Shown here: piece after piece, positions 1-64,000 of the stretch
Position numbering within the stretch: position 1 is the stretch's first letter
Layout: each line of letters starts with the position of its first letter
Origin: an uncultured Roseobacter sp.
GTDB lineage: Bacteria > Pseudomonadota > Alphaproteobacteria > Rhodobacterales > Rhodobacteraceae
Length of the DNA stretch: 64,000 bases
Assembly (NCBI RefSeq): GCF_947499265.1
Contig: NZ_CANMNK010000002.1
Coordinates: 1-64,000, forward strand
Reading direction: 5' to 3'
Notes under the pieces: model-generated
The model's database searches: none
Told to the model about the DNA's origin: nothing
The model's input: only the letters and a program-made list of their open reading frames with translations
Position numbers and translations under genes: made by a program

Positions 1-2
1 AG

Positions 3-116
3 CTGTGGCAGACCGACTTCACCTATCTGAAGGTCATCGGCTGGGGTTGGTTCTACCTCAGCACCATCCTCGATGATGTAACGGCTGTAGCCTGGGCATT
101 CGTTGAGTACAGTTAG
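3..116 (+). pseudogene. IS3-family transposase (OrfB) fragment
   Basis: The frame opening at base 3 reads LWQTDFTYLKVIGWGWFYLS followed by TILDD. This is typical of the start of the DDE integrase core of IS3-family OrfB transposases, and the WQTDFTY segment carries the first catalytic Asp. The match breaks off near base 77, and the frame then runs through unrelated residues to a TAG at 114-116. The upstream part lies outside the window. No terminal inverted repeat or downstream catalytic motif follows, so this is an inactive remnant. It marks an old insertion or rearrangement just upstream of the catabolic operon. Confidence 0.75.
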
Positions 117-287
117 AATAGACTGATCTGGAAGCGATTTCGTGGGAGCAAGCCAAAGGCGTGTGGCAGGCACCAACACAGACGCCTTGGGATTTCCGGA
201 ATGATAAGTGGAACCGCGCCCTGGCCGAGCTGCCGGATGGCAAATTTCCGATCAAAGGCAACATCACCCCCGGCCAAGACAAACTGA

Positions 288-518
288 AGATATACCACAC
301 GCCGTGGTCGCCGAATTACACCAGCACCAAAATTGATGTCACGGCCGGCGAGCGTTGGTTTGCTGCCGACCGGCTTTACCAATCTGATGCCCGTGTTCGG
401 CGTTGTTCTGGGTTTGTCGATCCTCGACGAACTAATGGATCGATCCATGCTGATGGGCGGTGGCTTCGTGGTTGTGGGGCTGGTTCTATCAAACATTCAA
501 CGTTCGATACGCACATAA
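288..518 (+). pseudogene. C-terminal fragment of an EamA-type (DMT) permease
   Basis: The frame from 288 to the TAA at 516-518 ends with a stretch like the last two transmembrane segments of EamA/drug-metabolite transporters. It has a run containing TNLMPVFGVVLGLSILDE, a short linker, then GGGFVVVGLVLSN. The usual family pattern is a helix ending in a G-E/D-E turn followed by a final Gly-rich helix. Only about 60 residues are present against about 290 for a complete protein, and the preceding frame is closed by a TGA at 285-287. I read it as a decayed gene end. A small independent membrane peptide is less likely. Confidence 0.5.
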
Positions 519-753
519 GTATCGGACTTAGAAAATACACCCACCGAGAAGCGTAGGTTGAGCGAATATCGTAAAAGCTTGATCGATTCCGGAGACAATC
601 AATTGATCAAGAAGGTCGAGTGCGGCATCAGTGTTCTCTTTTGATGAGGTACCCCCCCAACCGAATTGACTCGAACTTTTATGCTATCTCAACATACTAG
701 CGCGGTCGAAAAGCGGTTTGGTGGGTGAAGCCAAAAGGCCGATCTGACGAATC

Positions 754-767
754 CAATTAATTAATTG
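754..767. promoter_or_regulatory. 14-bp perfect palindrome, possible operator
   Basis: CAATTAATTAATTG is perfectly self-complementary and lies about 70 nt upstream of the first gene of the catabolic operon, in the only clearly AT-rich stretch nearby. That position suits an operator, perhaps for the TetR-family gene encoded inside the operon at 6606. An AT-rich palindrome can also arise by chance or mark a promoter. Confidence 0.3.
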
Positions 768-835
768 TACGTATGTATAAATTATTGTTAACTTGCCTGA
801 CGAGGTGAGTCGCCTCAGACAGCAAGGATTTGGAT

Positions 836-1756
836 GTGGTCGCGGAATTCACGATAGAGTGCCTTCTGAAATGCGAAAATCATCTGGGTGAAGGCCCGAT
901 TTGGGATGTCGAGTCAGGGCTCCTTTATTGGGTCGACAGCACCGGACCGCGCGTTGGCAAGGATGCGGTCTGGCAGCTGGATCCTCTGACGGGCGCGATG
1001 CAATCCTGGCCATTGTCCAGAGATGTCGGCGCCTTGGCGCTGCGAAAGGGTGGCGGTGCGGTGTTGGCGCTGACAGATGGATTTTACACGTTTGACTTCG
1101 ACACCGGTAAAACGGAGTTGATTGTGTCGGTCGATGATGATCCATCCCGCGCACGCTTGAATGATGGCAAATGCGACCGTCTTGGCCGGTTTTTCGCCGG
1201 CGGCATGGACGACAAAGAAGAGTTGGGGATATGCGGGCTATGGCGGCTCGACCCGGACCTGAGCCTGCACAGGATCGAAGACGGGATCATTTGCTCCAAT
1301 GGCCCCTGTTGGAGCCCGGACGACGCAACATTCTACTTCGCCGACACCTTTAAAAACGAGATTTGGGCCTATGATTACGATCTGGCCACAGGGCTGCCGT
1401 CCAATAAGCGTGTATTTGCTTCGACCCATGCTGATGCGGGCTTTGCGGATGGCTCCACCGTGGATGCCGAGGGGTATCTTTGGAATGCTCAGGTCATTTC
1501 AGGCGATTTGATCCGTTATGCGCCAGACGGCAGCGTGGAGCGCAAGATCTCTATGCCGGTGCGAAATATCACATCGGTGATGTTTGGCGGGCCCGATCTT
1601 GAAGACATCTATGTCACGTCGATGGCACGGGTGTCCCATCCTGCTGCGCATGACGGGTTTGCAAAACAGACCAAACCGCAATTCGCCGCCGGGAGCCTGT
1701 TTCGCATTCGCGGGTTGGGCATTCGCGGTGTGCCCGAGCCGCGTTTCGCGGGCTGA
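836..1756 (+). CDS. SMP-30/gluconolactonase/LRE family protein (lactonase-like)
   Basis: The product is a 306-residue six-bladed beta-propeller of the SMP-30/gluconolactonase family, whose members hydrolyse sugar or other lactones using one divalent metal. The metal-ligand pattern is visible: Glu in LGEGPIWD (about residue 19), Asn in the LNDGKCD region, Asn in SNGPCWSPDD and Asp in FADGSTVDAEG. There is no signal peptide, so it is probably cytoplasmic. GTG at 836 is chosen because AAGGA (824-828) sits seven bases upstream, whereas TTG at 830 has no room for a ribosome site. It is the first gene of the operon and lies 22 nt before the hydroxylase FAD subunit. Its substrate is presumably a lactone made in the same pathway. 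Confidence 0.85.
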   Translation: MVAEFTIECLLKCENHLGEGPIWDVESGLLYWVDSTGPRVGKDAVWQLDPLTGAMQSWPLSRDVGALALRKGGGAVLALTDGFYTFDFDTGKTELIVSVDDDPSRARLNDGKCDRLGRFFAGGMDDKEELGICGLWRLDPDLSLHRIEDGIICSNGPCWSPDDATFYFADTFKNEIWAYDYDLATGLPSNKRVFASTHADAGFADGSTVDAEGYLWNAQVISGDLIRYAPDGSVERKISMPVRNITSVMFGGPDLEDIYVTSMARVSHPAAHDGFAKQTKPQFAAGSLFRIRGLGIRGVPEPRFAG

Positions 1757-1778
1757 CGGGAAAGAGGGAGGAAAACAC

Positions 1779-2639
1779 ATGAAACCATCTGCATTCAGCT
1801 ACGAGTGTCCCAACGATTTGCAAGCTGCCCTTGCGCTGCTGGCCTCTGACGGGGACACCCGCATTCTCGCAGGTGGGCAAAGCCTCGTTCCAATGATGAA
1901 CTACCGATTGGCCCAGCCAGAGCGTTTGATCGACATCAACCGGTTATCAGAGCTGGATTACATTCGCGACGATGGCGGCGTGATCGCAATCGGGGCCCTG
2001 GCGCGGCACGCGGCGATCAAGTCTTCGGATCTGATCAAAGAGCATTTTCCCATTGTTGCAGAGGCATACGACTGGATCGCACATGCCGCTGTCCGCAATC
2101 GTGGCACGCTGTGCGGCAATCTGTGCCATGCAGATGCCGCGTCTGAAATGCCCGCGATCATGCAAATACTGGAAGCTGAATTAGTGTTGTTAAAGGTTGG
2201 AACCAGCCGGGTGATTGCAGCTCAGGACTTTTTCCTCGGAACCTATGAAACTGCCATCGCGGCCGACGAAATATTGACCGAAGTACGCATTCCAAAACCC
2301 GCGGCTGGTACTGGATGGGGATTTGAAGAAGTGGCGATGCGTCGTGGTGATTATGCCTGGTGCACGGTCGTTGCGACGCTTCGGATCAGTGACGGCAAAA
2401 TCGCAGCACCCCGCATCGCCATGGCCGGGGTCAACGACTGCGCTGCACGGCTCCGCGATGCCGAAGCTGCCCTGACCGAACAAACGCCCGGCGCGTCCTT
2501 GTTCGATGCGGTGGCAGACACCGTGGCCGACGCAGCGACACCCGCCGAAAGCAGTGCCGGCAGTGCGGCATACAAGCGTGACCTGATCCGTGCTTTGCTG
2601 CCGCGAGTGCTCAACGACGCTGTAACCCGCGCCACATGA
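1779..2639 (+). CDS. Xanthine dehydrogenase family, FAD-binding (medium) subunit
   Basis: The 286-residue product is the CoxM/CutM-type flavoprotein subunit of a molybdenum hydroxylase. It passes electrons from the iron-sulfur subunit to the final acceptor. FAD-binding signatures are AGGQSLVPMMNYRLAQPE near residues 30-47 and NRGTLCGNLCHADAASE near residues 108-124; here a Cys replaces the usual second Gly of the TxGG motif. The ATG at 1779 follows a GGGAGG ribosome site. The order M-S-L with the next two genes is the classic CO dehydrogenase/aldehyde oxidase arrangement. The substrate cannot be deduced from this subunit. Confidence 0.9.
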   Translation: MKPSAFSYECPNDLQAALALLASDGDTRILAGGQSLVPMMNYRLAQPERLIDINRLSELDYIRDDGGVIAIGALARHAAIKSSDLIKEHFPIVAEAYDWIAHAAVRNRGTLCGNLCHADAASEMPAIMQILEAELVLLKVGTSRVIAAQDFFLGTYETAIAADEILTEVRIPKPAAGTGWGFEEVAMRRGDYAWCTVVATLRISDGKIAAPRIAMAGVNDCAARLRDAEAALTEQTPGASLFDAVADTVADAATPAESSAGSAAYKRDLIRALLPRVLNDAVTRAT

Positions 2640-2671
2640 CGGGCAATCAATTCACCGAGGGGGGGACGAAC

Positions 2672-3175
2672 ATGACCAAAGTATCATTCAAAGTGACCGT
2701 CAACGGACGCGCGCGCGAGGCAACGGTACCGCCGCGCATGTTGTTATCTGACTTCATCCGCCAGGAGTTGTCCCTTCCCGGCACCCACGTCGGCTGCGAA
2801 CACGGGGTCTGTGGCTCCTGTAACGTGATTGTCGATGGGCAGGCCGTGCGGTCTTGTCTGATGTTTGCCGTGCAGGTCGAAGGCTCCGAGATCACGACCG
2901 TTGAGGGGCTGACGCAGGGCGATGCCTTGCATCCGATCCAGCAGGCGTTCTGGGAAGAACATGGGCTGCAATGCGGTTTTTGCACGCCGGGCATGCTGGC
3001 CACGGCGCAAGAACTGCTGGCGCAGAATCCCGACCCCACGGACGACGAAATTCGCGAGGCGATCTCCGGCAATCTGTGCCGGTGCACAGGGTATGAATTC
3101 ATCATCAGCGCCATTCGCTCTGCCGCGGTCAAACTGCGCGAGACAGACACCGAAACCACGCCTCAGCCCGTCTGA
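2672..3175 (+). CDS. (2Fe-2S) small subunit of molybdenum hydroxylase
   Basis: This 167-residue protein has the two-domain fold of CoxS/CutS subunits. An N-terminal plant-ferredoxin-like domain has CEHGVCGSCN and a fourth Cys in SCLMF. A C-terminal helical domain has CGFCTPGM and CRCTGY and binds the second cluster. It carries electrons from the Mo centre to FAD. ATG 2672 is preferred over ATG 2636: it has a strong GAGGGGGG ribosome site, and MTKVSFKVTVNG is a normal N-terminus for the family. ATG 2636 would overlap the previous stop and add 12 atypical residues. Confidence 0.92.
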   Translation: MTKVSFKVTVNGRAREATVPPRMLLSDFIRQELSLPGTHVGCEHGVCGSCNVIVDGQAVRSCLMFAVQVEGSEITTVEGLTQGDALHPIQQAFWEEHGLQCGFCTPGMLATAQELLAQNPDPTDDEIREAISGNLCRCTGYEFIISAIRSAAVKLRETDTETTPQPV

Positions 3176-3193
3176 CGCAGGAGGACCACAGCC

Positions 3194-5674
3194 ATGTCAT
3201 CGCATCTCAAAAGCAACGTCATTCCCCCAAGCCGTCAACGTGAGGTGCCGCGCACCGGCATGACCTGGATTGGCCAAAGCATGAAGCGCGTCGAAGATCC
3301 CCGGATCCTATCGGGAAAGGGCGGCTACATTGACGACGTCGCCGTGCCCGGCATGGCGCACGCGGCGATGGTATCGAGCCCGCATGCGCATGCGCGTATT
3401 GTCAGCATCGACACCTCAAAGGCGAAGGCGCTGCCCGGCGTGATTGGGGTCTATACCGGAGAAGACCTGGCAACAGTTGCCGATCCGTGTCCTAGCTTCG
3501 CCGCGCCGCCGATTACGCAGCATGCGATTTCCGTGGGCAAGGTGCGCCATGTCGGCGAGGTCGTGGCGGCGGTGGTGGCAGAGGATCGATATATCGCAGA
3601 GGATGCCGCCGAATTGGTCGAAGTCGAGTGGGAGATTTTACCCCCTAACGTCGATCTGGAAGTCGCTGCCGCGGCAGCAGGTGATGCGTTGCTGCATCCC
3701 GATGACCGTGACAGCAATGTGGCGCTGGATGAGAGTTTCAGCTTTGGCGATGTGGATCAGCACTTTGCCGAAGCCCATACTGTTGTGAAACGGCGGCTGC
3801 GTTGGCAGCGATCCTCTGCACAGGCGATTGAGACATGCGGCGTGGTGGCGCAATTTGATCCCTTCAAAGGCGGCTACACGATTCATTCCAATTCGAATTT
3901 CTACAATTTCATCCCCTTTGTGATCGGTGGATCGTTGCGCGTGTCTCCGGGCGAGTTGCGGATCATTCCTGTGCTGACGGGCGGCAGTTTTGGCTCGAAA
4001 GTATTCAACCACAAAATTATCATCCTGACAGCGGGTCTTGCCCGGCTGGCGGGCGTGCCGGTGAAATATATCGAGGACCGGCTGGAGCATTTCACCAATT
4101 CCGACAGCCATGGGTCTGATCGTCTTTACGACGCGGAACTGGCCATGGCTGAGGATGGCACTTTCACCTCGCTGCGGTTCACCGTGATGGACGATTACGG
4201 CGCCTATCTGCAATTCGGTGTTGGCACCCATGGCAACGCGATGGCGCAGGTCACCGGCCCCTATCAAATCCAGAGTTTCGGGATGCGGGTCATGGCGGTG
4301 CTGACCAACAAGACACAGCAGGGTCCTTATCGCGGTTTCGGCTCTGAGGTGACCAATTGGGTGATGGAGCGGATGGTCGATGCCGCCGCCGAAGAGTTGG
4401 GTCGCGATCCGGTGGCGTTGCGTGAGCAGAACATGATCCAGCCGGATCAGTTTCCCTATATGATCCCCACCGGCAATATTTATGACAGCGGCAATTTCCA
4501 GAAGGTGCTGGAAGAGGCCAAGACGATGTTTGATTTCGATGGGTGGCGCAGCAAGGCACGCGCGATGCGCGCCAAGGGGCGCTGTGTGGGCGTGGGCCTT
4601 GCGACCTGCATGGAACGCAGCGTGTATGGCCCCACAGAATGGTGGTCGCTCAACAACAAGGAGACACCTGGTTTTACGCTGACCTCGACACCCGAGGGCA
4701 TCACCGTGCGGCTTGATCCGTCGGGCAAGATGTTTGTGACGCTGAATTCGCCGATGGTTGGAAACTCCCCTGAAACGGTGGTGGCGCAAATCCTCGCCGA
4801 ACGCCTGACCATCGCGCCCGAAGATATCGTGTTCAACTACTCCGACAGCCAGTCGGGTTTTAACGGCGTCGGTCCGCAAGGCAGTCGCTTCACGGCGATG
4901 ATTGCTGGCGCTTGCGTCAGCGCCTCGATCAAGCTGGAGGAGAAGCTGAAACGGTTCGGCGCGCATATGCTGCAACGCCGTCCCGAGGATGTGGAACTCC
5001 GCAACGGGGCGGTCGCAGTGAAGGGCTTGAAAGATCAGGAGAAGGCCTTTGGGGAGATCGCGCTGACCTCCAGCTTCTTCCGGCTCAGCTTTCCCGATGG
5101 CGAAGAATTCGACAGTGGGATCGAAACGACGGCAGTCTACGATCACCCCCTGTCGACGGACCCGGCGGAAGACCGCAGCCACCTTGGGATTTTCTATCCG
5201 ATCGTCGGCCATATCTGCCACATCGTCGCGGTCGAGGTAGATCCCGGCACCGGCAAGGTTGAGATCCTCGACTATACCGCCGTGCATGATAACGGCACCA
5301 TGGTGAACCCGCGCACCCTGGCCGGTCAGGTCTGGGGGGGAACAGCCAATGGCATCGGCACCACGCTGAGCGAGGTGTTCGAGTATGACGAAGACGGGCA
5401 GTTCACCAACCCAAATTTTGCTGAATTCGCCATGCCGACGGCCAATGAAATGCCGCGCAATTTCAAATTGGGTCATGTCGAGACACCGTCGCCCTATACT
5501 GAGTACGGTATCAAGGGCGGCGGTGAAGGCGGGCGGCTTGGGGCGCCATCGGCACTGACCAGCGCAATCGAGGATGCATTGTCGGATCGCGGCGTTAAGA
5601 TAGCATCGCTGCCGGTCACGCCACCAATCCTGCGTGGGTTGATCCGCGATGCGGAGCAGGCAGCGACCGGATAG
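3194..5674 (+). CDS. Xanthine dehydrogenase family, molybdopterin-binding (large) subunit
   Basis: The 826-residue catalytic subunit of a CoxL/aldehyde-oxidase-type molybdenum hydroxylase. Features in order are the N-terminal a/b hammerhead (IGQSMKRVEDPRILSGKGGY), GGSFGSK in the first Mo-binding domain, the active-site loop TQQGPYRGFGSE, and near the C-terminus GGGEGGRLGAPSA, which carries the catalytic Glu typical of hydroxylases. The loop lacks the CoxL VAYRCSFR signature, so it is not a form I CO dehydrogenase. It should hydroxylate a carbon centre, for instance an aldehyde or heterocycle, with water as oxygen source. AGGAGG (3179-3184) precedes the ATG. No XdhC, CoxD or cofactor-insertion gene lies in this window. 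Confidence 0.92.
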   Translation: MSSHLKSNVIPPSRQREVPRTGMTWIGQSMKRVEDPRILSGKGGYIDDVAVPGMAHAAMVSSPHAHARIVSIDTSKAKALPGVIGVYTGEDLATVADPCPSFAAPPITQHAISVGKVRHVGEVVAAVVAEDRYIAEDAAELVEVEWEILPPNVDLEVAAAAAGDALLHPDDRDSNVALDESFSFGDVDQHFAEAHTVVKRRLRWQRSSAQAIETCGVVAQFDPFKGGYTIHSNSNFYNFIPFVIGGSLRVSPGELRIIPVLTGGSFGSKVFNHKIIILTAGLARLAGVPVKYIEDRLEHFTNSDSHGSDRLYDAELAMAEDGTFTSLRFTVMDDYGAYLQFGVGTHGNAMAQVTGPYQIQSFGMRVMAVLTNKTQQGPYRGFGSEVTNWVMERMVDAAAEELGRDPVALREQNMIQPDQFPYMIPTGNIYDSGNFQKVLEEAKTMFDFDGWRSKARAMRAKGRCVGVGLATCMERSVYGPTEWWSLNNKETPGFTLTSTPEGITVRLDPSGKMFVTLNSPMVGNSPETVVAQILAERLTIAPEDIVFNYSDSQSGFNGVGPQGSRFTAMIAGACVSASIKLEEKLKRFGAHMLQRRPEDVELRNGAVAVKGLKDQEKAFGEIALTSSFFRLSFPDGEEFDSGIETTAVYDHPLSTDPAEDRSHLGIFYPIVGHICHIVAVEVDPGTGKVEILDYTAVHDNGTMVNPRTLAGQVWGGTANGIGTTLSEVFEYDEDGQFTNPNFAEFAMPTANEMPRNFKLGHVETPSPYTEYGIKGGGEGGRLGAPSALTSAIEDALSDRGVKIASLPVTPPILRGLIRDAEQAATG

Positions 5675-5682
5675 GAGCCCAG

Positions 5683-6609
5683 ATGTCGAAACGTCGCCCC
5701 GTCATTGTCACCTGTGCCATCACCGGTGCGATTCATACGCCCGCCATGTCGCCGCATTTGCCCGCGTCTTCGGATGCAATCGTGGCTTCCGCCGTCGCGG
5801 CTGCGGAAGCAGGGGCGGCGATCCTGCACCTGCACGCGCGCAATGACGAGACCGGACAACCGGATCAAAGTGTCGAAGGATTTGGCCGCATTGTGCCGCA
5901 AATCGGCGCACAAACCGATGCCGTGCTCAATCTGACCACGGGCGGCAGCCCCTATATGACCGTTGAGGAACGGGTGCGCCCGGCCGCGCAGTTTGCGCCG
6001 CAACTGGCGTCCCTCAACATGGGATCAATGAATATGGGGCTGTTCCCGATGCAGCGCCGCTACCCCGACCTTGAGGGTTGGGAAAAGGCGCATCTTGAAG
6101 GGTCAAAGGATCTGGTTTTCCGCAACAGCTACAAGGATATCGACTATATCCTTGATGCCTGCCGCGACAATGGCACACGGTTCGAGTTCGAATGCTATGA
6201 CACCGCGCATCTCTATAACCTTGCGCATTTCGCAGACAAAGGTGCGGTGAAGGCACCGTTTTTCGTGCAAACGGTGTTTGGTTTGCTGGGTGGGATTGGC
6301 GCGCATCCCGATGACATCGCGCATATGCGCCGCACCGCGCTGCGGCTGTTTGGTGATGATATGGTCTGGTCGGCGCTTGGGGCGGGTGCACATCAAATGC
6401 GGGTTGCCGCCACCGTTGTATCAGGCGGTGGCCACGTCCGTGTCGGGCTGGAGGATTCGCTCTGGTCGGGACCGGGCGAGTTGTCGACCTCCAATGCGGA
6501 TCAGGTGCGCGCGGCGAAGACCCTGATCGAGACGCTGGGGGGGCGCGTGGCCACGGCGGACGAGGCGCGTCAGATTTTGATGCTGGCACCACAGCGGCAG
6601 GCGGCATGA
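5683..6609 (+). CDS. Beta-keto acid cleavage enzyme (BKACE, DUF849)
   Basis: The 308-residue product belongs to the 3-keto-5-aminohexanoate cleavage enzyme family. These Zn-dependent enzymes condense a beta-keto acid with acetyl-CoA and release acetoacetate plus a new CoA ester. Visible signatures are VTCAITGAIHTP at the start, the Zn-binding HLHAR near residue 50, LNLTTGG, FECYDTAHL, and the C-terminal GGHVRVGLEDSLW. It starts nine bases after the large hydroxylase subunit and overlaps the next gene by ATGA. The context suggests that the hydroxylase and lactonase yield a beta-keto acid that this enzyme cleaves. Family members differ widely in substrate, so I do not assign one. Confidence 0.9.
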   Translation: MSKRRPVIVTCAITGAIHTPAMSPHLPASSDAIVASAVAAAEAGAAILHLHARNDETGQPDQSVEGFGRIVPQIGAQTDAVLNLTTGGSPYMTVEERVRPAAQFAPQLASLNMGSMNMGLFPMQRRYPDLEGWEKAHLEGSKDLVFRNSYKDIDYILDACRDNGTRFEFECYDTAHLYNLAHFADKGAVKAPFFVQTVFGLLGGIGAHPDDIAHMRRTALRLFGDDMVWSALGAGAHQMRVAATVVSGGGHVRVGLEDSLWSGPGELSTSNADQVRAAKTLIETLGGRVATADEARQILMLAPQRQAA

Positions 6610-7316
6610 CGATGCGCCAGGAGCTTCGCAGTCTGAAACTGGACCAGACGCCTGCAACGGTGCGCAAACCCGGACGTCCCAAGGGCGGTCGGTCGGGTGA
6701 AACTCGTGAACGGATTTTGGACGCCGCCGAACAGCTTTTTGCCGACCGTGGGTACGATGGCGCGTCAATCCGGGACGTGGCGTCGGCGGCGGGCCTGCAG
6801 ATCCACTCCATCGGCTATCATTTCGGTCCGAAAGAGCAGCTGTTTGATGCCGTGGTCGCGCGCCGTGCTGACATTATGACGGGTCAGCGCCGCGAGGCGC
6901 TGGCAGAGGCACGGCAGCGCGCGGGCGGGGATGCGATCCCGATTGTGCAATTGGTGCGCGACTATGTCAGCCCGTTCATACAGTCGGCCAGCCATGGCGA
7001 CGTGGGGTGGCGCAACTATGCGGCATTGATGGGTCGGCTGGCCAACTCGCCTTTGGGAACGGAAATTATCGCGCGCCACTACGATGAAACAGCGCGTGAA
7101 TACATCGCCGAATTGCAACGCGCACTGGCCGGAGCGAACCCCGAAGATGTCGTTGACGGCTTTTCTGCGATGGTTGCCGCCATGCTGGGTATTTGTGCCG
7201 CCACCGGACGTCCCGAACGGTTGTCGGGGCGTAGGGCACAACGCCCACCTGAGGACAGTTTCGAAACGCTTGTGCGCTTTCACACCGCAGGATTTCTCAC
7301 TTTGACAATCGCTTAG
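6606..7316 (+). CDS. TetR/AcrR-family transcriptional regulator
   Basis: A 236-residue regulator. A basic leader rich in GRPKGG precedes the TetR helix-turn-helix: TRERILDAAEQLFADRGY, then ASIRDVASAAGL, then SIGYHFGPKEQLFDAV, about residues 33-82. The C-terminal ligand domain resembles the CerR-like type (DUF1956), although that part is less certain. It overlaps the BKACE stop codon (ATGA) and is followed 16 nt later by the thioesterase-like gene. It is therefore co-transcribed with the enzymes it presumably controls. The palindrome at 754-767 is a candidate site. Confidence 0.85.
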   Translation: MTMRQELRSLKLDQTPATVRKPGRPKGGRSGETRERILDAAEQLFADRGYDGASIRDVASAAGLQIHSIGYHFGPKEQLFDAVVARRADIMTGQRREALAEARQRAGGDAIPIVQLVRDYVSPFIQSASHGDVGWRNYAALMGRLANSPLGTEIIARHYDETAREYIAELQRALAGANPEDVVDGFSAMVAAMLGICAATGRPERLSGRRAQRPPEDSFETLVRFHTAGFLTLTIA

Positions 7317-7332
7317 GGAAAAGGACGGCCAA

Positions 7333-7734
7333 ATGGAAACCACGCTTCAGACCGGCGCGACACATCAATTGCATGATAAGGTGGATGAAACGCGCACGGC
7401 TTTGGCTTTGGCCGAGGGGGGTGAGGTGCTGCCCGCCGTGTTTGGCACGCCCTTCATGATCGCGGATATGGAGCGGGCCTGCGCGGCACTGCTTGCCCCG
7501 CTTCTTGAAGACGGCAAAGTCTCAGTCGGCGCGCGGATCGAAGTGTCGCACATTGCGCCTACAGCTGTTGGCGGCGATGTGAAAACAACGGCGCAGTTCA
7601 CGCAAAGCGAAGGCCCGCTTTATTGGTTTGATGTCTGGGCGGAGGATGCCGCGGGGCGTATCGGGAAAGGCCGGATGGCACGCGCGATTGTTGATCAAGA
7701 GGCGCTGCTGGCCAAAGCGGCTGCACGGGCATGA
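7333..7734 (+). CDS. Hotdog-fold thioesterase-like protein
   Basis: The 133-residue protein resembles the fluoroacetyl-CoA-thioesterase-like (FlK-type) branch of the hotdog superfamily. It has a conserved GTPFMIADMERACAALL helix, then SVGARIEVSHIAPTAVGGDV followed by beta-strand segments and GKGRMARAIV. Such proteins hydrolyse or sequester short acyl-CoA esters. It overlaps the next gene by four bases (ATGA). Downstream of a BKACE it could release the acid from a CoA product or clear a dead-end thioester. The family assignment is good and the substrate unknown. Confidence 0.75.
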   Translation: METTLQTGATHQLHDKVDETRTALALAEGGEVLPAVFGTPFMIADMERACAALLAPLLEDGKVSVGARIEVSHIAPTAVGGDVKTTAQFTQSEGPLYWFDVWAEDAAGRIGKGRMARAIVDQEALLAKAAARA

Positions 7735-10124
7735 CCGATCTCGAACAGCTGAAGGAAATCGAAAAGAAGGTGCTTTGGCTCGCCTGCTGGACGATCCACA
7801 ACGCCAATCACCTGCGCGATAGCGACGAGATCAAGGTCGGCGGGCATCAGGCCTCTTCGGCCTCCATGGTGTCGATCATGACGGCGCTCTATTTCGCGGT
7901 TCTGCGGCCCGAAGACCGCATCGCCGTGAAGCCGCATGCGGGGCCGGTGTTTCACGCGATCCAGTATCTGATGGGCAATCAATCCCGCGAGAACCTGGAG
8001 AATTTCCGTGGTTTTGGTGGCGTGCAAAGCTACCCCAGCCGCACCAAGGACGTGGATGATGTGGATTTCTCGACAGGCTCGGTAGGCCTTGGCGTGGCCA
8101 TCACTGCATTCGCTTCCATGGTGCAGGATTTCCTGATTGCCAAAGACTGGTCTGGGATCACTGCACCGGGTCGGATGATTTCCCTGATGGGTGACGCCGA
8201 ACTGGATGAGGGCAATATCTACGAATGCCTGCAAGAAGGCTGGAAGCACGGGTTGCGCAACACCTGGTGGATCATCGACTATAACCGTCAAAGCCTTGAT
8301 GGGATTGTCCATGAGGGGCTCAAGGACCGGATCGCCGGGATATTTGAGGCTTTCGGCTGGCGGGTCGAGATGTTGAAATATGGCGCGTTGCAGCGCGCTG
8401 CCTTTGCGGAGCCCGGCGGCGGCGCCCTGCGCATATGGATCGACAGTTGCCCGAACTCGATTTATTCGGCGCTGACTTATCAGGGCGGGACCGCATGGCG
8501 CGCACGGCTGATGGATGAGATCGGCGATCAGGGCGACGTCACAGCCCTGTTGGAGCGTCGTACAGACGCGGCGCTTGCTCGGTTGATGACGAACCTTGGC
8601 GGGCATTGCCTTGAAACTTTGAAGGCGGCCTTCGACGGAATTGAGGACGACACACCCACAGCTTTTATCGCCTATACGGTGAAGGGGTGGGGCACACCGC
8701 TGGCCGGGCACAAGGACAATCACGCAGGCCTGATGACCAAGGACCAACTGGCCGCGTTCCAAAAGGACATGAGCGTGCGGCAAGGGCACGAGTGGGACCG
8801 CTTCGAAGGATTGAACGACGCGGGCGGAGCCTTGAAAGAGGCCCTGGGCCGCGTACCGTTTTTTGCAAAAGGACCGCGCCGTGCCTCCACAACCAACATC
8901 GAGGTGCCACAGATCGCACCGCCAGGGGACAAGACAATCTCGACCCAGGCCGCATTCGGCAAGATACTCGATGCGCTGGCGAAGGGGAAAAACGGGCTCG
9001 CCGCGCGCATCGTGACGATGTCGCCAGATGTCACGGTATCGACCAATCTTGGCCCTTGGGTAAATCGGCGCGGTTTGTTTGGCCGCGCAGAACTGGCCGA
9101 CACCTTTCGCGCGGAACAGATCCCCAGCACGCAGAAGTGGCGCTTCTCGCCCGAAGGCCAGCATATCGAGCTTGGCATCGCCGAGATGAACCTGTGTCTG
9201 CTGCTCGGCGCTGCCGGGCTCAGCCATTCTATGTTTGGCGAACGGCTTTTGCCGATTGGCACGCTCTACGACCCGTTTGTCAGCCGCGCGCTCGATGCGC
9301 TCAATTACGCCTGCTATCAGGATGCGCGGTTTTTGCTGGTGGGCACACCCTCCGGGGTCAGCCTCGCCTCAGAGGGCGGTGCCCACCAATCCATCGCCAC
9401 GCCGCTGATTGGGATGAGCCAGGACGGGCTGGCGAGTTTTGAACCTGCCTTTGCCGACGAATTGGCGGTGATGATGGCATGGGGCTTTGACTACATGCAA
9501 CGCGATGGTGACGCGGTGCAGGACGAACGCACCTGGCTGCGCGATGAAACCGGTGGCGCGGTCTATCTGCGCCTGTCCACCCGTCCGCTTGAACAGCCCA
9601 CTCGCGCGTTGGATGCGACCCTACGGCAGGGTATTGTCGACGGTGCCTATTGGCTGCGCCCGCCCGGACCGAACTGCGATCTGGTGATCGCCTATCAGGG
9701 AACCATCGCGACCGAAGCGATTGCCGCTGCAGGCCTGTTGGCCGGCACGCGTCGTGACATCGGGGTGTTGGCCGTAACCTCAGCGGACCGCCTGAATGCC
9801 GGATGGCAGGCGGCACAACGCGTCCGGTCCCGCGGAGACGCCGGGGCGCGGGCGCATATCGAACGGCTGCTGCAGGACGTGCCACGTCACGCCATTGTGG
9901 TAACCGTCATTGATGGTCATCCTGCGACCTTAAGCTGGCTGGGCGGCGTGGTGGGTCACCGAACGGCGGGTCTCGGCGTTGAGCACTTTGGTCAAACCGG
10001 AACCGTGCAGGACCTATATCGACATTTCGGGATCGATGCAGAGGCGATTGCCCTGACGGCAAGTGGCCTATCACCCGGTCGGCCATTTGGATTGCCGGAG
10101 CGACGAAAAGGAACTGGTTCGTAA
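7731..10124 (+). CDS. Transketolase-like / homodimeric 2-oxoacid dehydrogenase E1-type protein
   Basis: At 797 residues this matches the shorter relatives of AceE-type pyruvate dehydrogenase E1, such as the MdeB-like proteins. These fuse the thiamine-diphosphate and transketolase pyrimidine domains. The ThDP motif GDAELDEGN, followed about 25 residues later by DYNRQSLDG, lies near residues 150-190. HAGPVFHAIQYLMG and DFSTGSVGLG are further family blocks. The central and C-terminal parts (VSTNLGPWVNRRG, LGIAEMNL, VGTPSGVSLASEGGAHQS) form the second ThDP-contacting domain. No E2 or E3 partner is encoded in this operon; the lpdA at 39023 belongs to the 2-oxoglutarate dehydrogenase set. The last gene of the operon, it may act as an orphan decarboxylase or use partners elsewhere. 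Confidence 0.8.
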   Translation: MTDLEQLKEIEKKVLWLACWTIHNANHLRDSDEIKVGGHQASSASMVSIMTALYFAVLRPEDRIAVKPHAGPVFHAIQYLMGNQSRENLENFRGFGGVQSYPSRTKDVDDVDFSTGSVGLGVAITAFASMVQDFLIAKDWSGITAPGRMISLMGDAELDEGNIYECLQEGWKHGLRNTWWIIDYNRQSLDGIVHEGLKDRIAGIFEAFGWRVEMLKYGALQRAAFAEPGGGALRIWIDSCPNSIYSALTYQGGTAWRARLMDEIGDQGDVTALLERRTDAALARLMTNLGGHCLETLKAAFDGIEDDTPTAFIAYTVKGWGTPLAGHKDNHAGLMTKDQLAAFQKDMSVRQGHEWDRFEGLNDAGGALKEALGRVPFFAKGPRRASTTNIEVPQIAPPGDKTISTQAAFGKILDALAKGKNGLAARIVTMSPDVTVSTNLGPWVNRRGLFGRAELADTFRAEQIPSTQKWRFSPEGQHIELGIAEMNLCLLLGAAGLSHSMFGERLLPIGTLYDPFVSRALDALNYACYQDARFLLVGTPSGVSLASEGGAHQSIATPLIGMSQDGLASFEPAFADELAVMMAWGFDYMQRDGDAVQDERTWLRDETGGAVYLRLSTRPLEQPTRALDATLRQGIVDGAYWLRPPGPNCDLVIAYQGTIATEAIAAAGLLAGTRRDIGVLAVTSADRLNAGWQAAQRVRSRGDAGARAHIERLLQDVPRHAIVVTVIDGHPATLSWLGGVVGHRTAGLGVEHFGQTGTVQDLYRHFGIDAEAIALTASGLSPGRPFGLPERRKGTGS

Positions 10125-10217
10125 GCGAGCTTACGTCCTGCTGATACTTTCGCCGACAGAGTTCTTTCGCGGTGTTGATCCGCGTGTGGCGCATGTGCCT
10201 GCACAGTGTTCCGCACA

Positions 10218-10889
10218 TCAATTTTGCTTGGAGATGACCGTGCGCCCGAGGAAGTAGCTCGTTGCGCCGGCACCGGCGGTCTCTTCCCAAGCGACCCGCA
10301 GGCGGTCGAGGTCGCCGAAGCTGGAAGCAAATATCGGGCCGTTCGCCTCAATCGGAGCCTGTATTTGTGGACCGCTTGTGCCCTGCGCCACTTGGGTGAT
10401 CACGACAAAGCACCGGTTGCCGTCCAGGTCCAGACGCATCACCACATTATGCTGGTCGGCATTGCCGGAATAGGTTCCGATCATGCTGGTGCCCGCGCCG
10501 GAAACCAGGCGGAATTCACCCCCGGCGATTTCCAGGCCGCAGGCCAATTGACCACTTGTATCAAGCGCATCAATGGCCAGCACGGGTTCTTCGGTGATCG
10601 TCAGTTTCACGCCGCTGAAGGAGATTGTGTAGCTGTCTGTGTTGTGGGGTTTGCCGCCGGTCACGAGGTTCAGCACACCTGAAGACGACCCATCGGCCAG
10701 CAGTTGCGTGTTCCCCGAATTATATATCACATTTCCGGAGGACGATGCGCTGTCACCTGCGGGCGGGCCAGCCAGGGGGCCGGGGCCGCTGGGGGCTGCG
10801 CCATTTGCCTGACTGTCCAGAACTTCCGTGCAGCCCAGAACCGCGAGTGTGGAGAGGCAGGCGAGTGAAATCTTGAGAGAGTTGTGCAT
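10218..10889 (-). CDS. Predicted lipoprotein of unknown function
   Basis: The 223-residue product starts at ATG 10889, preceded by AAGGAT. It has a lipoprotein signal: a charged start, a hydrophobic run and the lipobox LAVLGC with Cys near residue 20. A Gly/Pro/Ala/Ser-rich linker follows, then a globular part of about 150 residues with two Cys. I do not recognise the domain. It is the last gene of a minus-strand set with the 414- and 672-residue proteins, 19 nt downstream of the former, and is probably co-transcribed. It should be anchored facing the periplasm or outer membrane. Confidence 0.7.
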   Translation of the reverse strand: MHNSLKISLACLSTLAVLGCTEVLDSQANGAAPSGPGPLAGPPAGDSASSSGNVIYNSGNTQLLADGSSSGVLNLVTGGKPHNTDSYTISFSGVKLTITEEPVLAIDALDTSGQLACGLEIAGGEFRLVSGAGTSMIGTYSGNADQHNVVMRLDLDGNRCFVVITQVAQGTSGPQIQAPIEANGPIFASSFGDLDRLRVAWEETAGAGATSYFLGRTVISKQN

Positions 10890-10908
10890 TGTTTTATCCT
10901 TGAACTTG

Positions 10909-12153
10909 TTATGAGGTTGCAGCTTTTTCCTTTGTTGCCTTGATCCGGGACCGGCCAAGCATCAGACACAGCCGCCCTTGGAAAACGTTTTCGGCCTCAT
11001 CCACGTGGAACAAATGCACAGCCAGATACTCGTCCTCCTTGAGTCTTTGGGTCGGTGCAATTTTCACGTTGAGGGTGCGTTCTTCGAAAGCGCCAAGCGC
11101 GATACCTTCAACGACCGTGTGCCGACCGGGGGGCAGGTCACAGGCGCCCGTCGGCGTTGCATTGCGACGGCGCGTGAAATCAGCCGTTGGAAACAGTTTC
11201 CGCGCGGTTTCGCCAACGCTGGCCTCAATGGTTACCTGGTCCGCCTGGGGTGTCGATTGCAAGGATGCCTTTGGGGCGCGTTCCGGACGCAGTCCGTTCA
11301 AGGTGCGCCGAAATACCTTTCTGTGGCGCAGCTTTAGGTCTGATGCTGTGTCCAGATGTCGGGCGACATCTGCGCGCCCTTCGCCGATTTCCAACAAATC
11401 CTGCCCGGCGAAACGGGCTCGGATGGCTGGGGTTGTGGGGGTATCGCCGCGCAGTCTGATCCGGTGGGTCAACACCTCAACGCGTGCCGTGGCGGGGCGG
11501 GCCGTCAGGTTGGATAGACCAAGCGAGACATCCGGTGCCTGATCGATAATCGGCCAGGCATTCATCACCGCGACATGCCGATCCTGTACCGGATCGAGCG
11601 TATCTGCATGGCGGTCAAACGGCGTGCTGCATCTGACCACGATACCTTGGGCCAAACCGCCGCCAAAGGGGTTGGGAAACGACAGTGGCCGCGTCCGCAC
11701 AAGCTTGGAGGTATGCGGTGAGATGATCGCATGTTCGGTCGCGACCAACACAGGGGACGGCCCGGGCTGGGTGATGCTGGGCGGCATCAGGAAAAACTCA
11801 ATCTGAACCGGTGCGGCAGGGCCCAAGCCGATATTAGTGATCCAGCATTGCAAGATGATCGACCCGTCCGGCGTTTGCTCGGGCACAAAGGGGATGTCAG
11901 GACTATAGGCAAGGCTGGCGGCGTCTTCGGGCGGTATCGGCCGCACGCCGAGGTCTTCACCCCAGGACCTGATCACCAGATAGGGTGTCGCGGGGGGGGT
12001 GCGGCAGGGATCGAACCGCGGACGTCGCCGTTTCGGTTCTTTGGGTTTGGGGTCTTCCGTCGGACCGCCATCAGGGCCGCAATGATCGGTTGGCGGTTTT
12101 TTCCGGTCGGGGCGTTTTTTGTCGGGGTTCTGGTGCGTTTTTGAAGCTGTCAT
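10909..12153 (-). CDS. Hypothetical protein with basic Pro/Lys-rich N-terminus
   Basis: A 414-residue protein that I cannot assign. The first about 50 residues are strongly charged and rich in Lys, Pro, Arg and Asp, and are probably disordered. The following segment (TPYLVIRSWGEDLGV, ILQCWITNIGLGPA, APVQIEFFL) reads like beta-sandwich or adhesion-type modules: CARDB-like repeats often carry N.G...A....V.....G. A middle region rich in Arg ends in LPPGRHTVVEGIALGAFEERTLNVKI, again beta-rich. No signal peptide or membrane segment is seen. Its gene lies 11 nt after the 672-residue protein gene and 19 nt before the lipoprotein, consistent with one transcript and perhaps one complex. Confidence 0.65.
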   Translation of the reverse strand: MTASKTHQNPDKKRPDRKKPPTDHCGPDGGPTEDPKPKEPKRRRPRFDPCRTPPATPYLVIRSWGEDLGVRPIPPEDAASLAYSPDIPFVPEQTPDGSIILQCWITNIGLGPAAPVQIEFFLMPPSITQPGPSPVLVATEHAIISPHTSKLVRTRPLSFPNPFGGGLAQGIVVRCSTPFDRHADTLDPVQDRHVAVMNAWPIIDQAPDVSLGLSNLTARPATARVEVLTHRIRLRGDTPTTPAIRARFAGQDLLEIGEGRADVARHLDTASDLKLRHRKVFRRTLNGLRPERAPKASLQSTPQADQVTIEASVGETARKLFPTADFTRRRNATPTGACDLPPGRHTVVEGIALGAFEERTLNVKIAPTQRLKEDEYLAVHLFHVDEAENVFQGRLCLMLGRSRIKATKEKAATS

Positions 12154-12164
12154 CGTTACTCTCC

Positions 12165-14183
12165 TTAAGACGCGGGGTCGATCTGGAGTGGGAGCTGATA
12201 GGTTGCATCGGCAAATTCCCAGGCGTGGAAACCGATGCCGCGGTCGCCTTGCAGGTTGAGGTCCGGCAGGGGAACTTCACCCTCGCGCAGGATCACATCG
12301 ATCGCGTTATCAACGGCGCTGGCATAGATATTGGGCGCGCCGGGGTCAGGCCAGGACGCCGGGGCCGGAAAACTCCTGTGATCCAGAATGAGGCCGGCGA
12401 TATCCGGGTCGGACGGTCTGTCGATAAAGAGATCGGGCGTGCCGAACCCCGAAAAGCCCACTGCAGGGGGTGTTTCCATGCCGGTGGAGTGAGTGGCCGC
12501 AGGGCAAATCCAGCTTTGCAACAGATTGTCCGCATCCCAGATTTCGTTGGGGAACAAATCCGTGCTGGTCGCGGTAAAGAGGCTTGGGCCTGCGGGAAAA
12601 CCACAGGGCGGGCTGTCGAGGTTGGGCGCTTCCAGCCGCAGCTCCGCATCGTCGAGCTCCTTGCTGAAAGGATGCGCAAGCCCGCCGAAAACCAGCATTC
12701 GGTTCATGCCATCCAGCGCATTGTAGAGATACCATTTCACCACATAAAGGTCGCGCCGCAGCACCGGCCAGTTGATGTCCTTGACCCCTGTGACAATCAA
12801 AACGATGCCACCCGCAATGGCGGCCAGAGCAGGCAGCAGCCCCAAAAGGCCCAGTGCAACCACGCCTAAAACAGCCAGGATCGCGCCGCAGACGCTTTTT
12901 TTCATGTTCGGCGCGGGTTCGGGTTCAACGTCCAGCGGGTTGGGCGCGTCTTCATCCGCGTCATCGCCTGCATCGTCATCCATCTCGAAGGGATCAGCGG
13001 TCGATGGATCGAAAAAGGCGGTGCCGTCTTCGATGCTGAGCGGCGGGGGCGGGTTGCAGCCCAGGGCGTCCGCACTTGTGGTGAACCAAAGCGTCAGCCA
13101 GGACCAGACCACCGCATCGTTTACACGGCGTTCCGTGACCAGTGCCAGCGCCCCATCATCACCATAGATGTCACGCACGGCCTCGACGATGAAGCTGCGA
13201 AAATCTTCGGGCAGGGCATCGGGCAGGGGCCGGTTGAGCACCGTGGACTGCATGACCTCAATGGGGTTCGCACCTGCGAGATCCCCCAGTTCGATCCGTT
13301 TGTGCAGCTCCGCATTACACAGGCTGCGCCAGTTTTGAAAATCCTCGCCGCCGTCTTCCAGCGCATCCGGTTTGCCGGGATCGTAGAAACCCCAGGCCCA
13401 GGCATCGACAAAACGTTCGATCCAACGGGTGCGCCACCAATGCAGGCGCGGCACGCTGCCGACGATTGAGCTGATGAACGGGCTGCCGGTGGCCTTGCCG
13501 CAATAGGACATCTTGAAGCCATAGGCATATGCGAGGAACCGCCTGTCGCCTGTTGCATCAAAGATTTCCTGGGCGCGGGTGACGAGGCGTTCAGCAAAAG
13601 CACCGGTGCGAAAGGCGCTGAGATGATCGCGTACGGCCCAAAGGTCGGGGGCTACAAGGTTTTCTCCCTCGTCTACGGCGGCAAACGGGCGTGAAGCGAT
13701 GGTGATCAAATCGAAAATCGGTGCAAAGACGGCATCGTTGGTCAGCCGTGGGATGAAATCCTCAATAATCTCCTGATCGTCCTGGAACCGCTCCATGTCA
13801 TCCTGCAGCGGTACAAACTTCAACAAGTCCTCTTCATCGGCGATGTCGGAAATCTGACGGATCAGCGCGCGCACCCGGCGCAGCACCGACAGGATATTGC
13901 GTTCCGGGTCGTCTTGCGCATCGGGATCACTCAGGATCGTAAAGAGTTCGCGCCAGATGGCAGCATGGGCATCATAGCGTCGGCCACTGTCGGTGGGGTC
14001 GATCAGACCGGGCGGCGTTGCGGGCACAAAGTCGAAAAGATTGACACCCAAGGCGCCGAGATAGCTGTAGGCGGGTTCGGCGTTGATGTGTTGTAGGGCT
14101 GTTTGCAGCTTGTCTTGCGGCTGCTCGCTCAGTCGTTCGGTAACAAGGTCTCTGACGAGAAATAGAGAAGGTGTTCCAACCAT
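12165..14183 (-). CDS. Large protein with possible degenerate zinc-phospholipase-C-like region and membrane hairpin
   Basis: The 672-residue product has two recognisable parts. Residues about 20-290 (EPAYSYLGALGVNLFDF, later AYAYGFKMSYCGKATGSPF, then RLHWWRTRWIERFVDAWAWG) recall the zinc-dependent phospholipase C family, where the comparable block carries His/Asp metal ligands (as in GYLSHxxxDxxxHP). Most of these are replaced here, so it is probably not catalytic. After an acidic linker near residues 410-425, a basic KK precedes two closely spaced hydrophobic segments (about residues 430-470), a likely membrane hairpin. The remaining 200 residues are unassigned. The family call is from memory of motif shape and should be treated as tentative. 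Confidence 0.6.
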   Translation of the reverse strand: MVGTPSLFLVRDLVTERLSEQPQDKLQTALQHINAEPAYSYLGALGVNLFDFVPATPPGLIDPTDSGRRYDAHAAIWRELFTILSDPDAQDDPERNILSVLRRVRALIRQISDIADEEDLLKFVPLQDDMERFQDDQEIIEDFIPRLTNDAVFAPIFDLITIASRPFAAVDEGENLVAPDLWAVRDHLSAFRTGAFAERLVTRAQEIFDATGDRRFLAYAYGFKMSYCGKATGSPFISSIVGSVPRLHWWRTRWIERFVDAWAWGFYDPGKPDALEDGGEDFQNWRSLCNAELHKRIELGDLAGANPIEVMQSTVLNRPLPDALPEDFRSFIVEAVRDIYGDDGALALVTERRVNDAVVWSWLTLWFTTSADALGCNPPPPLSIEDGTAFFDPSTADPFEMDDDAGDDADEDAPNPLDVEPEPAPNMKKSVCGAILAVLGVVALGLLGLLPALAAIAGGIVLIVTGVKDINWPVLRRDLYVVKWYLYNALDGMNRMLVFGGLAHPFSKELDDAELRLEAPNLDSPPCGFPAGPSLFTATSTDLFPNEIWDADNLLQSWICPAATHSTGMETPPAVGFSGFGTPDLFIDRPSDPDIAGLILDHRSFPAPASWPDPGAPNIYASAVDNAIDVILREGEVPLPDLNLQGDRGIGFHAWEFADATYQLPLQIDPAS

Positions 14184-14758
14184 AATAGCACCCCTTTCGA
14201 GACGGCTTTTAAAAGCGCATGCACATTGGTGAACATGTATCTCTGGGTATGGTCGGCGGTGAAAAATTCCGCAAAAGAGTGGACCGAAATACGAGCCCTG
14301 ATGTGATGCAATAATTTGTAAAAATAATCGAAATGTGCCGAAGAATTAGCATAATTGTGGGGTTTTTTCAACTCGCGGTCGTGAAACGGGGAGCCGCCGT
14401 AAGCGGAATTTGGCCACCGCTACCTGTCGGAAGATGTCCTTTGGCGGTGCAATTGGCGGGACATGAACAGCATTGTTTCTGCGGGTTTTGAACGGGTTAA
14501 GTTCCTGCCGACGGTCGGCCTTATGAACGCTTTGGACGATGATCTGGATCGCAAGCGGCCGCGCAAAAATCGCCGATTTTGTGACCGGGGAAAAGGCCCC
14601 GCCAAAAGATGTTTGTGCATTGAGCGGGGAATTTCCAAGGCCCATTTCCAGATCAGAAAACCTGACAAGGAAGGGCATATGAGTTTCCTTGGCGGGGCCA
14701 TTGCGCTTGGTGCAGTTCGGGCTAGATTACAGAGCGCTGACATTAAGGGAGAATTGAC
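14184..14758. other. Divergent intergenic region without a convincing gene
   Basis: This 575-base stretch separates the minus-strand unknown operon from the plus-strand acyl-CoA ligase. Bases 14184-14360 are markedly AT-richer than the surroundings and probably hold the promoter of the 672-residue gene. A short open frame at 14463-14840 runs on both sides of the ligase start without family character, so I do not call it. A weak CCCCGC/GCGGGG stem (14597-14602 with 14624-14629) is present but lacks a T tract. Confidence 0.6.
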
Positions 14759-16300
14759 GTGGTGGAAACTGTCCAGGGTCTTATTGCAGGCCATCCTGAA
14801 GACGCGCCCGCGCTTGGCGCACCGGGACGAGATTGGTTGACATACGGCGGTTTGCGCGCTCTGTCGGACCGCGTCAGCACCACTTTGCATGCCGCGGGTG
14901 TGGGCAAGGGGGACCGCGTGGCCATCGTACTGCCGAACGGGCCGGAAATGGCGGCGGCGTTTTTTACCATCGCACAATCGGCCGTCACGGCGCCTTTGAA
15001 CCCGGCCTACCGGGAGGAAGAGTTCGCCTTTTACCTCGAAGATTTGAAGGCCAAAGCGGTGGTGTTGATGGCGGGGGAGGAGGGCCCTGCCTGTGCTGCC
15101 GCGCAAAAGCTCGGGATCGCCATCCTGCGCCTGACGCGCGACGATGCCGCACCGGCAGGCAGCTTTGCGCTGCAAGCCGAAACCTCCGCGGGAACGGTTG
15201 ATACGGCGCACCCCGGTGCGGATGATGTCGCCTTGATCCTGCATACCTCCGGCACAACATCACGCCCCAAGATCGTGCCGCTGCTGCATTCGAATGTCGC
15301 GGCCTCCGCGCAGAACATTTCCGCCTCGCTGGCATTGACGCCTGAGGATCGCTGCCTGAACGTCATGCCGCTCTTTCACATTCACGGGCTTGTCGCGGCA
15401 GTTTCCGCAACCTTCGCGGCAGGCGGGCAGGTCTGGTGCGCGCCGGGCTTTGATGCGCTGAAGTTCTTTGGCTGGCTGCGCGATGCGGACCCGACGTGGT
15501 ATACCGCTGTGCCGACCATGCACCAGACGATCCTGTCGCGTGCGGGGCGCAATGGTGAGATCATCGAGAAGGCGCGCCTGCGCTTCTTGCGCTCCTCCTC
15601 GGCGTCACTGCCGGGGCCGGTGATGACAGAATTGGCCAAGACCTTCGGCGCCCCGGTGATCGAGGGCTACGGCATGACCGAAGCCGCCCACCAGATGTGC
15701 TCCAACCCCTTGCCGCCCCGCGCGCAGAAGCCCGGTGCCGTTGGCGTTCCCGCGGGCCCAGAGGTTCGCGTTGCGGATGAGGCCGCGCCAAAGCTGCTGG
15801 ATGGTGGCGTTGGCGAGGTGGTGATTTCCGGCCCGAACGTGACGCCAGGCTATGAAAACAACCCCTCCGCCAACGCCGGTGCCTTTTTCGAGGTGGAGGG
15901 CAAGCGCTGGTTCCGCACCGGGGATCAGGGGGCCTTTGATGCGGACGGGTATCTGGCGCTGACCGGGCGGCTCAAGGAGATCATCAACCGGGGCGGCGAA
16001 AAGGTCAGTCCGCTGGAGGTGGATGATGTGCTCTCTGCCCACCCCGACGTGGCGCAGGCGCTGACCTTTGCTGTGCCGCATGACAAGCTTGGCGAGGAGG
16101 TCGCGGCGGCAATTGTGCTGCGCGACGGCAAGGAGATCAGCGAGCGCGATATCCGCAATTTCGTGGCGGAACGGCTCGCCGATTTCAAGGTGCCGCGCAA
16201 GGTGGTGATCCTGGATGAAATCCCCAAAGGAGCCACCGGTAAGCTGCAACGCATTGGATTGGCTGAAAAACTGGGGCTGGTGAAAGAGGCCGCCTCATGA
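14759..16300 (+). CDS. Acyl-CoA ligase, AMP-binding (oxalate-CoA-ligase-like)
   Basis: The 513-residue enzyme belongs to the ANL superfamily and would activate a carboxylate with ATP and CoA. Motifs in order are the P-loop-like LHTSGTTSRPK (about residues 160-170), MPLFHIHGL, the core EGYGMTEAAHQM (near 300), WFRTGDQGAFDADGYLALTGR, EIINRGGEKVSP and the C-terminal catalytic Lys in PKGATGKLQR. The MPLFHIHG block and compact length fit the oxalyl-CoA synthetase/FatA-like branch, though the substrate is inferred. GTG 14759 follows AAGGGA by eight bases. It overlaps the next gene by ATGA, so ligase and reductase are translated together. Confidence 0.88.
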   Translation: MVETVQGLIAGHPEDAPALGAPGRDWLTYGGLRALSDRVSTTLHAAGVGKGDRVAIVLPNGPEMAAAFFTIAQSAVTAPLNPAYREEEFAFYLEDLKAKAVVLMAGEEGPACAAAQKLGIAILRLTRDDAAPAGSFALQAETSAGTVDTAHPGADDVALILHTSGTTSRPKIVPLLHSNVAASAQNISASLALTPEDRCLNVMPLFHIHGLVAAVSATFAAGGQVWCAPGFDALKFFGWLRDADPTWYTAVPTMHQTILSRAGRNGEIIEKARLRFLRSSSASLPGPVMTELAKTFGAPVIEGYGMTEAAHQMCSNPLPPRAQKPGAVGVPAGPEVRVADEAAPKLLDGGVGEVVISGPNVTPGYENNPSANAGAFFEVEGKRWFRTGDQGAFDADGYLALTGRLKEIINRGGEKVSPLEVDDVLSAHPDVAQALTFAVPHDKLGEEVAAAIVLRDGKEISERDIRNFVAERLADFKVPRKVVILDEIPKGATGKLQRIGLAEKLGLVKEAAS

Positions 16301-17274
16301 AGATCTGTATCTTCGGCGCCGGTGCCATCGGCGGTTACATGGGCGCGAAACTGGCCCAAGCCGGGGCCGAGGTCAGCCTGGTGGCGCGCGGTCCGCACCT
16401 TGCCGCCATGCAGGCAAACGGGCTGACCCTGATCGAGGAAAGCGGGCAGAGCAACGTGCCGGTCACCGTGTCGGAAGATCCTGCCGCCCTTGGCCCGCAG
16501 GACTATGTGATCGTCACGCTCAAGGCGCATTCGGTGCCACCCGTCGTGGACAAGATGCAGCCTTTGATCGGGCCGGACACCACCATCGTTTCCGGCGTGA
16601 ACGGGGTGCCGTGGTGGTATTTTCACAAGATTGGTGGGCCCCTTGAGGGCACCCGTCTGGCCACAGTTGATCCCGGGAATGCGCAATGGGATGGCTTTGG
16701 GCCCGACCGGGTGCTGGGCTGCGTGGTCTACCCCGCCGCGGAGGTCAGCGAGCCGGGCGTGGTGCGCCACATCGAAGGCAACCGGTTTTCGCTGGGCGAG
16801 CCGGATGGGTCAAAATCAGACCGGGCGCTGGCGCTGTCGAAAGCGCTGAGTGCGGCGGGCCTGAAAGCGCCGGTGCGTCCGAAACTGCGCGATGAGATAT
16901 GGGTCAAGCTCTGGGGCAACCTGTCGTTCAACCCGATCTCGGCGCTCACCCATGCGACGCTGGATGTGCTCTGCACCGATCCCGGCACACGCGAGGTGGC
17001 CCGCAACATGATGCTTGAGGCGCAGGCCGTCGCCGAAAAGCTCGGCGTCAAATTCCCGATCGACGTGGATCGCCGGATCAAGGGCGGCGCGGAAGTTGGC
17101 GCGCACCGGACCTCGATGTTGCAGGATCTTGACGCCGGGCGTCCGATGGAAATCGATGCGCTGGTGGGATCTGTTCAGGAACTGGGGCGGGTGACGGAGA
17201 CGCCGACACCGACCATCGACACGGTACTGGCGCTGATACAGCTGCGCGGTCGCACGGCGGGGCTATACAGCTAG
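16297..17274 (+). CDS. Ketopantoate reductase family protein (ApbA/PanE)
   Basis: A 325-residue NAD(P)H-dependent 2-oxoacid reductase family member. The N-terminal Rossmann motif is FGAGAIGGYMG (residues 5-15). The C-terminal helical domain contains EIWVKLWGNLSFNPISALT and the conserved HRTSMLQDLDAGRPMEIDAL, which carry substrate-binding residues of the family. Canonical 2-dehydropantoate reductase is possible. However, coupling to an acyl-CoA ligase and convergence on a carboxylate transporter suggest a catabolic paralogue acting on another 2-oxo or hydroxy acid. I therefore give no panE symbol. Confidence 0.85.
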   Translation: MKICIFGAGAIGGYMGAKLAQAGAEVSLVARGPHLAAMQANGLTLIEESGQSNVPVTVSEDPAALGPQDYVIVTLKAHSVPPVVDKMQPLIGPDTTIVSGVNGVPWWYFHKIGGPLEGTRLATVDPGNAQWDGFGPDRVLGCVVYPAAEVSEPGVVRHIEGNRFSLGEPDGSKSDRALALSKALSAAGLKAPVRPKLRDEIWVKLWGNLSFNPISALTHATLDVLCTDPGTREVARNMMLEAQAVAEKLGVKFPIDVDRRIKGGAEVGAHRTSMLQDLDAGRPMEIDALVGSVQELGRVTETPTPTIDTVLALIQLRGRTAGLYS

Positions 17275-17298
17275 ATCGGCTGTCCGAATGCCTCAGCC

Positions 17299-18804
17299 TC
17301 AGGCCGTCGCGCGCTTTCTGCGTATGAGCTTCAGGGCGGGCAGGAAGATCAGGATCAGCGCAATGATCGTGATCGGCCCGGCAATGGGGCGGGTAAAGAA
17401 GATCGACGGATCACCGGAGGACAAGAGCAGTGACTGGCGCAACGTCGGCTCGGCAATGGGGCCCAGCACGATGGCCAGCACGGCAGGCGCCAGCGGGTAG
17501 TCGAACTTGCGCAGGAAAAACGCGCCGATCCCGAAAATCACCATCAGCCAGATGTCGAACATGTCGCGCGTGGCGGCATAGCCGCCGACGATGGAGAGGA
17601 CAAAAATCATCGGCGCAAGGATCGTGAAGGGCATGCGCAACATCCAGATGAAAAGCGGGATGAAGGCAAGGTTGATCAGCACAGCGGCCATGTTGGAGAC
17701 ATAGAAGGAGCCGATCAGGCCCCAGACGAACTCTGTCTCATCCACGAAAAGCCGCGGTCCGGGCACCAGACCCCAGATCACCATGCCGCCCAACAGGATG
17801 GCCGTGGTAGGCGAGCCCGGAATGCCAAGCGTCAGCATTGGCAGCATCGATCCGGTGGAGGCGGAATTGTTGGCCGCTTCGGGCGCCGCAACACCGTCTG
17901 GGTTCCCCTTGCCGAAGGTTTCGGGCTTGCGCGATACCATCTTGGCCACGCCGTAGGACATCAACGATCCGGGCGTGGCCCCTGCGGCGGGCAGCACCCC
18001 GACAAAGAACCCCAGGAAGGATCCGATCATCGTGCCCTTCCAGCCGCGTTTGGTGGCTTCTTTGGTGTCGGCGGCCATCCCCTTCATGGTCATCTTGGGG
18101 GTTGTGGTTGTCACTTCACCGCGGGTCTGCTCGATCGTCCAGAGCATTTCTCCGATGCCGTAGACGCCAATGGCGAGGATCAGAAACCCGATGCCCTGCA
18201 AAAAGCCATTCATCTCGAAGAGGATAAGTCGCGGCGCGCCGGAAATCTGGTCGAACCCGACGGAGCCCAACACAAGCCCAAAGCAGATGGAAAAGACCGT
18301 CTTTGGAATATCGTCGCCGCCCAGCCCGACGAAAGTGGCAAAGGCCAGCAGCATCAGGGCAAAAACCTCGGGCGGGCCAAAGGACAGGGCGACGGAGGCA
18401 AGGGCAGGCGCAAAGAGCGTAAAGAGCACATTGGCAACCGTGCCGCCGACGAAGGAGGCGAGGGCGGCGGTGACCAGCGCCAGGCTTGCCTTGCCTTGGC
18501 GCGCCAACGGACGTCCATCAAATGTTGTCGCAACCGCCGTGGACGCGCCGGGTATGCCCAGCGTGACAGATGAAATGGCTCCGCCATACATCGCCCCATA
18601 GTAGATCGCCGCCAGAAAGATGATCGCCGAGCCGGGCGGCACAAGGAAAGTGACCGGCAAGAGGATCGCGACGCCATTGACGGAGCCCAGACCGGGCATG
18701 GCCCCGATCAACAGGCCAACGCTGACCCCGATGACGATCATCGTCAGGTTCAGCGGCTGCAGGGCGAGCAGCATGCCGTCAGTGAGAAGAGCGAGAACTT
18801 CCAT
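17299..18804 (-). CDS. tctA: Tripartite tricarboxylate transporter, large permease TctA
   Basis: The 501-residue polytopic membrane protein carries the TctA signatures LIGAMPGLGSVNGVAILLP near the N-terminus and GVLPAAGATPGSLMSYG near residue 260, in the two inverted halves. About ten to twelve hydrophobic segments are evident. It forms the sodium- or proton-driven channel for a carboxylate delivered by TctC. It follows tctB by 38 nt and is the last gene of the tctCBA operon. It converges on the reductase gene with a 24-base gap and no clear terminator between them. Confidence 0.95.
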   Translation of the reverse strand: MEVLALLTDGMLLALQPLNLTMIVIGVSVGLLIGAMPGLGSVNGVAILLPVTFLVPPGSAIIFLAAIYYGAMYGGAISSVTLGIPGASTAVATTFDGRPLARQGKASLALVTAALASFVGGTVANVLFTLFAPALASVALSFGPPEVFALMLLAFATFVGLGGDDIPKTVFSICFGLVLGSVGFDQISGAPRLILFEMNGFLQGIGFLILAIGVYGIGEMLWTIEQTRGEVTTTTPKMTMKGMAADTKEATKRGWKGTMIGSFLGFFVGVLPAAGATPGSLMSYGVAKMVSRKPETFGKGNPDGVAAPEAANNSASTGSMLPMLTLGIPGSPTTAILLGGMVIWGLVPGPRLFVDETEFVWGLIGSFYVSNMAAVLINLAFIPLFIWMLRMPFTILAPMIFVLSIVGGYAATRDMFDIWLMVIFGIGAFFLRKFDYPLAPAVLAIVLGPIAEPTLRQSLLLSSGDPSIFFTRPIAGPITIIALILIFLPALKLIRRKRATA

Positions 18805-18842
18805 CGTCAGCCGGTTTCCTTAGTGGGTCTGCATCAGCGAGA

Positions 18843-19346
18843 TCAGTAGATGATTTCGTAGAGGATATTGAACACCGGGTCCGTGAACGGCATGCCGGTG
18901 GGCATGGTGATCCGCATCGCCCCTTCGAAGAAAAAGAAGAACGCCACCGGGGTGATCAGCGCCAGCGCCAGGCTCACCCCCCACCCGTGGCGTCCAAGGA
19001 ATTTGGTGTAGTAGAGCAGGAAGACGGCAATCGCGCCGTACATGGAAATCACATTTACCAAAGCGACAAAAACGATGATGCCGCCGCCAACAAGGGCCAG
19101 CATGCGCCAGCCGTAGGAATCGAGCAGCGGGGCGTCGGATTGCGATTGCGGGCTGGTCCCGCGCCACCATTTGATGGCCGTCACTGCGCAACAGATCAAC
19201 ATCATGGCGGATAGCCAGAAGGGCCAGGCGCCGCCGCCCGGTCCCTGACCCGCGATATAGCCGATGGGCAGCTCCATGCTCTTCCACATCAGGTACATGG
19301 AAAAAAGGGCCAGCACGCCCGCCGTTACAATCTCACCGGTGCGCAT
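18843..19346 (-). CDS. tctB: Tripartite tricarboxylate transporter, small permease TctB
   Basis: The 167-residue protein has four hydrophobic segments (MRTGEIVTAGVLALFSMYLMW start, a segment near 45-65, one near 85-110, and FFFFEGAMRITMPTG near the C-terminus). This is the size and layout of TctB. It is recognised mainly from its position between tctC and tctA and from the short AFFFFFEG block common in the family. It starts 42 nt after tctC. Confidence 0.88.
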   Translation of the reverse strand: MRTGEIVTAGVLALFSMYLMWKSMELPIGYIAGQGPGGGAWPFWLSAMMLICCAVTAIKWWRGTSPQSQSDAPLLDSYGWRMLALVGGGIIVFVALVNVISMYGAIAVFLLYYTKFLGRHGWGVSLALALITPVAFFFFFEGAMRITMPTGMPFTDPVFNILYEIIY

Positions 19347-19388
19347 CTGGCCCTCGTATCTGGTGCGTCTAAAGAGCTCTCGCCGGGC

Positions 19389-20363
19389 TTACTCGCCGAG
19401 CGATGCAAGCAGTTTCTTGTGGTTCTCGACCTGCAGACCCCAGTAGTCCTGCTGTTCGGAGGCATTCATCCAGAGCGGCGACAGGCTCTCGGATGTCAGA
19501 TAGCCCTGCCATTCTTCGCTCTCAAAAATCTGGGTGAAAACGTCCTGGTAGTAGGCTGCAGCTTCATCCGACATGCCCGGCGCGCCGACCACGGCACGTT
19601 GATTATAGTAGGAGAAATCATGCCCTTTTTCCTTGATGGTGGGCACATCGGGATAGGCCGGCATGCGCTCGTCTGAAAAGGCCAGAAGGGGTACAAAATC
19701 ACCGGCCTCGTAAAAACCCTTGGCTTCGGCAGGATTGTTGACCGTCGCCATGATCTGCTTGCCCGCGAGGTCCTTTGCGACCGCGCCACCGCCACTATAA
19801 GGGATATACTTGATGTCGAGGTCGAAGGCGTCCGACATATAGGCGATGACGATGGAGTCTTCCTGACCCTGACCGGTGCCGCCCATCACGAAGTCACCGT
19901 TCATCGATTTCACGTTTTCCACGTAATCTTCAAACGTCGTGATGCCGGAATCCTTGTGCACCCAGAGCACAAAGGGGTCGACACCCATCATCGCAATGGG
20001 GGTGAAGGTCTGGATGTCAATCCCAAGGTTCGCCTGCCGCAGCGGTGTGGTAAAGAAGGAATTCAGCGTCACAAGAATTGTATGATCCGGATCGCTTGTC
20101 CCGCTCACGTGGATCAGCGCCTCGGCACCTGAGCCACCGCCTTTATTATTCGGAACAAGGGGTCGATTGGTCAGGTCTTTTTTCTCCGCCACGGATTGAA
20201 TGAAGCGCGCGATTTGGTCGGCGCCGCCGCCCGGTCCGGCCATGATTGTGAAATCAATCGGCTTGCGTGGTTTCCATCCATCTGCCAGAGCCGCCATCGG
20301 TGTTGCCGCCACAAGACTGGCAACCGCCATCCCCAACACTCCACGTTTCGTAATCCGCATCAT
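19389..20363 (-). CDS. tctC: Tripartite tricarboxylate transporter substrate-binding protein TctC
   Basis: The 324-residue periplasmic binding protein begins with a cleavable signal (MAVASLVAATPMAALADG). A Bug/TctC-type mature domain follows: KPIDFTIMAGPGGGADQIAR, then NKGGGSGAEAL and a C-terminal part ending near residue 310. It captures a carboxylate for TctA and TctB. Two adjacent ATG codons (20363 and 20360) follow GGAGGA; the second has the more normal spacing. No two-component regulator is adjacent. The neighbouring CoA ligase and reductase may use the imported acid. Confidence 0.93.
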   Translation of the reverse strand: MMRITKRGVLGMAVASLVAATPMAALADGWKPRKPIDFTIMAGPGGGADQIARFIQSVAEKKDLTNRPLVPNNKGGGSGAEALIHVSGTSDPDHTILVTLNSFFTTPLRQANLGIDIQTFTPIAMMGVDPFVLWVHKDSGITTFEDYVENVKSMNGDFVMGGTGQGQEDSIVIAYMSDAFDLDIKYIPYSGGGAVAKDLAGKQIMATVNNPAEAKGFYEAGDFVPLLAFSDERMPAYPDVPTIKEKGHDFSYYNQRAVVGAPGMSDEAAAYYQDVFTQIFESEEWQGYLTSESLSPLWMNASEQQDYWGLQVENHKKLLASLGE

Positions 20364-20495
20364 AGTCCTCCTCCATCAGTGCATTAGCCGCGTTTTTTGA
20401 AGCCGAAAAACTTCCGTCATCCAACTTGTGATCGAGTAACTAAATTGCGTAAAGTCTTTTTCAAGAATTACTTTATTGCGGGCACGTTTTTTTAG

Positions 20496-21356
20496 TCAAT
20501 GGGCCAGCACCACCGGAATCTCCGCATTGTCGACAACCGCCTGGGTGTTTCCACCAAAAAGCGTCTCGCGCTCATGGCTGATGCTATAGGCCCCCATCAC
20601 TAGCAATCCGGCGCCTAGTTCTGCGGTTTTTTCCAGCAGCGCGACGCCGGGGTTGCGAGCCTCGAAACGGTGGATTTCAGAGGTGATCCCGCGCAGACGA
20701 TAGTACTCCACAAGCTCTTCCGCCGTGGCACCATGTGGCGCGTCTTTCCCGCCAGACAGGATGATCACCGACTCTGCGGTGGCAGCAAGGTCGAGGGTGA
20801 GCGCAACAGCCCGCGACGCCTCCAGCGATCCATTCCACGCAACTGCAATCCTGGCACAAAAGGCATCCGGTGTCGCGCCATGGGCAGGGCACATCAGAAC
20901 CGGGCGCCCCGTGCGAAAGAGGCCAGATTTCAGTGAATTCGTGCCGACGTTGCTGTCCCGGTTTGGCTTGGCCACAACGATCAGATCCGCAAGACGACCG
21001 TGATGTTTGATCACGTCCGCCATGCGCCCGGTTTCCTCGACAAAGGTCACGGTTGTTGAATTGCCGTGCGGATCATCGGATTCCTTCAAATCAAGCTTGC
21101 TGGCAAGGCCGTGCAACTCCTCGCGCAGATCCTGCTCTTGCTGGTTGGCCAACTCATGCGCCTGTTTCAGCATGGTTTTGCGCGCGAAGCTGGGCAGGGG
21201 CGTCCCGTAGGGCATCAGGTCCTCGGCCTGCGCGCGACAGTGCGCCACGACAATATGGGCGTGGTGCCGTTTGCCGAGCGCCGCGGCATGCCCAAGGACC
21301 GTTTCCACCATACCGTCCCCTCGGACGGGCACCAATATCTTGCTCAGCATGGGCAT
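20496..21356 (-). CDS. Universal stress protein family protein
   Basis: At 286 residues it is about twice the length of a single Usp domain. The first domain begins MLSKILVPVRGDG and VETVLGHAAALGKRHHAHIVVAHCRA; the second begins CARIAVAWNGSLEASRAVALTLDLA. The second half ends with GLLVMGAYSISHERETLFGGNTQ, the usual nucleotide-contacting G-x-G pattern of UspA proteins. ATG 21356 follows a GGAAGGA ribosome site and gives a normal start. The role is cytoplasmic and stress-related; the specific function is unknown. It is transcribed alone upstream of tctC. Confidence 0.85.
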   Translation of the reverse strand: MPMLSKILVPVRGDGMVETVLGHAAALGKRHHAHIVVAHCRAQAEDLMPYGTPLPSFARKTMLKQAHELANQQEQDLREELHGLASKLDLKESDDPHGNSTTVTFVEETGRMADVIKHHGRLADLIVVAKPNRDSNVGTNSLKSGLFRTGRPVLMCPAHGATPDAFCARIAVAWNGSLEASRAVALTLDLAATAESVIILSGGKDAPHGATAEELVEYYRLRGITSEIHRFEARNPGVALLEKTAELGAGLLVMGAYSISHERETLFGGNTQAVVDNAEIPVVLAH

Positions 21357-21943
21357 TATTCCTTCCATTTCAGCGCGCAGCGGGTGTGGGCATCGTTTCG
21401 GACACGCAGCCCCCATTTTCGACGTTTGTACTCAGGCATGCAAAAACACGTTCCCTCGAGTATAGCGCGCTTCGATCAAAATACCCGCTACGCGTGATGA
21501 ACAATTCGGAAGCGGCTGCATCCAAATGCACTTTTCGCCAGCGGAAACTGACCAGAAATAACGTCGCCACATGGCATAATCCCGCTGCAACCTGACATCG
21601 ACCGCAGGAAGATGCCGACAGGTGATGTTTCTGGCAAATTGAAGCTGGAATCCGGGCCTCACGGGGCGTCGGGTTGACCCGTCAAGACAGCCCCGACTAG
21701 CGTTCGCCCACCCACGCACCTGACGTCGACGCTGTGGGTGTGACGTTGTAGTGAACTGAAATATCAGCACAATACCGCGGTCTCCTCCCTGAGAGCGGTG
21801 CAATTACCCTGACTTCATCACGTGGTCAGGCCCGGTTGATTTGCGGCACGTCAACGGTGTGTCGATCAACCGGGCACGTCAGGACGCGCAGGCTCCCACG
21901 CTACGGTGGGCGTCAGATTACCAATGCAAAAAGGAAGAGAAAC
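21357..21943. other. Intergenic region upstream of the CAP-domain gene
   Basis: This stretch separates the minus-strand stress-protein gene from the plus-strand secretion locus. No open frame in it has family character. It should contain promoters for both directions. Bases 21674-21715 contain GC-rich self-complementary patches, including CGGGTTGACCCG, and a larger perfect inverted repeat is at 21830-21875. AAGGA upstream of ATG 21944 is the ribosome site of the CAP gene. Confidence 0.6.
21830..21875. repeat. Perfect 11-bp inverted repeat in the leader of the CAP-domain gene
   Basis: GCCCGGTTGAT (21830-21840) and ATCAACCGGGC (21865-21875) are perfectly complementary, with a 24-base spacer, and end 68 nt before the CAP start codon. 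The spacer and right flank also share a short direct repeat GGCACGTCA. No T tract follows, so a rho-independent terminator is unlikely. An operator or an mRNA leader structure would fit. Confidence 0.55.
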
Positions 21944-23002
21944 ATGTCCCAAGCGAACGCGCTCGAGCAACTCATGCTGGACCTGATCAATGCGGAACGT
22001 GCCGCTGCCGGGGTCGATCCACTGACCTTTGACAGCGACCTGAATACCTCGGCCGAGGATCACAGCACGTGGATGTTGGAAGAGGATCAGTTCTCCCACC
22101 AGGGCGCCGGAGGATCGAGCCCGACCGCACGCATGCAGGATGCGGGCTTTGAATTCGAAGGCGCTTGGCGGTCTGGTGAAAACATCGGCTGGCAAAGCGA
22201 GAGAGGCGCGCCGGGCCTGGAGGATGACGTCGAACAAATCCACGAAAGTCTGATGAACAGCCCCGGCCACCGCGCGAACATTCTCAACCCCGATTTTGAG
22301 GAAATCGGGATCGGCATTGAGCGGGGCGATTTCACCTCCGGGTCCACATTCGATTCTGTCATGGTGACGCAGAATTTCGCAACCACCGATGCCGTGGATG
22401 ACGACGACACCGTCGGCCCTGTTGCCCAAACTGACACAGATACGGACGATACGCCGGTCGATGACGATAGCGCAGAGCCTGTCGCCGAAGATACACCTCA
22501 GGATCCGGCCTCGGACGGTCCGGCTGATGCAGCTGACCCCGACGACGAAAACGAAGTGCCTGTTGATATAGCCGAAACCGACGCGCCGACGGGTGATGTC
22601 GAAGAGGAGCCGGTTGACACCACCGATATGGACCCGGATAGGGTTGAGACACCGGCGGAAGATCCCACCGATGATCCGGTGGACACAGCAGAAACCGAGG
22701 TACCCGGGACGGATGACGTGCCGGCGGAGCCTGTTGAAGAGGTCGTGGCCTGCGAGTTTGGCAACGGTGGTTTTCTCTTCATTGATTTCGGAGAGCTTCC
22801 GCTGAATTTCAACGCGCCGGATACTGAAGCGGATGATCCAGTTGAGGTGGTCATGGCGCCGTCAGGTTCGGAGGTCAGCGATATGGATGGCGAGGCCGCA
22901 ACTGGCGAATTCGACGTGGCCGCCTTCCTCACGGAGATCAGTGACATGCTGACGCAGATCGATCTGGATGCGGATGCCTGCGGATACTCGGAAATGGTCT
23001 GA
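21944..23002 (+). CDS. CAP/SCP-like domain protein with long acidic C-terminal region
   Basis: The 352-residue product has a CAP (PR-1/SCP) domain at residues about 5-145. Signatures are LINAERAAAGVDPL, the His in AEDHSTWM, FSHQG, SGENIGW and PGHRANILNPDFEEIGIG. Residues about 147-266 are a low-complexity Asp/Glu/Thr/Pro/Ala linker. The last 85 residues, starting VVACEFGNGG, look folded and end acidic. There is no Sec signal and there are no RTX nonapeptides. The gene lies directly before a PrtD/HlyD-type exporter pair, so it is probably a type I secretion substrate with a C-terminal signal. The extreme acidity suits an extracellular protein stabilised by salt or calcium. Confidence 0.8.
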   Translation: MSQANALEQLMLDLINAERAAAGVDPLTFDSDLNTSAEDHSTWMLEEDQFSHQGAGGSSPTARMQDAGFEFEGAWRSGENIGWQSERGAPGLEDDVEQIHESLMNSPGHRANILNPDFEEIGIGIERGDFTSGSTFDSVMVTQNFATTDAVDDDDTVGPVAQTDTDTDDTPVDDDSAEPVAEDTPQDPASDGPADAADPDDENEVPVDIAETDAPTGDVEEEPVDTTDMDPDRVETPAEDPTDDPVDTAETEVPGTDDVPAEPVEEVVACEFGNGGFLFIDFGELPLNFNAPDTEADDPVEVVMAPSGSEVSDMDGEAATGEFDVAAFLTEISDMLTQIDLDADACGYSEMV

Positions 23003-23013
23003 CAAATCGACCC

Positions 23014-23033
23014 GGGGTCGCATCATGCGGCCT
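23014..23033 (+). terminator. Possible intercistronic hairpin between CAP gene and exporter
   Basis: GGGGTCGC and GCGGCCTC can pair as an eight-base stem with two G-U pairs around a short ATCAT-containing loop, starting 11 nt after the CAP stop. No immediate T run follows, although a TTTT lies 17 nt later. It may reduce read-through from substrate to exporter genes or stabilise the upstream mRNA. This is a weak call. Confidence 0.3.
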
Positions 23034-23079
23034 CGGGGCACCCCCACCCTTTTAACGCTCCCAATTTAAGAGATTGCTT

Positions 23080-24810
23080 GTGACCCCTCCCGCATATGGC
23101 CTTCCCGAATTAAAGCGTGCGCGTCATGCCAGCAGATGGTTGTTGATATCGGCGTTCCTGTTCAGCATTTTTGTGAACCTGCTGATGCTGACCGGCCCGC
23201 TTTTCATGCTGCAGGTCTATGACCGCGTTCTTGCGTCGGGGTCAGAAGAAACGCTTGTCGCGCTCTTTTCTCTGGTTGCAGCCCTCTATCTGTTCCTGGG
23301 CTTTCTGGATTTTGCACGCGCCCGGCTTTTGACACGTTTCAGCGCCCGGTTTCAGGCGCTGTTGGACCGGCGCGTCTTTGATGCGGCGCTGAAGCAATCG
23401 CAATCTTCGCCAAACGGATTGCCCGCCAATGCCGGTCTGCGCGATCTGGCAATGGTGCAAAACGCGCTTGGCTCCCCCGTCGTCCTGGCCGTTCTGGATG
23501 CGCCCTGGTCGCCCCTTTTTGTCGCTGTGATTTTCGTTTTTCACCCGCTTTTGGGATGGATTGCCCTGGCGGGTGTTGCCGTTCTTGTGGCGCTGACCGT
23601 GATCAACAGTTTCTGGACCGGGACGCGCGCGTCGCAGGCGCAAAAATCGCTGCACAAGGCACAACGCTATGCTGACAAATCCTGCGAGCAAAGCGGGTTG
23701 ATCCAGGCCCTGGGGATGCATGATGCCTCTGCGGCGCAGTGGCACAAGTTGCGGGATACCGCGTTGGAGCAAAGCATCAGGTCCACGGATCGGGTCGGGC
23801 TCATCACCGCGTTCACCAAGGCATTTCGTCTCTTTCTGCAATCGGCCATTCTCGCAGCCGGGGCCTATTTGGTGCTGCGCGGGGATCTGACGGGGGGCGC
23901 GATGATCGCCGGCTCGATCTTGCTGGGCCGGACCTTGATGCCAATCGAAAAAATGCTGGGGCAGTGGCCGTTTCTGCAGCGCGCGCGGGCGGCCTGGACA
24001 TCGCTGGCGCTGTTGTTGTCAAAGACGCCTCCGGAGCCGCAAAAGACACGGTTGCCTAGACCCTGTGCCGAGGTTTCGCTCTCCAATGTCACGGTCTTTG
24101 CACCCGGGGTTCAGCAGCCAATCCTGCAAGGCGTCAGTTTCACCGTTGGCCCGGGGCAGGTTCTGGGGGTGGTCGGGCGCAGTGGTGCGGGCAAGTCCAC
24201 GTTGGCGCACACCCTTCTGGGGTTGCGTCACCCAAGCGCGGGCGAGGTGCGCGTCGGCGGTGCAAAGATCGACCAATACGGTGCCGATCAGTTTGGCAGC
24301 TATGTCGGGTATCTGCCGCAGGATGTGACCCTTTTTGACGGAACCATCGCCCAAAACATCGCAAGAATGGCACAGGACCCCAGCGATGAGATGATCGTGG
24401 AGGCCGCCAAACGCGCCAATGCGCATGACTTCATCCTGTCTCTGCCGAACGGATATGACACGGTGGTCGCGGAGCAGGGCACACAGCTCTCGGGCGGGCA
24501 AAAACAGCGGGTGGCACTGGCGCGCGCGCTTTATGGTGATCCGCTGCTTTTGGTGTTGGACGAGCCGAACTCCGCCCTTGATGCGGAGGGGGCTCTGGCC
24601 TTGAATCAGGCCATCCGGGGGTTCCGGGAAAGTGACAAGGCGGTGATCATTATGACCCACCGGGCCGCGGCGCTGACGGAATGTGAGAGGTTGATCATAC
24701 TCGATCAGGGACGCGTTGCGGCGACAGGCCCAAGGGATAAGGTCATCAAAGGCATGCTCAACCGGACGAAAGACACACCACAGGTTGTCACCATGGCGGC
24801 CTCGCAATGA
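23080..24810 (+). CDS. Type I secretion ABC transporter, permease/ATPase (PrtD-like)
   Basis: The 576-residue inner-membrane exporter half has about six transmembrane segments in residues 20-300, beginning with the typical LTGPLFMLQVYDRVLASGSEE block of PrtD/LipB-type exporters. A C-terminal ATPase follows: Walker A GRSGAGKST (about 366), signature LSGGQKQR (about 470) and Walker B LLLVLDEP (about 490). It lacks an N-terminal C39-like domain, as PrtD proteins do. GTG 23080 is favoured over TTG 23074 because AAGAGA sits at the right distance. It is coupled by ATGA to the adaptor gene. An outer-membrane TolC partner must be encoded elsewhere. Confidence 0.92.
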   Translation: MTPPAYGLPELKRARHASRWLLISAFLFSIFVNLLMLTGPLFMLQVYDRVLASGSEETLVALFSLVAALYLFLGFLDFARARLLTRFSARFQALLDRRVFDAALKQSQSSPNGLPANAGLRDLAMVQNALGSPVVLAVLDAPWSPLFVAVIFVFHPLLGWIALAGVAVLVALTVINSFWTGTRASQAQKSLHKAQRYADKSCEQSGLIQALGMHDASAAQWHKLRDTALEQSIRSTDRVGLITAFTKAFRLFLQSAILAAGAYLVLRGDLTGGAMIAGSILLGRTLMPIEKMLGQWPFLQRARAAWTSLALLLSKTPPEPQKTRLPRPCAEVSLSNVTVFAPGVQQPILQGVSFTVGPGQVLGVVGRSGAGKSTLAHTLLGLRHPSAGEVRVGGAKIDQYGADQFGSYVGYLPQDVTLFDGTIAQNIARMAQDPSDEMIVEAAKRANAHDFILSLPNGYDTVVAEQGTQLSGGQKQRVALARALYGDPLLLVLDEPNSALDAEGALALNQAIRGFRESDKAVIIMTHRAAALTECERLIILDQGRVAATGPRDKVIKGMLNRTKDTPQVVTMAASQ

Positions 24811-26117
24811 ACGAGGGCGATGTGGTCAGGAAATGGCAGGCCAGCATGCCACTTATTGTCGGTTTCACCACGCTGGCGGTGCTGGTGGGTGTTGTCGGTG
24901 GCTGGAGCGTCAACACGAAAATCGCCGCAGCGGTGGTGGCCGACGGCATGATACAGGTGGAATCGAACAGGCAGGTGATCCAGCATCCCGAAGGCGGCGT
25001 GGTCGGCGAAATTCTGGTGCAGGACGGGGATCACGTTGCAGCTGGTGATGTGCTCATCCGGCTGGATGGTCGGTTGCTGCGATCGGAACTGGTTGTGGTC
25101 GAGGCGCAGCTGCACGAGATCTTTGTCCGCAAAGCACGTCTTCAGTCCGAGCGCGATGGTGCCGAGGCGATGGTACTCCCCGCGACGGTCACCGCCCTTG
25201 CAAAGGGCAGTCCCGCGGTGGCCGCCTTGGTCAAGGGGCAGAAAAACCTCTTTGAAGCCCGTATTTTGTCCTTGGCCAAAGAACGCGATCAACTCGACGA
25301 ACAGATCGCGCAAATCGGCAATGAAATAACCGGAACCGAAGCGCAGCTTGAAGCGCTCTATGAGCAGCAGGAGCTGGTTGGGAACGAACAGCAGGACGCC
25401 GAAGATCTCTTTGACAAAGGGCTGATACAGGCGTCCCGGGTGACCACCTTGCAGCGCGATACGGCCAATATCACCGGTGAGATCGGTCGTCTAATTGCCC
25501 GCGAGGCGGAGCTGAACGGGCAGATCGCGGCGCTGAACATACAAAAGCTGAGGTTGCAAACCACACGGCGTGAGGAGGCGATTGAGACGCTGCGGGATCT
25601 GCAGCCGCAGGAGGTGGAACTGATCGAGCGCGCCCAGACCCTGCGCGAGACCCTCGCGCGGCTTGATTTGCGCGCGCCCGTGAGCGGTATTGTCTATGGC
25701 TCCACGGTTTTTGCCCTGCAGTCGGTTATTCAGCCTGCGGCGCCAATCATGTATGTGGTGCCGCAGGACCAGCCTCTGGTTGTTTCCGCGCGCATCCCGT
25801 CAACCCATATTGATCAGGTACATATCGGGCAGCAGGCGTCTTTGAGGTTCACCTCCTTCAGCCAGCGCACCACGCCAGCCATCAATGGGAATGTGAGCAA
25901 GCTGTCGGCGGACGTGTACACAGATGAGGTGACGGGTAGCAGTTATTATCAGGCGGGGGTGGTACCGGACACGCAGGAACTGTCGAAGTTGCAGGGGCAG
26001 GAGCTGTTGCCGGGCATGCCGGTTCAGCTGTTTATCAAGGCAGAAGAACGCACGCCGCTCAGCTACCTCGTCAAGCCGGTAACCGACTACCTGAGCAAGG
26101 CTTTTCGGGAGAGTTGA
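24807..26117 (+). CDS. HlyD-family periplasmic adaptor of type I secretion
   Basis: The 436-residue membrane fusion protein has one transmembrane segment near residues 13-35. The lipoyl-half motif VIQHPEGGVVGEILVQDGDHV follows, then a long helical coiled-coil region (about 95-285) and the returning LDLRAPVSGIVYGSTVFALQSVIQP with the beta-barrel DQPLVVSARI. This is the PrtE/HlyD layout that bridges the ABC exporter and the outer-membrane channel. It overlaps the exporter gene by four bases. Confidence 0.92.
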   Translation: MNEGDVVRKWQASMPLIVGFTTLAVLVGVVGGWSVNTKIAAAVVADGMIQVESNRQVIQHPEGGVVGEILVQDGDHVAAGDVLIRLDGRLLRSELVVVEAQLHEIFVRKARLQSERDGAEAMVLPATVTALAKGSPAVAALVKGQKNLFEARILSLAKERDQLDEQIAQIGNEITGTEAQLEALYEQQELVGNEQQDAEDLFDKGLIQASRVTTLQRDTANITGEIGRLIAREAELNGQIAALNIQKLRLQTTRREEAIETLRDLQPQEVELIERAQTLRETLARLDLRAPVSGIVYGSTVFALQSVIQPAAPIMYVVPQDQPLVVSARIPSTHIDQVHIGQQASLRFTSFSQRTTPAINGNVSKLSADVYTDEVTGSSYYQAGVVPDTQELSKLQGQELLPGMPVQLFIKAEERTPLSYLVKPVTDYLSKAFRES

Positions 26118-26275
26118 TCTCGTAGCGCATCGTGACCTTTACCTAGGGGAACCGCCTCTGACATGAGGGTTGTTTGGCAACACTCTGGAATCCCGAAAAA
26201 ATATGGGGTTCACAGACTCTGCCCAAATTGTTAACAAATCCCTAATAAAAAAAGATGAAGGCAGGTACGAGGGTA

Positions 26276-27343
26276 ATGAAAACGGGCTTTCGAGGCACGT
26301 TCGTAATTTCCTGGTCGCAAACAGAAGTAGATGGCCTTGAGGCCGCGCCGGTACAGGCACTCAGCGTGGGTGCGGCATGGTCCTGGCGGGGGGATGCCGT
26401 GCAGGTGGACGGATCCGCTGGTGTGTTGCGACTGGATCGGGCGGAAGGATCGGAGACACTGCGCAAACGCGCGGCCAAGATGGTGCATCGGTTGGTCGGG
26501 GCGGCATTGGATCCCGGGCAGTTGGGCACGGCGCGCGAGGAGGCGATCAACGCGGGCCTTGCGGACAGCAGTTTTGTGGTGACGGATGGCGCGCAGAGCT
26601 ACACTGTCACGCTCATCAACATCGGGTGTGGGGCGCAGCCGCTCTTGATGTTCCTTGATGAGTTGCCGCCGCGCGGGACCGATCTGTGGATCGTGCATCA
26701 CACCCTGGGGTCAAAACCCGCTGGCACGGGGCATTCTGAAAGCGGCGGCGTCATTTGCTTCACACCCGGAACGCGGATCGACACGGCCAATGGGGCGATA
26801 CCTGTTCAGGACCTTGCCGTGGGTGATCTGGTTCAAACCAAGGACAACGGGCTACAGCCGATTGAATGGGTGGGCAGCCGCCGCATGACGGGCGCGCGCC
26901 TTTTTGCCATGCCACGATTGCGCCCGGTGCGCATTCGCGCCGGCGCCCTGGGTTTGGAGCGCCCGGATCAGGAACTGCTGGTATCGCCGGAGCATCGGAT
27001 GCTGGTCAAAGGGCCGGTGGCGCAGGATTTGTTCAACACCCCTGAGGTGCTGGTTGCGGCCAAAGACCTGATCAACGGTCAGACAATCACCGTTGACGTG
27101 CAGATGCGGGAAGTGACCTATGTTCACCTGCTGCTGCCGGGGCATAACGTGCTCTGGGCCAATGGCGTCGAAACGGAGAGCTTTCATCCCGCAAGCGCGG
27201 ATTTGTCGACGCTCGAAGCATCGGACAGAGCGCGGCTATTGGCGCAGTATCCCGATCTGGCTTTCGACCCGCATACCTATGGCGGCTACGCCCGGCGCAA
27301 TCTGTCAGCCTCCGAAGCGGCCATTCTCAAGCACGCGGCCTGA
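26276..27343 (+). CDS. Hint-domain (Hint_2 type) protein
   Basis: The 355-residue protein has an N-terminal region of about 155 residues that I cannot assign. A Hedgehog/intein-type autoprocessing domain begins at GGVICFTPGTRIDTANG, with the catalytic Cys near residue 161. VQDLAVGDLVQT, VSPEHRMLV and GHNVLWANGVETESFHP mark the rest of a Hint_2 domain, common in Rhodobacterales secreted proteins. ATG 26276 has GAGGG just upstream; ATG 26255 is also possible. It is downstream of the exporter genes after a 158-base gap containing a TTGTTAACAA palindrome. It may be a second exported substrate, but autocleavage is unproven. Confidence 0.8.
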   Translation: MKTGFRGTFVISWSQTEVDGLEAAPVQALSVGAAWSWRGDAVQVDGSAGVLRLDRAEGSETLRKRAAKMVHRLVGAALDPGQLGTAREEAINAGLADSSFVVTDGAQSYTVTLINIGCGAQPLLMFLDELPPRGTDLWIVHHTLGSKPAGTGHSESGGVICFTPGTRIDTANGAIPVQDLAVGDLVQTKDNGLQPIEWVGSRRMTGARLFAMPRLRPVRIRAGALGLERPDQELLVSPEHRMLVKGPVAQDLFNTPEVLVAAKDLINGQTITVDVQMREVTYVHLLLPGHNVLWANGVETESFHPASADLSTLEASDRARLLAQYPDLAFDPHTYGGYARRNLSASEAAILKHAA

Positions 27344-27348
27344 ACCGG

Positions 27349-27918
27349 TCAGTCGCCGATCACCGTCTTGATGATCGCCTTGGCGTTGTCGCTTGCCCAA
27401 TCCGCGTCGCCGCGCAGCCGCGCGATTTCGCGGCCCTCAGGGTCGATCAGGACCGTAATCGGCAAGCCGAAGATGCCCATCTGGCTGGCCAGCGCCTGTT
27501 TTGGATCCTGATGGCGGGGCAGGTTGTCCACGCCGATTTCCTTGAAGAATTTCTTGATCCCCTCGGGCGAGTTGCGACCGGTCGCGATGGTCACGACCTC
27601 GAAATCGTCGCCCCCCAGTTCCGATTGCAACTCCGACAGCTGCGGCATTTCCTTGCGGCAGGGCGCGCACCAGGTGGCCCAGAAGTTCAACAGCACGTAT
27701 TTGCCCTGATAGGCTTCCAGCGTCTGCTCCCCCGCATCATCCGCAAGCTGGTAGGCAGCGGTCGATATAGCTTCCGGCACCTCGTGAAACACCAGCTTTT
27801 TCATGTCACCGGTGCGCAAAAGCGCCGCCTGCGTCAGATCCGCCTGCGCGCCTGACGGAGCCGAGATTGCGCCTGCGCCAAGGGCCGTATAAACGAGCGC
27901 AGCAAATATTCTTTTCAT
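27349..27918 (-). CDS. TlpA/ResA-like thioredoxin-fold protein
   Basis: The 189-residue protein has an N-terminal signal (residues about 1-26, ending in SGAQA) and a thioredoxin-like domain with [15 protein letters not shown]. The redox pair is Cys84/Cys87. [16 protein letters not shown] supplies the cis-Pro loop. Such periplasmic proteins reduce disulfides in cytochrome c maturation or act as general reductants. ATG 27918 follows GGAGGGG. It diverges from argH with only 24 bases between the start codons. In several alphaproteobacteria argH has a TlpA-like neighbour, and the promoters here must overlap. Confidence 0.88.
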
Positions 27919-27942
27919 ATCCCCTCCGAAGGGTTCGCGACG

Positions 27943-29355
27943 ATGACTGATACGCCCGGCTCCAAATCCTCCAATGCCTCCAACCAGATGTGGGGCGGTC
28001 GCTTTGCTGCCGGTCCGGATGCGATCATGGAGGCCATCAATGCCTCGATTGGCTTCGACAAACGGATGGCGGCACAAGACATTGCAGGATCACGCGCGCA
28101 TGCCGCGATGCTGGGGGCAACGGGCATTTTGGAACCTAGCGATGTCGACGCCATTCGGGAAGGTCTCCTCACAGTCTTGTCAGAAATTGAGGACGGCAGC
28201 TTCCAGTTTTCCACCGCGCTTGAAGATATCCACATGAATGTGGAGGCGCGGCTGAAAGAGATCATCGGCGAACCCGCGGGCCGTTTGCACACGGGCCGCA
28301 GCCGCAACGACCAGGTGGCGACAGATTTCAAACTCTGGGTCCGTGACCAGTTGGATGCCGCCGAGAGCGGCCTTGTTGCGTTGATCCGGGCGCTGCTGGA
28401 TCAGGCAGAGGCGGGGGCGGATTGGGTGATGCCCGGTTTCACGCATCTGCAAACCGCGCAACCGGTGACCTGGGGCCATCATATGATGGCCTATGTGGAG
28501 ATGTTTGGCCGTGATCTCAGCCGGGTGCGCGATGCGCGGGCACGGATGAATACCTCTCCGTTGGGGGCCGCGGCGCTGGCCGGCACGTCGTTCCCCATTG
28601 ACCGGGATATGACCGCAAAAGCGCTGGGATTTGATGCGCCTGCTGCGAACTCCCTCGATGCGGTCAGTGATCGCGATTTTGCGCTGGAGTTTCTGAGCGC
28701 GGCAAGCATTTGTGCGATGCATCTGAGCCGGTTTGCCGAAGAACTGGTGATCTGGTCCTCCGCGCAGTTCCGGTTTGTGACGCTGAGTGATCGGTTCTCC
28801 ACCGGCTCGTCGATCATGCCGCAAAAGAAAAACCCGGACGCGGCCGAACTGATCCGCGCGAAAGTGGGGCGCATTTTCGGGGCCAATACGGCGCTGATGA
28901 TGGTGATGAAGGGCTTACCGCTGACCTATTCCAAGGACATGCAGGAGGACAAGGAGCAGGTCTTTGACGCCGCCGATAACCTGATGCTGGCGCTGGCGGC
29001 GATGACCGGCATGGTGGCGGATATGAGTGCCAACCGCGACAGTCTGGCGGCGGCGGCGGGCTCCGGTTTCTCCACGGCCACCGATCTGGCGGATTGGCTG
29101 GTACGTGTCCTCGGGCTGCCGTTCCGCGACGCACACCACATTACCGGGACCCTCGTGGCACTTGCGGAAAGCAAGGGATGTGACCTGCCAGACCTGACGC
29201 TGGACGAGATGAAATCCGCGCATTCGGGCATCACAGCCGAAGTATTTGATGTGCTCGGGGTGGAAAATTCGGTAAACAGCCGTACGTCTTATGGGGGAAC
29301 GGCACCTGCTCAGGTCCGCTCCCAGATCGCGCGCTGGAAGGAACTTGTGGCATGA
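27943..29355 (+). CDS. argH: Argininosuccinate lyase
   Basis: The 470-residue cytoplasmic enzyme catalyses the last arginine-biosynthesis step, splitting argininosuccinate into arginine and fumarate. Family blocks are MWGGRF at the start, [13 protein letters not shown] (about residue 115), TFHLQT-type segment as [16 protein letters not shown], and the signature [15 protein letters not shown] near 290. The length is normal. The start overlaps no upstream gene; the stop overlaps a small lipoprotein gene by ATGA. Confidence 0.96.
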
Positions 29356-29525
29356 GATTGCTGGCATCTTTGATGATTTGCGGCCTGCTGGCCGCTTGCG
29401 GCGCGGATGGTGAACCGGTGACGCCCAGCGTCAATGGTGGCGTGACGATCAACCAAAATGGCATCTACCCGCGCGCCTCGGTTGGGGTGGGCAAGGGGCC
29501 GTTGTCGATCTGGTTGGGCCTGTGA
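29352..29525 (+). CDS. Small lipoprotein downstream of argH
   Basis: A 57-residue product translated from an ATG that overlaps the argH stop (ATGA). It starts [20 protein letters not shown]: a short signal with the lipobox LLAAC, then a polar tail of about 40 residues ending in LSIWLGL. Entericidin-sized lipoproteins of this kind are often missed by gene finders. The tight coupling and a clean lipobox support a real gene, while the function is unknown. Confidence 0.7.
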
Positions 29526-29689
29526 TGCGTGCAACCATCCTTCTGGGGTGCGTTCTGATCATCGCCGCCTGCACCGGGCCCACCGCGCAGAACCAGCCGA
29601 CACCCGGGCGCACATCGCTGGATCCTGAACCCGCAAGTGGCGTCACGCTGTCGGGCTATGCAAGGTTCGGCTATTCGAAAGGCGGCTGA
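29525..29689 (+). CDS. Second small lipoprotein
   Basis: The 54-residue frame starts at the ATG overlapping the preceding TGA by one base (TGATG). It reads [20 protein letters not shown], a lipoprotein signal with lipobox IIAAC. A short Pro/Ser-rich tail ends GYARFGYSKGG. Its end lies one base before the next ATG. It resembles its neighbour in architecture: signal, lipobox and about 40 polar residues. The pair may be an old duplication or just two independent envelope peptides. Confidence 0.65.
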   Translation: MRATILLGCVLIIAACTGPTAQNQPTPGRTSLDPEPASGVTLSGYARFGYSKGG

Positions 29690-29690
29690 T

Positions 29691-30017
29691 ATGGCTCCGC
29701 TGCGTCTGATCTGGCTCGCGCTGGCGATTTGGGGGGCCATCCACCCGATGAGCTACTTTTTGCAGTGGTTCAATGAAAACAGCTATGACCTGATGGCTAT
29801 GGTCGACGCCTGGCATGCCAATGCGGCGACCAGCGGGCTGGTCTGGGATCTGACGATTGCCGCGGTGGCCCTGACGATCTGGATTCTGGTTGAGACAATC
29901 TCGACCAAACGCTGGCTGAACCTGATCGCCATATTGGCGACCTTTGGAATCGGGGTGAGCTGCGGGCTGCCGCTCTATCTCTACCTCAGGTCGAAACCGA
30001 CGAAACAATCGGTTTGA
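29691..30017 (+). CDS. DUF2834 domain-containing membrane protein
   Basis: The 108-residue protein has three predicted transmembrane segments: residues about 3-25, 47-66 and 73-98. It matches the small DUF2834 membrane family in length and in the WGAIHPMSYFLQWF start followed by the TSGLVWDL loop. The start codon is one base after the previous lipoprotein stop, making it the fourth gene of the argH transcript. No function is known. Confidence 0.75.
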   Translation: MAPLRLIWLALAIWGAIHPMSYFLQWFNENSYDLMAMVDAWHANAATSGLVWDLTIAAVALTIWILVETISTKRWLNLIAILATFGIGVSCGLPLYLYLRSKPTKQSV

Positions 30018-30182
30018 AATCCGAAAATTAGCAACAAATTTTCGTTTAAATGCGGCTTTTTCTCCGTGGTGTTCACGTAATGTCTTGATCTTGGTGCCAG
30101 CGGGCGATTAGACAGACGCGGGGTAAACCAGCCATGAGGCTGGATCACGATTGGGTAATACCCACGTTTGGGAGATACGAAT

Positions 30183-30875
30183 ATGAATTTTTTGACTAAA
30201 GCGGTTGCCGCAGCCGCACTTTCGCTTGCGCCGTTCAGTGCCTTTGCTGCTGTCCTGGATTTTGACAGTTTGACGTCGTCGGCGACACCGATCACAACCT
30301 ATTCCGAAGATGGCTTCGAGTTCGACGTGAGCTTCACCACCGCAGGCGGCGCGGTGGGCGCGGCAATCTTCGATTCGACATGTGTCGGCAATGCAGCCTG
30401 TGGCGGCGATCTTGATCTTAAGCCATTGGCGCAGGGTGACAACGGTGTCGAAGGCAATCTGCTGATCCTGCAGGAAGCCAACCGGAAAGTAGCTGATGAC
30501 GACGTAAGTGCTGGCACGATCAGGCTGACCCTGACAGCAGGACCGGCATTCCGTTTCATCGGTGCCTCGGTGATCGATGACACGACGTTCACCTTCTTTG
30601 ACCAGCTTGCAGGTGAACTTTCTGCAAGTCTGCTGGGCTCAATCTCCATCGGTCCTGAAGGCAATCTCGCCGGTGGCACCGGGCAAATCACCTTCGCTCA
30701 GCCGTCCCGCATCATCGGCATCGGCGACTCCATTGTGCTGGGCTACGGTGGCTCGGGCGGTATCGACTCGCTGCAGCTTGCGGCGGTGCCTGTTCCCGCA
30801 GCGCTGCCACTGATGCTTGCCGGTCTGGGCGGTTTGGGTCTGGTGGCCCGCCGTCGCAAGACGCGCGCCAGCTGA
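30183..30875 (+). CDS. VPLPA-CTERM sorting-domain protein
   Basis: The 230-residue exported protein has a signal peptide (MNFLTKAVAAAALSLAPFSA, then FAA). An unassigned beta-rich body has one Cys pair near residue 70. The C-terminus is a classic VPLPA-CTERM tail: VPVPAALPLMLAGLGGLG, then LVARRRK. Such tails are recognised by a cognate exosortase-like sorting system that must be encoded elsewhere. ATG 30183 has GGGAGA upstream. A strong terminator follows. Confidence 0.88.
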   Translation: MNFLTKAVAAAALSLAPFSAFAAVLDFDSLTSSATPITTYSEDGFEFDVSFTTAGGAVGAAIFDSTCVGNAACGGDLDLKPLAQGDNGVEGNLLILQEANRKVADDDVSAGTIRLTLTAGPAFRFIGASVIDDTTFTFFDQLAGELSASLLGSISIGPEGNLAGGTGQITFAQPSRIIGIGDSIVLGYGGSGGIDSLQLAAVPVPAALPLMLAGLGGLGLVARRRKTRAS

Positions 30876-30898
30876 AGTCAGAAACAGATTTGACGGGG

Positions 30899-30923
30899 AA
30901 GGGCGGTTTTTGCCGCCCTTTTT
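30899..30923 (+). terminator. Rho-independent terminator after the VPLPA-CTERM gene
   Basis: AAGGGCGG and CCGCCCTT form an eight-base stem with a short T-rich loop, and the descending arm runs into TTTTT. It begins 23 nt after the stop codon and separates this gene from lysA. Confidence 0.9.
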
Positions 30924-31009
30924 CATGTCCGCAGATCATGCGCTTATGGGAGATTGCGTAAAGCTCAGCGTCTGATATGAGGCGTGAGCGTTCGAACAGG
31001 GGCACAGAT

Positions 31010-32275
31010 ATGGACCACTTCCTTTACCGCGACGGCGCCCTTTATGCCGAAGATGTGCCCGTAGCGGCGATCGCCGAAGCCGTTGGTACGCCCTGTTATA
31101 TCTACTCCACGGCCACGCTGTTGCGCCATTTCCGTCTCTTCGATGAAGCGCTGGAGGGGATGGACCATCTGGTGTGCTACGCGATGAAAGCGGCCAGCAA
31201 CCAGGCCATCCTGAAAACGCTGGCGCAGGCCGGGGCCGGGATGGATGTGGTCTCAGGCGGCGAATACCAGCGGGCCAGGGCCGCCGGTGTGTCCGGTGAC
31301 AAAATCGTCTTTTCCGGGGTTGGTAAAACGGCGGCCGAGATCCGGATGGCGCTGGAAGGGGGCATTCGTCAATTCAACGTTGAATCCGAGCCCGAGATGG
31401 AGGTGCTGAACGCAACGGCGCTGGCCATGGGAAAGATTGCGCCCATCACCATCCGGGTCAACCCGGATGTGGACGCCAAAACCCATGCAAAAATTGCCAC
31501 CGGCAAGTCGGAAAACAAGTTCGGCATCCCAATTTCGCGGGCCCGTGATGTCTACGCCCTTGCGGCGTCGTTGCCGGGCTTGGAGGTGATCGGCATCGAT
31601 GTACACATCGGCAGCCAGCTGACCGACCTTGCGCCTTATGAGCTGGCCTACAAGAAGGTGGCGGAGCTGACAGAGACATTGCGCGCGGACGGACATACCA
31701 TCCGCCGGCTGGATTTGGGGGGCGGTCTGGGCATTCCTTATGCGCGCGACAATCAGGCGCCGCCGCTGCCGTTGGACTATGGCGCCCTGGTCAAGCGCAC
31801 CTTGGGCCATCTGGGCTGCGAGATCGAGATCGAGCCGGGCAGGCTGATCGCGGGCAACGCCGGCATCATGGTGTCCGAAGTGATCTACGTGAAATCCGGC
31901 GAGGATCGCGATTTTCTGATCATCGACGGGGCGATGAACGATCTGATCCGCCCGGCGATGTATGAGGCCTATCACGACATCATACCAGTGCAGGAACCGC
32001 AGGCAGGCGTGGAGCAGGTGACATTTGACATCGTCGGGCCGGTTTGCGAATCTGGTGATACCTTTGCCAAACAGCGAGTGATGCCGCCGGTTGCCGCGGG
32101 CGAGCTTGTCGCGTTCCGTTCAGCGGGTGCATATGGCGCGGTAATGAGCAGTGAATACAACTCGCGGCCCCTGATTCCGGAAGTTTTGGTGAATAAGGAT
32201 CAATTTGCGGTTATTCGCCGACGTCCGACCTTTGACGAAATGATAAATCGCGATACCATTCCAGAATGGCTTTGA
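31010..32275 (+). CDS. lysA: Diaminopimelate decarboxylase
   Basis: The 421-residue fold-type III PLP enzyme converts meso-diaminopimelate to lysine. The PLP Lys is in CYAMKAASN (Lys60). Other family marks are GGEYQRA, RVNPDVDAKTHAKIATG, KFGIP, DLGGGLGIPY, EPGRLIAGNAG and the dimer-interface Cys in GPVCESGDTFA. ATG 31010 follows AGGGG and gives the standard N-terminus. Its 3' neighbour, 40 nt on, is a DUF4175 membrane protein, a pairing frequently seen in this order. Confidence 0.96.
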   Translation: MDHFLYRDGALYAEDVPVAAIAEAVGTPCYIYSTATLLRHFRLFDEALEGMDHLVCYAMKAASNQAILKTLAQAGAGMDVVSGGEYQRARAAGVSGDKIVFSGVGKTAAEIRMALEGGIRQFNVESEPEMEVLNATALAMGKIAPITIRVNPDVDAKTHAKIATGKSENKFGIPISRARDVYALAASLPGLEVIGIDVHIGSQLTDLAPYELAYKKVAELTETLRADGHTIRRLDLGGGLGIPYARDNQAPPLPLDYGALVKRTLGHLGCEIEIEPGRLIAGNAGIMVSEVIYVKSGEDRDFLIIDGAMNDLIRPAMYEAYHDIIPVQEPQAGVEQVTFDIVGPVCESGDTFAKQRVMPPVAAGELVAFRSAGAYGAVMSSEYNSRPLIPEVLVNKDQFAVIRRRPTFDEMINRDTIPEWL

Positions 32276-32315
32276 CCGCGTATCCCCGCGGGAAAAGGCA
32301 AGCGGAGAAAAAACG

Positions 32316-34931
32316 ATGGCGTCATTTTCCCGGCATGATGTGAAACGCACCCTGCATGCGGTGCGCTGGCCCTTGCGGCTGACCTATGTCGGAATGCTGG
32401 CCGAAGCACTGGTGCAAAGCCTCTGGCCGCTGCTGACAGTGTGCCTCTTCGTTCTTGCCGCGCTGATGCTGGGCGTGCAGGACATGATCGCGGTTGAGGT
32501 GGTCTGGGCCATCGCGGTGATTGCCGGTCTCAGCATGATCGGCGCATTGGGCTATGCGTTTCTACGGTTCCGCCTGCCAACCCGCGCGCAGGCTCTGACG
32601 CGTCTGGACGCGAGCTTGCCGGGTCGACCGCTGCAGGCGCTTATTGATACACAGACCATCGGTGCCACAGATGCCGCCTCAACGGCTGTCTGGCGCGCGC
32701 ACCAGGCGCGCATGGCGCGCCGCGCTGCAGATGCGGAACCGGTCAGCGCGGATTTACGGGTGTCCTCACGGGACCCTTATGCGCTGCGGTATCTGGCCGT
32801 GTTGGTCTTTGGCATCGCACTGCTCTTTGGCTCCATCTGGCGTGTCGGATCGGTGACCGATATGTCCCCCGGTGGCACCGGTCTCGCTTCCGGTCCCGTG
32901 TGGGAAGGTTGGGCCGAAAGCCCGCGCTACACCGGTCGGCCCACGATCTATCTGAACGATATTCCCGAAGGTGCGCTGCGCGTGCCCGTTGGCAGTCTGA
33001 TCACATTGCGCCTTTACGGCGAAGTGGGGGCTTTGACCCTGTCCGAAACAGTTTCCGGTCGGACCGACGTGCCGCCCGCCTCTGACCCGGCGCAGGATTT
33101 TACCGTGGTGCAGGATGGCACCGTGGAAATCAACGGCCCTGGCGGACGCAGCTGGCAGGTCGAGGTCATTCCGGACCTGCCGCCACAGGTTGCGGTTCTT
33201 GAAGATCCAACCGCCTCAGCCATGGGCGAAATGACATTGCCGTTCGAGGCAAGCGATGACTATGGCGTGGAAGCGGGGGAGGCCCGTTTCACGCTGGATC
33301 TGGCCTCGGTTGATCGGCGCCACGGGTTGACCATCGATCCCGAAAACCGCCCCGAGCTGGTGGTGCCCTTGCCGACCCCGATTGCGGGCAACCGTCAGGC
33401 ATTTGAAGAAAATCTGATCGAGGACTTTTCCGAGCACGCCTGGGCGAATTTGCCAGTATTGGTACGCCTTTCCGCGCTGGATGGTGCAGAACAGCAGTTT
33501 GAAACCGAACCGCGCGCGATCACACTGCCCGGACGACGGTTTTTCGATCCGGTTGCGGCGGCGGTGATCGAACAGCGCCGCGATCTGCTGTGGTCGCGGG
33601 CCAACAACCAACGGATCAGCCAGATTTTGCGGGCGACCTCCTACCTGCCGGAAGACCTCTTCCGCAGCCAGACGGATGCGATGCGCCTGCGCAAGGTGAT
33701 TCGCCAGCTGGAGACCTTTGCAAAATACGGCCTCAGCGATGAAATGCAGGAAGATCTGGGCCAGGAGATGTGGGATCTGGCGATCATCCTGGAAGAAGGC
33801 GACCTTGCCGATGCCGCCGAGCGGATGCGCCGGGCTCAGGAGCGTCTGAACGAAGCCATCAAGAACGGGGCTTCGGACGAGGAGATCGCCGAATTGATGC
33901 GCGAATTGCGCCGGGCGACCGAAGACTACCTGCAGCAACTCTCGCGTCAGGCGCAACGCCAACAGCAGGAAAACGAAGAAAACCAGTCCGGCAACAACGA
34001 AAACGCCATGCAGATGACGCAGGATGATCTGCAACGGATGATGGACCGCATTCAGGAATTGATGGAGCAGGGCCGCATGGCCGAGGCGCAGCAGGCGCTG
34101 CAAGAGCTTCAGGAAATGATGGAGAACATGCGCGTCACCCAGGGCCAGCAGGGTCAGGGCGGGCAAAGCCCGGGCGAACAGGCGATGGAAGGCCTGTCAG
34201 AGACATTGCGCGAGCAACAGGGGCTTTCCGATCAGGCGTTCCGTGATTTGCAGGAACAATTCAATCCCAATGCGCAGGCTGGCGAAAACCAGGGCAATGA
34301 AGGTCGCAGTGGTGGCCAGGGACGCGGTCAGAGCCACGAGGGGCAAGGCGGTCAGGGACAGGAGTCTGATGACGATGACACCGCCCAGAATGACCCCCAG
34401 TCCGGCGAGGGCGGTGAGCAGGGCCAGGGCGCTGACAGGGGCGATCTCGCCCAGCGTCAACAGGCGCTGCGCGATGAGCTACGGCGGCAACAGGGCAGCC
34501 TGCCCGGCGCCGGGACACCAGAGGGTGATGCTGCGCGGGATGCATTGGATCGTGCCGGTCGCGCCATGGACGGGGCTGAGCAAGCGCTGCGCGAAGACGA
34601 TCTCGCAGAGGCAATCGACAACCAAGGTCAGGCCATGGAAGCCTTGCGTGAAGGGATGCGCGCACTGGGTGAAATGATGGCGGAGCAACAGCGCAATCAG
34701 CAGCCGGGGCAGGGTAATCAGCCCTCTGACCGCCGTGCCGAAAATCGTGATCCATTGGGCCGCGAGCAGGGGAATTCAGGTGCGGATGGCGACACCGGAC
34801 CGCTGGCGCTCAACGACGATGCCTATGGCCGTGCGCGTGAATTGCTGGATGAGATACGACGTCGCTCCGGCGAAGTTGCACGCCCCGAGGAAGAGCGTGA
34901 CTACCTCAAACGGCTTCTCGATCGTTTCTGA
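32316..34931 (+). CDS. DUF4175 (TIGR02302) family membrane protein
   Basis: The 871-residue protein has two membrane segments near residues 25-70 and another near 160-180, followed by a large periplasmic-type domain. From about residue 490 comes a long helical and Gln/Glu/Gly/Asn-rich region with many Q-rich segments (for example RQAQRQQQENEENQSG), ending in a conserved ELLDEIRRRSGE, then YLKRLLDRF. This matches the alphaproteobacterial TIGR02302/DUF4175 family. The function is unknown, probably envelope-related. It converges on the zinc-ribbon gene with a five-base gap. Confidence 0.85.
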   Translation: MASFSRHDVKRTLHAVRWPLRLTYVGMLAEALVQSLWPLLTVCLFVLAALMLGVQDMIAVEVVWAIAVIAGLSMIGALGYAFLRFRLPTRAQALTRLDASLPGRPLQALIDTQTIGATDAASTAVWRAHQARMARRAADAEPVSADLRVSSRDPYALRYLAVLVFGIALLFGSIWRVGSVTDMSPGGTGLASGPVWEGWAESPRYTGRPTIYLNDIPEGALRVPVGSLITLRLYGEVGALTLSETVSGRTDVPPASDPAQDFTVVQDGTVEINGPGGRSWQVEVIPDLPPQVAVLEDPTASAMGEMTLPFEASDDYGVEAGEARFTLDLASVDRRHGLTIDPENRPELVVPLPTPIAGNRQAFEENLIEDFSEHAWANLPVLVRLSALDGAEQQFETEPRAITLPGRRFFDPVAAAVIEQRRDLLWSRANNQRISQILRATSYLPEDLFRSQTDAMRLRKVIRQLETFAKYGLSDEMQEDLGQEMWDLAIILEEGDLADAAERMRRAQERLNEAIKNGASDEEIAELMRELRRATEDYLQQLSRQAQRQQQENEENQSGNNENAMQMTQDDLQRMMDRIQELMEQGRMAEAQQALQELQEMMENMRVTQGQQGQGGQSPGEQAMEGLSETLREQQGLSDQAFRDLQEQFNPNAQAGENQGNEGRSGGQGRGQSHEGQGGQGQESDDDDTAQNDPQSGEGGEQGQGADRGDLAQRQQALRDELRRQQGSLPGAGTPEGDAARDALDRAGRAMDGAEQALREDDLAEAIDNQGQAMEALREGMRALGEMMAEQQRNQQPGQGNQPSDRRAENRDPLGREQGNSGADGDTGPLALNDDAYGRARELLDEIRRRSGEVARPEEERDYLKRLLDRF

Positions 34932-34936
34932 TCAGA

Positions 34937-35875
34937 TCACTGGCCGCTGGAAACAGCGGCGGCGTCCAGCCAGCTGAGCAGCCCCTCAACCTGGGTATCC
35001 AGCCACATGCGCCACTGATCCACCATGCCGACATAGGCGCTGATCCAGGGATCCGCCTGTGGCACGGCCTCTGCGAGTTGCGGGGCATATACATATAGCA
35101 GTGCCAAGATCGCGGCGAGCACCACCATCAGGATGAAACCGCGCCCAAAGCGTTTGCGCTCGCGCGCTTCGACCTGCGCGGTTTGCCCCGGATCATCATT
35201 GGGTGAACGATCGCTGTTGGAACGCAGCGTCGAATTGATCTCTTCGATATCAGGCAACAGGGTGCGGCGTGAGCCTGCCGCTGCCGCTGTGACCGTCGCC
35301 TCATCTGCAAAGCTAGCAGGATCCTCGCCGCGCATGCGCGCCATGCGGTCCCGGGCCTCGCGCGCCCGTTTACGCGCTTCGTCGCTGCCTTCGGTATCGG
35401 TCAGACCCAGATCGGGTTGCGTTTCGACAGATCCAACCGCCTCGCTCTGCCGTGCCTGGGTTTCAATCTCGGCCTCTTCTTGCAACACGGCCGCCACTTC
35501 GGGATCCAAAGACCGGCGGCGTGGTGTTGGCGGAACAAACTCTTCAAGGTTTGGGTCTGCTTGAGTATCTGCCTCAGCCTCAGCCTCAGCCTCAGCCTCA
35601 GCCTCAGCCTCAGGCATATGTTCTGGTTCAGGTGTTGGGTCCGATACCGGATCCGGCGCGGGTGGATCCAGATCCTCTTCCTCGGTTGCTCGAATGACTT
35701 CTTCATCCTCAACCAGATCCGCTTCCGCAGAACCCGCGTCGTCGGTCACCGCATCGGGATGGCGCTGAAACCAGGTTTGTCCACAGTTCGAGCACTGCAC
35801 GTCGCGCCCCTCGGGCGGCATTACGTCATCCGGCACGTCGTATTGCGCGTCGCAATTCGGACAAATCAAACGCAT
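34937..35875 (-). CDS. MJ0042-type zinc-ribbon membrane-anchored protein
   Basis: The 312-residue protein opens with a zinc ribbon: Cys pairs in LICPNCDAQY and VQCSNCGQTW (residues 4-33). A very acidic disordered stretch with an Ala-Glu dipeptide repeat near residue 90 comes next. The end has one transmembrane segment (FILMVVLAAILALLYVY) and a short periplasmic tail. This is the common alphaproteobacterial MJ0042/zinc_ribbon layout. The gene is divergent from ftsE with a 166-base shared promoter region. The role is unknown. Confidence 0.82.
   Translation of the reverse strand: MRLICPNCDAQYDVPDDVMPPEGRDVQCSNCGQTWFQRHPDAVTDDAGSAEADLVEDEEVIRATEEEDLDPPAPDPVSDPTPEPEHMPEAEAEAEAEAEAEADTQADPNLEEFVPPTPRRRSLDPEVAAVLQEEAEIETQARQSEAVGSVETQPDLGLTDTEGSDEARKRAREARDRMARMRGEDPASFADEATVTAAAAGSRRTLLPDIEEINSTLRSNSDRSPNDDPGQTAQVEARERKRFGRGFILMVVLAAILALLYVYAPQLAEAVPQADPWISAYVGMVDQWRMWLDTQVEGLLSWLDAAAVSSGQ
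35572..35613. repeat. Hexanucleotide microsatellite (CCTCAG x7)
   Basis: Seven perfect tandem copies of CCTCAG lie inside the zinc-ribbon gene and encode an Ala-Glu dipeptide run on the minus strand. Because the unit is six bases, copy-number change keeps the frame and only lengthens or shortens the acidic linker. Confidence 0.95.
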
Positions 35876-36041
35876 TGTACATCCTGCTCCATGGTTAGCC
35901 CATTTCCGTTTTTATTTTTGTGCACCATATTGGCTTCAAGGTCGTGCGAAAAGTGTTAACTGTGCACAAAGCTTGCAAGTGATGCATTGAAACCAGACAG
36001 ACGCTGGGGCACAACAGCGCAACAAAAAACCGGGGGCCTTT

Positions 36042-36719
36042 GTGATCGAGCTGGAAAATGTCGCCTACAGCTACGGGGGCGGCGCGCTGTTATCTGATAT
36101 TTCGTTGAAATTAGCGCCGGGATCTTTCCATTTCCTGACCGGGCCTTCCGGTGCGGGCAAGACGACATTGCTGAAGCTTTGCTATGGCGCGTTGTTGCCG
36201 ACCTCGGGAGAGGTCACTCTCTTTGGCGACGATGTGCGGGGTCTGGAGCGTGATGACATTGCGATGCTGCGACGCCGGATGGGGGTCGTGCATCAGGACT
36301 GTCGGTTTCTCGATCACCTCCCTGTGTCTGAAAACATTGCCTTGCCACTCAGCGTCTCCGGGCGCCATGCCGAAGCTGCGGGCGATGATCTGACGGAATT
36401 GATGGCCTGGGTCGGGCTGACGCATCGCGCCGATGCCTTGCCGCCGGAGCTTTCGGGCGGAGAACGCCAGCGCGCGGCCCTTGCGCGGGCAGTGATCATG
36501 TCGCCCGATGTGGTGCTTGCAGACGAGCCAACAGGCAATGTGGATTGGGAGATGTCCCAGCGCCTGCTGCGGTTGCTGGTGGAACTCAACAAGATGGGCA
36601 AAACCGTGTTGATCGCGACCCATGACCTCAGCCTCATTCGCGCGGCAAAGAGCCAGATCCAGGCGCGTGTCCTGCGGATCGCGAACCGTCGCGTGCAATT
36701 GGCGGGGGCCGATCTATGA
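36042..36719 (+). CDS. ftsE: Cell-division ATP-binding protein FtsE
   Basis: The 225-residue ABC ATPase has Walker A GPSGAGKTT (about residues 34-42), Q-loop VVHQDCRFLDHLPVSEN, signature LSGGERQRAALARA and Walker B VVLADEPTGNVD. The DHLPVSEN segment and direct coupling to ftsX identify it as FtsE rather than a LolD or generic ATPase. With FtsX it regulates peptidoglycan hydrolases at the divisome. The start is GTG 36042. It overlaps ftsX by ATGA. Confidence 0.93.
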   Translation: MIELENVAYSYGGGALLSDISLKLAPGSFHFLTGPSGAGKTTLLKLCYGALLPTSGEVTLFGDDVRGLERDDIAMLRRRMGVVHQDCRFLDHLPVSENIALPLSVSGRHAEAAGDDLTELMAWVGLTHRADALPPELSGGERQRAALARAVIMSPDVVLADEPTGNVDWEMSQRLLRLLVELNKMGKTVLIATHDLSLIRAAKSQIQARVLRIANRRVQLAGADL

Positions 36720-37621
36720 GCTCGGTGGTTGGCAATATCCGCAGGTTCGCCCTGGGTGATCCGCAGTCCAACCGTGTGGTGCCACCCTCCGGCTTCACCG
36801 CACAGCTGACCTTCTTTGCCGCTGGCACGATGGCCTTTCTGGCCGTTTTCGCCATGGCATTGTCCCTGGCATCCGGTCGGTTGGCGGCGCGCTGGGGGGA
36901 CGAACTCGCCCGCTCCTCAACCATTCGGATCGTTGCCCCGATGGATCAACGCGCCGCCCAAACCGATGCCGCATTGCGGATTTTGGAAACCACGGCTGGC
37001 GTGGCCTTTGCCCGCGCGCTGGACACCGAAGAACAACAGGACTTGCTGGCCCCCTGGTTCGGGCCGGAGCTTGATCTGGCCACGCTGCCCGTGCCGCAGC
37101 TGATCGAAGTCATCGAAGAGGAAACCGGATTTGATGCCGCAGGGCTGCGGTTGCGCCTGGCCGCCGAAGTTCCGGGCGCGGTGCTGGACGACCACACGCG
37201 CTGGCGCGAGCCACTGGTGCAGGCGGCCTCGCGGTTGCGTCTCCTGGGATGGGTGTCCGCAATCCTGCTGGGCGTGACGACAGCCGTCATGGTGACCTTG
37301 GCGGCCAACGCGGCCCTGGCAGCAAACGCTCAGGTGATTGCGGTGCTCCGCCTTGTGGGCGCGACGGACCGCTACATCGCTCAAGCCTTCATTCGTCGGT
37401 TCACATTACGCGCCTTCGGCGGCGCGTTTGTCGGGAGCCTGCTGGGGCTGGGGGCCGTTTTGCTGCTGCCCGCCGCCTCTGACACCGGTGGATTTCTCAC
37501 CGGTTTGGGGTTCCAGGGATGGCACTGGGGCTTGCCGCTGATCATTCCGGTGCTCGCAGCCGCCGTAGCATTTATCGCAACGGGTGCCGCTGCAAACCGC
37601 GCATTGAAAAGGTTGGCCTGA
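36716..37621 (+). CDS. ftsX: Cell-division protein FtsX
   Basis: The 301-residue membrane partner of FtsE has an N-terminal transmembrane segment (FTAQLTFFAAGTMAFLAVFAM), a periplasmic domain of about 110 residues, and three C-terminal segments including LRLVGATDRYIAQAFIRRF, the conserved cytoplasmic FtsX loop. The length is usual for alphaproteobacteria. The stop overlaps the plsC start by one base. Confidence 0.9.
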   Translation: MSSVVGNIRRFALGDPQSNRVVPPSGFTAQLTFFAAGTMAFLAVFAMALSLASGRLAARWGDELARSSTIRIVAPMDQRAAQTDAALRILETTAGVAFARALDTEEQQDLLAPWFGPELDLATLPVPQLIEVIEEETGFDAAGLRLRLAAEVPGAVLDDHTRWREPLVQAASRLRLLGWVSAILLGVTTAVMVTLAANAALAANAQVIAVLRLVGATDRYIAQAFIRRFTLRAFGGAFVGSLLGLGAVLLLPAASDTGGFLTGLGFQGWHWGLPLIIPVLAAAVAFIATGAAANRALKRLA

Positions 37622-38352
37622 TGCTGCAATACACCCGTTCCGTGATCTTTATCCTTCAGATGTACATCGCGATGCCGATCATCGGTCTGGGGTTTGCGCC
37701 TTGGGCGATGTTCAGCCGCAAGGGGGCCTATGCCGCCTGCAAGACTTACTCGCGCTATGTCTTCTGGACGGCGCGCTGGATGGTGGGCATCCGCTGTGAA
37801 GTGCGCGGAACACCACCCGAGGGCGAAGCGCTGATCGCGGCAAAACACCAGTCGTTTCTGGATATCATGATGATCTTCACCGCCTTGCCCGCGGCGAAAT
37901 TCATCATGAAAAAAGAAATTCTGATGACGCCCATCATCGGTCAATACGCCAAACGCCTGAACTGTGTTGCGGTGGATCGTGGCAAGCGGGGGGCGGCGAT
38001 TGAAAAGATGGTTGCTGACGTCAATGCAGGGCGCACGGAACCCGGGCAGCTGATCATCTATTCACAAGGCACCCGCGTGGCGCCGGGAGCGAAAATGCCC
38101 TATAAGGTCGGGACCGGAGTGCTCTATGAGCAGCTGGGTCAGCCTTGCGTGCCCGTGGCGACCAATGTCGGTGTGCTTTGGCCCAAGCGCGGTATGCTGC
38201 GCAAACCTGGTGTCGCGGTGGTGGAATTCCTGCCCGCGATTGAGCCGGGGATGGAGCGCGCCGAGTTTATGGATATTCTGGAGAGTTCGGTCGAAGAGAC
38301 CTCGGATGCCCTGATGGCTGAGGCCGGTTTCAAACAGGTTACAGATGGCTGA
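37621..38352 (+). CDS. plsC: 1-acyl-sn-glycerol-3-phosphate acyltransferase (PlsC-like)
   Basis: The 243-residue enzyme adds the second acyl chain of phosphatidic acid at the inner membrane. The HX4D motif is HQSFLD (residues 76-81); the second block is YSQGTRVAPG in place of the usual FPEGTR, and CVPVATNVG follows. A hydrophobic N-terminus (residues about 7-28) anchors it. ATG 37621 uses the last base of the ftsX stop, making ftsE-ftsX-plsC one transcript. It overlaps the next gene by eight bases. Confidence 0.9.
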   Translation: MLQYTRSVIFILQMYIAMPIIGLGFAPWAMFSRKGAYAACKTYSRYVFWTARWMVGIRCEVRGTPPEGEALIAAKHQSFLDIMMIFTALPAAKFIMKKEILMTPIIGQYAKRLNCVAVDRGKRGAAIEKMVADVNAGRTEPGQLIIYSQGTRVAPGAKMPYKVGTGVLYEQLGQPCVPVATNVGVLWPKRGMLRKPGVAVVEFLPAIEPGMERAEFMDILESSVEETSDALMAEAGFKQVTDG

Positions 38353-38953
38353 CCCTATCGAGACACTGGAAGAGTTGCTGGCGCTTTATGGCACGCCCGG
38401 CGCCCCCGCGCTGCGCAAAGTGGCGCGACGCCTCACCCCGCTTTATCGCAAATGGATCATGGCATCGCAGCTTTGCGTTCTCAGCACCGTTGGGGCCGAG
38501 GGGACCGACGGCAGCCCGCGTGGGGACGATGGCCCGGTGGTTCATGAGCTTGACCCAGGCACGCTGCTGATGCCGGATTGGCGCGGCAACAACCGATTGG
38601 ATTCTCTGCGGAATATCGTGGAGGACGGTCGGGTGTCGCTGATGTTCATGGTGCCGGGCTCGAACAACGTGGTGCGTGTGAACGGGACGGCGTGGCTCAC
38701 CGCTGATGGGGATCTACGGCAGCGTTTTGCCAAAGGACAAAGACTGCCAGCGACGGTCATTGTGATCGAGATCGGCGAGATTTACACGCAATGTGCGCGG
38801 GCGTTGATGCGGGCTGGGACCTGGTTCACCCCGGATGCGCCGGAGGGATTGCCGACCGTCGGCGAGATCTTGGCGGAAGTGAGCGACGGCGAAGAGGGCG
38901 GCGCACCCTATGACGCGGCCTGGGGTGCACGGGCGAAAAAGACCATGTGGTAG
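38345..38953 (+). CDS. Pyridoxamine 5'-phosphate oxidase-family flavoprotein (PPOX-type)
   Basis: The 202-residue protein has the FMN split-barrel fold: an N-terminal helix, CVLSTVGAEG, SPRGDDGPVV, DWRGNNRLDSLRNI and GRVSLMFMVPG, typical of the FMN_DR2398/MSMEG_1061 subfamilies of uncharacterised PPOX proteins. These may be FMN-dependent oxidoreductases. It overlaps plsC and ends 69 nt before the convergent lpdA. The physiological substrate is unknown. Confidence 0.85.
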   Translation: MADPIETLEELLALYGTPGAPALRKVARRLTPLYRKWIMASQLCVLSTVGAEGTDGSPRGDDGPVVHELDPGTLLMPDWRGNNRLDSLRNIVEDGRVSLMFMVPGSNNVVRVNGTAWLTADGDLRQRFAKGQRLPATVIVIEIGEIYTQCARALMRAGTWFTPDAPEGLPTVGEILAEVSDGEEGGAPYDAAWGARAKKTMW

Positions 38954-39022
38954 AAGATCTGTGACGCTCATCAGGTCGCCACAGATCCACCCTCAGACGT
39001 CTCGGGGCCTTTGGCGCCAACG

Positions 39023-40411
39023 CTACATGTGAATGGGGCCGTCGCCACAGGCGAGCGCGGCCTCACGCACGGCTTCGGAATAGGTTGGATGCGCATGGCA
39101 GGTCATCGCCAGATCTTCGGCTGAGGCGCCAAACTCCATCGCCACGCAAATCTCGTGGATCAGATCACCCGCCGCCGGGCCGATAATATGGGCGCCCAGA
39201 ATGCGGTCGCTGGTCTTATCCGCCAGGATTTTCACAAAGCCATCGCCTGCGAAATTCGCCTTGGCGCGCCCGTTGCCCATGAAGCTGAACTTGCCGACCT
39301 TATAGGCCCGCCCTTCCTCTTTCAGCATTTCCTCGGTGGCGCCGACATTTGCCACTTCCGGATGCGTGTAAATCACGCCCGGAATGACCCCATAGTTGAC
39401 GTGTCCGTGTTTGCCCGCGACCTGTTCGGCGGCGGCCATGCCCTCGTCTTCGGCCTTATGCGCGAGCATCGGCCCTTCGATTACATCGCCAATGGCGTAG
39501 ATGCCGGGCACGTTGGTCTCCCATTTCGCGTTCACCGCGATCTGCCCGCGTTTGGTCATTGTCACGCCCAGACCTTCGAGGCCCAGCCCGTCGGTGTAGG
39601 GTTTCCGACCTGTTGCAACCAGGACCACATCCGCGTCAATGACATGCTCGCTCTCATCCTTGCGCAGCTTATAGGTGACTTTTGCCTTGGTCTTGGTGGC
39701 TTCTGTTTTCTGCACGGCGGCGCCCATGACGAAGCTGAGGCCCTGTTTCTTCAACGTGCGCTGGAAAACCTTCTGGATTTCGGCGTCCATACCCGGTGTA
39801 ACCGCGTCGAGGAATTCCACGACGGTAACCTCCGAGCCCAAGCGCGCGTAAACGGAGCCCAGTTCCAACCCGATCACACCGGCGCCAATGACGATCATTT
39901 TCTTGGGCACCTTGCCCAATTCCAGCGCACCGGTGGAGGTCACCACAACCTTTTCGTCAATCTCCACCCCGGGAAGCGATGACGGCTCGGACCCGGATGC
40001 GATGATGATGTTCTTGGCCTCATGCAGCTCGTCGCCAACCTGAACCTTGCCCGCCTCGGGGATCGATCCCCAGCCTTTCAGCCAGTCCACTTTGTTCTTT
40101 TTGAACAGAAATTCGATGCCACTGGTGTTCTGGCCGATGGTCTTTTCCTTATAGGACAGCATCTGTTTCCAATCGACCGACGGGCTTTTGCCTTTCAGCC
40201 CCATGGCAGCAAAATTATGCTCGGCCTCATGCAGCATATGGCTCGCGTGCAGCAGCGCCTTGGAGGGGATGCAGCCCACGTTCAGGCAGGTGCCGCCCAA
40301 TGTCTCACGCCCCTCGACGCAGGCCACTTTCAGGCCCAGCTGCGCGCAGCGGATGGCGCAGACATAGCCGCCGGGGCCAGAGCCGATGATGATTACGTCG
40401 TAGTTTGCCAT
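39023..40411 (-). CDS. lpdA: Dihydrolipoyl dehydrogenase (E3)
   Basis: The 462-residue flavoprotein reoxidises lipoamide for the 2-oxoglutarate dehydrogenase complex. The FAD motif [13 protein letters not shown] leads to the redox disulfide [11 protein letters not shown] (Cys42/Cys47). [19 protein letters not shown] binds NAD, and the C-terminal HAHPTYSEA provides the catalytic His. It is the last gene of the sucA-sucB transcript region and is separated from it by two MAPEG genes and a membrane protein. Confidence 0.95.
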
Positions 40412-40495
40412 GGGTGAGATCCTTCAATTTGGAACGTCTGTTTCTTGTTGTTTCAGTATCGGTTGCGACAAATCGGTCGCGCCATAGTTGCCCGC

Positions 40496-40906
40496 CTAGA
40501 GCAAGGCTGCAAGCAGCATTACAACCGTCGCGCCAAAGCCGATGAACCAGATGAGTGAGCGCCACGGTACCCAGCCGAAGGCATAGGCAGGAATATAGGC
40601 GATCCGGGCGGCCAGGTAGATCCAGGCGCAGGTTTGGGTGACAGGTGATGATTGCGCGCCCAAGGTCACGACCAGCACCGCGATGGTGAAGAGGATCAGT
40701 GCTTCGAAGTGATTGTTCAGTGCGCGGTAAAGCCGGGCCGTGCGCGGCGATAGCTTGTCGACCAGATCACCGCCCAGTTTGTCCCGGTCACGGGGGCTCA
40801 GGGTCTCGCCCGGTGCCAGTTCGATGTTTGCGGGCACGGCCATCAGCACGAACTGCACCGCTTGCAACAGCGCCGCGAGCGCCAGAACTGTAAGCTCAGG
40901 CGTCAT
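40496..40906 (-). CDS. MAPEG-family membrane protein (1)
   Basis: The 136-residue protein has four predicted transmembrane segments and the MAPEG-type pattern. An N-terminal hydrophobic segment is followed by an Arg-rich amphipathic ALNNHFEALILFT block, then ARIAYIPAYAFG. Members include glutathione transferase-like enzymes and uncharacterised bacterial proteins. Its start overlaps the paralogous gene at 40903 by four bases. Confidence 0.8.
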   Translation of the reverse strand: MTPELTVLALAALLQAVQFVLMAVPANIELAPGETLSPRDRDKLGGDLVDKLSPRTARLYRALNNHFEALILFTIAVLVVTLGAQSSPVTQTCAWIYLAARIAYIPAYAFGWVPWRSLIWFIGFGATVVMLLAALL

Positions 40907-41286
40907 AGCGCCAGCAGATAGAGCGTGATCGTGGCCACGATGCCGACCGTCCAGGCGAGGCTGCGGATGCCAGTGATGCCAAAGGCGTAGGAGGGCAGGT
41001 AGATGATACGGGCGATCAGAAAGGCCTGCGCGGCGAGCAGGCTCTGGTTCGATGTACTGTCGGTGACGACAAGCAGCAGAATGGCCGGCGCAAAGAGCAC
41101 CATGGCGGTGACGGAATTGCTGAGCGCGCGTTCCAGCCGTCCGGCAATGCCGGAGACGGTGCGCCCCTCATCGCGGCTGCCCAAGAGGTAGCCCATGCCA
41201 AGCTGCGTGAGCCCGCCGGTGGCCTGCAGGATCAGGGTGAGGATGACCAGAAGGCCGTAGAGGGCGAGGATTTGGATTTCGGTCAC
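40903..41286 (-). CDS. MAPEG-family membrane protein (2)
   Basis: The 127-residue paralogue of its downstream neighbour has the same layout: RLERALSNSVTAMVLFAPA, then ARIIYLPSYAFGI, four membrane segments. The tandem pair with ATGA overlap suggests gene duplication and a possible hetero-oligomer. It is located between sucB and lpdA. The role is unknown; a link with the dehydrogenase complex is not shown. Confidence 0.8.
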   Translation of the reverse strand: MTEIQILALYGLLVILTLILQATGGLTQLGMGYLLGSRDEGRTVSGIAGRLERALSNSVTAMVLFAPAILLLVVTDSTSNQSLLAAQAFLIARIIYLPSYAFGITGIRSLAWTVGIVATITLYLLAL

Positions 41287-41307
41287 TGGCGGCTCCTTTG
41301 AGAGGCG

Positions 41308-41889
41308 TCACGGATTTGTCGTTTCGGGATGTTCCAGCTGTTTTTTCAGGCCAATCAGCAGGCGGATGTCACGCACGGCCATTTCCCTGGAATAGTGGAA
41401 AAAAACCAGGCTCAGTGCAATACCGGGCAGTTGATAGAGCGCGGCGCCGTATTCACCCAGCCAGGTCAGCACAATCATCTTGGCGATCCACGACAGCATG
41501 GTGATCATGAAAAGCCCGCAAAAGAACTCCACTTTATTGTCCGTTTTACGCAGCACCTCACGGACAAACCCGGTGGTGTCATCGCGTGCCGCGATCAGCA
41601 TTTTCAGGCGCCGTGCCTTCTGTTTCTGGGTCACGTAGACGGGTGCAGTGGTCGTGATGAGCTCTCCGACCGCGTAGGCCGCGAAAACCGAAAGAAATAG
41701 GACGATACCAGCCGCAACATTCGGAAGCGGATCAACAATATCCTGCGCCCAATCGGTGACGGAAAAGCTCTCGCGGTTGCTCAGATCGCCGGACACCTCG
41801 ATGGCGGCGTAGATCCCGATAAACCCGATGGAGACCACGGAAAAGACCCGTGGCCACTCCTTCGGGATGGAATCGAGCAACTGCGACAT
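41308..41889 (-). CDS. Hypothetical inner-membrane protein between sucB and lpdA
   Basis: The 193-residue protein has four hydrophobic segments (residues about 15-32, 55-80, 118-140 and 147-168) and short charged ends. No family is recognised. Its ATG shares one base with the sucB stop, so it is translated after the 2-oxoglutarate dehydrogenase E2 component. It may have a housekeeping membrane role. Function unknown. Confidence 0.65.
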   Translation of the reverse strand: MSQLLDSIPKEWPRVFSVVSIGFIGIYAAIEVSGDLSNRESFSVTDWAQDIVDPLPNVAAGIVLFLSVFAAYAVGELITTTAPVYVTQKQKARRLKMLIAARDDTTGFVREVLRKTDNKVEFFCGLFMITMLSWIAKMIVLTWLGEYGAALYQLPGIALSLVFFHYSREMAVRDIRLLIGLKKQLEHPETTNP

Positions 41890-43403
41890 CAGAGGTCCAT
41901 TAGCAACCGCCGTGGATCCTCCAGCGCTTCTTTCACGCGCACGAGGAAGGTCACAGCACCCTTGCCGTCGACAATCCGGTGATCATACGAAAGTGCCAGA
42001 TACATCATCGGGCGGATCACCACCTGACCCTTGATGGCCATCGGCCGGTCCTGGATCTTGTGCATGCCCAGAATGCCCGATTGCGGCGGGTTCAGGATCG
42101 GCGAGGACATCAGCGAGCCATAGACGCCGCCATTGGAGATCGTGAAGGTGCCGCCCTGCATCTCGGCCATGCTGAGTTTACCGTCGCGCGCGCGTGCGCC
42201 CTTCTCGGCAATCGCCTTCTCGATGGCGGCAAAGCTCATCGCATCAGCATCCCGGATCACCGGCACCACCAGGCCCGTGGGCGTGCCTGCCGCAATGCCC
42301 ATATGTACGAAGTTCTTGTAGACAATGTCGGTCCCGTCGATCTCGGCATTGACCTCCGGCACCTCGCGCAGCGCATGCACGCAGGCCTTGGTGAAGAAGG
42401 ACATGAAGCCCAGCTTGACCCCGTGTTTCTTCAGGAACAGATCCTTGTATTCATTGCGCAGCGCCATGACTTCGGTCATGTCCACCTCGTTGTAGGTGGT
42501 GAGCATGGCCGCCGTGTTCTGGCTGTCTTTCAGACGCTTGGCAATGGTCTGGCGCAGGCGTGTCATCTTCACCCGCTCTTCGCGCGCCGCATCATCGGCA
42601 GCAACTGGCGCACGCGCTGCGGCGGCGGCTGGGGCCGGTGCCGGGGTGGCGCTGGCAGCGGCAATCGCGGCACTCACGTCCTCTTTCATCACCCGCCCGT
42701 CCCGGCCAGACCCCGTGACCTGATCGCGGCTGATCCCGGCCTCGGCCATGGCCTTCTTGGCGGCGGGCGCGTCCTCGACATCCTTGCCACCACCTGTTGG
42801 CGCGGCAGCAGGTGCAGCGGCTGCCGTCGGTGCAGCAGGCGCTGCGGCACCTTCGCCTTGCGTCATCACCGCCAGTTTCGCGGTGGCATCCACGGTGGTG
42901 CCTTCGGGCGCCAGGATTTCCGTAAGCGTGCCCGCGGCAGGTGCTGGAACCTCAACGCTGACCTTATCGGTCTCCAGTTCGCAGAGCATTTCATCAGCGG
43001 CCACGGTATCCCCGACCTGCTTAAACCAGGTGCTGACGGTCGCCTCCGTGACGCTCTCACCCAGGGTGGGGACCATCACGTCCACGGTGCCGCCCGGGGT
43101 TGCGGGCGCGTCAGCGGCCGCAACCGGCGCAGCGGCGGGAGCTGTGCTCCCGGCACCTGCGCCTTCCCCCTCGGCGATGGAGGCGAGCAACGCATCGACA
43201 CCCACGGTTTCCCCTTCAGCGGCGACAATCTCCGCCAATGTACCGGCAGCGGGTGAGGGTACTTCGACGGTCACCTTGTCGGTTTCGAGCTCGCAGAGCA
43301 TTTCATCGACGGCGACGGTGTCGCCCGGTTTCTTGAACCATGTGGCCACGGTGGCCTCGGTGACGGATTCGCCCAGCGTGGGGACGCGAACTTCGATGGT
43401 CAT
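41889..43403 (-). CDS. sucB: 2-oxoglutarate dehydrogenase E2 (dihydrolipoyl succinyltransferase)
   Basis: The 504-residue E2 core protein has two lipoyl domains: residues about 2-76 (lipoyl Lys43 in [11 protein letters not shown]) and 107-181 (Lys147 in [11 protein letters not shown]). They are joined by Ala/Pro-rich linkers. A peripheral-subunit-binding domain follows near 215-250, and the catalytic domain ends with [14 protein letters not shown] carrying the active-site His. E. coli SucB has a single lipoyl domain. ATG 43403 is preferred; the frame remains open upstream but has no ribosome site. It lies 33 nt downstream of sucA, and its stop shares one base with the next start. Confidence 0.95.
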
Positions 43404-43436
43404 GATGGTTTCCCTTCGGCGCTTATTTCTTGCCAA

Positions 43437-46394
43437 TTATTTCTTGATCGTCAGCGCGTCATCGACGAGCGCTGCTTGTTGTGCTTTGTGCTGGCTGGCC
43501 AGACCCGTGGCTGGGCTGGCCGATGTGGCGCGACCCGCATAGATCGGGCGCGGATGTTTGGCCTTGATGCGGCCCAGAACCCATTCGATGTTGGGTTCGA
43601 TGAACGTCCAGGCGCCCTGGTTCTTGGGCTCTTCCTGACACCAGACCACTTCGGCCTGCTTGAAGCGTTCCAGCTCCTTCACGGCGGATTGCGCGGGGAA
43701 GGGATAGAATTGTTCGACCCGCAGCAGGTAGACGTCGTCGATGCCACGCGCGTCGCGTTCCTCGAGCAAATCGTAATAGACCTTGCCCGCGCACATGACC
43801 ACGCGCTTGATCTTGTTGTCCGCCACCAGCTTGGTCTCCGAATTGCCCTGTTGCGCATCGTCCCACATCAGCCGGTGGAAACTGGAACCGGTGGTGAATT
43901 CTTCGGCCTTGCTGACGGCCAGCTTGTGGCGCAGCAGGGATTTCGGCGTCATCAGGATCAGTGGCTTGCGGAAGGAGCGGTGAATCTGCCGCCGCAGGAT
44001 GTGGAAATAGTTCGCCGGTGTCGTGCAATTGGCCACAATCCAGTTGTCCTGCCCGCACATCTGCAAGAACCGTTCCAGCCGGGCGGAGGAGTGTTCCGGC
44101 CCTTGCCCTTCGAATCCATGGGGCAGCAGACAAACAAGGCCCGACATGCGCAGCCATTTGCTCTCACCGGAGGAAATGAACTGGTCAAACATGATCTGCG
44201 CGCCATTGGCGAAATCGCCGAATTGCGCTTCCCAGAGGGTCAATGCGTTGGGCTCGGCCAGCGAATAGCCGTATTCAAACCCCAACACGGCGTACTCCGA
44301 AAGCATCGAGTCGATGACCTCGTAATGTGCCTGCCCCGCCTTGATGTTGTTCAACGGGTAATAGCGTTCTTCCGTTTCTTGGCTGACAAGCCCGGAATGG
44401 CGCTGGGAAAAGGTGCCCCGCGTGCTGTCCTGTCCGGCCAGCCGCACCGGGAAGCCTTCGGTCAGCAGCGAGCCAAAGGCCAGCGCCTCGGCTGTCGCCC
44501 AGTCGATCCCGTCGCCAGCGTCAAACATCGCCTTCTTGGTTTCAAGCAAGCGTCCGACCGTCTTGTGCAGCGGAAAGCCATCGGGCGCTTTGGTCAACGC
44601 TGCGCCAACCTCCTTGAAGGTGGCCTTGGCGATGGCGGTTTTGCCGCGCTGATATTGGGTTTTCTGCTTGTCCAGGTGTGACCACTTGCCATCCAGCCAA
44701 TCCGCCTTGTTGGGGCGATATTCCTTTCCGGCTTCGAATTCTTCGCTCAGATAGGCCTGAAACGCGGCCTTCATGTCTTCGATTTCGCCTTCGGGGATCA
44801 ACCCGTCGCGCACCAGCCGTTCAGTATAAAGGCTCAGCGTGGTCTTCTGACCTTTGATTTTCTTGTACATCACCGGGTTGGTGAACATCGGCTCATCGCC
44901 TTCGTTATGGCCAAACCGCCGGTAGCAAAAGATGTCGATCACCACGTCCTTGCGGAATTTCTGGCGGAATTCCGTGGCCACCTTGGCGGCATGCACCACC
45001 GCTTCCGGGTCATCGCCGTTCACGTGGAAGATCGGCGCCTCGACCACCAGGGCGTTGTCGGTGGGGTAGGGGGAGGAGCGCGAGAAATGCGGCGCCGTGG
45101 TGAAACCGATCTGGTTGTTGACCACAATATGCATGGTGCCGCCCGCTTTATGCCCGCGCAGGCCCGACAGGGCAAAACACTCCGCCACAACGCCCTGGCC
45201 CGCAAAGGCCGCGTCGCCGTGCAGCAGGATGGGCATGCAGGTGGTGCGGTCGGTGTCGTTGTTCTGATCCTGTTTGGCGCGCGCCTTGCCGAGCACAACG
45301 GGGTTCACCGCCTCCAGGTGAGAGGGGTTGGCCGTTAGGCTGAGGTGCACGGTATTGCCGTCAAATTCGCGGTCCGAGGATGCGCCAAGGTGGTATTTCA
45401 CATCGCCCGAGCCATCCACGTCCTCAGGCTTGAAGCTGCCGCCCTGAAACTCGTTGAAGATCGCCTTGTAGGGTTTGGCCATCACGTTTGCCAATACGCT
45501 CAGCCGTCCGCGGTGCGGCATGCCGATCACGATGTCACGCACGCCCAAAGCGCCACCGCGCTTGATGATCTGCTCCATTGCCGGCACCAGGCTTTCGCCA
45601 CCATCAAGACCAAAGCGTTTGGTGCCCATGTATTTCACATGCAGGAATTTCTCGAAGCCCTCGGCCTCGACCAGTTTGGCCAGGATCGCCTTGCGTCCTT
45701 CCCGGGTGAACGACACTTCCTTGCCAAAGCCCTCGATGCGCTCTTTCAGCCAGCCCGCTTCTTCGGGGTTGGAGATGTGCATGTATTGCAGCGCGAAGGT
45801 GCCGCAGTAGGTGCGTTTCACGATGCTGAGGATTTCGCGCATCGAGGCGGTTTCCAGCCCGAGCACCTTGTCGATGAAAATCGGCCGGTCCATGTCGGCC
45901 TCGGTGAAGCCATAGGATTTCGGGTCAAGCTCCGGGTGTGGTGTCATCTCGCGCATGCCCAGCGGGTCGAGATCCGCGACCAGATGGCCCCGGATGCGGT
46001 AGGCGCGGATGATCATCAGCGCGCGGATGCTGTCGAGCACGGCGCGTTTGATCTGATCGTCGGTGACTTCCACGCCGGTGGCCGCAGCCTTCGCCTTGAT
46101 CTTGTCGCCAGCCCCTTTGAGTTCGGCTTCAGGCGCCCATTCGCCGGTGAGCGCCTGTGTCATCTCATCGCCGGGCTGCGGCGGCCAGTCACTGCGCGCC
46201 CAGCTCGGGCCATCGGCCTCGCGCTTGACCGAGACCTCATCATCCCCCATCGCCTTGAAGAAGGCCCGCCAGGCGTCATCGACCGCGTTCGGATCATTGG
46301 CGTATCGCGCGTACATCTGTTCGAGATATTCCGCGTTGTGCCCCTGCATGAAGGAGGAGGCATGGAACTGATCGTTGGGTGTATGTTCGGTCAT
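43437..46394 (-). CDS. sucA: 2-oxoglutarate dehydrogenase E1 component
   Basis: The 985-residue thiamine-diphosphate enzyme decarboxylates 2-oxoglutarate for the TCA cycle. The N-terminal helix (NAEYLEQMYARYANDPNAVD) binds E2. GMPHRGRLSVLANVM, LHGDAAFAGQGVVAE and HNEGDEP are E1o signatures, and FEGQGPEHSSARLERFLQ lies in the C-terminal domain. ATG 46394 overlaps the DUF805 stop by ATGA and is preceded by GAGG. It is followed directly by sucB. Confidence 0.96.
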   Translation of the reverse strand: MTEHTPNDQFHASSFMQGHNAEYLEQMYARYANDPNAVDDAWRAFFKAMGDDEVSVKREADGPSWARSDWPPQPGDEMTQALTGEWAPEAELKGAGDKIKAKAAATGVEVTDDQIKRAVLDSIRALMIIRAYRIRGHLVADLDPLGMREMTPHPELDPKSYGFTEADMDRPIFIDKVLGLETASMREILSIVKRTYCGTFALQYMHISNPEEAGWLKERIEGFGKEVSFTREGRKAILAKLVEAEGFEKFLHVKYMGTKRFGLDGGESLVPAMEQIIKRGGALGVRDIVIGMPHRGRLSVLANVMAKPYKAIFNEFQGGSFKPEDVDGSGDVKYHLGASSDREFDGNTVHLSLTANPSHLEAVNPVVLGKARAKQDQNNDTDRTTCMPILLHGDAAFAGQGVVAECFALSGLRGHKAGGTMHIVVNNQIGFTTAPHFSRSSPYPTDNALVVEAPIFHVNGDDPEAVVHAAKVATEFRQKFRKDVVIDIFCYRRFGHNEGDEPMFTNPVMYKKIKGQKTTLSLYTERLVRDGLIPEGEIEDMKAAFQAYLSEEFEAGKEYRPNKADWLDGKWSHLDKQKTQYQRGKTAIAKATFKEVGAALTKAPDGFPLHKTVGRLLETKKAMFDAGDGIDWATAEALAFGSLLTEGFPVRLAGQDSTRGTFSQRHSGLVSQETEERYYPLNNIKAGQAHYEVIDSMLSEYAVLGFEYGYSLAEPNALTLWEAQFGDFANGAQIMFDQFISSGESKWLRMSGLVCLLPHGFEGQGPEHSSARLERFLQMCGQDNWIVANCTTPANYFHILRRQIHRSFRKPLILMTPKSLLRHKLAVSKAEEFTTGSSFHRLMWDDAQQGNSETKLVADNKIKRVVMCAGKVYYDLLEERDARGIDDVYLLRVEQFYPFPAQSAVKELERFKQAEVVWCQEEPKNQGAWTFIEPNIEWVLGRIKAKHPRPIYAGRATSASPATGLASQHKAQQAALVDDALTIKK

Positions 46395-46858
46395 GGGGTT
46401 ACCTCATGTGGGTTGGGACCGTATTGGTTGGAGCCGGATCGGGATTTTTTGCAGAGAGAGTAGACACCAAAAGCCATCAGAAACACGATGAAAATGAAGC
46501 TGATTTGCCATGGCAAAACCCATAGCGATCCAACTGCTGTAGCTAAAATCGCCAAATATATGAGTGCCCGCCAACCTGACGTTCCTGTGTCATGCAGGCG
46601 CCTTGTCAATGCCGCTATGAAAGGCACGAAAGTTGCTGCTGTGAAAAGGTTTTCAAGGAGGTGAGCATGTGTTCCGATGTTGAAGTGTAGCCCGAACTTG
46701 AATGACAGGTTTTGACTATCACTGGAAACGTAGCTCTGAATTCCGGTACTGATGATCGACAGGAAGAGAGCAAACCACCAAAACTCTGATCGCGAGGCGC
46801 GCCCGGAGAAGGTGAAGTATTTTCTGAAACAAGTTTTGACGGACTCTGTAAGGGTCAT
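46391..46858 (-). CDS. DUF805 family membrane protein
   Basis: The 155-residue protein has the DUF805 opening (KTCFRKYFTFSGRASRSEFW) and three to four hydrophobic segments ending LCKKSRSGSNQYGPNP. ATG 46858 follows GGGAGG with appropriate spacing. It overlaps sucA by four bases and is inserted in the TCA transcript between sucD and sucA. Function unknown; DUF805 proteins are small inner-membrane proteins. Confidence 0.85.
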   Translation of the reverse strand: MTLTESVKTCFRKYFTFSGRASRSEFWWFALFLSIISTGIQSYVSSDSQNLSFKFGLHFNIGTHAHLLENLFTAATFVPFIAALTRRLHDTGTSGWRALIYLAILATAVGSLWVLPWQISFIFIVFLMAFGVYSLCKKSRSGSNQYGPNPHEVTP

Positions 46859-46871
46859 CGCTGAGAACCTC

Positions 46872-47030
46872 CCGCCCGACGGCACCGTCGGGCAGCGCCT
46901 GACCTTCCCCCCGGGAAGGCGCTTTGCACCTCCCCAAGGTCAGGCGCTCCCCTCAGTATATGGGACTGCGATGTAGTGACCGTCCGGGGCTCCGCCCGTT
47001 CGGACCTCAAACGCTCCACTGGAGCGTTTG
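46872..47030. repeat. Cluster of perfect hairpins between sucD and the DUF805/sucA genes
   Basis: Several inverted repeats occupy this interval. GCCCGACGG/CCGTCGGGC lies at 46874-46882 and 46885-46893. AGCGCCTGACCTT/AAGGTCAGGCGCT lies at 46894-46906 and 46936-46948. Inside the latter, CCTTCCC/GGGAAGG (46903-46909 and 46913-46919) competes with it. GTCCG/CGGAC lies at 46982-46986 and 47001-47005, and CAAACGCTCC/GGAGCGTTTG at 47008-47017 and 47021-47030. No T tract follows any stem on the minus strand. It resembles a palindromic intergenic repeat rather than a terminator, and could modulate RNA stability or read-through from sucD to sucA. Confidence 0.85.
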
Positions 47031-47054
47031 CCTCGCGTATGCTCGGATCGGTCC

Positions 47055-47942
47055 TCACCCCTTTTCAATCGCCTCTTTCACCGCTTCGCCGAGCGTCGCG
47101 GGGCTGTCGGCGACGACGATGCCGGCGGCGCGCATGGCTTCGATTTTGTCTTCGGCACCGCCCTTGCCACCAGCGACAATGGCACCGGCGTGGCCCATGC
47201 GGCGCCCGGGAGGGGCGGTGCGGCCCGCGATGAAGCCTGCCGTGGGCTTCCAGCGGCCTTTCTTCTTTTCATCTGCCAAGAACTGTGCCGCGTCTTCCTC
47301 GGCGCTGCCGCCGATTTCACCAATCATGATAATGCTTTGGGTCTCGTCATCGGCCAGAAACATTTCCAAAACGTCAATGTGCTCGGTCCCCTTGATCGGG
47401 TCGCCGCCGATGCCCACGGCTGTCGATTGACCATAGCCCAGATCGGTTGTCTGCTTGACCGCTTCGTAGGTCAGCGTACCGGAGCGTGAGACCACGCCGC
47501 AGGAGCCGCGCTTGTGGATGTGTCCGGGCATGATGCCGATCTTGCACGCGTCTGGCGTGATCACGCCAGGACAGTTTGGTCCCACCAGACGCGACGCGGA
47601 TCCTTCCAGCGCGCGCTGCACCTTCATCATGTCCAAGACGGGGATGCCTTCGGTGATGCATACGATCAGTTCCATCTCGGCATCGATGGCCTCCAGAATG
47701 GAATCCGCAGCGAAGGGCGGCGGCACATAGATCACGCTGGCATTAGCCTGCGTCACATGTTTGGCCTCATGCACGGAATTGAAAACCGGCAGGTCCAGAT
47801 GGGTCTGCCCGCCTTTGCCCGGTGTCACGCCACCGACCATTTTAGTGCCGTAAGCAATGGCCTGTTCAGTGTGGAATGTGCCCTGAGAGCCGGTGAGGCC
47901 CTGGCAGATCACCTTGGTATTTTCGTCAATAAGTACGGCCAT
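47055..47942 (-). CDS. sucD: Succinyl-CoA synthetase subunit alpha
   Basis: The 295-residue CoA-binding and phosphorylated subunit has [13 protein letters not shown] near residue 17, [11 protein letters not shown] (about 125) and the C-terminal [13 protein letters not shown] with the phosphorylated His near 248. It partners sucC but is separated from it by three unrelated genes. Upstream of it is a 54-base gap to the methyltransferase gene. Confidence 0.96.
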
Positions 47943-47996
47943 TTTGGTTCCCTTTTTGGTATTTCAAGGTCCGGATGAGAAGAGGATTGCGGCGGG

Positions 47997-48794
47997 TCAT
48001 GCGCGACCTGCCTTGTGCAGCAGCACGGTGATGTTGTCGTCAACAGGCAGGGCCAGTTTGTTCACCAGCTCCGTGTCAAAACCCGCCTTGCGGGCGGTTT
48101 CGGTCAGCGTCTTGAGGGTAAAATAGTTCACGTGATCGGGATAGCGGAAGCCACACCATTTCGCGCCCACCAGGCGACGGTTGATGGAGCCGAAATTGGG
48201 CACGCGAATGTAGATGGCACCGCTCTCTTTCAGGGCACGATGCGATCCCTTGAGCACCTGCATCACATCGGTTTCATGCTCTAGATAGGAGTGCATGATG
48301 ATCCCGTCGAACTGGCCTTGATCGAAGGTCCAGATGGCCTCGGCACCTGCGCCATGCGCGCAATAGCCGCCCTGTTCCCGCATATAGGTGTCGGCCTGCG
48401 CATGCAGGCCCTTGGACAATTCAATGCCATAGGGCGTCATCGGGGGCGCGATGCGGCCGCCGTGCCCGCAGCCGATGTCCAGCACATGGCCATCGTTGAA
48501 CCATACCCGGTATTTGTCGTGTTTGTTGCGGTGCGTCAGCCCGAGTTTCTTGCGCAGCGCACGGATGCCGGGGCTGAGCGAGGTGGAGCCTTTCGAGGCC
48601 TCTTTCTTGACCTCATAGGTCTTTTCCCAGGCAAAATCTTCTTCCAGCGCTTCATAAGCCACCGGATTGCGCAGATAGGTCATGTCGCAGGCGGTGCAGC
48701 GCACGATCTGCCAGTCTTGGGGCGAATACTGGGGCCAGGGTACGATGTCGGTTGCGTCGCAACAGGGGCAGGATCGTGGCGCTGTGTCGAGCAT
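47997..48794 (-). CDS. Class I SAM-dependent methyltransferase with N-terminal zinc-ribbon-like region
   Basis: The 265-residue protein starts with four Cys in two CxxC pairs (CPCC near residue 8 and CTAC near 32), a small zinc-ribbon-like element. A Rossmann methyltransferase follows with VLDIGCGHGGRIAP (about 105) and HSYLEHETDV. The pattern fits methyltransferases of the Methyltransf_23 type that act on sugars, quinones or small metabolites. ATG 48794 follows GGGAGG by about nine bases and one base past the previous stop. It sits within the sucC-sucD transcript. The substrate is unknown. Confidence 0.8.
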   Translation of the reverse strand: MLDTAPRSCPCCDATDIVPWPQYSPQDWQIVRCTACDMTYLRNPVAYEALEEDFAWEKTYEVKKEASKGSTSLSPGIRALRKKLGLTHRNKHDKYRVWFNDGHVLDIGCGHGGRIAPPMTPYGIELSKGLHAQADTYMREQGGYCAHGAGAEAIWTFDQGQFDGIIMHSYLEHETDVMQVLKGSHRALKESGAIYIRVPNFGSINRRLVGAKWCGFRYPDHVNYFTLKTLTETARKAGFDTELVNKLALPVDDNITVLLHKAGRA

Positions 48795-48795
48795 C

Positions 48796-49278
48796 TCAGA
48801 ACGCCTCCCATCCAACGGGCAAACGGTCAACCGCCATATAGGTCCGGTTGTCCCGCGTCCCTACATGCACCACGGCGACGCGCCCACGCAGAAGCTCTCT
48901 GCCGTCGAGGAGCGCGGTTCCCGGCTCGGGCGCATGTGTATGCGGCAGGTCAATTTTGAAGCCAAAGACCGGCGGGGTCGCCATCTGGGTGCGCAGGGCC
49001 GCGATCGCTTTGGTGGTGTGCTCCCCGTCAAAAGCAACTTCGCACCGCCGTTCGATTACAGCGACGGTATCGGGCGCCGGCTCCAAGGTCTTGTCCCAAA
49101 ATGTCAGCGCGTAAGGCAGCGGAGTGCCATCGCGCGCCGCCATCCGGGCGCGGGCCTCGCTGGCGGTCTGACCGGCCTTGAAACAAACCGCATTGAAGCT
49201 CGCAATCGCCGGGTCAGCCAAAGCGGTCGCAGGGGCTGCCGCGCCGAGCCAAAAGGATATGAGGGCGAGCCGGATCAT
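48796..49278 (-). CDS. Hypothetical exported protein between sucC and sucD
   Basis: The 160-residue protein has a signal peptide (LALISFWLGAAAPATALA) and two Cys in the body. A central FNAVCFKAGQTASEARARM and a GTPLPYALTF block resemble those of its upstream neighbour, which contains FDRFCVEGPRDDAALRAAG and YVPLPEKT. The two may be distant tandem paralogues. It overlaps the neighbour by four bases. Function unknown, probably periplasmic. Confidence 0.7.
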   Translation of the reverse strand: MIRLALISFWLGAAAPATALADPAIASFNAVCFKAGQTASEARARMAARDGTPLPYALTFWDKTLEPAPDTVAVIERRCEVAFDGEHTTKAIAALRTQMATPPVFGFKIDLPHTHAPEPGTALLDGRELLRGRVAVVHVGTRDNRTYMAVDRLPVGWEAF

Positions 49279-49799
49279 GTCTCACCCGGTCGGAAGTAAA
49301 TCAGCGCATAGCGGTACCAGCCGACGCTGACAGTGCGTTCAGTGGCAATCAGCGCCGGCGGATTGGTCGGCAAAGCCCACGCCTGTTCTATGTTTTGCCC
49401 CAAGGGGGCTGGATCGACCGCACGGGCACCGGGGTAGGTGGCGGCCACGTAGTTCTGGAACCGCGTGGTCTGGCCGGTGCGCGATTCCGCTTGTACGACA
49501 CACATCTTGTCAGACACCGCCACTGCCGGACGACGATCATCGATCACATAGGCACGGGCACCCGGCGTTTTTTCCGGAAGCGGGACATATCCGGCCGCGC
49601 GGAGCGCTGCATCATCACGCGGCCCTTCCACGCAGAAGCGGTCAAACGCGCTGACCATCAGCGCGGGGCTGCTTTTCGGCACCAGATTGAACCGCCACAT
49701 GTTGCGCAGCTCCGCCGTGTCAGATGACACGCCCTGAGCGGAGCAGGCGCTGAGAGCCAACGCACCGCAAAGCAATGCAAGTGGAAAAACGCCCCGCAC
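49275..49799 (-). CDS. Hypothetical lipoprotein between sucC and sucD
   Basis: The 174-residue lipoprotein has the signal GVFPLALLCGALALSAC with lipobox LSAC. Its body has two Cys, in FDRFCVEG and KMCVVQAES, and a C-terminal SVGWYRYALIYF. It is the first of three genes inserted between sucC and sucD, starting four bases after sucC ends. It resembles the following gene product weakly. Function unknown. Confidence 0.7.
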   Translation of the reverse strand: MRGVFPLALLCGALALSACSAQGVSSDTAELRNMWRFNLVPKSSPALMVSAFDRFCVEGPRDDAALRAAGYVPLPEKTPGARAYVIDDRRPAVAVSDKMCVVQAESRTGQTTRFQNYVAATYPGARAVDPAPLGQNIEQAWALPTNPPALIATERTVSVGWYRYALIYFRPGET

Positions 49800-49803
49800 G
49801 TGC

Positions 49804-50997
49804 TTAGCCTTTTACAGCCTTCACGATCTTCTGCGCGCCGTCTTTCAGATCATCGGCGGCGATCACATCCACGTCGGAATTGTTGATGATGTCTTTGCCT
49901 TCCTGAACGTTGGTGCCTTCCAGACGCACCACCAGCGGCACCTTCAGACCCACTTCCTTGACCGCAGCCACCACGCCTTCGGCGATCACATCGCAGCGCA
50001 TGATGCCGCCGAAGATATTCACCAGAATGCCTTTAACGTTGTCGTCGGAGGTGATGATCTTGAAGGCTTCGGTCACCTTTTCCTTGGTGGCGCCACCGCC
50101 CACGTCGAGGAAGTTGGCAGGCTCCGCGCCATAAAGCTTGATGATATCCATCGTCGCCATGGCCAGACCCGCGCCATTGACCATGCAGCCGATCTCGCCA
50201 TCGAGCGCGATGTAGTTGAGGTCGTATTTCGAGGCCTCCAGCTCTTTGCTGTCTTCCTCGGTGGTGTCACGCAGCTCGGCGATGTCGGGGTGGCGATAGA
50301 TCGCGTTGCCGTCAAAGCTGACCTTCGCGTCCAGCACTTTCAGATCACCACTGTCGGTCACGATCAGCGGGTTGATCTCCAGCATCTCCATGTCTTTTTC
50401 CATGAACGCTTTGTAGAGCAGCCCCATCAGGCCCACGCATTGTTTGACCTGCTTGCCCTCCAGCCCCAGCGCAAAGGCAATGCGGCGCCCATGAAACGCC
50501 TGATAGCCGGAGGCCGGATCGACGGAGAAGCTGAGGATTTTTTCGGGCGTCGCCGCGGCCACTTCTTCGATGTCCATGCCGCCCTCGGTGGAGCAGACGA
50601 AGCTGACCCGGCTGGTCTGCCGGTCCACCAGCAAGGCAAGGTACATTTCGGTCTCGATGCCGGAGCCGTCCTCGATGTAGATGCGGTTGACCTGTTTGCC
50701 CACCGGACCGGTCTGGTGGGTGACCAGGGTGCGCCCGAGCATCTTCTTGGCTTCTTCCGAGGCTTCTTCAACAGATTTGGTCAGCCGGACGCCGCCCTTA
50801 TCGCCTGCATCCGCTTCCTTGAATTTGCCCTTGCCGCGCCCCCCGGCGTGGATCTGTGCCTTGACCACCCACATCGGGCCATCGAGCGCGCCAGCTGCTG
50901 TCTTGGCTTCTTCAGCCCGCAACACCACACGCCCGTCGGAGACCGGCGCGCCGTAGCTGCGCAGCAATGCTTTTGCCTGATATTCATGGATGTTCAT
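49804..50997 (-). CDS. sucC: Succinyl-CoA synthetase subunit beta (ADP-forming)
   Basis: The 397-residue ATP-grasp subunit starts [18 protein letters not shown], a normal SucC N-terminus. Further marks are [55 protein letters not shown] in segments, and the C-terminal [15 protein letters not shown]. Its leader carries a paired operator at 51109-51145, 111 nt upstream of the ATG. This makes it the likely head of the suc operon. Confidence 0.96.
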
Positions 50998-51108
50998 GGA
51001 TTTGGTCCCGTGCTTTTGTGGATCGGTTCAGCTCCCGATATAAAACGCGAATTTTCTGCGATGAAACCGGTTTATCCCCAGAGACCGGGTTCACAGCGCG
51101 AAAATTGC

Positions 51109-51145
51109 ATTTTGTGATCACAGCATTTCAGGCTGTGATCACAAA
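51109..51145 (-). promoter_or_regulatory. Paired TGTGATCACA operator upstream of sucC
   Basis: Two perfect palindromes TGTGATCACA lie at 51113-51122 and 51134-51143, exactly 21 bp apart, within a larger perfect dyad TTTGTGATCACAGC/GCTGTGATCACAAA. Read on the sucC strand, the gene-proximal copy is CTGTGATCACAAAAT, identical to the gene-proximal copy upstream of sdhC. There are 111 bases between it and the sucC ATG. A spacing of two helical turns suggests a protein binding as a pair of dimers. The regulator is not identified. Confidence 0.75.
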
Positions 51146-51196
51146 TAATCAGGCAAGATCAATTTTCATATAATGCAGGGGATTCGCAGGGGTATT

Positions 51197-51787
51197 TTAT
51201 GAATCAAAGGTAAACAGACGTCGGGCAGTTTCCACCATTTGATCCTGATACTGTTCCTGCGGCCATTCCCGGATCAGAACCAGGTTTTCCCAATTGCTCA
51301 CCGATAAAATCGACCAGAGCAAATCTGTGGCCGTTTCCGTATCAAGGCGTGGTGTAAGATGGCCATCTTCTGCCAAAGCCAGGATGGCGGCTTCGCAGCC
51401 TTCGCGCATATCCGACATGCGCTTTGCCCAGGCAGCGGATGCTTCCGCATCTTTCGGGGCCATATCCAGCAGCGGTCGTGCGACGCAATAGATTTGTGGC
51501 AGATACGTACACCATGCCAAAACAAAGGCATCAAGACGCGCGCGACCGGTTCGGGCCGTACGGCTGGCTCTTAGCATACCGTCTAAGTCGAGCTTTTTAT
51601 CCAGCGCTTTCGTGGCGGCAATCAACAGATCGGCACGCGAATTGAAATGCAGGTAAATCGCCTGGCGGCTGACACCGGCTTTCTTGGCCACGTCGGAGAG
51701 GCGTACCGCCCCGCCTGCGCCCGAACTCAGCAGGTGCAAGGCCGCGGTGACAATGCGGTCGTATGTGGGAAGGGCGTTTCTTGACAT
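51197..51787 (-). CDS. TetR/AcrR-family transcriptional regulator
   Basis: The 196-residue regulator has the helix-turn-helix in residues about 10-55: YDRIVTAALHLL, LSDVAKKAGVSRQAIYLHF. The C-terminal ligand domain is unassigned. ATG 51787 gives the usual short leader; ATG 51802 is an alternative. The gene lies between the mdh terminator and the sucC operator, with its stop 51 nt from the latter on the same strand. It is a candidate regulator of the suc operon by position only; its own promoter region lacks the operator motif. Confidence 0.8.
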   Translation of the reverse strand: MSRNALPTYDRIVTAALHLLSSGAGGAVRLSDVAKKAGVSRQAIYLHFNSRADLLIAATKALDKKLDLDGMLRASRTARTGRARLDAFVLAWCTYLPQIYCVARPLLDMAPKDAEASAAWAKRMSDMREGCEAAILALAEDGHLTPRLDTETATDLLWSILSVSNWENLVLIREWPQEQYQDQMVETARRLFTFDS

Positions 51788-51843
51788 GGCGTAAAGAACC
51801 ATGCACCTAAGGCACAGTCAACGCCATTTCATCACGTCGCATG

Positions 51844-51871
51844 AAAAAAGCGCCCCGGTGTGGGCGCTTTT
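51844..51871 (-). terminator. Rho-independent terminator after mdh
   Basis: AAAAGCGCCC (51846-51855) and GGGCGCTTTT (51862-51871) form a strong ten-base stem with a six-base loop. Read on the minus strand, T residues follow the stem. It begins 19 nt downstream of the mdh stop codon. It isolates mdh from the TetR and suc genes. Confidence 0.9.
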
Positions 51872-51889
51872 CCGTGTTGATTGTGCAAG

Positions 51890-53023
<1,134 letters not shown>

Positions 53024-53044
53024 TTACGGGTGAAGGGGTTGTGA

Positions 53045-53800
53045 GTGCTGACACTGGACTGGATGTTTTTTGCCATCGCAGGGCCCGCGGTGGTGTTTGC
53101 GGGGGTATCGAAAGGTGGATTCGGCTCCGGCGCTGCCTTCGCATCGGCAAGTGTTTTGGCACTGGTGTTGGAACCCGGGCTGGCGCTGGGGGTGATGTTG
53201 CCGCTGCTGATGCTGATCGATGCGGCAACCTTGCGACCCTATTGGCGCAAATGGGACAATAAAGATGCGCTGCTACTGATCCTCGGCGGACTGCCCGGGG
53301 TGGCGCTGGGTGCGGTCTTGTACAAGGTTGCGGAGCCGGATGTCTTTCGTGTGTTGATCGGGGCAATTTCGGTCGGGTTTGTGGTGTGGCAACTGGCAAA
53401 TGCCAACGGCCTGGTACGCCGCGCCCAGCAGATACTTCCCGTTTGGGCGGGCGTGTTGGCTGGTGCTGTTGCGGGGTTTACAAGCTTTGTCAGCCATGCA
53501 GGCGGACCACCGGCAGCTGTCTATCTGTTGTCAAAAGCGCGTACGAAGACCGATTATCAGGCGACGACTGTCCTGGTCTTTTGGGTGATTAACATCGCCA
53601 AATTCATCCCCTACGCTTTTTTGGGCATGTTCACCCTGCAGACCGGTATGGCAAATCTGGCCTTGGCCCCCTTTGCTCTGGCCGGGGCGTGGCTCGGTGT
53701 GCGCGCGCATCATATCATGCCTGAGCGCCTGTTTTTTGCACTGACTTATGTTCTTTTGAGCATCACCGGAGCCAAGCTGATCTGGGATGGCCTGACCTGA
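53045..53800 (+). CDS. TauE/SafE-family membrane permease
   Basis: The 251-residue protein has about eight transmembrane segments in two repeats and TauE/SafE marks such as GVSKGGFGSG near residue 20 and FTSFVSHAGGPPAAVYLL near 150. Members export sulfite, sulfoacetate or other anions, but most are uncharacterised. GTG 53045 follows AAGGGG. It diverges from mdh. The substrate cannot be told here. Confidence 0.87.
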   Translation: MLTLDWMFFAIAGPAVVFAGVSKGGFGSGAAFASASVLALVLEPGLALGVMLPLLMLIDAATLRPYWRKWDNKDALLLILGGLPGVALGAVLYKVAEPDVFRVLIGAISVGFVVWQLANANGLVRRAQQILPVWAGVLAGAVAGFTSFVSHAGGPPAAVYLLSKARTKTDYQATTVLVFWVINIAKFIPYAFLGMFTLQTGMANLALAPFALAGAWLGVRAHHIMPERLFFALTYVLLSITGAKLIWDGLT

Positions 53801-53892
53801 GGAGTGATGGCCTGCAGCCCTGAGTGATGGGCGATCAGGCAAGCGGATCAAAGATCGGATCCCTTATGGTGGGCACGCGGCCCACCCGTCAT

Positions 53893-54225
53893 TTATGCGT
53901 CGTTGCCCTTGGCAGGCAGGGCCTCTGCCAATGTCTCAAAAGACTGGCCGGAAGCCACCAGGCATGTCAGCCCGTTGGGCGTCGTGACAGTAATTGTCCA
54001 CGTGCCGGTTTCATCCGATGCAAATACTTCGATGACGGCATTGTTGGCGCCAAGGCCCATGGATTGGCGGGTTTCGCCATAGCCGTCAGCAAGCCGGTCA
54101 ACAACGGCATCACGGGGTGCACAATTACGTGCATTTTGTGCAGCAGCGTCAGTGGTGGTAGCGATATAGAGTGCGGCTGCAGCGCTGAGCGCGCCCAAAT
54201 GCAGCATTTTGGATGTGCGTGTCAT
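53893..54225 (-). CDS. Small secreted hypothetical protein
   Basis: The 110-residue protein has a signal (MLHLGALSAAAALYIA, cleaved near DAAAQN). The mature part carries CAPRDAVVDRLADGYGETRQ, ending in a beta-rich segment with GLTCLVASG. The two Cys probably form a disulfide. Similar small periplasmic proteins are common in Rhodobacterales genomes but have no known function. It converges on the permease gene and diverges from the mcl2 gene. Confidence 0.75.
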   Translation of the reverse strand: MTRTSKMLHLGALSAAAALYIATTTDAAAQNARNCAPRDAVVDRLADGYGETRQSMGLGANNAVIEVFASDETGTWTITVTTPNGLTCLVASGQSFETLAEALPAKGNDA

Positions 54226-54553
54226 AGTGTGTCTGCCTTCATGTCAAAGGCGGCACCCGCTGTCATCTGGCCCGACCGGTTTCCCGGCGATGACCGGGCG
54301 GCCCCGGTTCAATAAATATGCCTGCAATATTAAGGATTATTCCACTCGCAGCGGCCTAGCTGAAGCAACCTTTGCCCAAATATTCGACGGGATCAGCATC
54401 CCGCTTAGGATTGAAATATTGGTTAATCAGCCGCGCGATATAGATTGCATTTGATATTTGCTGCATTGCGGCATAATTGCGCTTGAACTTTCTTTCAAAA
54501 AATGCCCCATTCCGCGCAACTTTGTAACGCGTTTAAGCTTTTGGAACCTGAAG
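54226..54553. other. Intergenic region upstream of the malyl-CoA gene
   Basis: The stretch contains no convincing gene. It should hold divergent promoters for the secreted protein and the mcl2-type gene. A CGGGAT/ATCCCG stem with a four-base loop lies at 54388-54403, flanked by AAATATT copies at 54378-54384 and 54414-54420. The sequence is AT-rich relative to the coding regions. No TGTGATCACA site is present. Confidence 0.6.
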
Positions 54554-55411
54554 ATGAAAAACCTGTCCCGCCCGCTCCGATCTGTTCTGTACATTCCCGG
54601 GTCCAAGCCCCGCGCTTTGGACAAAGCCCGCGGGCTACCCACAGATGCGATTATTTTCGATCTCGAAGATGCGGTGGCACCGGATGAGAAACCCGGCGCG
54701 CGCGATCTGTTGTCGCAAGCGCTGTCGGCGGGCGGATATGGCGAGCGCCTGAAGATTGTGCGCATCAATGACCTGTCGACGCAATGGGGTGCTGAGGATG
54801 CAAAAGCAGTCTGCGCGATGGCGGCAGATGCAGTTTTGTTGCCAAAGGTGAGCAGCCCCGAAGATCTGGAGGCGCTGGCAGAGATCACCGAGGATCTCCC
54901 GCTTTGGGCGATGATGGAAACACCGGTGGGCATGCTGAACGCAGCTGCGATCGCAGCGCATCCGCTGTGCCAGGGCATGGTCATGGGCACCAACGATCTG
55001 GCCAAGGACATGGGCACGCTATTTCGCGGTGACCGAATGCCTTTGATCACTGGCCTCGGTTTGTGCCTGTTGGCGGCCAAAGCGCATGGGGTTGCGGCGA
55101 TCGACGGTGTCTATAATGCTTTTCGAGATGAAGACGGGCTGGCGATGGAGTGCGCGCAAGGCCGTGACATGGGATTTGACGGCAAGACGCTAATCCATCC
55201 GGCACAGCTTGAAATCGCCAATGCCGCCTTTTCGCCGACCGCGGATGAAATCGATCTCGCGCGCCGTCAAATCGCGGCCTACGATGATGCGATTGCGAAA
55301 GGAGAGGCCGTTGCCGTTGTGGATGGGCGGATCGTGGAAAATCTGCATGTTGCAACCGCCCGGGAAACACTGGCAAAGATGGACGCGATAGCAACTCTTA
55401 GCGCGGAGTAG
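54554..55411 (+). CDS. mcl2: CitE-like CoA-ester lyase/thioesterase ((3S)-malyl-CoA thioesterase-like, Mcl2)
   Basis: The 285-residue TIM-barrel protein of the HpcH/HpaI superfamily has LRSVLYIPGSKPRALDKARG, IIFDLEDAV (acidic metal ligands), METPVGMLN, GTNDLAKD and IHPAQLE. ATG 54554 gives the usual N-terminus. It lies 780 nt before a mesaconyl-CoA hydratase gene, with an NnrU-like and a DUF1737 gene between. In Rhodobacter sphaeroides the (3S)-malyl-CoA thioesterase mcl2 lies near mch and the TCA genes, which supports the reading. Distinction from a true malyl-CoA lyase (mcl1) rests on length and context. Confidence 0.78.
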   Translation: MKNLSRPLRSVLYIPGSKPRALDKARGLPTDAIIFDLEDAVAPDEKPGARDLLSQALSAGGYGERLKIVRINDLSTQWGAEDAKAVCAMAADAVLLPKVSSPEDLEALAEITEDLPLWAMMETPVGMLNAAAIAAHPLCQGMVMGTNDLAKDMGTLFRGDRMPLITGLGLCLLAAKAHGVAAIDGVYNAFRDEDGLAMECAQGRDMGFDGKTLIHPAQLEIANAAFSPTADEIDLARRQIAAYDDAIAKGEAVAVVDGRIVENLHVATARETLAKMDAIATLSAE

Positions 55412-55415
55412 GCCA

Positions 55416-55973
55416 ATGACCCTTCTTATTCTCGGAGTGATCCTCTGGATTCTCGCTCACTACTTTAAACGGCTTGCACCGGATCAGCGCGCCGCACTTG
55501 GCATGCCCGGCAAGGGCCTCGTCGCAGTGGGTATTCTGGCGGGGCTGGCGCTGATGATCATGGGCTACCGCGCCGCAGATTTCATCCCGGTCTGGCAGCC
55601 GCCAAGCTTCATGGTGCATGTGAACAACTCGCTGATGCTGCTGGCGTTCTGGGTCTATGGTTCCAGCGCCGCGAAGGGGGCCAAGGCGTGGCCGGCCAGC
55701 AAGATCCGGCACCCGCAGCTGACCGGATTCAAGGTCTGGGCCTTTGCGCACCTGCTGGTCAACGGCGATCTGCCCTCGATCCTACTCTTTGGCGCTCTGC
55801 TGGCCTGGGCCGTGGGCGAGGTGATCCTGATCAACCGCGCCGAGCCAGATTGGACGCCGCCGGAGCCTGCGGGCACCGCCACCTATGTGCGCCTCGCGGT
55901 GATCAGCCTTTTGCTGTTCAGCATCGTTGCGGGCATTCACATCTGGCTGGGCGTCTGGCCCTTCCCCGTCTGA
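55416..55973 (+). CDS. NnrU-family membrane protein
   Basis: The 185-residue protein has five to six transmembrane segments and the NnrU pattern: ILWILAHYFKRLAP start, a middle NNSLMLLAFWVYG, and HPQLTGFKVWAFAHLLVNGD, where the conserved His and Asn lie. NnrU is linked to nitrite and nitric-oxide respiration in some Rhodobacterales and may be a heme-linked membrane protein; other family members are of unknown role. It begins four bases after mcl2 and precedes DUF1737. Confidence 0.8.
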   Translation: MTLLILGVILWILAHYFKRLAPDQRAALGMPGKGLVAVGILAGLALMIMGYRAADFIPVWQPPSFMVHVNNSLMLLAFWVYGSSAAKGAKAWPASKIRHPQLTGFKVWAFAHLLVNGDLPSILLFGALLAWAVGEVILINRAEPDWTPPEPAGTATYVRLAVISLLLFSIVAGIHIWLGVWPFPV

Positions 55974-55990
55974 ATCCACCGGAGCTTGCC

Positions 55991-56194
55991 ATGAAACTCT
56001 ATCGTTTTCTGTCCGAAGAGGACACCTCGGCCTTTTGTCACAAGGTGACCGAGGCCTTGAACAAGGGGTGGGAGCTTTACGGCTCGCCGACGCAGACCTT
56101 TGATCAGGCCAGTGGCGTGATGCGCTGCGGGCAGGCCGTGGTGAAAGAGGTGGATGGTACCTACACGCCCGACACCAAACTGGGGGCGCAGTGA
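55991..56194 (+). CDS. DUF1737 small protein
   Basis: The 67-residue protein reads KLYRFLSEEDTSAFCHKV, then ALNKGWELYGSPTQTFD, typical of the DUF1737 family. Its function is unknown. It lies 17 bases after the NnrU gene, and its TGA overlaps the mch ATG by one base (TGATG). It is translated together with mesaconyl-CoA hydratase. Confidence 0.85.
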   Translation: MKLYRFLSEEDTSAFCHKVTEALNKGWELYGSPTQTFDQASGVMRCGQAVVKEVDGTYTPDTKLGAQ

Positions 56195-57228
56195 TGGGCT
56201 CGAAAACCAACGCGGGCCGCTTTTTTGAAGACTACGCCCTGGGGCAGATGATCCACCACGCGGTGCCGCGCACGGTGAAGATGGGCGAGCGCGCGCTTTA
56301 CCACATGCTCTACCCCGCGCGTCATGCGCTCTATTCCTCGGACCAGTTCGCGCAAGGCTGTGGTCTGCCGTTCAGCCCGCTTGATGATATGGTGGCCTTT
56401 CACGTGGTCTTTGGCAAAACCGTGCCGGATGTGTCGCTGAACGCAGTGGCCAATCTGGGCTATGCACAGGGCCGCTGGATCACGCCGGTCTGGCCCGGGG
56501 ATACGCTGCGCTCGGTCTCCGAAGTGATCGGGGTAAAGCAGAACTCAAATGGTAAGACAGGTGTTGTCTGGGTCCGCACCACGGGGCTGAACCAACATGA
56601 TGAAACGGTGCTGGAATATGTCCGCTGGGTGATGGTGCGCAAACGCGATCCGCAGGCGCCAGCACCCGAAGCGGTGGTGCCGGATCTGCCTGAAGCAGTC
56701 GCCGCAGAGGATCTGGTGATCCCGAAGGGGCTGGATTTCAGCAACTACGATTTCACCCTGGCCGGGGAACCGCACCGGTGGGGAGACTATCAGATCGGGG
56801 AGCAGATCGATCACATCGATGGCGTGACGGTCGAAGAAGCCGAGCACATGATGGCCACGCGGCTGTGGCAGAACACCGCCAAGGTACATTTTGACACCAC
56901 GGCCCGCCCGGACGGGTCGCGCCTGATCTATGGGGGTCATGTGATTTCAATGGCGCGCAGCCTGAGCTTTAACGGGTTGGCCAATGCCCAGATGGTGGTG
57001 GGTCTGAACGGCGGTGCCCATGCCAACCCCTGCCTTTCGGGCGACACGATCCGCGCGTGGTCCGAAGTGCTGGACAAGGCAGAGACATCAGCCCCCGGGG
57101 TAGGGGCGTTGCGGTTGCGATTGGTGGCCACCAAGGGGGGCGAACCCTTTACCTTGAAGGGGGCAGATGGCAAGTATTTGCCGCATGTGTTGCTTGATCT
57201 GGATTACTGGGCACTGGTCCCGTTGTAA
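56194..57228 (+). CDS. mch: Mesaconyl-CoA hydratase (MaoC-like)
   Basis: The 344-residue enzyme hydrates mesaconyl-C1-CoA to beta-methylmalyl-CoA in the ethylmalonyl-CoA pathway. Two hotdog MaoC-like halves are visible: FFEDYALGQMIHHAVPRTV with the GRWITPVWPGDTLRS block, then YQIGEQIDHIDGVTVEEAEH, followed by KVHFDTTARPDGSRLIYGGH and LSGDTIRAWSEV. A GTG three bases earlier is an alternative start. The context (mcl2, mdh, sdh) places acetyl-CoA assimilation beside the TCA cycle. The enzymes of the earlier pathway steps are not in this window. Confidence 0.9.
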   Translation: MGSKTNAGRFFEDYALGQMIHHAVPRTVKMGERALYHMLYPARHALYSSDQFAQGCGLPFSPLDDMVAFHVVFGKTVPDVSLNAVANLGYAQGRWITPVWPGDTLRSVSEVIGVKQNSNGKTGVVWVRTTGLNQHDETVLEYVRWVMVRKRDPQAPAPEAVVPDLPEAVAAEDLVIPKGLDFSNYDFTLAGEPHRWGDYQIGEQIDHIDGVTVEEAEHMMATRLWQNTAKVHFDTTARPDGSRLIYGGHVISMARSLSFNGLANAQMVVGLNGGAHANPCLSGDTIRAWSEVLDKAETSAPGVGALRLRLVATKGGEPFTLKGADGKYLPHVLLDLDYWALVPL

Positions 57229-57251
57229 TCCCCGCGCTTGGAGGAGAGCAC

Positions 57252-57971
57252 ATGATAAGAGCATGGATGGCAGGTCTTTGTGCCGCTGCACTTTTGGCTG
57301 TTGGCCCCGGGGCTGCACAGACGCGCACGGATGATTTCGTCGCGGCCAATCTCCTGGCAATCACCTATCACGAGTTTGGTCATGCGTTGATCGACATCCT
57401 GCAACTGCCTGTTTTCGGGCAGGAAGAGGATGCGGCGGATGTGCTGAGCGTGCTGTTGATCGATGCCTTCTACGAAGAAGAAGCTGCAGCGAGCATCATC
57501 TATGACGCCGCCTTCGGGTTCCTGAACGATGCAGAGACCCACGATCAGGTTTTGTGGGACGTGCACGGCCCGGATTTGCAGCGCTACTATACGATGATCT
57601 GCCTGTTCTATGGTGCCAATCCGGACGCGCGTGTGGATCTGGCGCAGGAGCTTGAGCTGCCCGAGGAACGCGCCGAGAGCTGTGAAGAGGAATTCCTGCT
57701 GGCGGATGACAGCTGGGGGCCGGTGCTGGATGACATATCGCAGGACGCACCGGGCAAGAGCATCGTGTTCAAGGCCGGCACCAACCCGTTCATCGATGCG
57801 ATAATGGCCGAGGAGGTCGCAGCGCTCAATGAGGATTTCGTCTTGCCTGAGACGCTGACCGTCAGCAGCGAAGATTGCGAGGAGGTGAACGCCTTCTACG
57901 ATCTCGAGACGCGCGAGATCATCATTTGTACCGAACTGGACGGCTATTTGCGCGACGTCCCAGATTTTTGA
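57252..57971 (+). CDS. DUF4344 putative metallopeptidase, exported
   Basis: The 239-residue protein has a signal peptide (about residues 1-22, ending in GAAQT). A zinc-peptidase helix, TYHEFGHALIDILQLP (HEFGH near residue 39), follows, then acidic segments and four Cys. This matches DUF4344 proteins, predicted to be periplasmic or extracellular zinc metallopeptidases of unknown substrate. The start ATG follows GGAGGAG. It lies after mch by 23 nt and is probably co-transcribed. Confidence 0.85.
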   Translation: MIRAWMAGLCAAALLAVGPGAAQTRTDDFVAANLLAITYHEFGHALIDILQLPVFGQEEDAADVLSVLLIDAFYEEEAAASIIYDAAFGFLNDAETHDQVLWDVHGPDLQRYYTMICLFYGANPDARVDLAQELELPEERAESCEEEFLLADDSWGPVLDDISQDAPGKSIVFKAGTNPFIDAIMAEEVAALNEDFVLPETLTVSSEDCEEVNAFYDLETREIIICTELDGYLRDVPDF

Positions 57972-57974
57972 AGC

Positions 57975-57984
57975 TGTGATCGCA
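57975..57984. promoter_or_regulatory. Single near-match to the TGTGATCACA operator
   Basis: TGTGATCGCA matches nine of ten positions of the sucC/sdhC palindrome. It lies 42 nt upstream of the DUF1194 start codon and four bases after the DUF4344 stop. It has no 21-bp partner and is weaker than the paired sites. Confidence 0.3.
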
Positions 57985-58026
57985 GTTTCTGATGGGAATG
58001 TGCCGAAGGTTGCGTAGTCTTGGGCC

Positions 58027-58692
58027 ATGATGCGGATGATTGCGATATGTCTGACCGTGATGTTGGGCGCGCGGGCGGGCTATGCCTGCCAATTGGCGCT
58101 TGTTCTGGCCGTGGATGTCTCGGGGTCCGTTGACGAACGCGAATACCAGATCCAGATGCAGGGGCTCGCCACCGCATTGCGCGACGGCACCGTGATTGAT
58201 GCGCTGATCGAACAGGAGGCACAGGTCACGTTGATCCAATGGACCGGGTCTTCCCGACAACGCCAGACCATTCCCTGGCGCGCCATCGGCTCGGCGGCGG
58301 ATGTGACGGGTCTGGCCGATGAGATCGCTGCGAACCGCCGCGTCTGGCGCAACTATTCCACGGCGATTGGCGAGGCGTTGCTTGCGGCAGAACATGCTCT
58401 TGTCGCGGTAACCCATTGCAAAAGAAAGGTTATTGACGTCTCGGGGGATGGTATTTCCAACGAAGGCGTGCTGCCACGCGAGCGTCATGCGTCACTGGCG
58501 GAGATGGATGTGACCGTCAACGCGCTGGCCATCGAAACGGATGACGACGATCTGACGGGCTGGTTTTACGAGAACCTGATCCGGGGAGAGGGGGCGTTTG
58601 TCATCACCGCAAACGGGTTCGAGGATTACCCCGCTCAGATCCGGCGCAAACTGCAACGCGAGACGACCCGGCAATTGAGCCATCTGCCATAA
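58027..58692 (+). CDS. DUF1194 family protein (von Willebrand factor A-like)
   Basis: The 221-residue exported protein has a short signal (residues about 1-20, ending ARAGYA) and a VWA-like fold. The MIDAS-type DVSGSVDEREY is near residue 30, with the TAIGEALLAAEHAL helix and DVSGDGISNEG following. Such proteins probably bind a partner through a divalent metal. It lies directly upstream of the sdhC operator, and its stop ends one base before the first palindrome. Function unknown. Confidence 0.82.
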   Translation: MMRMIAICLTVMLGARAGYACQLALVLAVDVSGSVDEREYQIQMQGLATALRDGTVIDALIEQEAQVTLIQWTGSSRQRQTIPWRAIGSAADVTGLADEIAANRRVWRNYSTAIGEALLAAEHALVAVTHCKRKVIDVSGDGISNEGVLPRERHASLAEMDVTVNALAIETDDDDLTGWFYENLIRGEGAFVITANGFEDYPAQIRRKLQRETTRQLSHLP

Positions 58693-58727
58693 CGTGATCA
58701 CACCTCGGATTACTGTGATCACAAAAT
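58693..58727 (+). promoter_or_regulatory. Paired TGTGATCACA operator upstream of sdhC
   Basis: CGTGATCACA (58693-58702) and TGTGATCACA (58714-58723) are 21 bp apart. The second, with flanks CTGTGATCACAAAAT (58713-58727), is identical over 15 bases to the gene-proximal site of sucC. The distance from the site to the sdhC ATG is 120 nt, similar to 111 nt at sucC. This common layout supports one regulator for suc and sdh. Confidence 0.75.
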
Positions 58728-58847
58728 CGGTGAAATTGGCTATTTTGCTCAAATCGCGCCAATTTACCGCGCCGAATGCGGGCCGAGGTGCGTGACAAGG
58801 CCGTAATAAGCAGTAAAAAGAACAGCAGGGAACAAAAGGAATCTTTT

Positions 58848-59231
58848 ATGGCTGATGTAAATCGGGGCAACCGCCCTTTGTCGCCACACTTGTCGATTTA
58901 TCGCCCCCAATTGACGTCGATGACATCGATCCTGACGCGGATCACCGGCAATGCGCTGCTGATTTCGTCCTTGCTGGTGGTGTGGTGGTTTTTGTCCGCG
59001 GCAACATCGCCTGAATATTTCGCCTATGCCGACGGCGTCCTGACCAGCTGGTTCGGCGATCTGGTCATGACCTTGTCGCTCTGGGGGCTGTGGTATCATA
59101 CCCTGGCAGGGCTGCGGCATCTGATCTGGGATCAGGGCATCGGGCTTGATCTGGATACCGCCTACAAGCTGGGCTACGCGGTCATCGTCGGCTCCGTCGT
59201 TCTGACGCTGCTGACCATTGCAATCGTTTAG
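58848..59231 (+). CDS. sdhC: Succinate dehydrogenase cytochrome b556 subunit
   Basis: The 127-residue membrane subunit starts MADVNRGNRPLSPHLSIYRP, a family hallmark, and has three transmembrane segments. The heme-ligand His lies in LWGLWYHTLAGLRHLIWD. It anchors the complex and binds quinone. ATG 58848 follows AAAAGGA. First gene of the sdh operon. Confidence 0.95.
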   Translation: MADVNRGNRPLSPHLSIYRPQLTSMTSILTRITGNALLISSLLVVWWFLSAATSPEYFAYADGVLTSWFGDLVMTLSLWGLWYHTLAGLRHLIWDQGIGLDLDTAYKLGYAVIVGSVVLTLLTIAIV

Positions 59232-59240
59232 GAGGCGGGT

Positions 59241-59612
59241 ATGAGCTATCTGACAGACCGCAAGCGCGCCATTGGCATGGGATCGGCCAAAACCGGCACC
59301 GAACACCACTGGTCCATGACCGTCAGTTCCGGCGCGCTGCTGATCCTGATCCCGCTGTTCGTCTTTACCTTCGGCCCGATGCTGGGCGCGTCCTATGAGG
59401 AGGTCACTGCCACCTTTAACCGCCCGTTCCCGGCGGTGATTGCAGGGCTGACCATCATCGTGACGTTCAAACATTTCGCGGGCGGTGTTCAAGCGCTGAT
59501 CGAAGACTATGTGCATGGGTTGGCCCAGAAAATCGCCATCGTGGCGATGACCTGTGTATCTTACGCGGCCATGGCCGTGGGCCTCTATGCAATCGTGCGC
59601 CTTGCGCTCTAA
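59241..59612 (+). CDS. sdhD: Succinate dehydrogenase hydrophobic membrane anchor subunit
   Basis: The 123-residue protein has three transmembrane segments and the SdhD pattern: TEHHWSMTVSSGALLILIP and TFKHFAGGVQALIEDYVHG, with the conserved His and Asp/Tyr near the heme and quinone site. It starts nine bases after sdhC and precedes sdhA by 49 nt. Confidence 0.93.
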   Translation: MSYLTDRKRAIGMGSAKTGTEHHWSMTVSSGALLILIPLFVFTFGPMLGASYEEVTATFNRPFPAVIAGLTIIVTFKHFAGGVQALIEDYVHGLAQKIAIVAMTCVSYAAMAVGLYAIVRLAL

Positions 59613-59661
59613 ACCCAATGACGTGCGGGCCCGGGCCTGCGCAGACCCAGGAGAATGACCC

Positions 59662-61467
59662 ATGGCTGCTTATGAATATGAAACACATGAATATGACGTG
59701 GTGGTCGTGGGGGCCGGTGGTGCTGGCCTGCGCGCGACCCTCGGTATGGCGGAGCAGGGGCTGCGCACGGCCTGTGTGACCAAGGTTTTCCCGACCCGTT
59801 CCCACACCGTGGCGGCTCAGGGGGGCATCGCCGCCTCGCTGTCCAACATGGGGCCCGACAACTGGCAGTGGCACATGTATGACACGGTCAAGGGGTCGGA
59901 CTGGCTGGGGGACACGGATGCGATGGAATACCTCGCCCGCGAAGCTCCGAAGGCGGTTTACGAGCTGGAGCATTACGGGGTGCCGTTTTCGCGCACGGAA
60001 GAGGGCAAGATCTATCAGCGCCCCTTTGGCGGGCATACCACCGAGTTTGGCGAAGGCCCTGCGGTGCAGCGGACCTGTGCCGCCGCCGACCGCACCGGCC
60101 ACGCGATCCTGCACACGCTTTATGGTCAGAGCCTCAAGAACAATGCAGAATTCTACATCGAATACTTCGCCATCGACCTGATCATGTCCGAGGATGGTGT
60201 CTGCCAGGGCGTGCTCTGCTGGAAACTGGATGACGGCACGCTGCACCTCTTTAGCTCCAAGATGGTGGTTCTGGCGACCGGCGGCTATGGCCGGGCGTAT
60301 TTCTCGGCAACCTCGGCGCATACCTGCACCGGTGACGGCGGCGGCATGACGGCCCGTGCGGGCCTGCCGCTGCAGGATATGGAATTCGTGCAGTTTCACC
60401 CCACTGGCATCTACGGTGCGGGCTGCCTGATCACCGAAGGCGCGCGTGGCGAAGGCGGATATCTCACCAACGCTGAAGGCGAGCGCTTCATGGAACGTTA
60501 CGCGCCGCAGTACAAAGACCTCGCACCGCGCGACTATGTCAGCCGCTGCATGACCATGGAAATTCGCGAAGGCCGGGGGGTCGGCAAGAACGGTGATCAT
60601 ATCCACCTCAACCTCAACCACCTGCCACCCGAGACGCTGAAACTGCGCCTGCCGGGCATCTCGGAAAGCGCGCGTATCTTCGCGGGTGTGAACCTGAACA
60701 AGGAGCCGATCCCGGTGCTGCCGACCGTACATTATAATATGGGCGGTATCCCGACCAACTATTGGGGGGAGGTGCTGGCACCGACATCTGATGACCCTGA
60801 CCGCGTGTCGCCGGGCTTGATGGCCGTGGGCGAGGCGGGCTGTGCCTCCGTGCACGGGGCCAACCGTCTAGGCTCCAATTCGCTGATCGATCTGGTGGTC
60901 TTCGGTCGTGCGGCTGCGATCCGGGCTGGCAAAATTGTTGATCCGGAAACGGCTGTACCTACACCCAATGCCGCTTCGGTGCAGGCCGCGCTCGACCGTT
61001 TCGACAACACCCGCTACGCGAAGGGGCACACGCCGACGGCGGAACTGCGGCTGGAAATGCAGCAATGCATGCAGAAAGACGCCGCTGTCTTCCGCGCCAA
61101 TGATACGCTGGCCGAGGGCAAGAAGGCCATGGACGAGGTCGCGGGCAAATGGGCCGATGTGGGTGTGACCGACCGCAGCCTTGTCTGGAATTCCGATCTC
61201 ATGGAAACACTGGAACTGGCCAACCTCATTCCGAATGCGGTGGCCACGATCACCGGGGCCGAAGCGCGCAAGGAAAGTCGCGGAGCGCATGCCCATGAGG
61301 ATCACCCGGAGCGCGACGACAAGAACTGGCGCAAGCACTCACTCATCTGGTTCAAGGGCAACAAGGCGTCGCTGGGGTATCGGGGGGTGCATGAGCAGCC
61401 TCTGACTAGCCACAACGACGGCGGCATCGACCCCAAGAAGATCGCGCCGAAGAAAAGGACCTTTTGA
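59662..61467 (+). CDS. sdhA: Succinate dehydrogenase flavoprotein subunit
   Basis: The 601-residue catalytic subunit oxidises succinate to fumarate. FAD-binding [12 protein letters not shown] is at residues 14-25. The covalent-FAD His48 lies in [20 protein letters not shown] and [11 protein letters not shown] mark the substrate side, and [13 protein letters not shown] the catalytic Arg block. The length is normal. The stop overlaps a small frame by ATGA, and sdhB follows only after two unrelated genes. Confidence 0.97.
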
Positions 61468-61571
61468 TGCGCATTTGTGGCGGACAGGCCCCTGCAGATG
61501 CGCCCGCGGCGTGGCTTTTGTCGACGGTACCGCGCGCCGTCGCCTCCCGCAAACCGGCCAGCCTGGGCTGA
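61467..61571 (+). CDS. Possible small protein coupled to sdhA
   Basis: A 34-residue frame begins at the ATG overlapping the sdhA stop (ATGA). It reads [20 protein letters not shown] and ends in RKPASLG. The composition is rich in Ala and Pro, and no domain is recognisable. It fills most of the 120-base gap before the FkbM gene, which otherwise has no explanation. It may be a genuine translated micro-ORF or chance. Confidence 0.3.
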   Translation: MRICGGQAPADAPAAWLLSTVPRAVASRKPASLG

Positions 61572-61587
61572 GCGGGACAGACACGGA

Positions 61588-62283
61588 ATGCTCCAGGACC
61601 TGCGCCGCACGCTGAGATCTGAAGGGATGGTCGCCCATCCCATCAAAACGCGTGCGCCTTACCTGCGCAGCTACCAGTTTGCGCCTGATGTGGTGTTTGA
61701 TGTGGGCGTCGATAAAGGCACCGCTTGGCTCTACCGCAGCTTTCCGGATGCGCAATTCGTGCTGGTCGACCCGCAAAAACAAAGTGCCGAAAAGGTGCGT
61801 GAACGGGATGTGCTGGACAGCTTCCATTTTCATGCCACGGCGCTGGGCGCGCATGAAGGCAGGGCGACGCTGATGGTGCCGCATTCCGATAAGGGCGAGG
61901 AAAAGGGCATGGCCAGCCTGCTGCGCCGCACCGATCCTGCCGCGGCGACATTCACCAAGACCGAAAAGCATTACGTGCCGGTCAAACGGCTCGATGACAT
62001 CGCCCTGGCCTATTCGGGGCGTGTGGGGTTGAAAATCGACACAGAGGGGTCCGAGCTTGACGTGCTGAAAGGCGCGCAGGACACTCTGAAACGCTGCGAT
62101 TTTGTGATACTGAAGCTGTCAAACACGCAACGCTTCGCCGGTGTCGGGCTGCCGTCACAATCGGTGGCGCTGCTTGCAGAGGCCGGGTTGGAGTGGCGCG
62201 ATGTGCTGCACACCGGGTCCGGCCCCGGCAAGAAAGCGCATCCGCGCTTTATGAATGTCTTATTTACAAGGTGGACCACATGA
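61588..62283 (+). CDS. FkbM-family methyltransferase
   Basis: The 231-residue protein matches the FkbM methyltransferase pattern: VVFDVGVDKGTAWLYR for SAM binding (about residue 34), VDPQKQSAEK, VKRLDDIALAY and the family-typical LKIDTEGSELDVLKGAQ (about 145). It methylates an unknown small molecule or glycan. ATG 61588 is preferred because the sequence upstream in the frame lacks family character. Placed between sdhA and sdhB, and overlapping the following gene by ATGA. Confidence 0.87.
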   Translation: MLQDLRRTLRSEGMVAHPIKTRAPYLRSYQFAPDVVFDVGVDKGTAWLYRSFPDAQFVLVDPQKQSAEKVRERDVLDSFHFHATALGAHEGRATLMVPHSDKGEEKGMASLLRRTDPAAATFTKTEKHYVPVKRLDDIALAYSGRVGLKIDTEGSELDVLKGAQDTLKRCDFVILKLSNTQRFAGVGLPSQSVALLAEAGLEWRDVLHTGSGPGKKAHPRFMNVLFTRWTT

Positions 62284-62609
62284 TCCGTTTCCTTCTTCCC
62301 GCCGCTTTGCTCCTGTCAGCTTGCGCTGATGTGCAACAGGCAACCGACACAGCCGGGCGTAACGCCGCCAAAACAGCGCTGCCCGAAGCGCTGGCAATCT
62401 ACTTTCCGCAGGTGCCCAAGCAACTGTTCCAGCCCTTTACGAATTGCGTGGTCGACAATGCGGATGCCAGCGAAGTGCAATCTCTGGCCGCGGACGCGGT
62501 GACCGGCGCGGATGAAAACACCGCCGACACGATCAGATCGGTGCTTGCGCGCGTTGAAACTCAAAATTGCCTGCGCGCGGCCGCCCCTGCCGCCCTGGCG
62601 ACCCTATAG
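62280..62609 (+). CDS. Small lipoprotein or exported protein between sdhA and sdhB
   Basis: The 109-residue product begins [20 protein letters not shown] with the lipobox LLSAC near residue 15. It continues with an Ala-rich body containing [20 protein letters not shown] and ends ENCLRA-like ([11 protein letters not shown]). The two body Cys may form a disulfide. It overlaps the FkbM gene by four bases and precedes sdhB by 19 bases. Role unknown; constant adjacency to sdhB would suggest a complex-linked role. Confidence 0.72.
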
Positions 62610-62628
62610 TTCACACAGGAGACCCGAC

Positions 62629-63408
62629 ATGGTTCAACTGACACTGCCGAAGAATTCCCGGATGACCAAGGGCAAGACCTGGCCCAAACCGGAAGGCGCG
62701 AACAACCTCAAGAAGTTCACCATCTACCGCTGGAACCCGGATGACGGGGAGAACCCGCGCACCGACACCTATTTCGTCGATCTGGATGCTTGCGGCCCGA
62801 TGATCCTGGACGCGCTGATCAAGATCAAGAACGAGATCGACCCGACTCTGACCTTCCGCCGCTCTTGCCGCGAGGGTATTTGTGGATCCTGTGCGATGAA
62901 CATCGACGGGATCAACACGCTCGCCTGTATCTACGGCATGGATGAGGTGAAGGGTGACGTGAAAATCTACCCGCTGCCGCATATGCCCGTGGTTAAGGAT
63001 CTGATCCCGGACCTCACGCATTTCTACGCCCAGCACGCCTCGATCATGCCGTGGCTGGAGACCAAGACAAACCGCCCGGCGAAAGAATGGAAGCAGTCCA
63101 TCGAAGACCGCAAGAAGCTCGACGGGCTCTATGAATGCGTGATGTGTGCTTCCTGCTCCACCTCCTGCCCAAGCTACTGGTGGAACGGCGATCGCTATCT
63201 CGGCCCAGCGGCGCTATTGCACGCCTATCGTTGGATCATCGACAGCCGCGACGAGGCTACGGGCGAGCGTCTGGACGATCTGGAAGATCCGTTCAAGCTC
63301 TACCGCTGTCACACCATCATGAACTGCGCCAAGACCTGCCCCAAGGGTCTGAACCCCGCAGAGGCGATCGCGAACATCAAGAAAATGATGGTCGAACGCC
63401 GGGTCTGA
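62629..63408 (+). CDS. sdhB: Succinate dehydrogenase iron-sulfur subunit
   Basis: The 259-residue subunit carries three cluster sites. The 2Fe-2S site is [13 protein letters not shown] with a later LAC. The 4Fe-4S site is [12 protein letters not shown], and the 3Fe-4S/4Fe-4S site is [26 protein letters not shown] at the N-terminal region is usual. ATG 62629 follows CAGGAGA, and a longer frame upstream is not used. Last gene of the sdh operon; an ATPase or transporter gene follows immediately. Confidence 0.96.
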
Positions 63409-63411
63409 CCT

Positions 63412-64000
63412 TTGGAGATTGCGCCGCATTGGGCCGCCCTGGGGCTTGCAACGCTGGCAGGGCTGTCGATCCCGCTGGGCGCCAGCCTGGCGGTCGTGCG
63501 GTTCAACGTCTTCCCGGAGTGGCTCGGGAGTGAACTTCGCCACGGTGTTGTCGCCTTTGGCGCCGGTGCGCTGCTGGCCGCTGTTGCACTCGTTTTGCTG
63601 CCCGAAGGCAGCGCGCGCCTGTCTGCTTTGCCGGCCCTTGGCTGGTTCCTGGCGGGTGGCATTGGATTTGCGCTGATTGACCGTGCCGTCGCCGCCAGCG
63701 GTGGCAAGCTCGCGCAGTTCCTTGCGATGATGATGGACTATCTGCCCGAAGCCATGGCGCTCGGGGCGCTGATCACCGGCAACCTCGAGACGGCGCTGCT
63801 GGTCGCATTGTTGATCGCATTGCAGAACCTGCCCGAGGGGTTCAACGCGATGCGGGAAATGTCCGAGGCGTCGGGAAAACGCCCCCCCTTGTGGCTGTTT
63901 TTCCTGATGGTGCCCCTTGGTCCCTTGGCGGCCTGCATCGGTCTGTTGCTGCCTGCGACCTATGATCCGGTGATCGGTGCGGTCATGATGCTGGCGTCAG
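63412..64000 (+). CDS. ZIP-family metal transporter (N-terminal part; runs off window)
   Basis: The frame is open to the window end, giving at least 196 residues and several membrane segments. ZIP signatures are MMMDYLPEAMALGALI in TM4 and ALQNLPEGFNAMREM in TM5, both with conserved Pro and Glu metal residues. TTG 63412 is the earliest reasonable start, three bases after the sdhB stop, but no ribosome site is clear, so the start is uncertain. Zinc or another divalent metal is the likely substrate. Confidence 0.8.
   Translation, partial: MEIAPHWAALGLATLAGLSIPLGASLAVVRFNVFPEWLGSELRHGVVAFGAGALLAAVALVLLPEGSARLSALPALGWFLAGGIGFALIDRAVAASGGKLAQFLAMMMDYLPEAMALGALITGNLETALLVALLIALQNLPEGFNAMREMSEASGKRPPLWLFFLMVPLGPLAACIGLLLPATYDPVIGAVMMLAS

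Follow-up and report, generated by a model that had tools for sequence, protein, structure and literature searches.

The question raised by this locus is which protein acts on two pairs of short palindromes that lie upstream of sucC and sdhC in the window, i.e., the whole stretch of 64,000 nucleotides analysed here. A sequence-only reading of the window had described them as a paired operator of a regulator that it left without a name. The shared paired operator before the two genes stood up to analysis while the anonymity of the regulator did not, the motif and the targets both being reported for AkgR of R. sphaeroides in the accessible portions of the literature. The pairs at sucC and sdhC are very probably operators for AkgR, a GntR-family activator with an FCD domain that is encoded outside the window. 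The genes and sites concerned are as follows.

49804 to 50997, minus strand: sucC, target gene, succinyl-CoA synthetase beta subunit (open reading frame named by homology)
51113 to 51122, minus strand: predicted sucC-proximal AkgR operator, exact match to TGTGATCACA
51134 to 51143, minus strand: predicted sucC-distal AkgR operator, exact match to TGTGATCACA, 21 bp from the proximal copy
58693 to 58702, plus strand: predicted sdhC-distal AkgR operator, CGTGATCACA, one mismatch
58714 to 58723, plus strand: predicted sdhC-proximal AkgR operator, exact match to TGTGATCACA
58848 to 59231, plus strand: sdhC, first of the sdh genes (open reading frame; match from residue 1 in 19/19 genomes of the genus)

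Equivalent bases were 21 bp apart in both pairs, and the two gene-proximal copies had in common the 15 bases CTGTGATCACAAAAT when read towards each gene. Distances to the ATG, which is at 50997 on the minus strand for sucC and at 58848 for sdhC, were 111 and 120 nt, respectively, from the outer edge of the shared 15-mer and 115 and 124 nt from the proximal 10-mer TGTGATCACA. Thus, the two perfect palindromes upstream of sucC, the same pair with a single change in one copy upstream of sdhC, the identity over 15 bases and the interval of 111–120 nt before the ATG were all as the sequence-only reading had given them. Its judgement that the arrangement was unlikely by chance agreed with results from shuffled sequences (6 window matches to TGTGATCACA at up to one mismatch vs a shuffle mean of 1.57, with 6 reached in 1/100 shuffles), with the presence of 7 exact matches in the whole genome of 5,227,754 bases (0 for the reversed pattern) and with conservation in the family. 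The 7 exact matches comprised 3 in the window pairs, 1 at a GntR-type gene and 3 inside ORFs, and only two pairs of the TGTGATCACA form were found in this genome. The larger dyad previously described at sucC (CAGC...GCTG around the pair) does exist in this genome but was lost from several congeners in the alignment and is therefore not part of the signal. No AkgR-type palindrome at up to one mismatch was found at sucA in the window.

Conservation of the pairs was evident both in the genus and in the family. Among the 19 genomes of the genus, a pair was found upstream of sucC in all (18 at 21 bp and one at 20 bp) and upstream of sdhC in all, here always at 21 bp; sucC matches in the 18 other genomes were 93–98% identical. 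The family was sampled as 198 genomes, one per genus, with a pair defined as TGTGATCACA-N11-TGTGATCACA at up to two mismatches. Such 21-bp pairs were present in 163/198 genomes, most of which had two pairs, and the reversed control gave 0 in every genome. When 30 pair loci were inspected (one per genome, chosen by the search), all pairs were directly upstream of sucC (23), sdhC (6) or, in L039, sucA (1). The sequence-only reading had staked its proposal on the pair recurring upstream of TCA genes in relatives and being conserved at sucC and sdhC orthologues, and both were found. At named loci with 200 nt of upstream sequence, pairs were noted at 8/9 for sucC and at 4/4 for sdhC; the ninth sucC locus, without a pair, was only 49% identical and is probably a paralog. 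A second sucC-like gene (G000:C3:297229-298374, 52% identical) was also noted in the genome under study and is, we guess, possibly that of a malate-CoA ligase.

Seven family genomes contained three pairs (G042, G115, G197, G022, G125, G135 and G191). The third pair was at fumC in G042, overlapped another listed pair in G197 and, with 2 mismatches, was inside an unrelated ORF in G115 (L339). The fumC pair (G042:C16:228292-228322, L334) has the 21-bp spacing, and the adjoining gene product scored above the NCBIfam cut-off for class II fumarase; in G042, the module would thereby also cover the TCA step that follows.

Spacing was determined by searching 61 genomes for exact GTGATCAC pairs whose equivalent bases lay 11 to 41 bp apart; 51 of the genomes matched. 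Among the at least 75 pairs, the 75 listed included 66 at 21 bp, 3 at 20 bp, two at 18 bp and one each at 24, 30, 31 and 36 bp, and no match to suc, sdh, mdh or akgR was found in the loci surrounding the pairs at 18, 18, 24 and 31 bp. All annotated 20/21-bp GTGATCAC pairs were at sucC or sdhC except the one upstream of fumC, the annotated set being 28 search-chosen and 15 fetched loci that partly overlap each other and the 30 pair loci above. Counting only promoters with a pair at up to 3 mismatches, the spacing was 21 bp in 69 and 20 bp in 12 of 81 distinct sucC promoters, and 21 bp in 47 and 20 bp in 6 of 53 distinct sdhC promoters. Upstream of sucC, some Rhodobacter relatives (L238, L242 and L251) had a third palindrome placed at the same 21-bp interval; in L251 (20187 and 20208) there was no mismatch.

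These data also bear on an alternative in which the palindromes work at the RNA level, forming an attenuator hairpin, or belong to a repeat that is mobile or structural. In favour of this alternative are the self-complementarity of each copy and, in this genome, the larger dyad around the sucC pair; yet in the genus alignment the palindromes were kept while the spacers diverged, the spacing was 21 or 20 bp in 69/75 pairs listed, the sdhC pair was upstream of conserved -35/-10-like elements and the genome itself contained only two such pairs. An RNA hairpin was rejected on the divergence of the spacers, and this family of explanations is extremely unlikely.

Among DNA-binding proteins, the positional candidate of the sequence-only reading was the product of the gene adjoining the sucC pair.

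51197 to 51802, minus strand: TetR-family gene between mdh and sucC (TetR_N domain; rejected as regulator of the pair)

Binding of this protein to the pair beside its gene, which lies on the same strand as mdh and sucC with 53 bp between its stop codon and the distal site, is almost certainly not the explanation. Though the pair is conserved, a homologue was beside sucC in only 5/19 genomes of the genus, counting this one, and beside the pair in 0/53 family loci at E 1e-10 (7 of the 53 being sdhC or sucA loci and a few ending at contig ends). The candidate was thus rejected for want of conservation beside the pair. Known operator types fared no better. The CRP consensus is TGTGA-N6-TCACA and that of FNR/FnrL is TTGAT-N4-ATCAA; the half-sites of TGTGATCACA abut with no N6 spacer and the sequence of the pair departs from the FNR consensus, so the earlier statement that neither site type is present was upheld. 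Binding sites for CceR, [AGT]GTT-N6-8-AAC[ACT], were without a match in window positions 58660-58860, 50990-51200 and 52800-53100. CceR (RSP_1663), a LacI-family protein, differs from AkgR in this motif, but sdh and mdh of R. sphaeroides are likewise among its predicted targets in the accessible part of the source (PMC4344238).

The best-supported regulator of the pairs, rather than the neighbouring TetR-family protein, appears to be AkgR, the predicted ortholog of which was found elsewhere in the genome.

Contig C7, away from the window: P0001, AkgR ortholog, with GntR and FCD domains

P0001 matched PF00392 (E 9.8e-14) and PF07729 (E 1e-16), both above gathering scores, and has the N-terminal GntR winged helix followed by an FCD domain of the GntR family, FCD type (FadR subfamily). 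The segment VSMTPAREAVRRLVAEGAL, which we take to be the DNA-recognition segment, was identical in P0001 and P0002. By sequence, the closest solved structure was E. coli McbR (YncC; PDB 4p9f, E 1.9e-20), a distant homologue for which no link to TCA genes was met.

For comparison with R. sphaeroides, AkgR was taken to be RSP_0981, with its activity and motif in that species as reported by others; Imam et al. 2015 reportedly found that AkgR directly activates TCA genes. As far as the accessible portions of those reports go, RSP_0981 resembles the regulator proposed here in belonging to the GntR family, in its predicted control of sucCD (RSP_0967-6), sdh (RSP_0974-6) and sucAB (RSP_0965-62) (PMC4344238), and in the presence of GTGATCAC among AkgR sites (PMC6365646). 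The motif GTGATCAC was present at two of these targets, sucC and sdhC, both here and in the family.

Genome G051 was treated as R. sphaeroides-like from its 100% match to the reaction-centre L chain of that species, the query sequence being presumed correct (next best, 85%). In G051, mdh, sucC, sucD and sucA are on one side and sdhC, sdhD, sdhA, sdhB and then akgR on the other, an order that fits the RSP locus numbers and from which the tag RSP_0981 was inferred for G051 akgR. A contig scan with the G051 AkgR protein gave Cereibacter ovatus (96%) as the first named match among the best 80 matches; R. sphaeroides itself was absent from those 80. P0001 was 79% identical to the G051 ortholog and only 36% identical to the next match in its own genome. 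Thus, one high-identity copy, apart from the paralogs, is shared with G051. Both genomes have pairs at sucC and sdhC, those of G051 with one mismatch and perfect, respectively. The two differ in that akgR is here on another contig and not beside sdh, and in that akgR here has a palindrome at its start codon whereas the G051 ortholog had none at up to one mismatch. Overall, the pairs and P0001 appear, with high confidence, to be a well-conserved regulator-operator system of known kind.

Association of the regulator with the pair was also evident across the family. With orthologs of P0001 accepted at E <= 1e-45 and up to 15 candidates scored per genome, the 21-bp pair was present in 160/178 genomes with an ortholog vs 3/20 genomes without (Fisher p 2.5e-12, one genome per genus and kinship ignored). 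Of 18 genomes with an ortholog but without a 21-bp pair at up to two mismatches, 12 do have a pair, either at 20 bp (11 genomes) or, in G058, at 21 bp with 3 mismatches; five others (G061, G122, G147, G155 and G166) yielded no usable sucC or sdhC promoter and G054, without a pair, had a marginal P0001 match that was the weakest named. Among genomes that lacked the ortholog, no pair was found at the sucC or sdhC promoters of G004, G014, G017, G029, G048, G083, G101 and G167, with one degenerate single site, TGCGATCACG, noted at sucC of G017; G172 yielded no promoter, and eight others without a pair were judged by pattern scan only. Pairs without an ortholog were found in G019, G096 and G114, the assemblies of which are 77–100% complete in 50–320 contigs. 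Thus, apart from these exceptions and with kinship ignored, regulator and operators were present or absent together.

This distribution also bears on the possibility that the pairs are in fact bound by another GntR/FCD paralog, e.g., that at G000:C1:311941 (36% identical). Paralogs of about 36–40% identity are common in the genus, and use of GTGATCAC has been proposed, in the accessible part of the source, for a relative with no more than 32% identity (PMC6365646); the motif alone therefore does not prove which paralog binds. Such a paralog is nonetheless a very unlikely binder. Pairs and a P0001 ortholog occur together in G001, G006, G011, G012, G015 and G016, where no second match was listed at E below 1e-30, no exact site was found near the paralog of this genome, and the pair was mostly missing where the P0001 ortholog was missing. 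The 32%-identical relative belongs to the PS417_07240-type regulators of deoxyribonate clusters in Pseudomonas, which are like AkgR in family and in the proposed palindrome GTGATCAC but differ, in the same partial account, in having a catabolic cluster as target and one palindrome upstream instead of a pair (PMC6365646).

The exact match at a GntR-type gene noted above precedes the first ATG of akgR itself (L007) by 5 bp. Together with the domains of P0001 and its co-occurrence with the pair, this site favours the guess of the sequence-only reading that a GntR/FCD protein is the regulator. Around the akgR start, mostly near -18, a site at up to two mismatches was present in 54/59 P0001-like loci vs 1/59 for a coding control, and in only 14/79 Cereibacter-like named orthologs, both sets being best matches and each biased towards its query. 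Autoregulation of akgR is thus apparently clade-dependent, in this genus and its nearer relatives, and the closeness of the palindrome to the akgR start suggests that it is negative. In the genome as a whole, 49 matches to YGTGATCACR included the 4 window pair sites, 40 inside ORFs, 1 at akgR and 4 possibly intergenic, as placed by simple, approximate ORF calls; on this approximate basis the AkgR regulon would be compact. Acetate genes were rejected as targets when two exact sites on contig C5 that had seemed near acs were both found to be inside ORFs.

Putative promoter elements were noted between each pair and its gene.

51061 to 51066, minus strand: putative sucC -35, TTTCAT, first base 51.5 bp from the proximal operator centre
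51038 to 51043, minus strand: putative sucC -10, TTATAT, 17-bp spacer, from the genus alignment
58792 to 58797, plus strand: putative sdhC -35, GTGACA, 73.5 bp from the proximal operator centre
58814 to 58819, plus strand: putative sdhC -10, TAAAAA, 16-bp spacer

A generic sigma-70 promoter scan gave no promoter-like site in the sucC or sdhC region of the window. At sdhC, GTGAC[AT] was found downstream of the pair in 49/53 distinct promoters with a pair, at clustered distances, and in 42 of these 49 (18 of the 49 being congeners) a TA-hexamer started 16 bp past it, in the manner of -35 and -10 elements. Among 31 non-congeneric cases, a set that leaves out the other congeners, GTGAC[AT] was separated from the centre of the proximal operator by 61.5–63.5 bp (24), 73.5–74.5 bp (3) and 84.5, 52.5, 40.5 and 19.5 bp (1 each), the value for the window being 73.5 bp. 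The seven deviant distances were within 1.5 bp of whole 10.5-bp turns from 62.5, although the period was judged after the data were seen and GTGAC at some of the short distances may have arisen by chance. In a simulated null, 0/2000 sets were as clustered, a test of clustering and not of periodicity alone in which related genomes are not independent. The sdhC distances support, by inference, activation through contacts made on one helical face. A block at 58755-58772 in the window (CGCGCCAA-T-ACCGCG), past the sdhC operators and ahead of the putative -35, was strongly conserved in the genus and was found in only a few other family members or genera.

At sucC, T was favoured at the first two positions of the putative -35 (0.96 and 0.93 bits in 63 non-congeneric promoters), and a -35 at about 51.5 would make the two window promoters differ in this distance by 22 bp, or about two turns. 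No quantised promoter distance was found among the 81 sucC promoters. GGTT[CT] around this element was present in only 25/81 sucC promoters, at distances that were scattered outside the genus, and phase at sucC was therefore not established.

In the mechanism proposed, each TGTGATCACA palindrome would bind one AkgR dimer, and two dimers would sit two helical turns apart on one DNA face, about 85–130 bp ahead of where transcription of sucC(D) and sdhCDAB is predicted to begin. From this position the dimers would assist RNA polymerase, in the case of sdhC at a helical phase that is fixed, and co-activation of sucC(D) and sdhCDAB would promote flux from succinyl-CoA to fumarate. The single palindrome at the akgR start would confer autoregulation, probably negative, in the genus and its nearer relatives. 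A broader reading is that AkgR acts generally as tandem dimers two helical turns apart (21 or 20 bp, with an occasional third unit at an equal step) that must face the side of the helix on which the -35 lies, i.e., as a phase-dependent upstream activator, and that the array is a portable module which was placed before sucC and sdhC and, in certain lineages, also before sucA or fumC. This reading was put lower because the sucC promoters gave no quantised distance, and we consider the chances of its being right to be evenly balanced.

A full-text literature search with TGTGATCACA gave no match with a title on bacterial gene regulation. The paired geometry with 20/21-bp spacing, the helical register at sdhC, the loss together with akgR, the clade-dependent self-site and the fumC and sucA pairs were not found described in the portions of the AkgR literature available, though the primary 2015 paper may describe some of them. 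The pair is the likely operator through which a central activator of the TCA cycle would act in much of a large bacterial family, and it is tied to one gene, with rules that can be tested (21/20-bp spacing, helical phase to the sdhC promoter, and loss together with the regulator) and by which a sucCD/sdh switch would be predictable from sequence in the family. With regard to the source organism, a photosynthetic reaction-centre L-like chain, 74% identical to that of R. sphaeroides, was noted at G000:C10:3887-4708, and the organism is therefore probably phototrophic.
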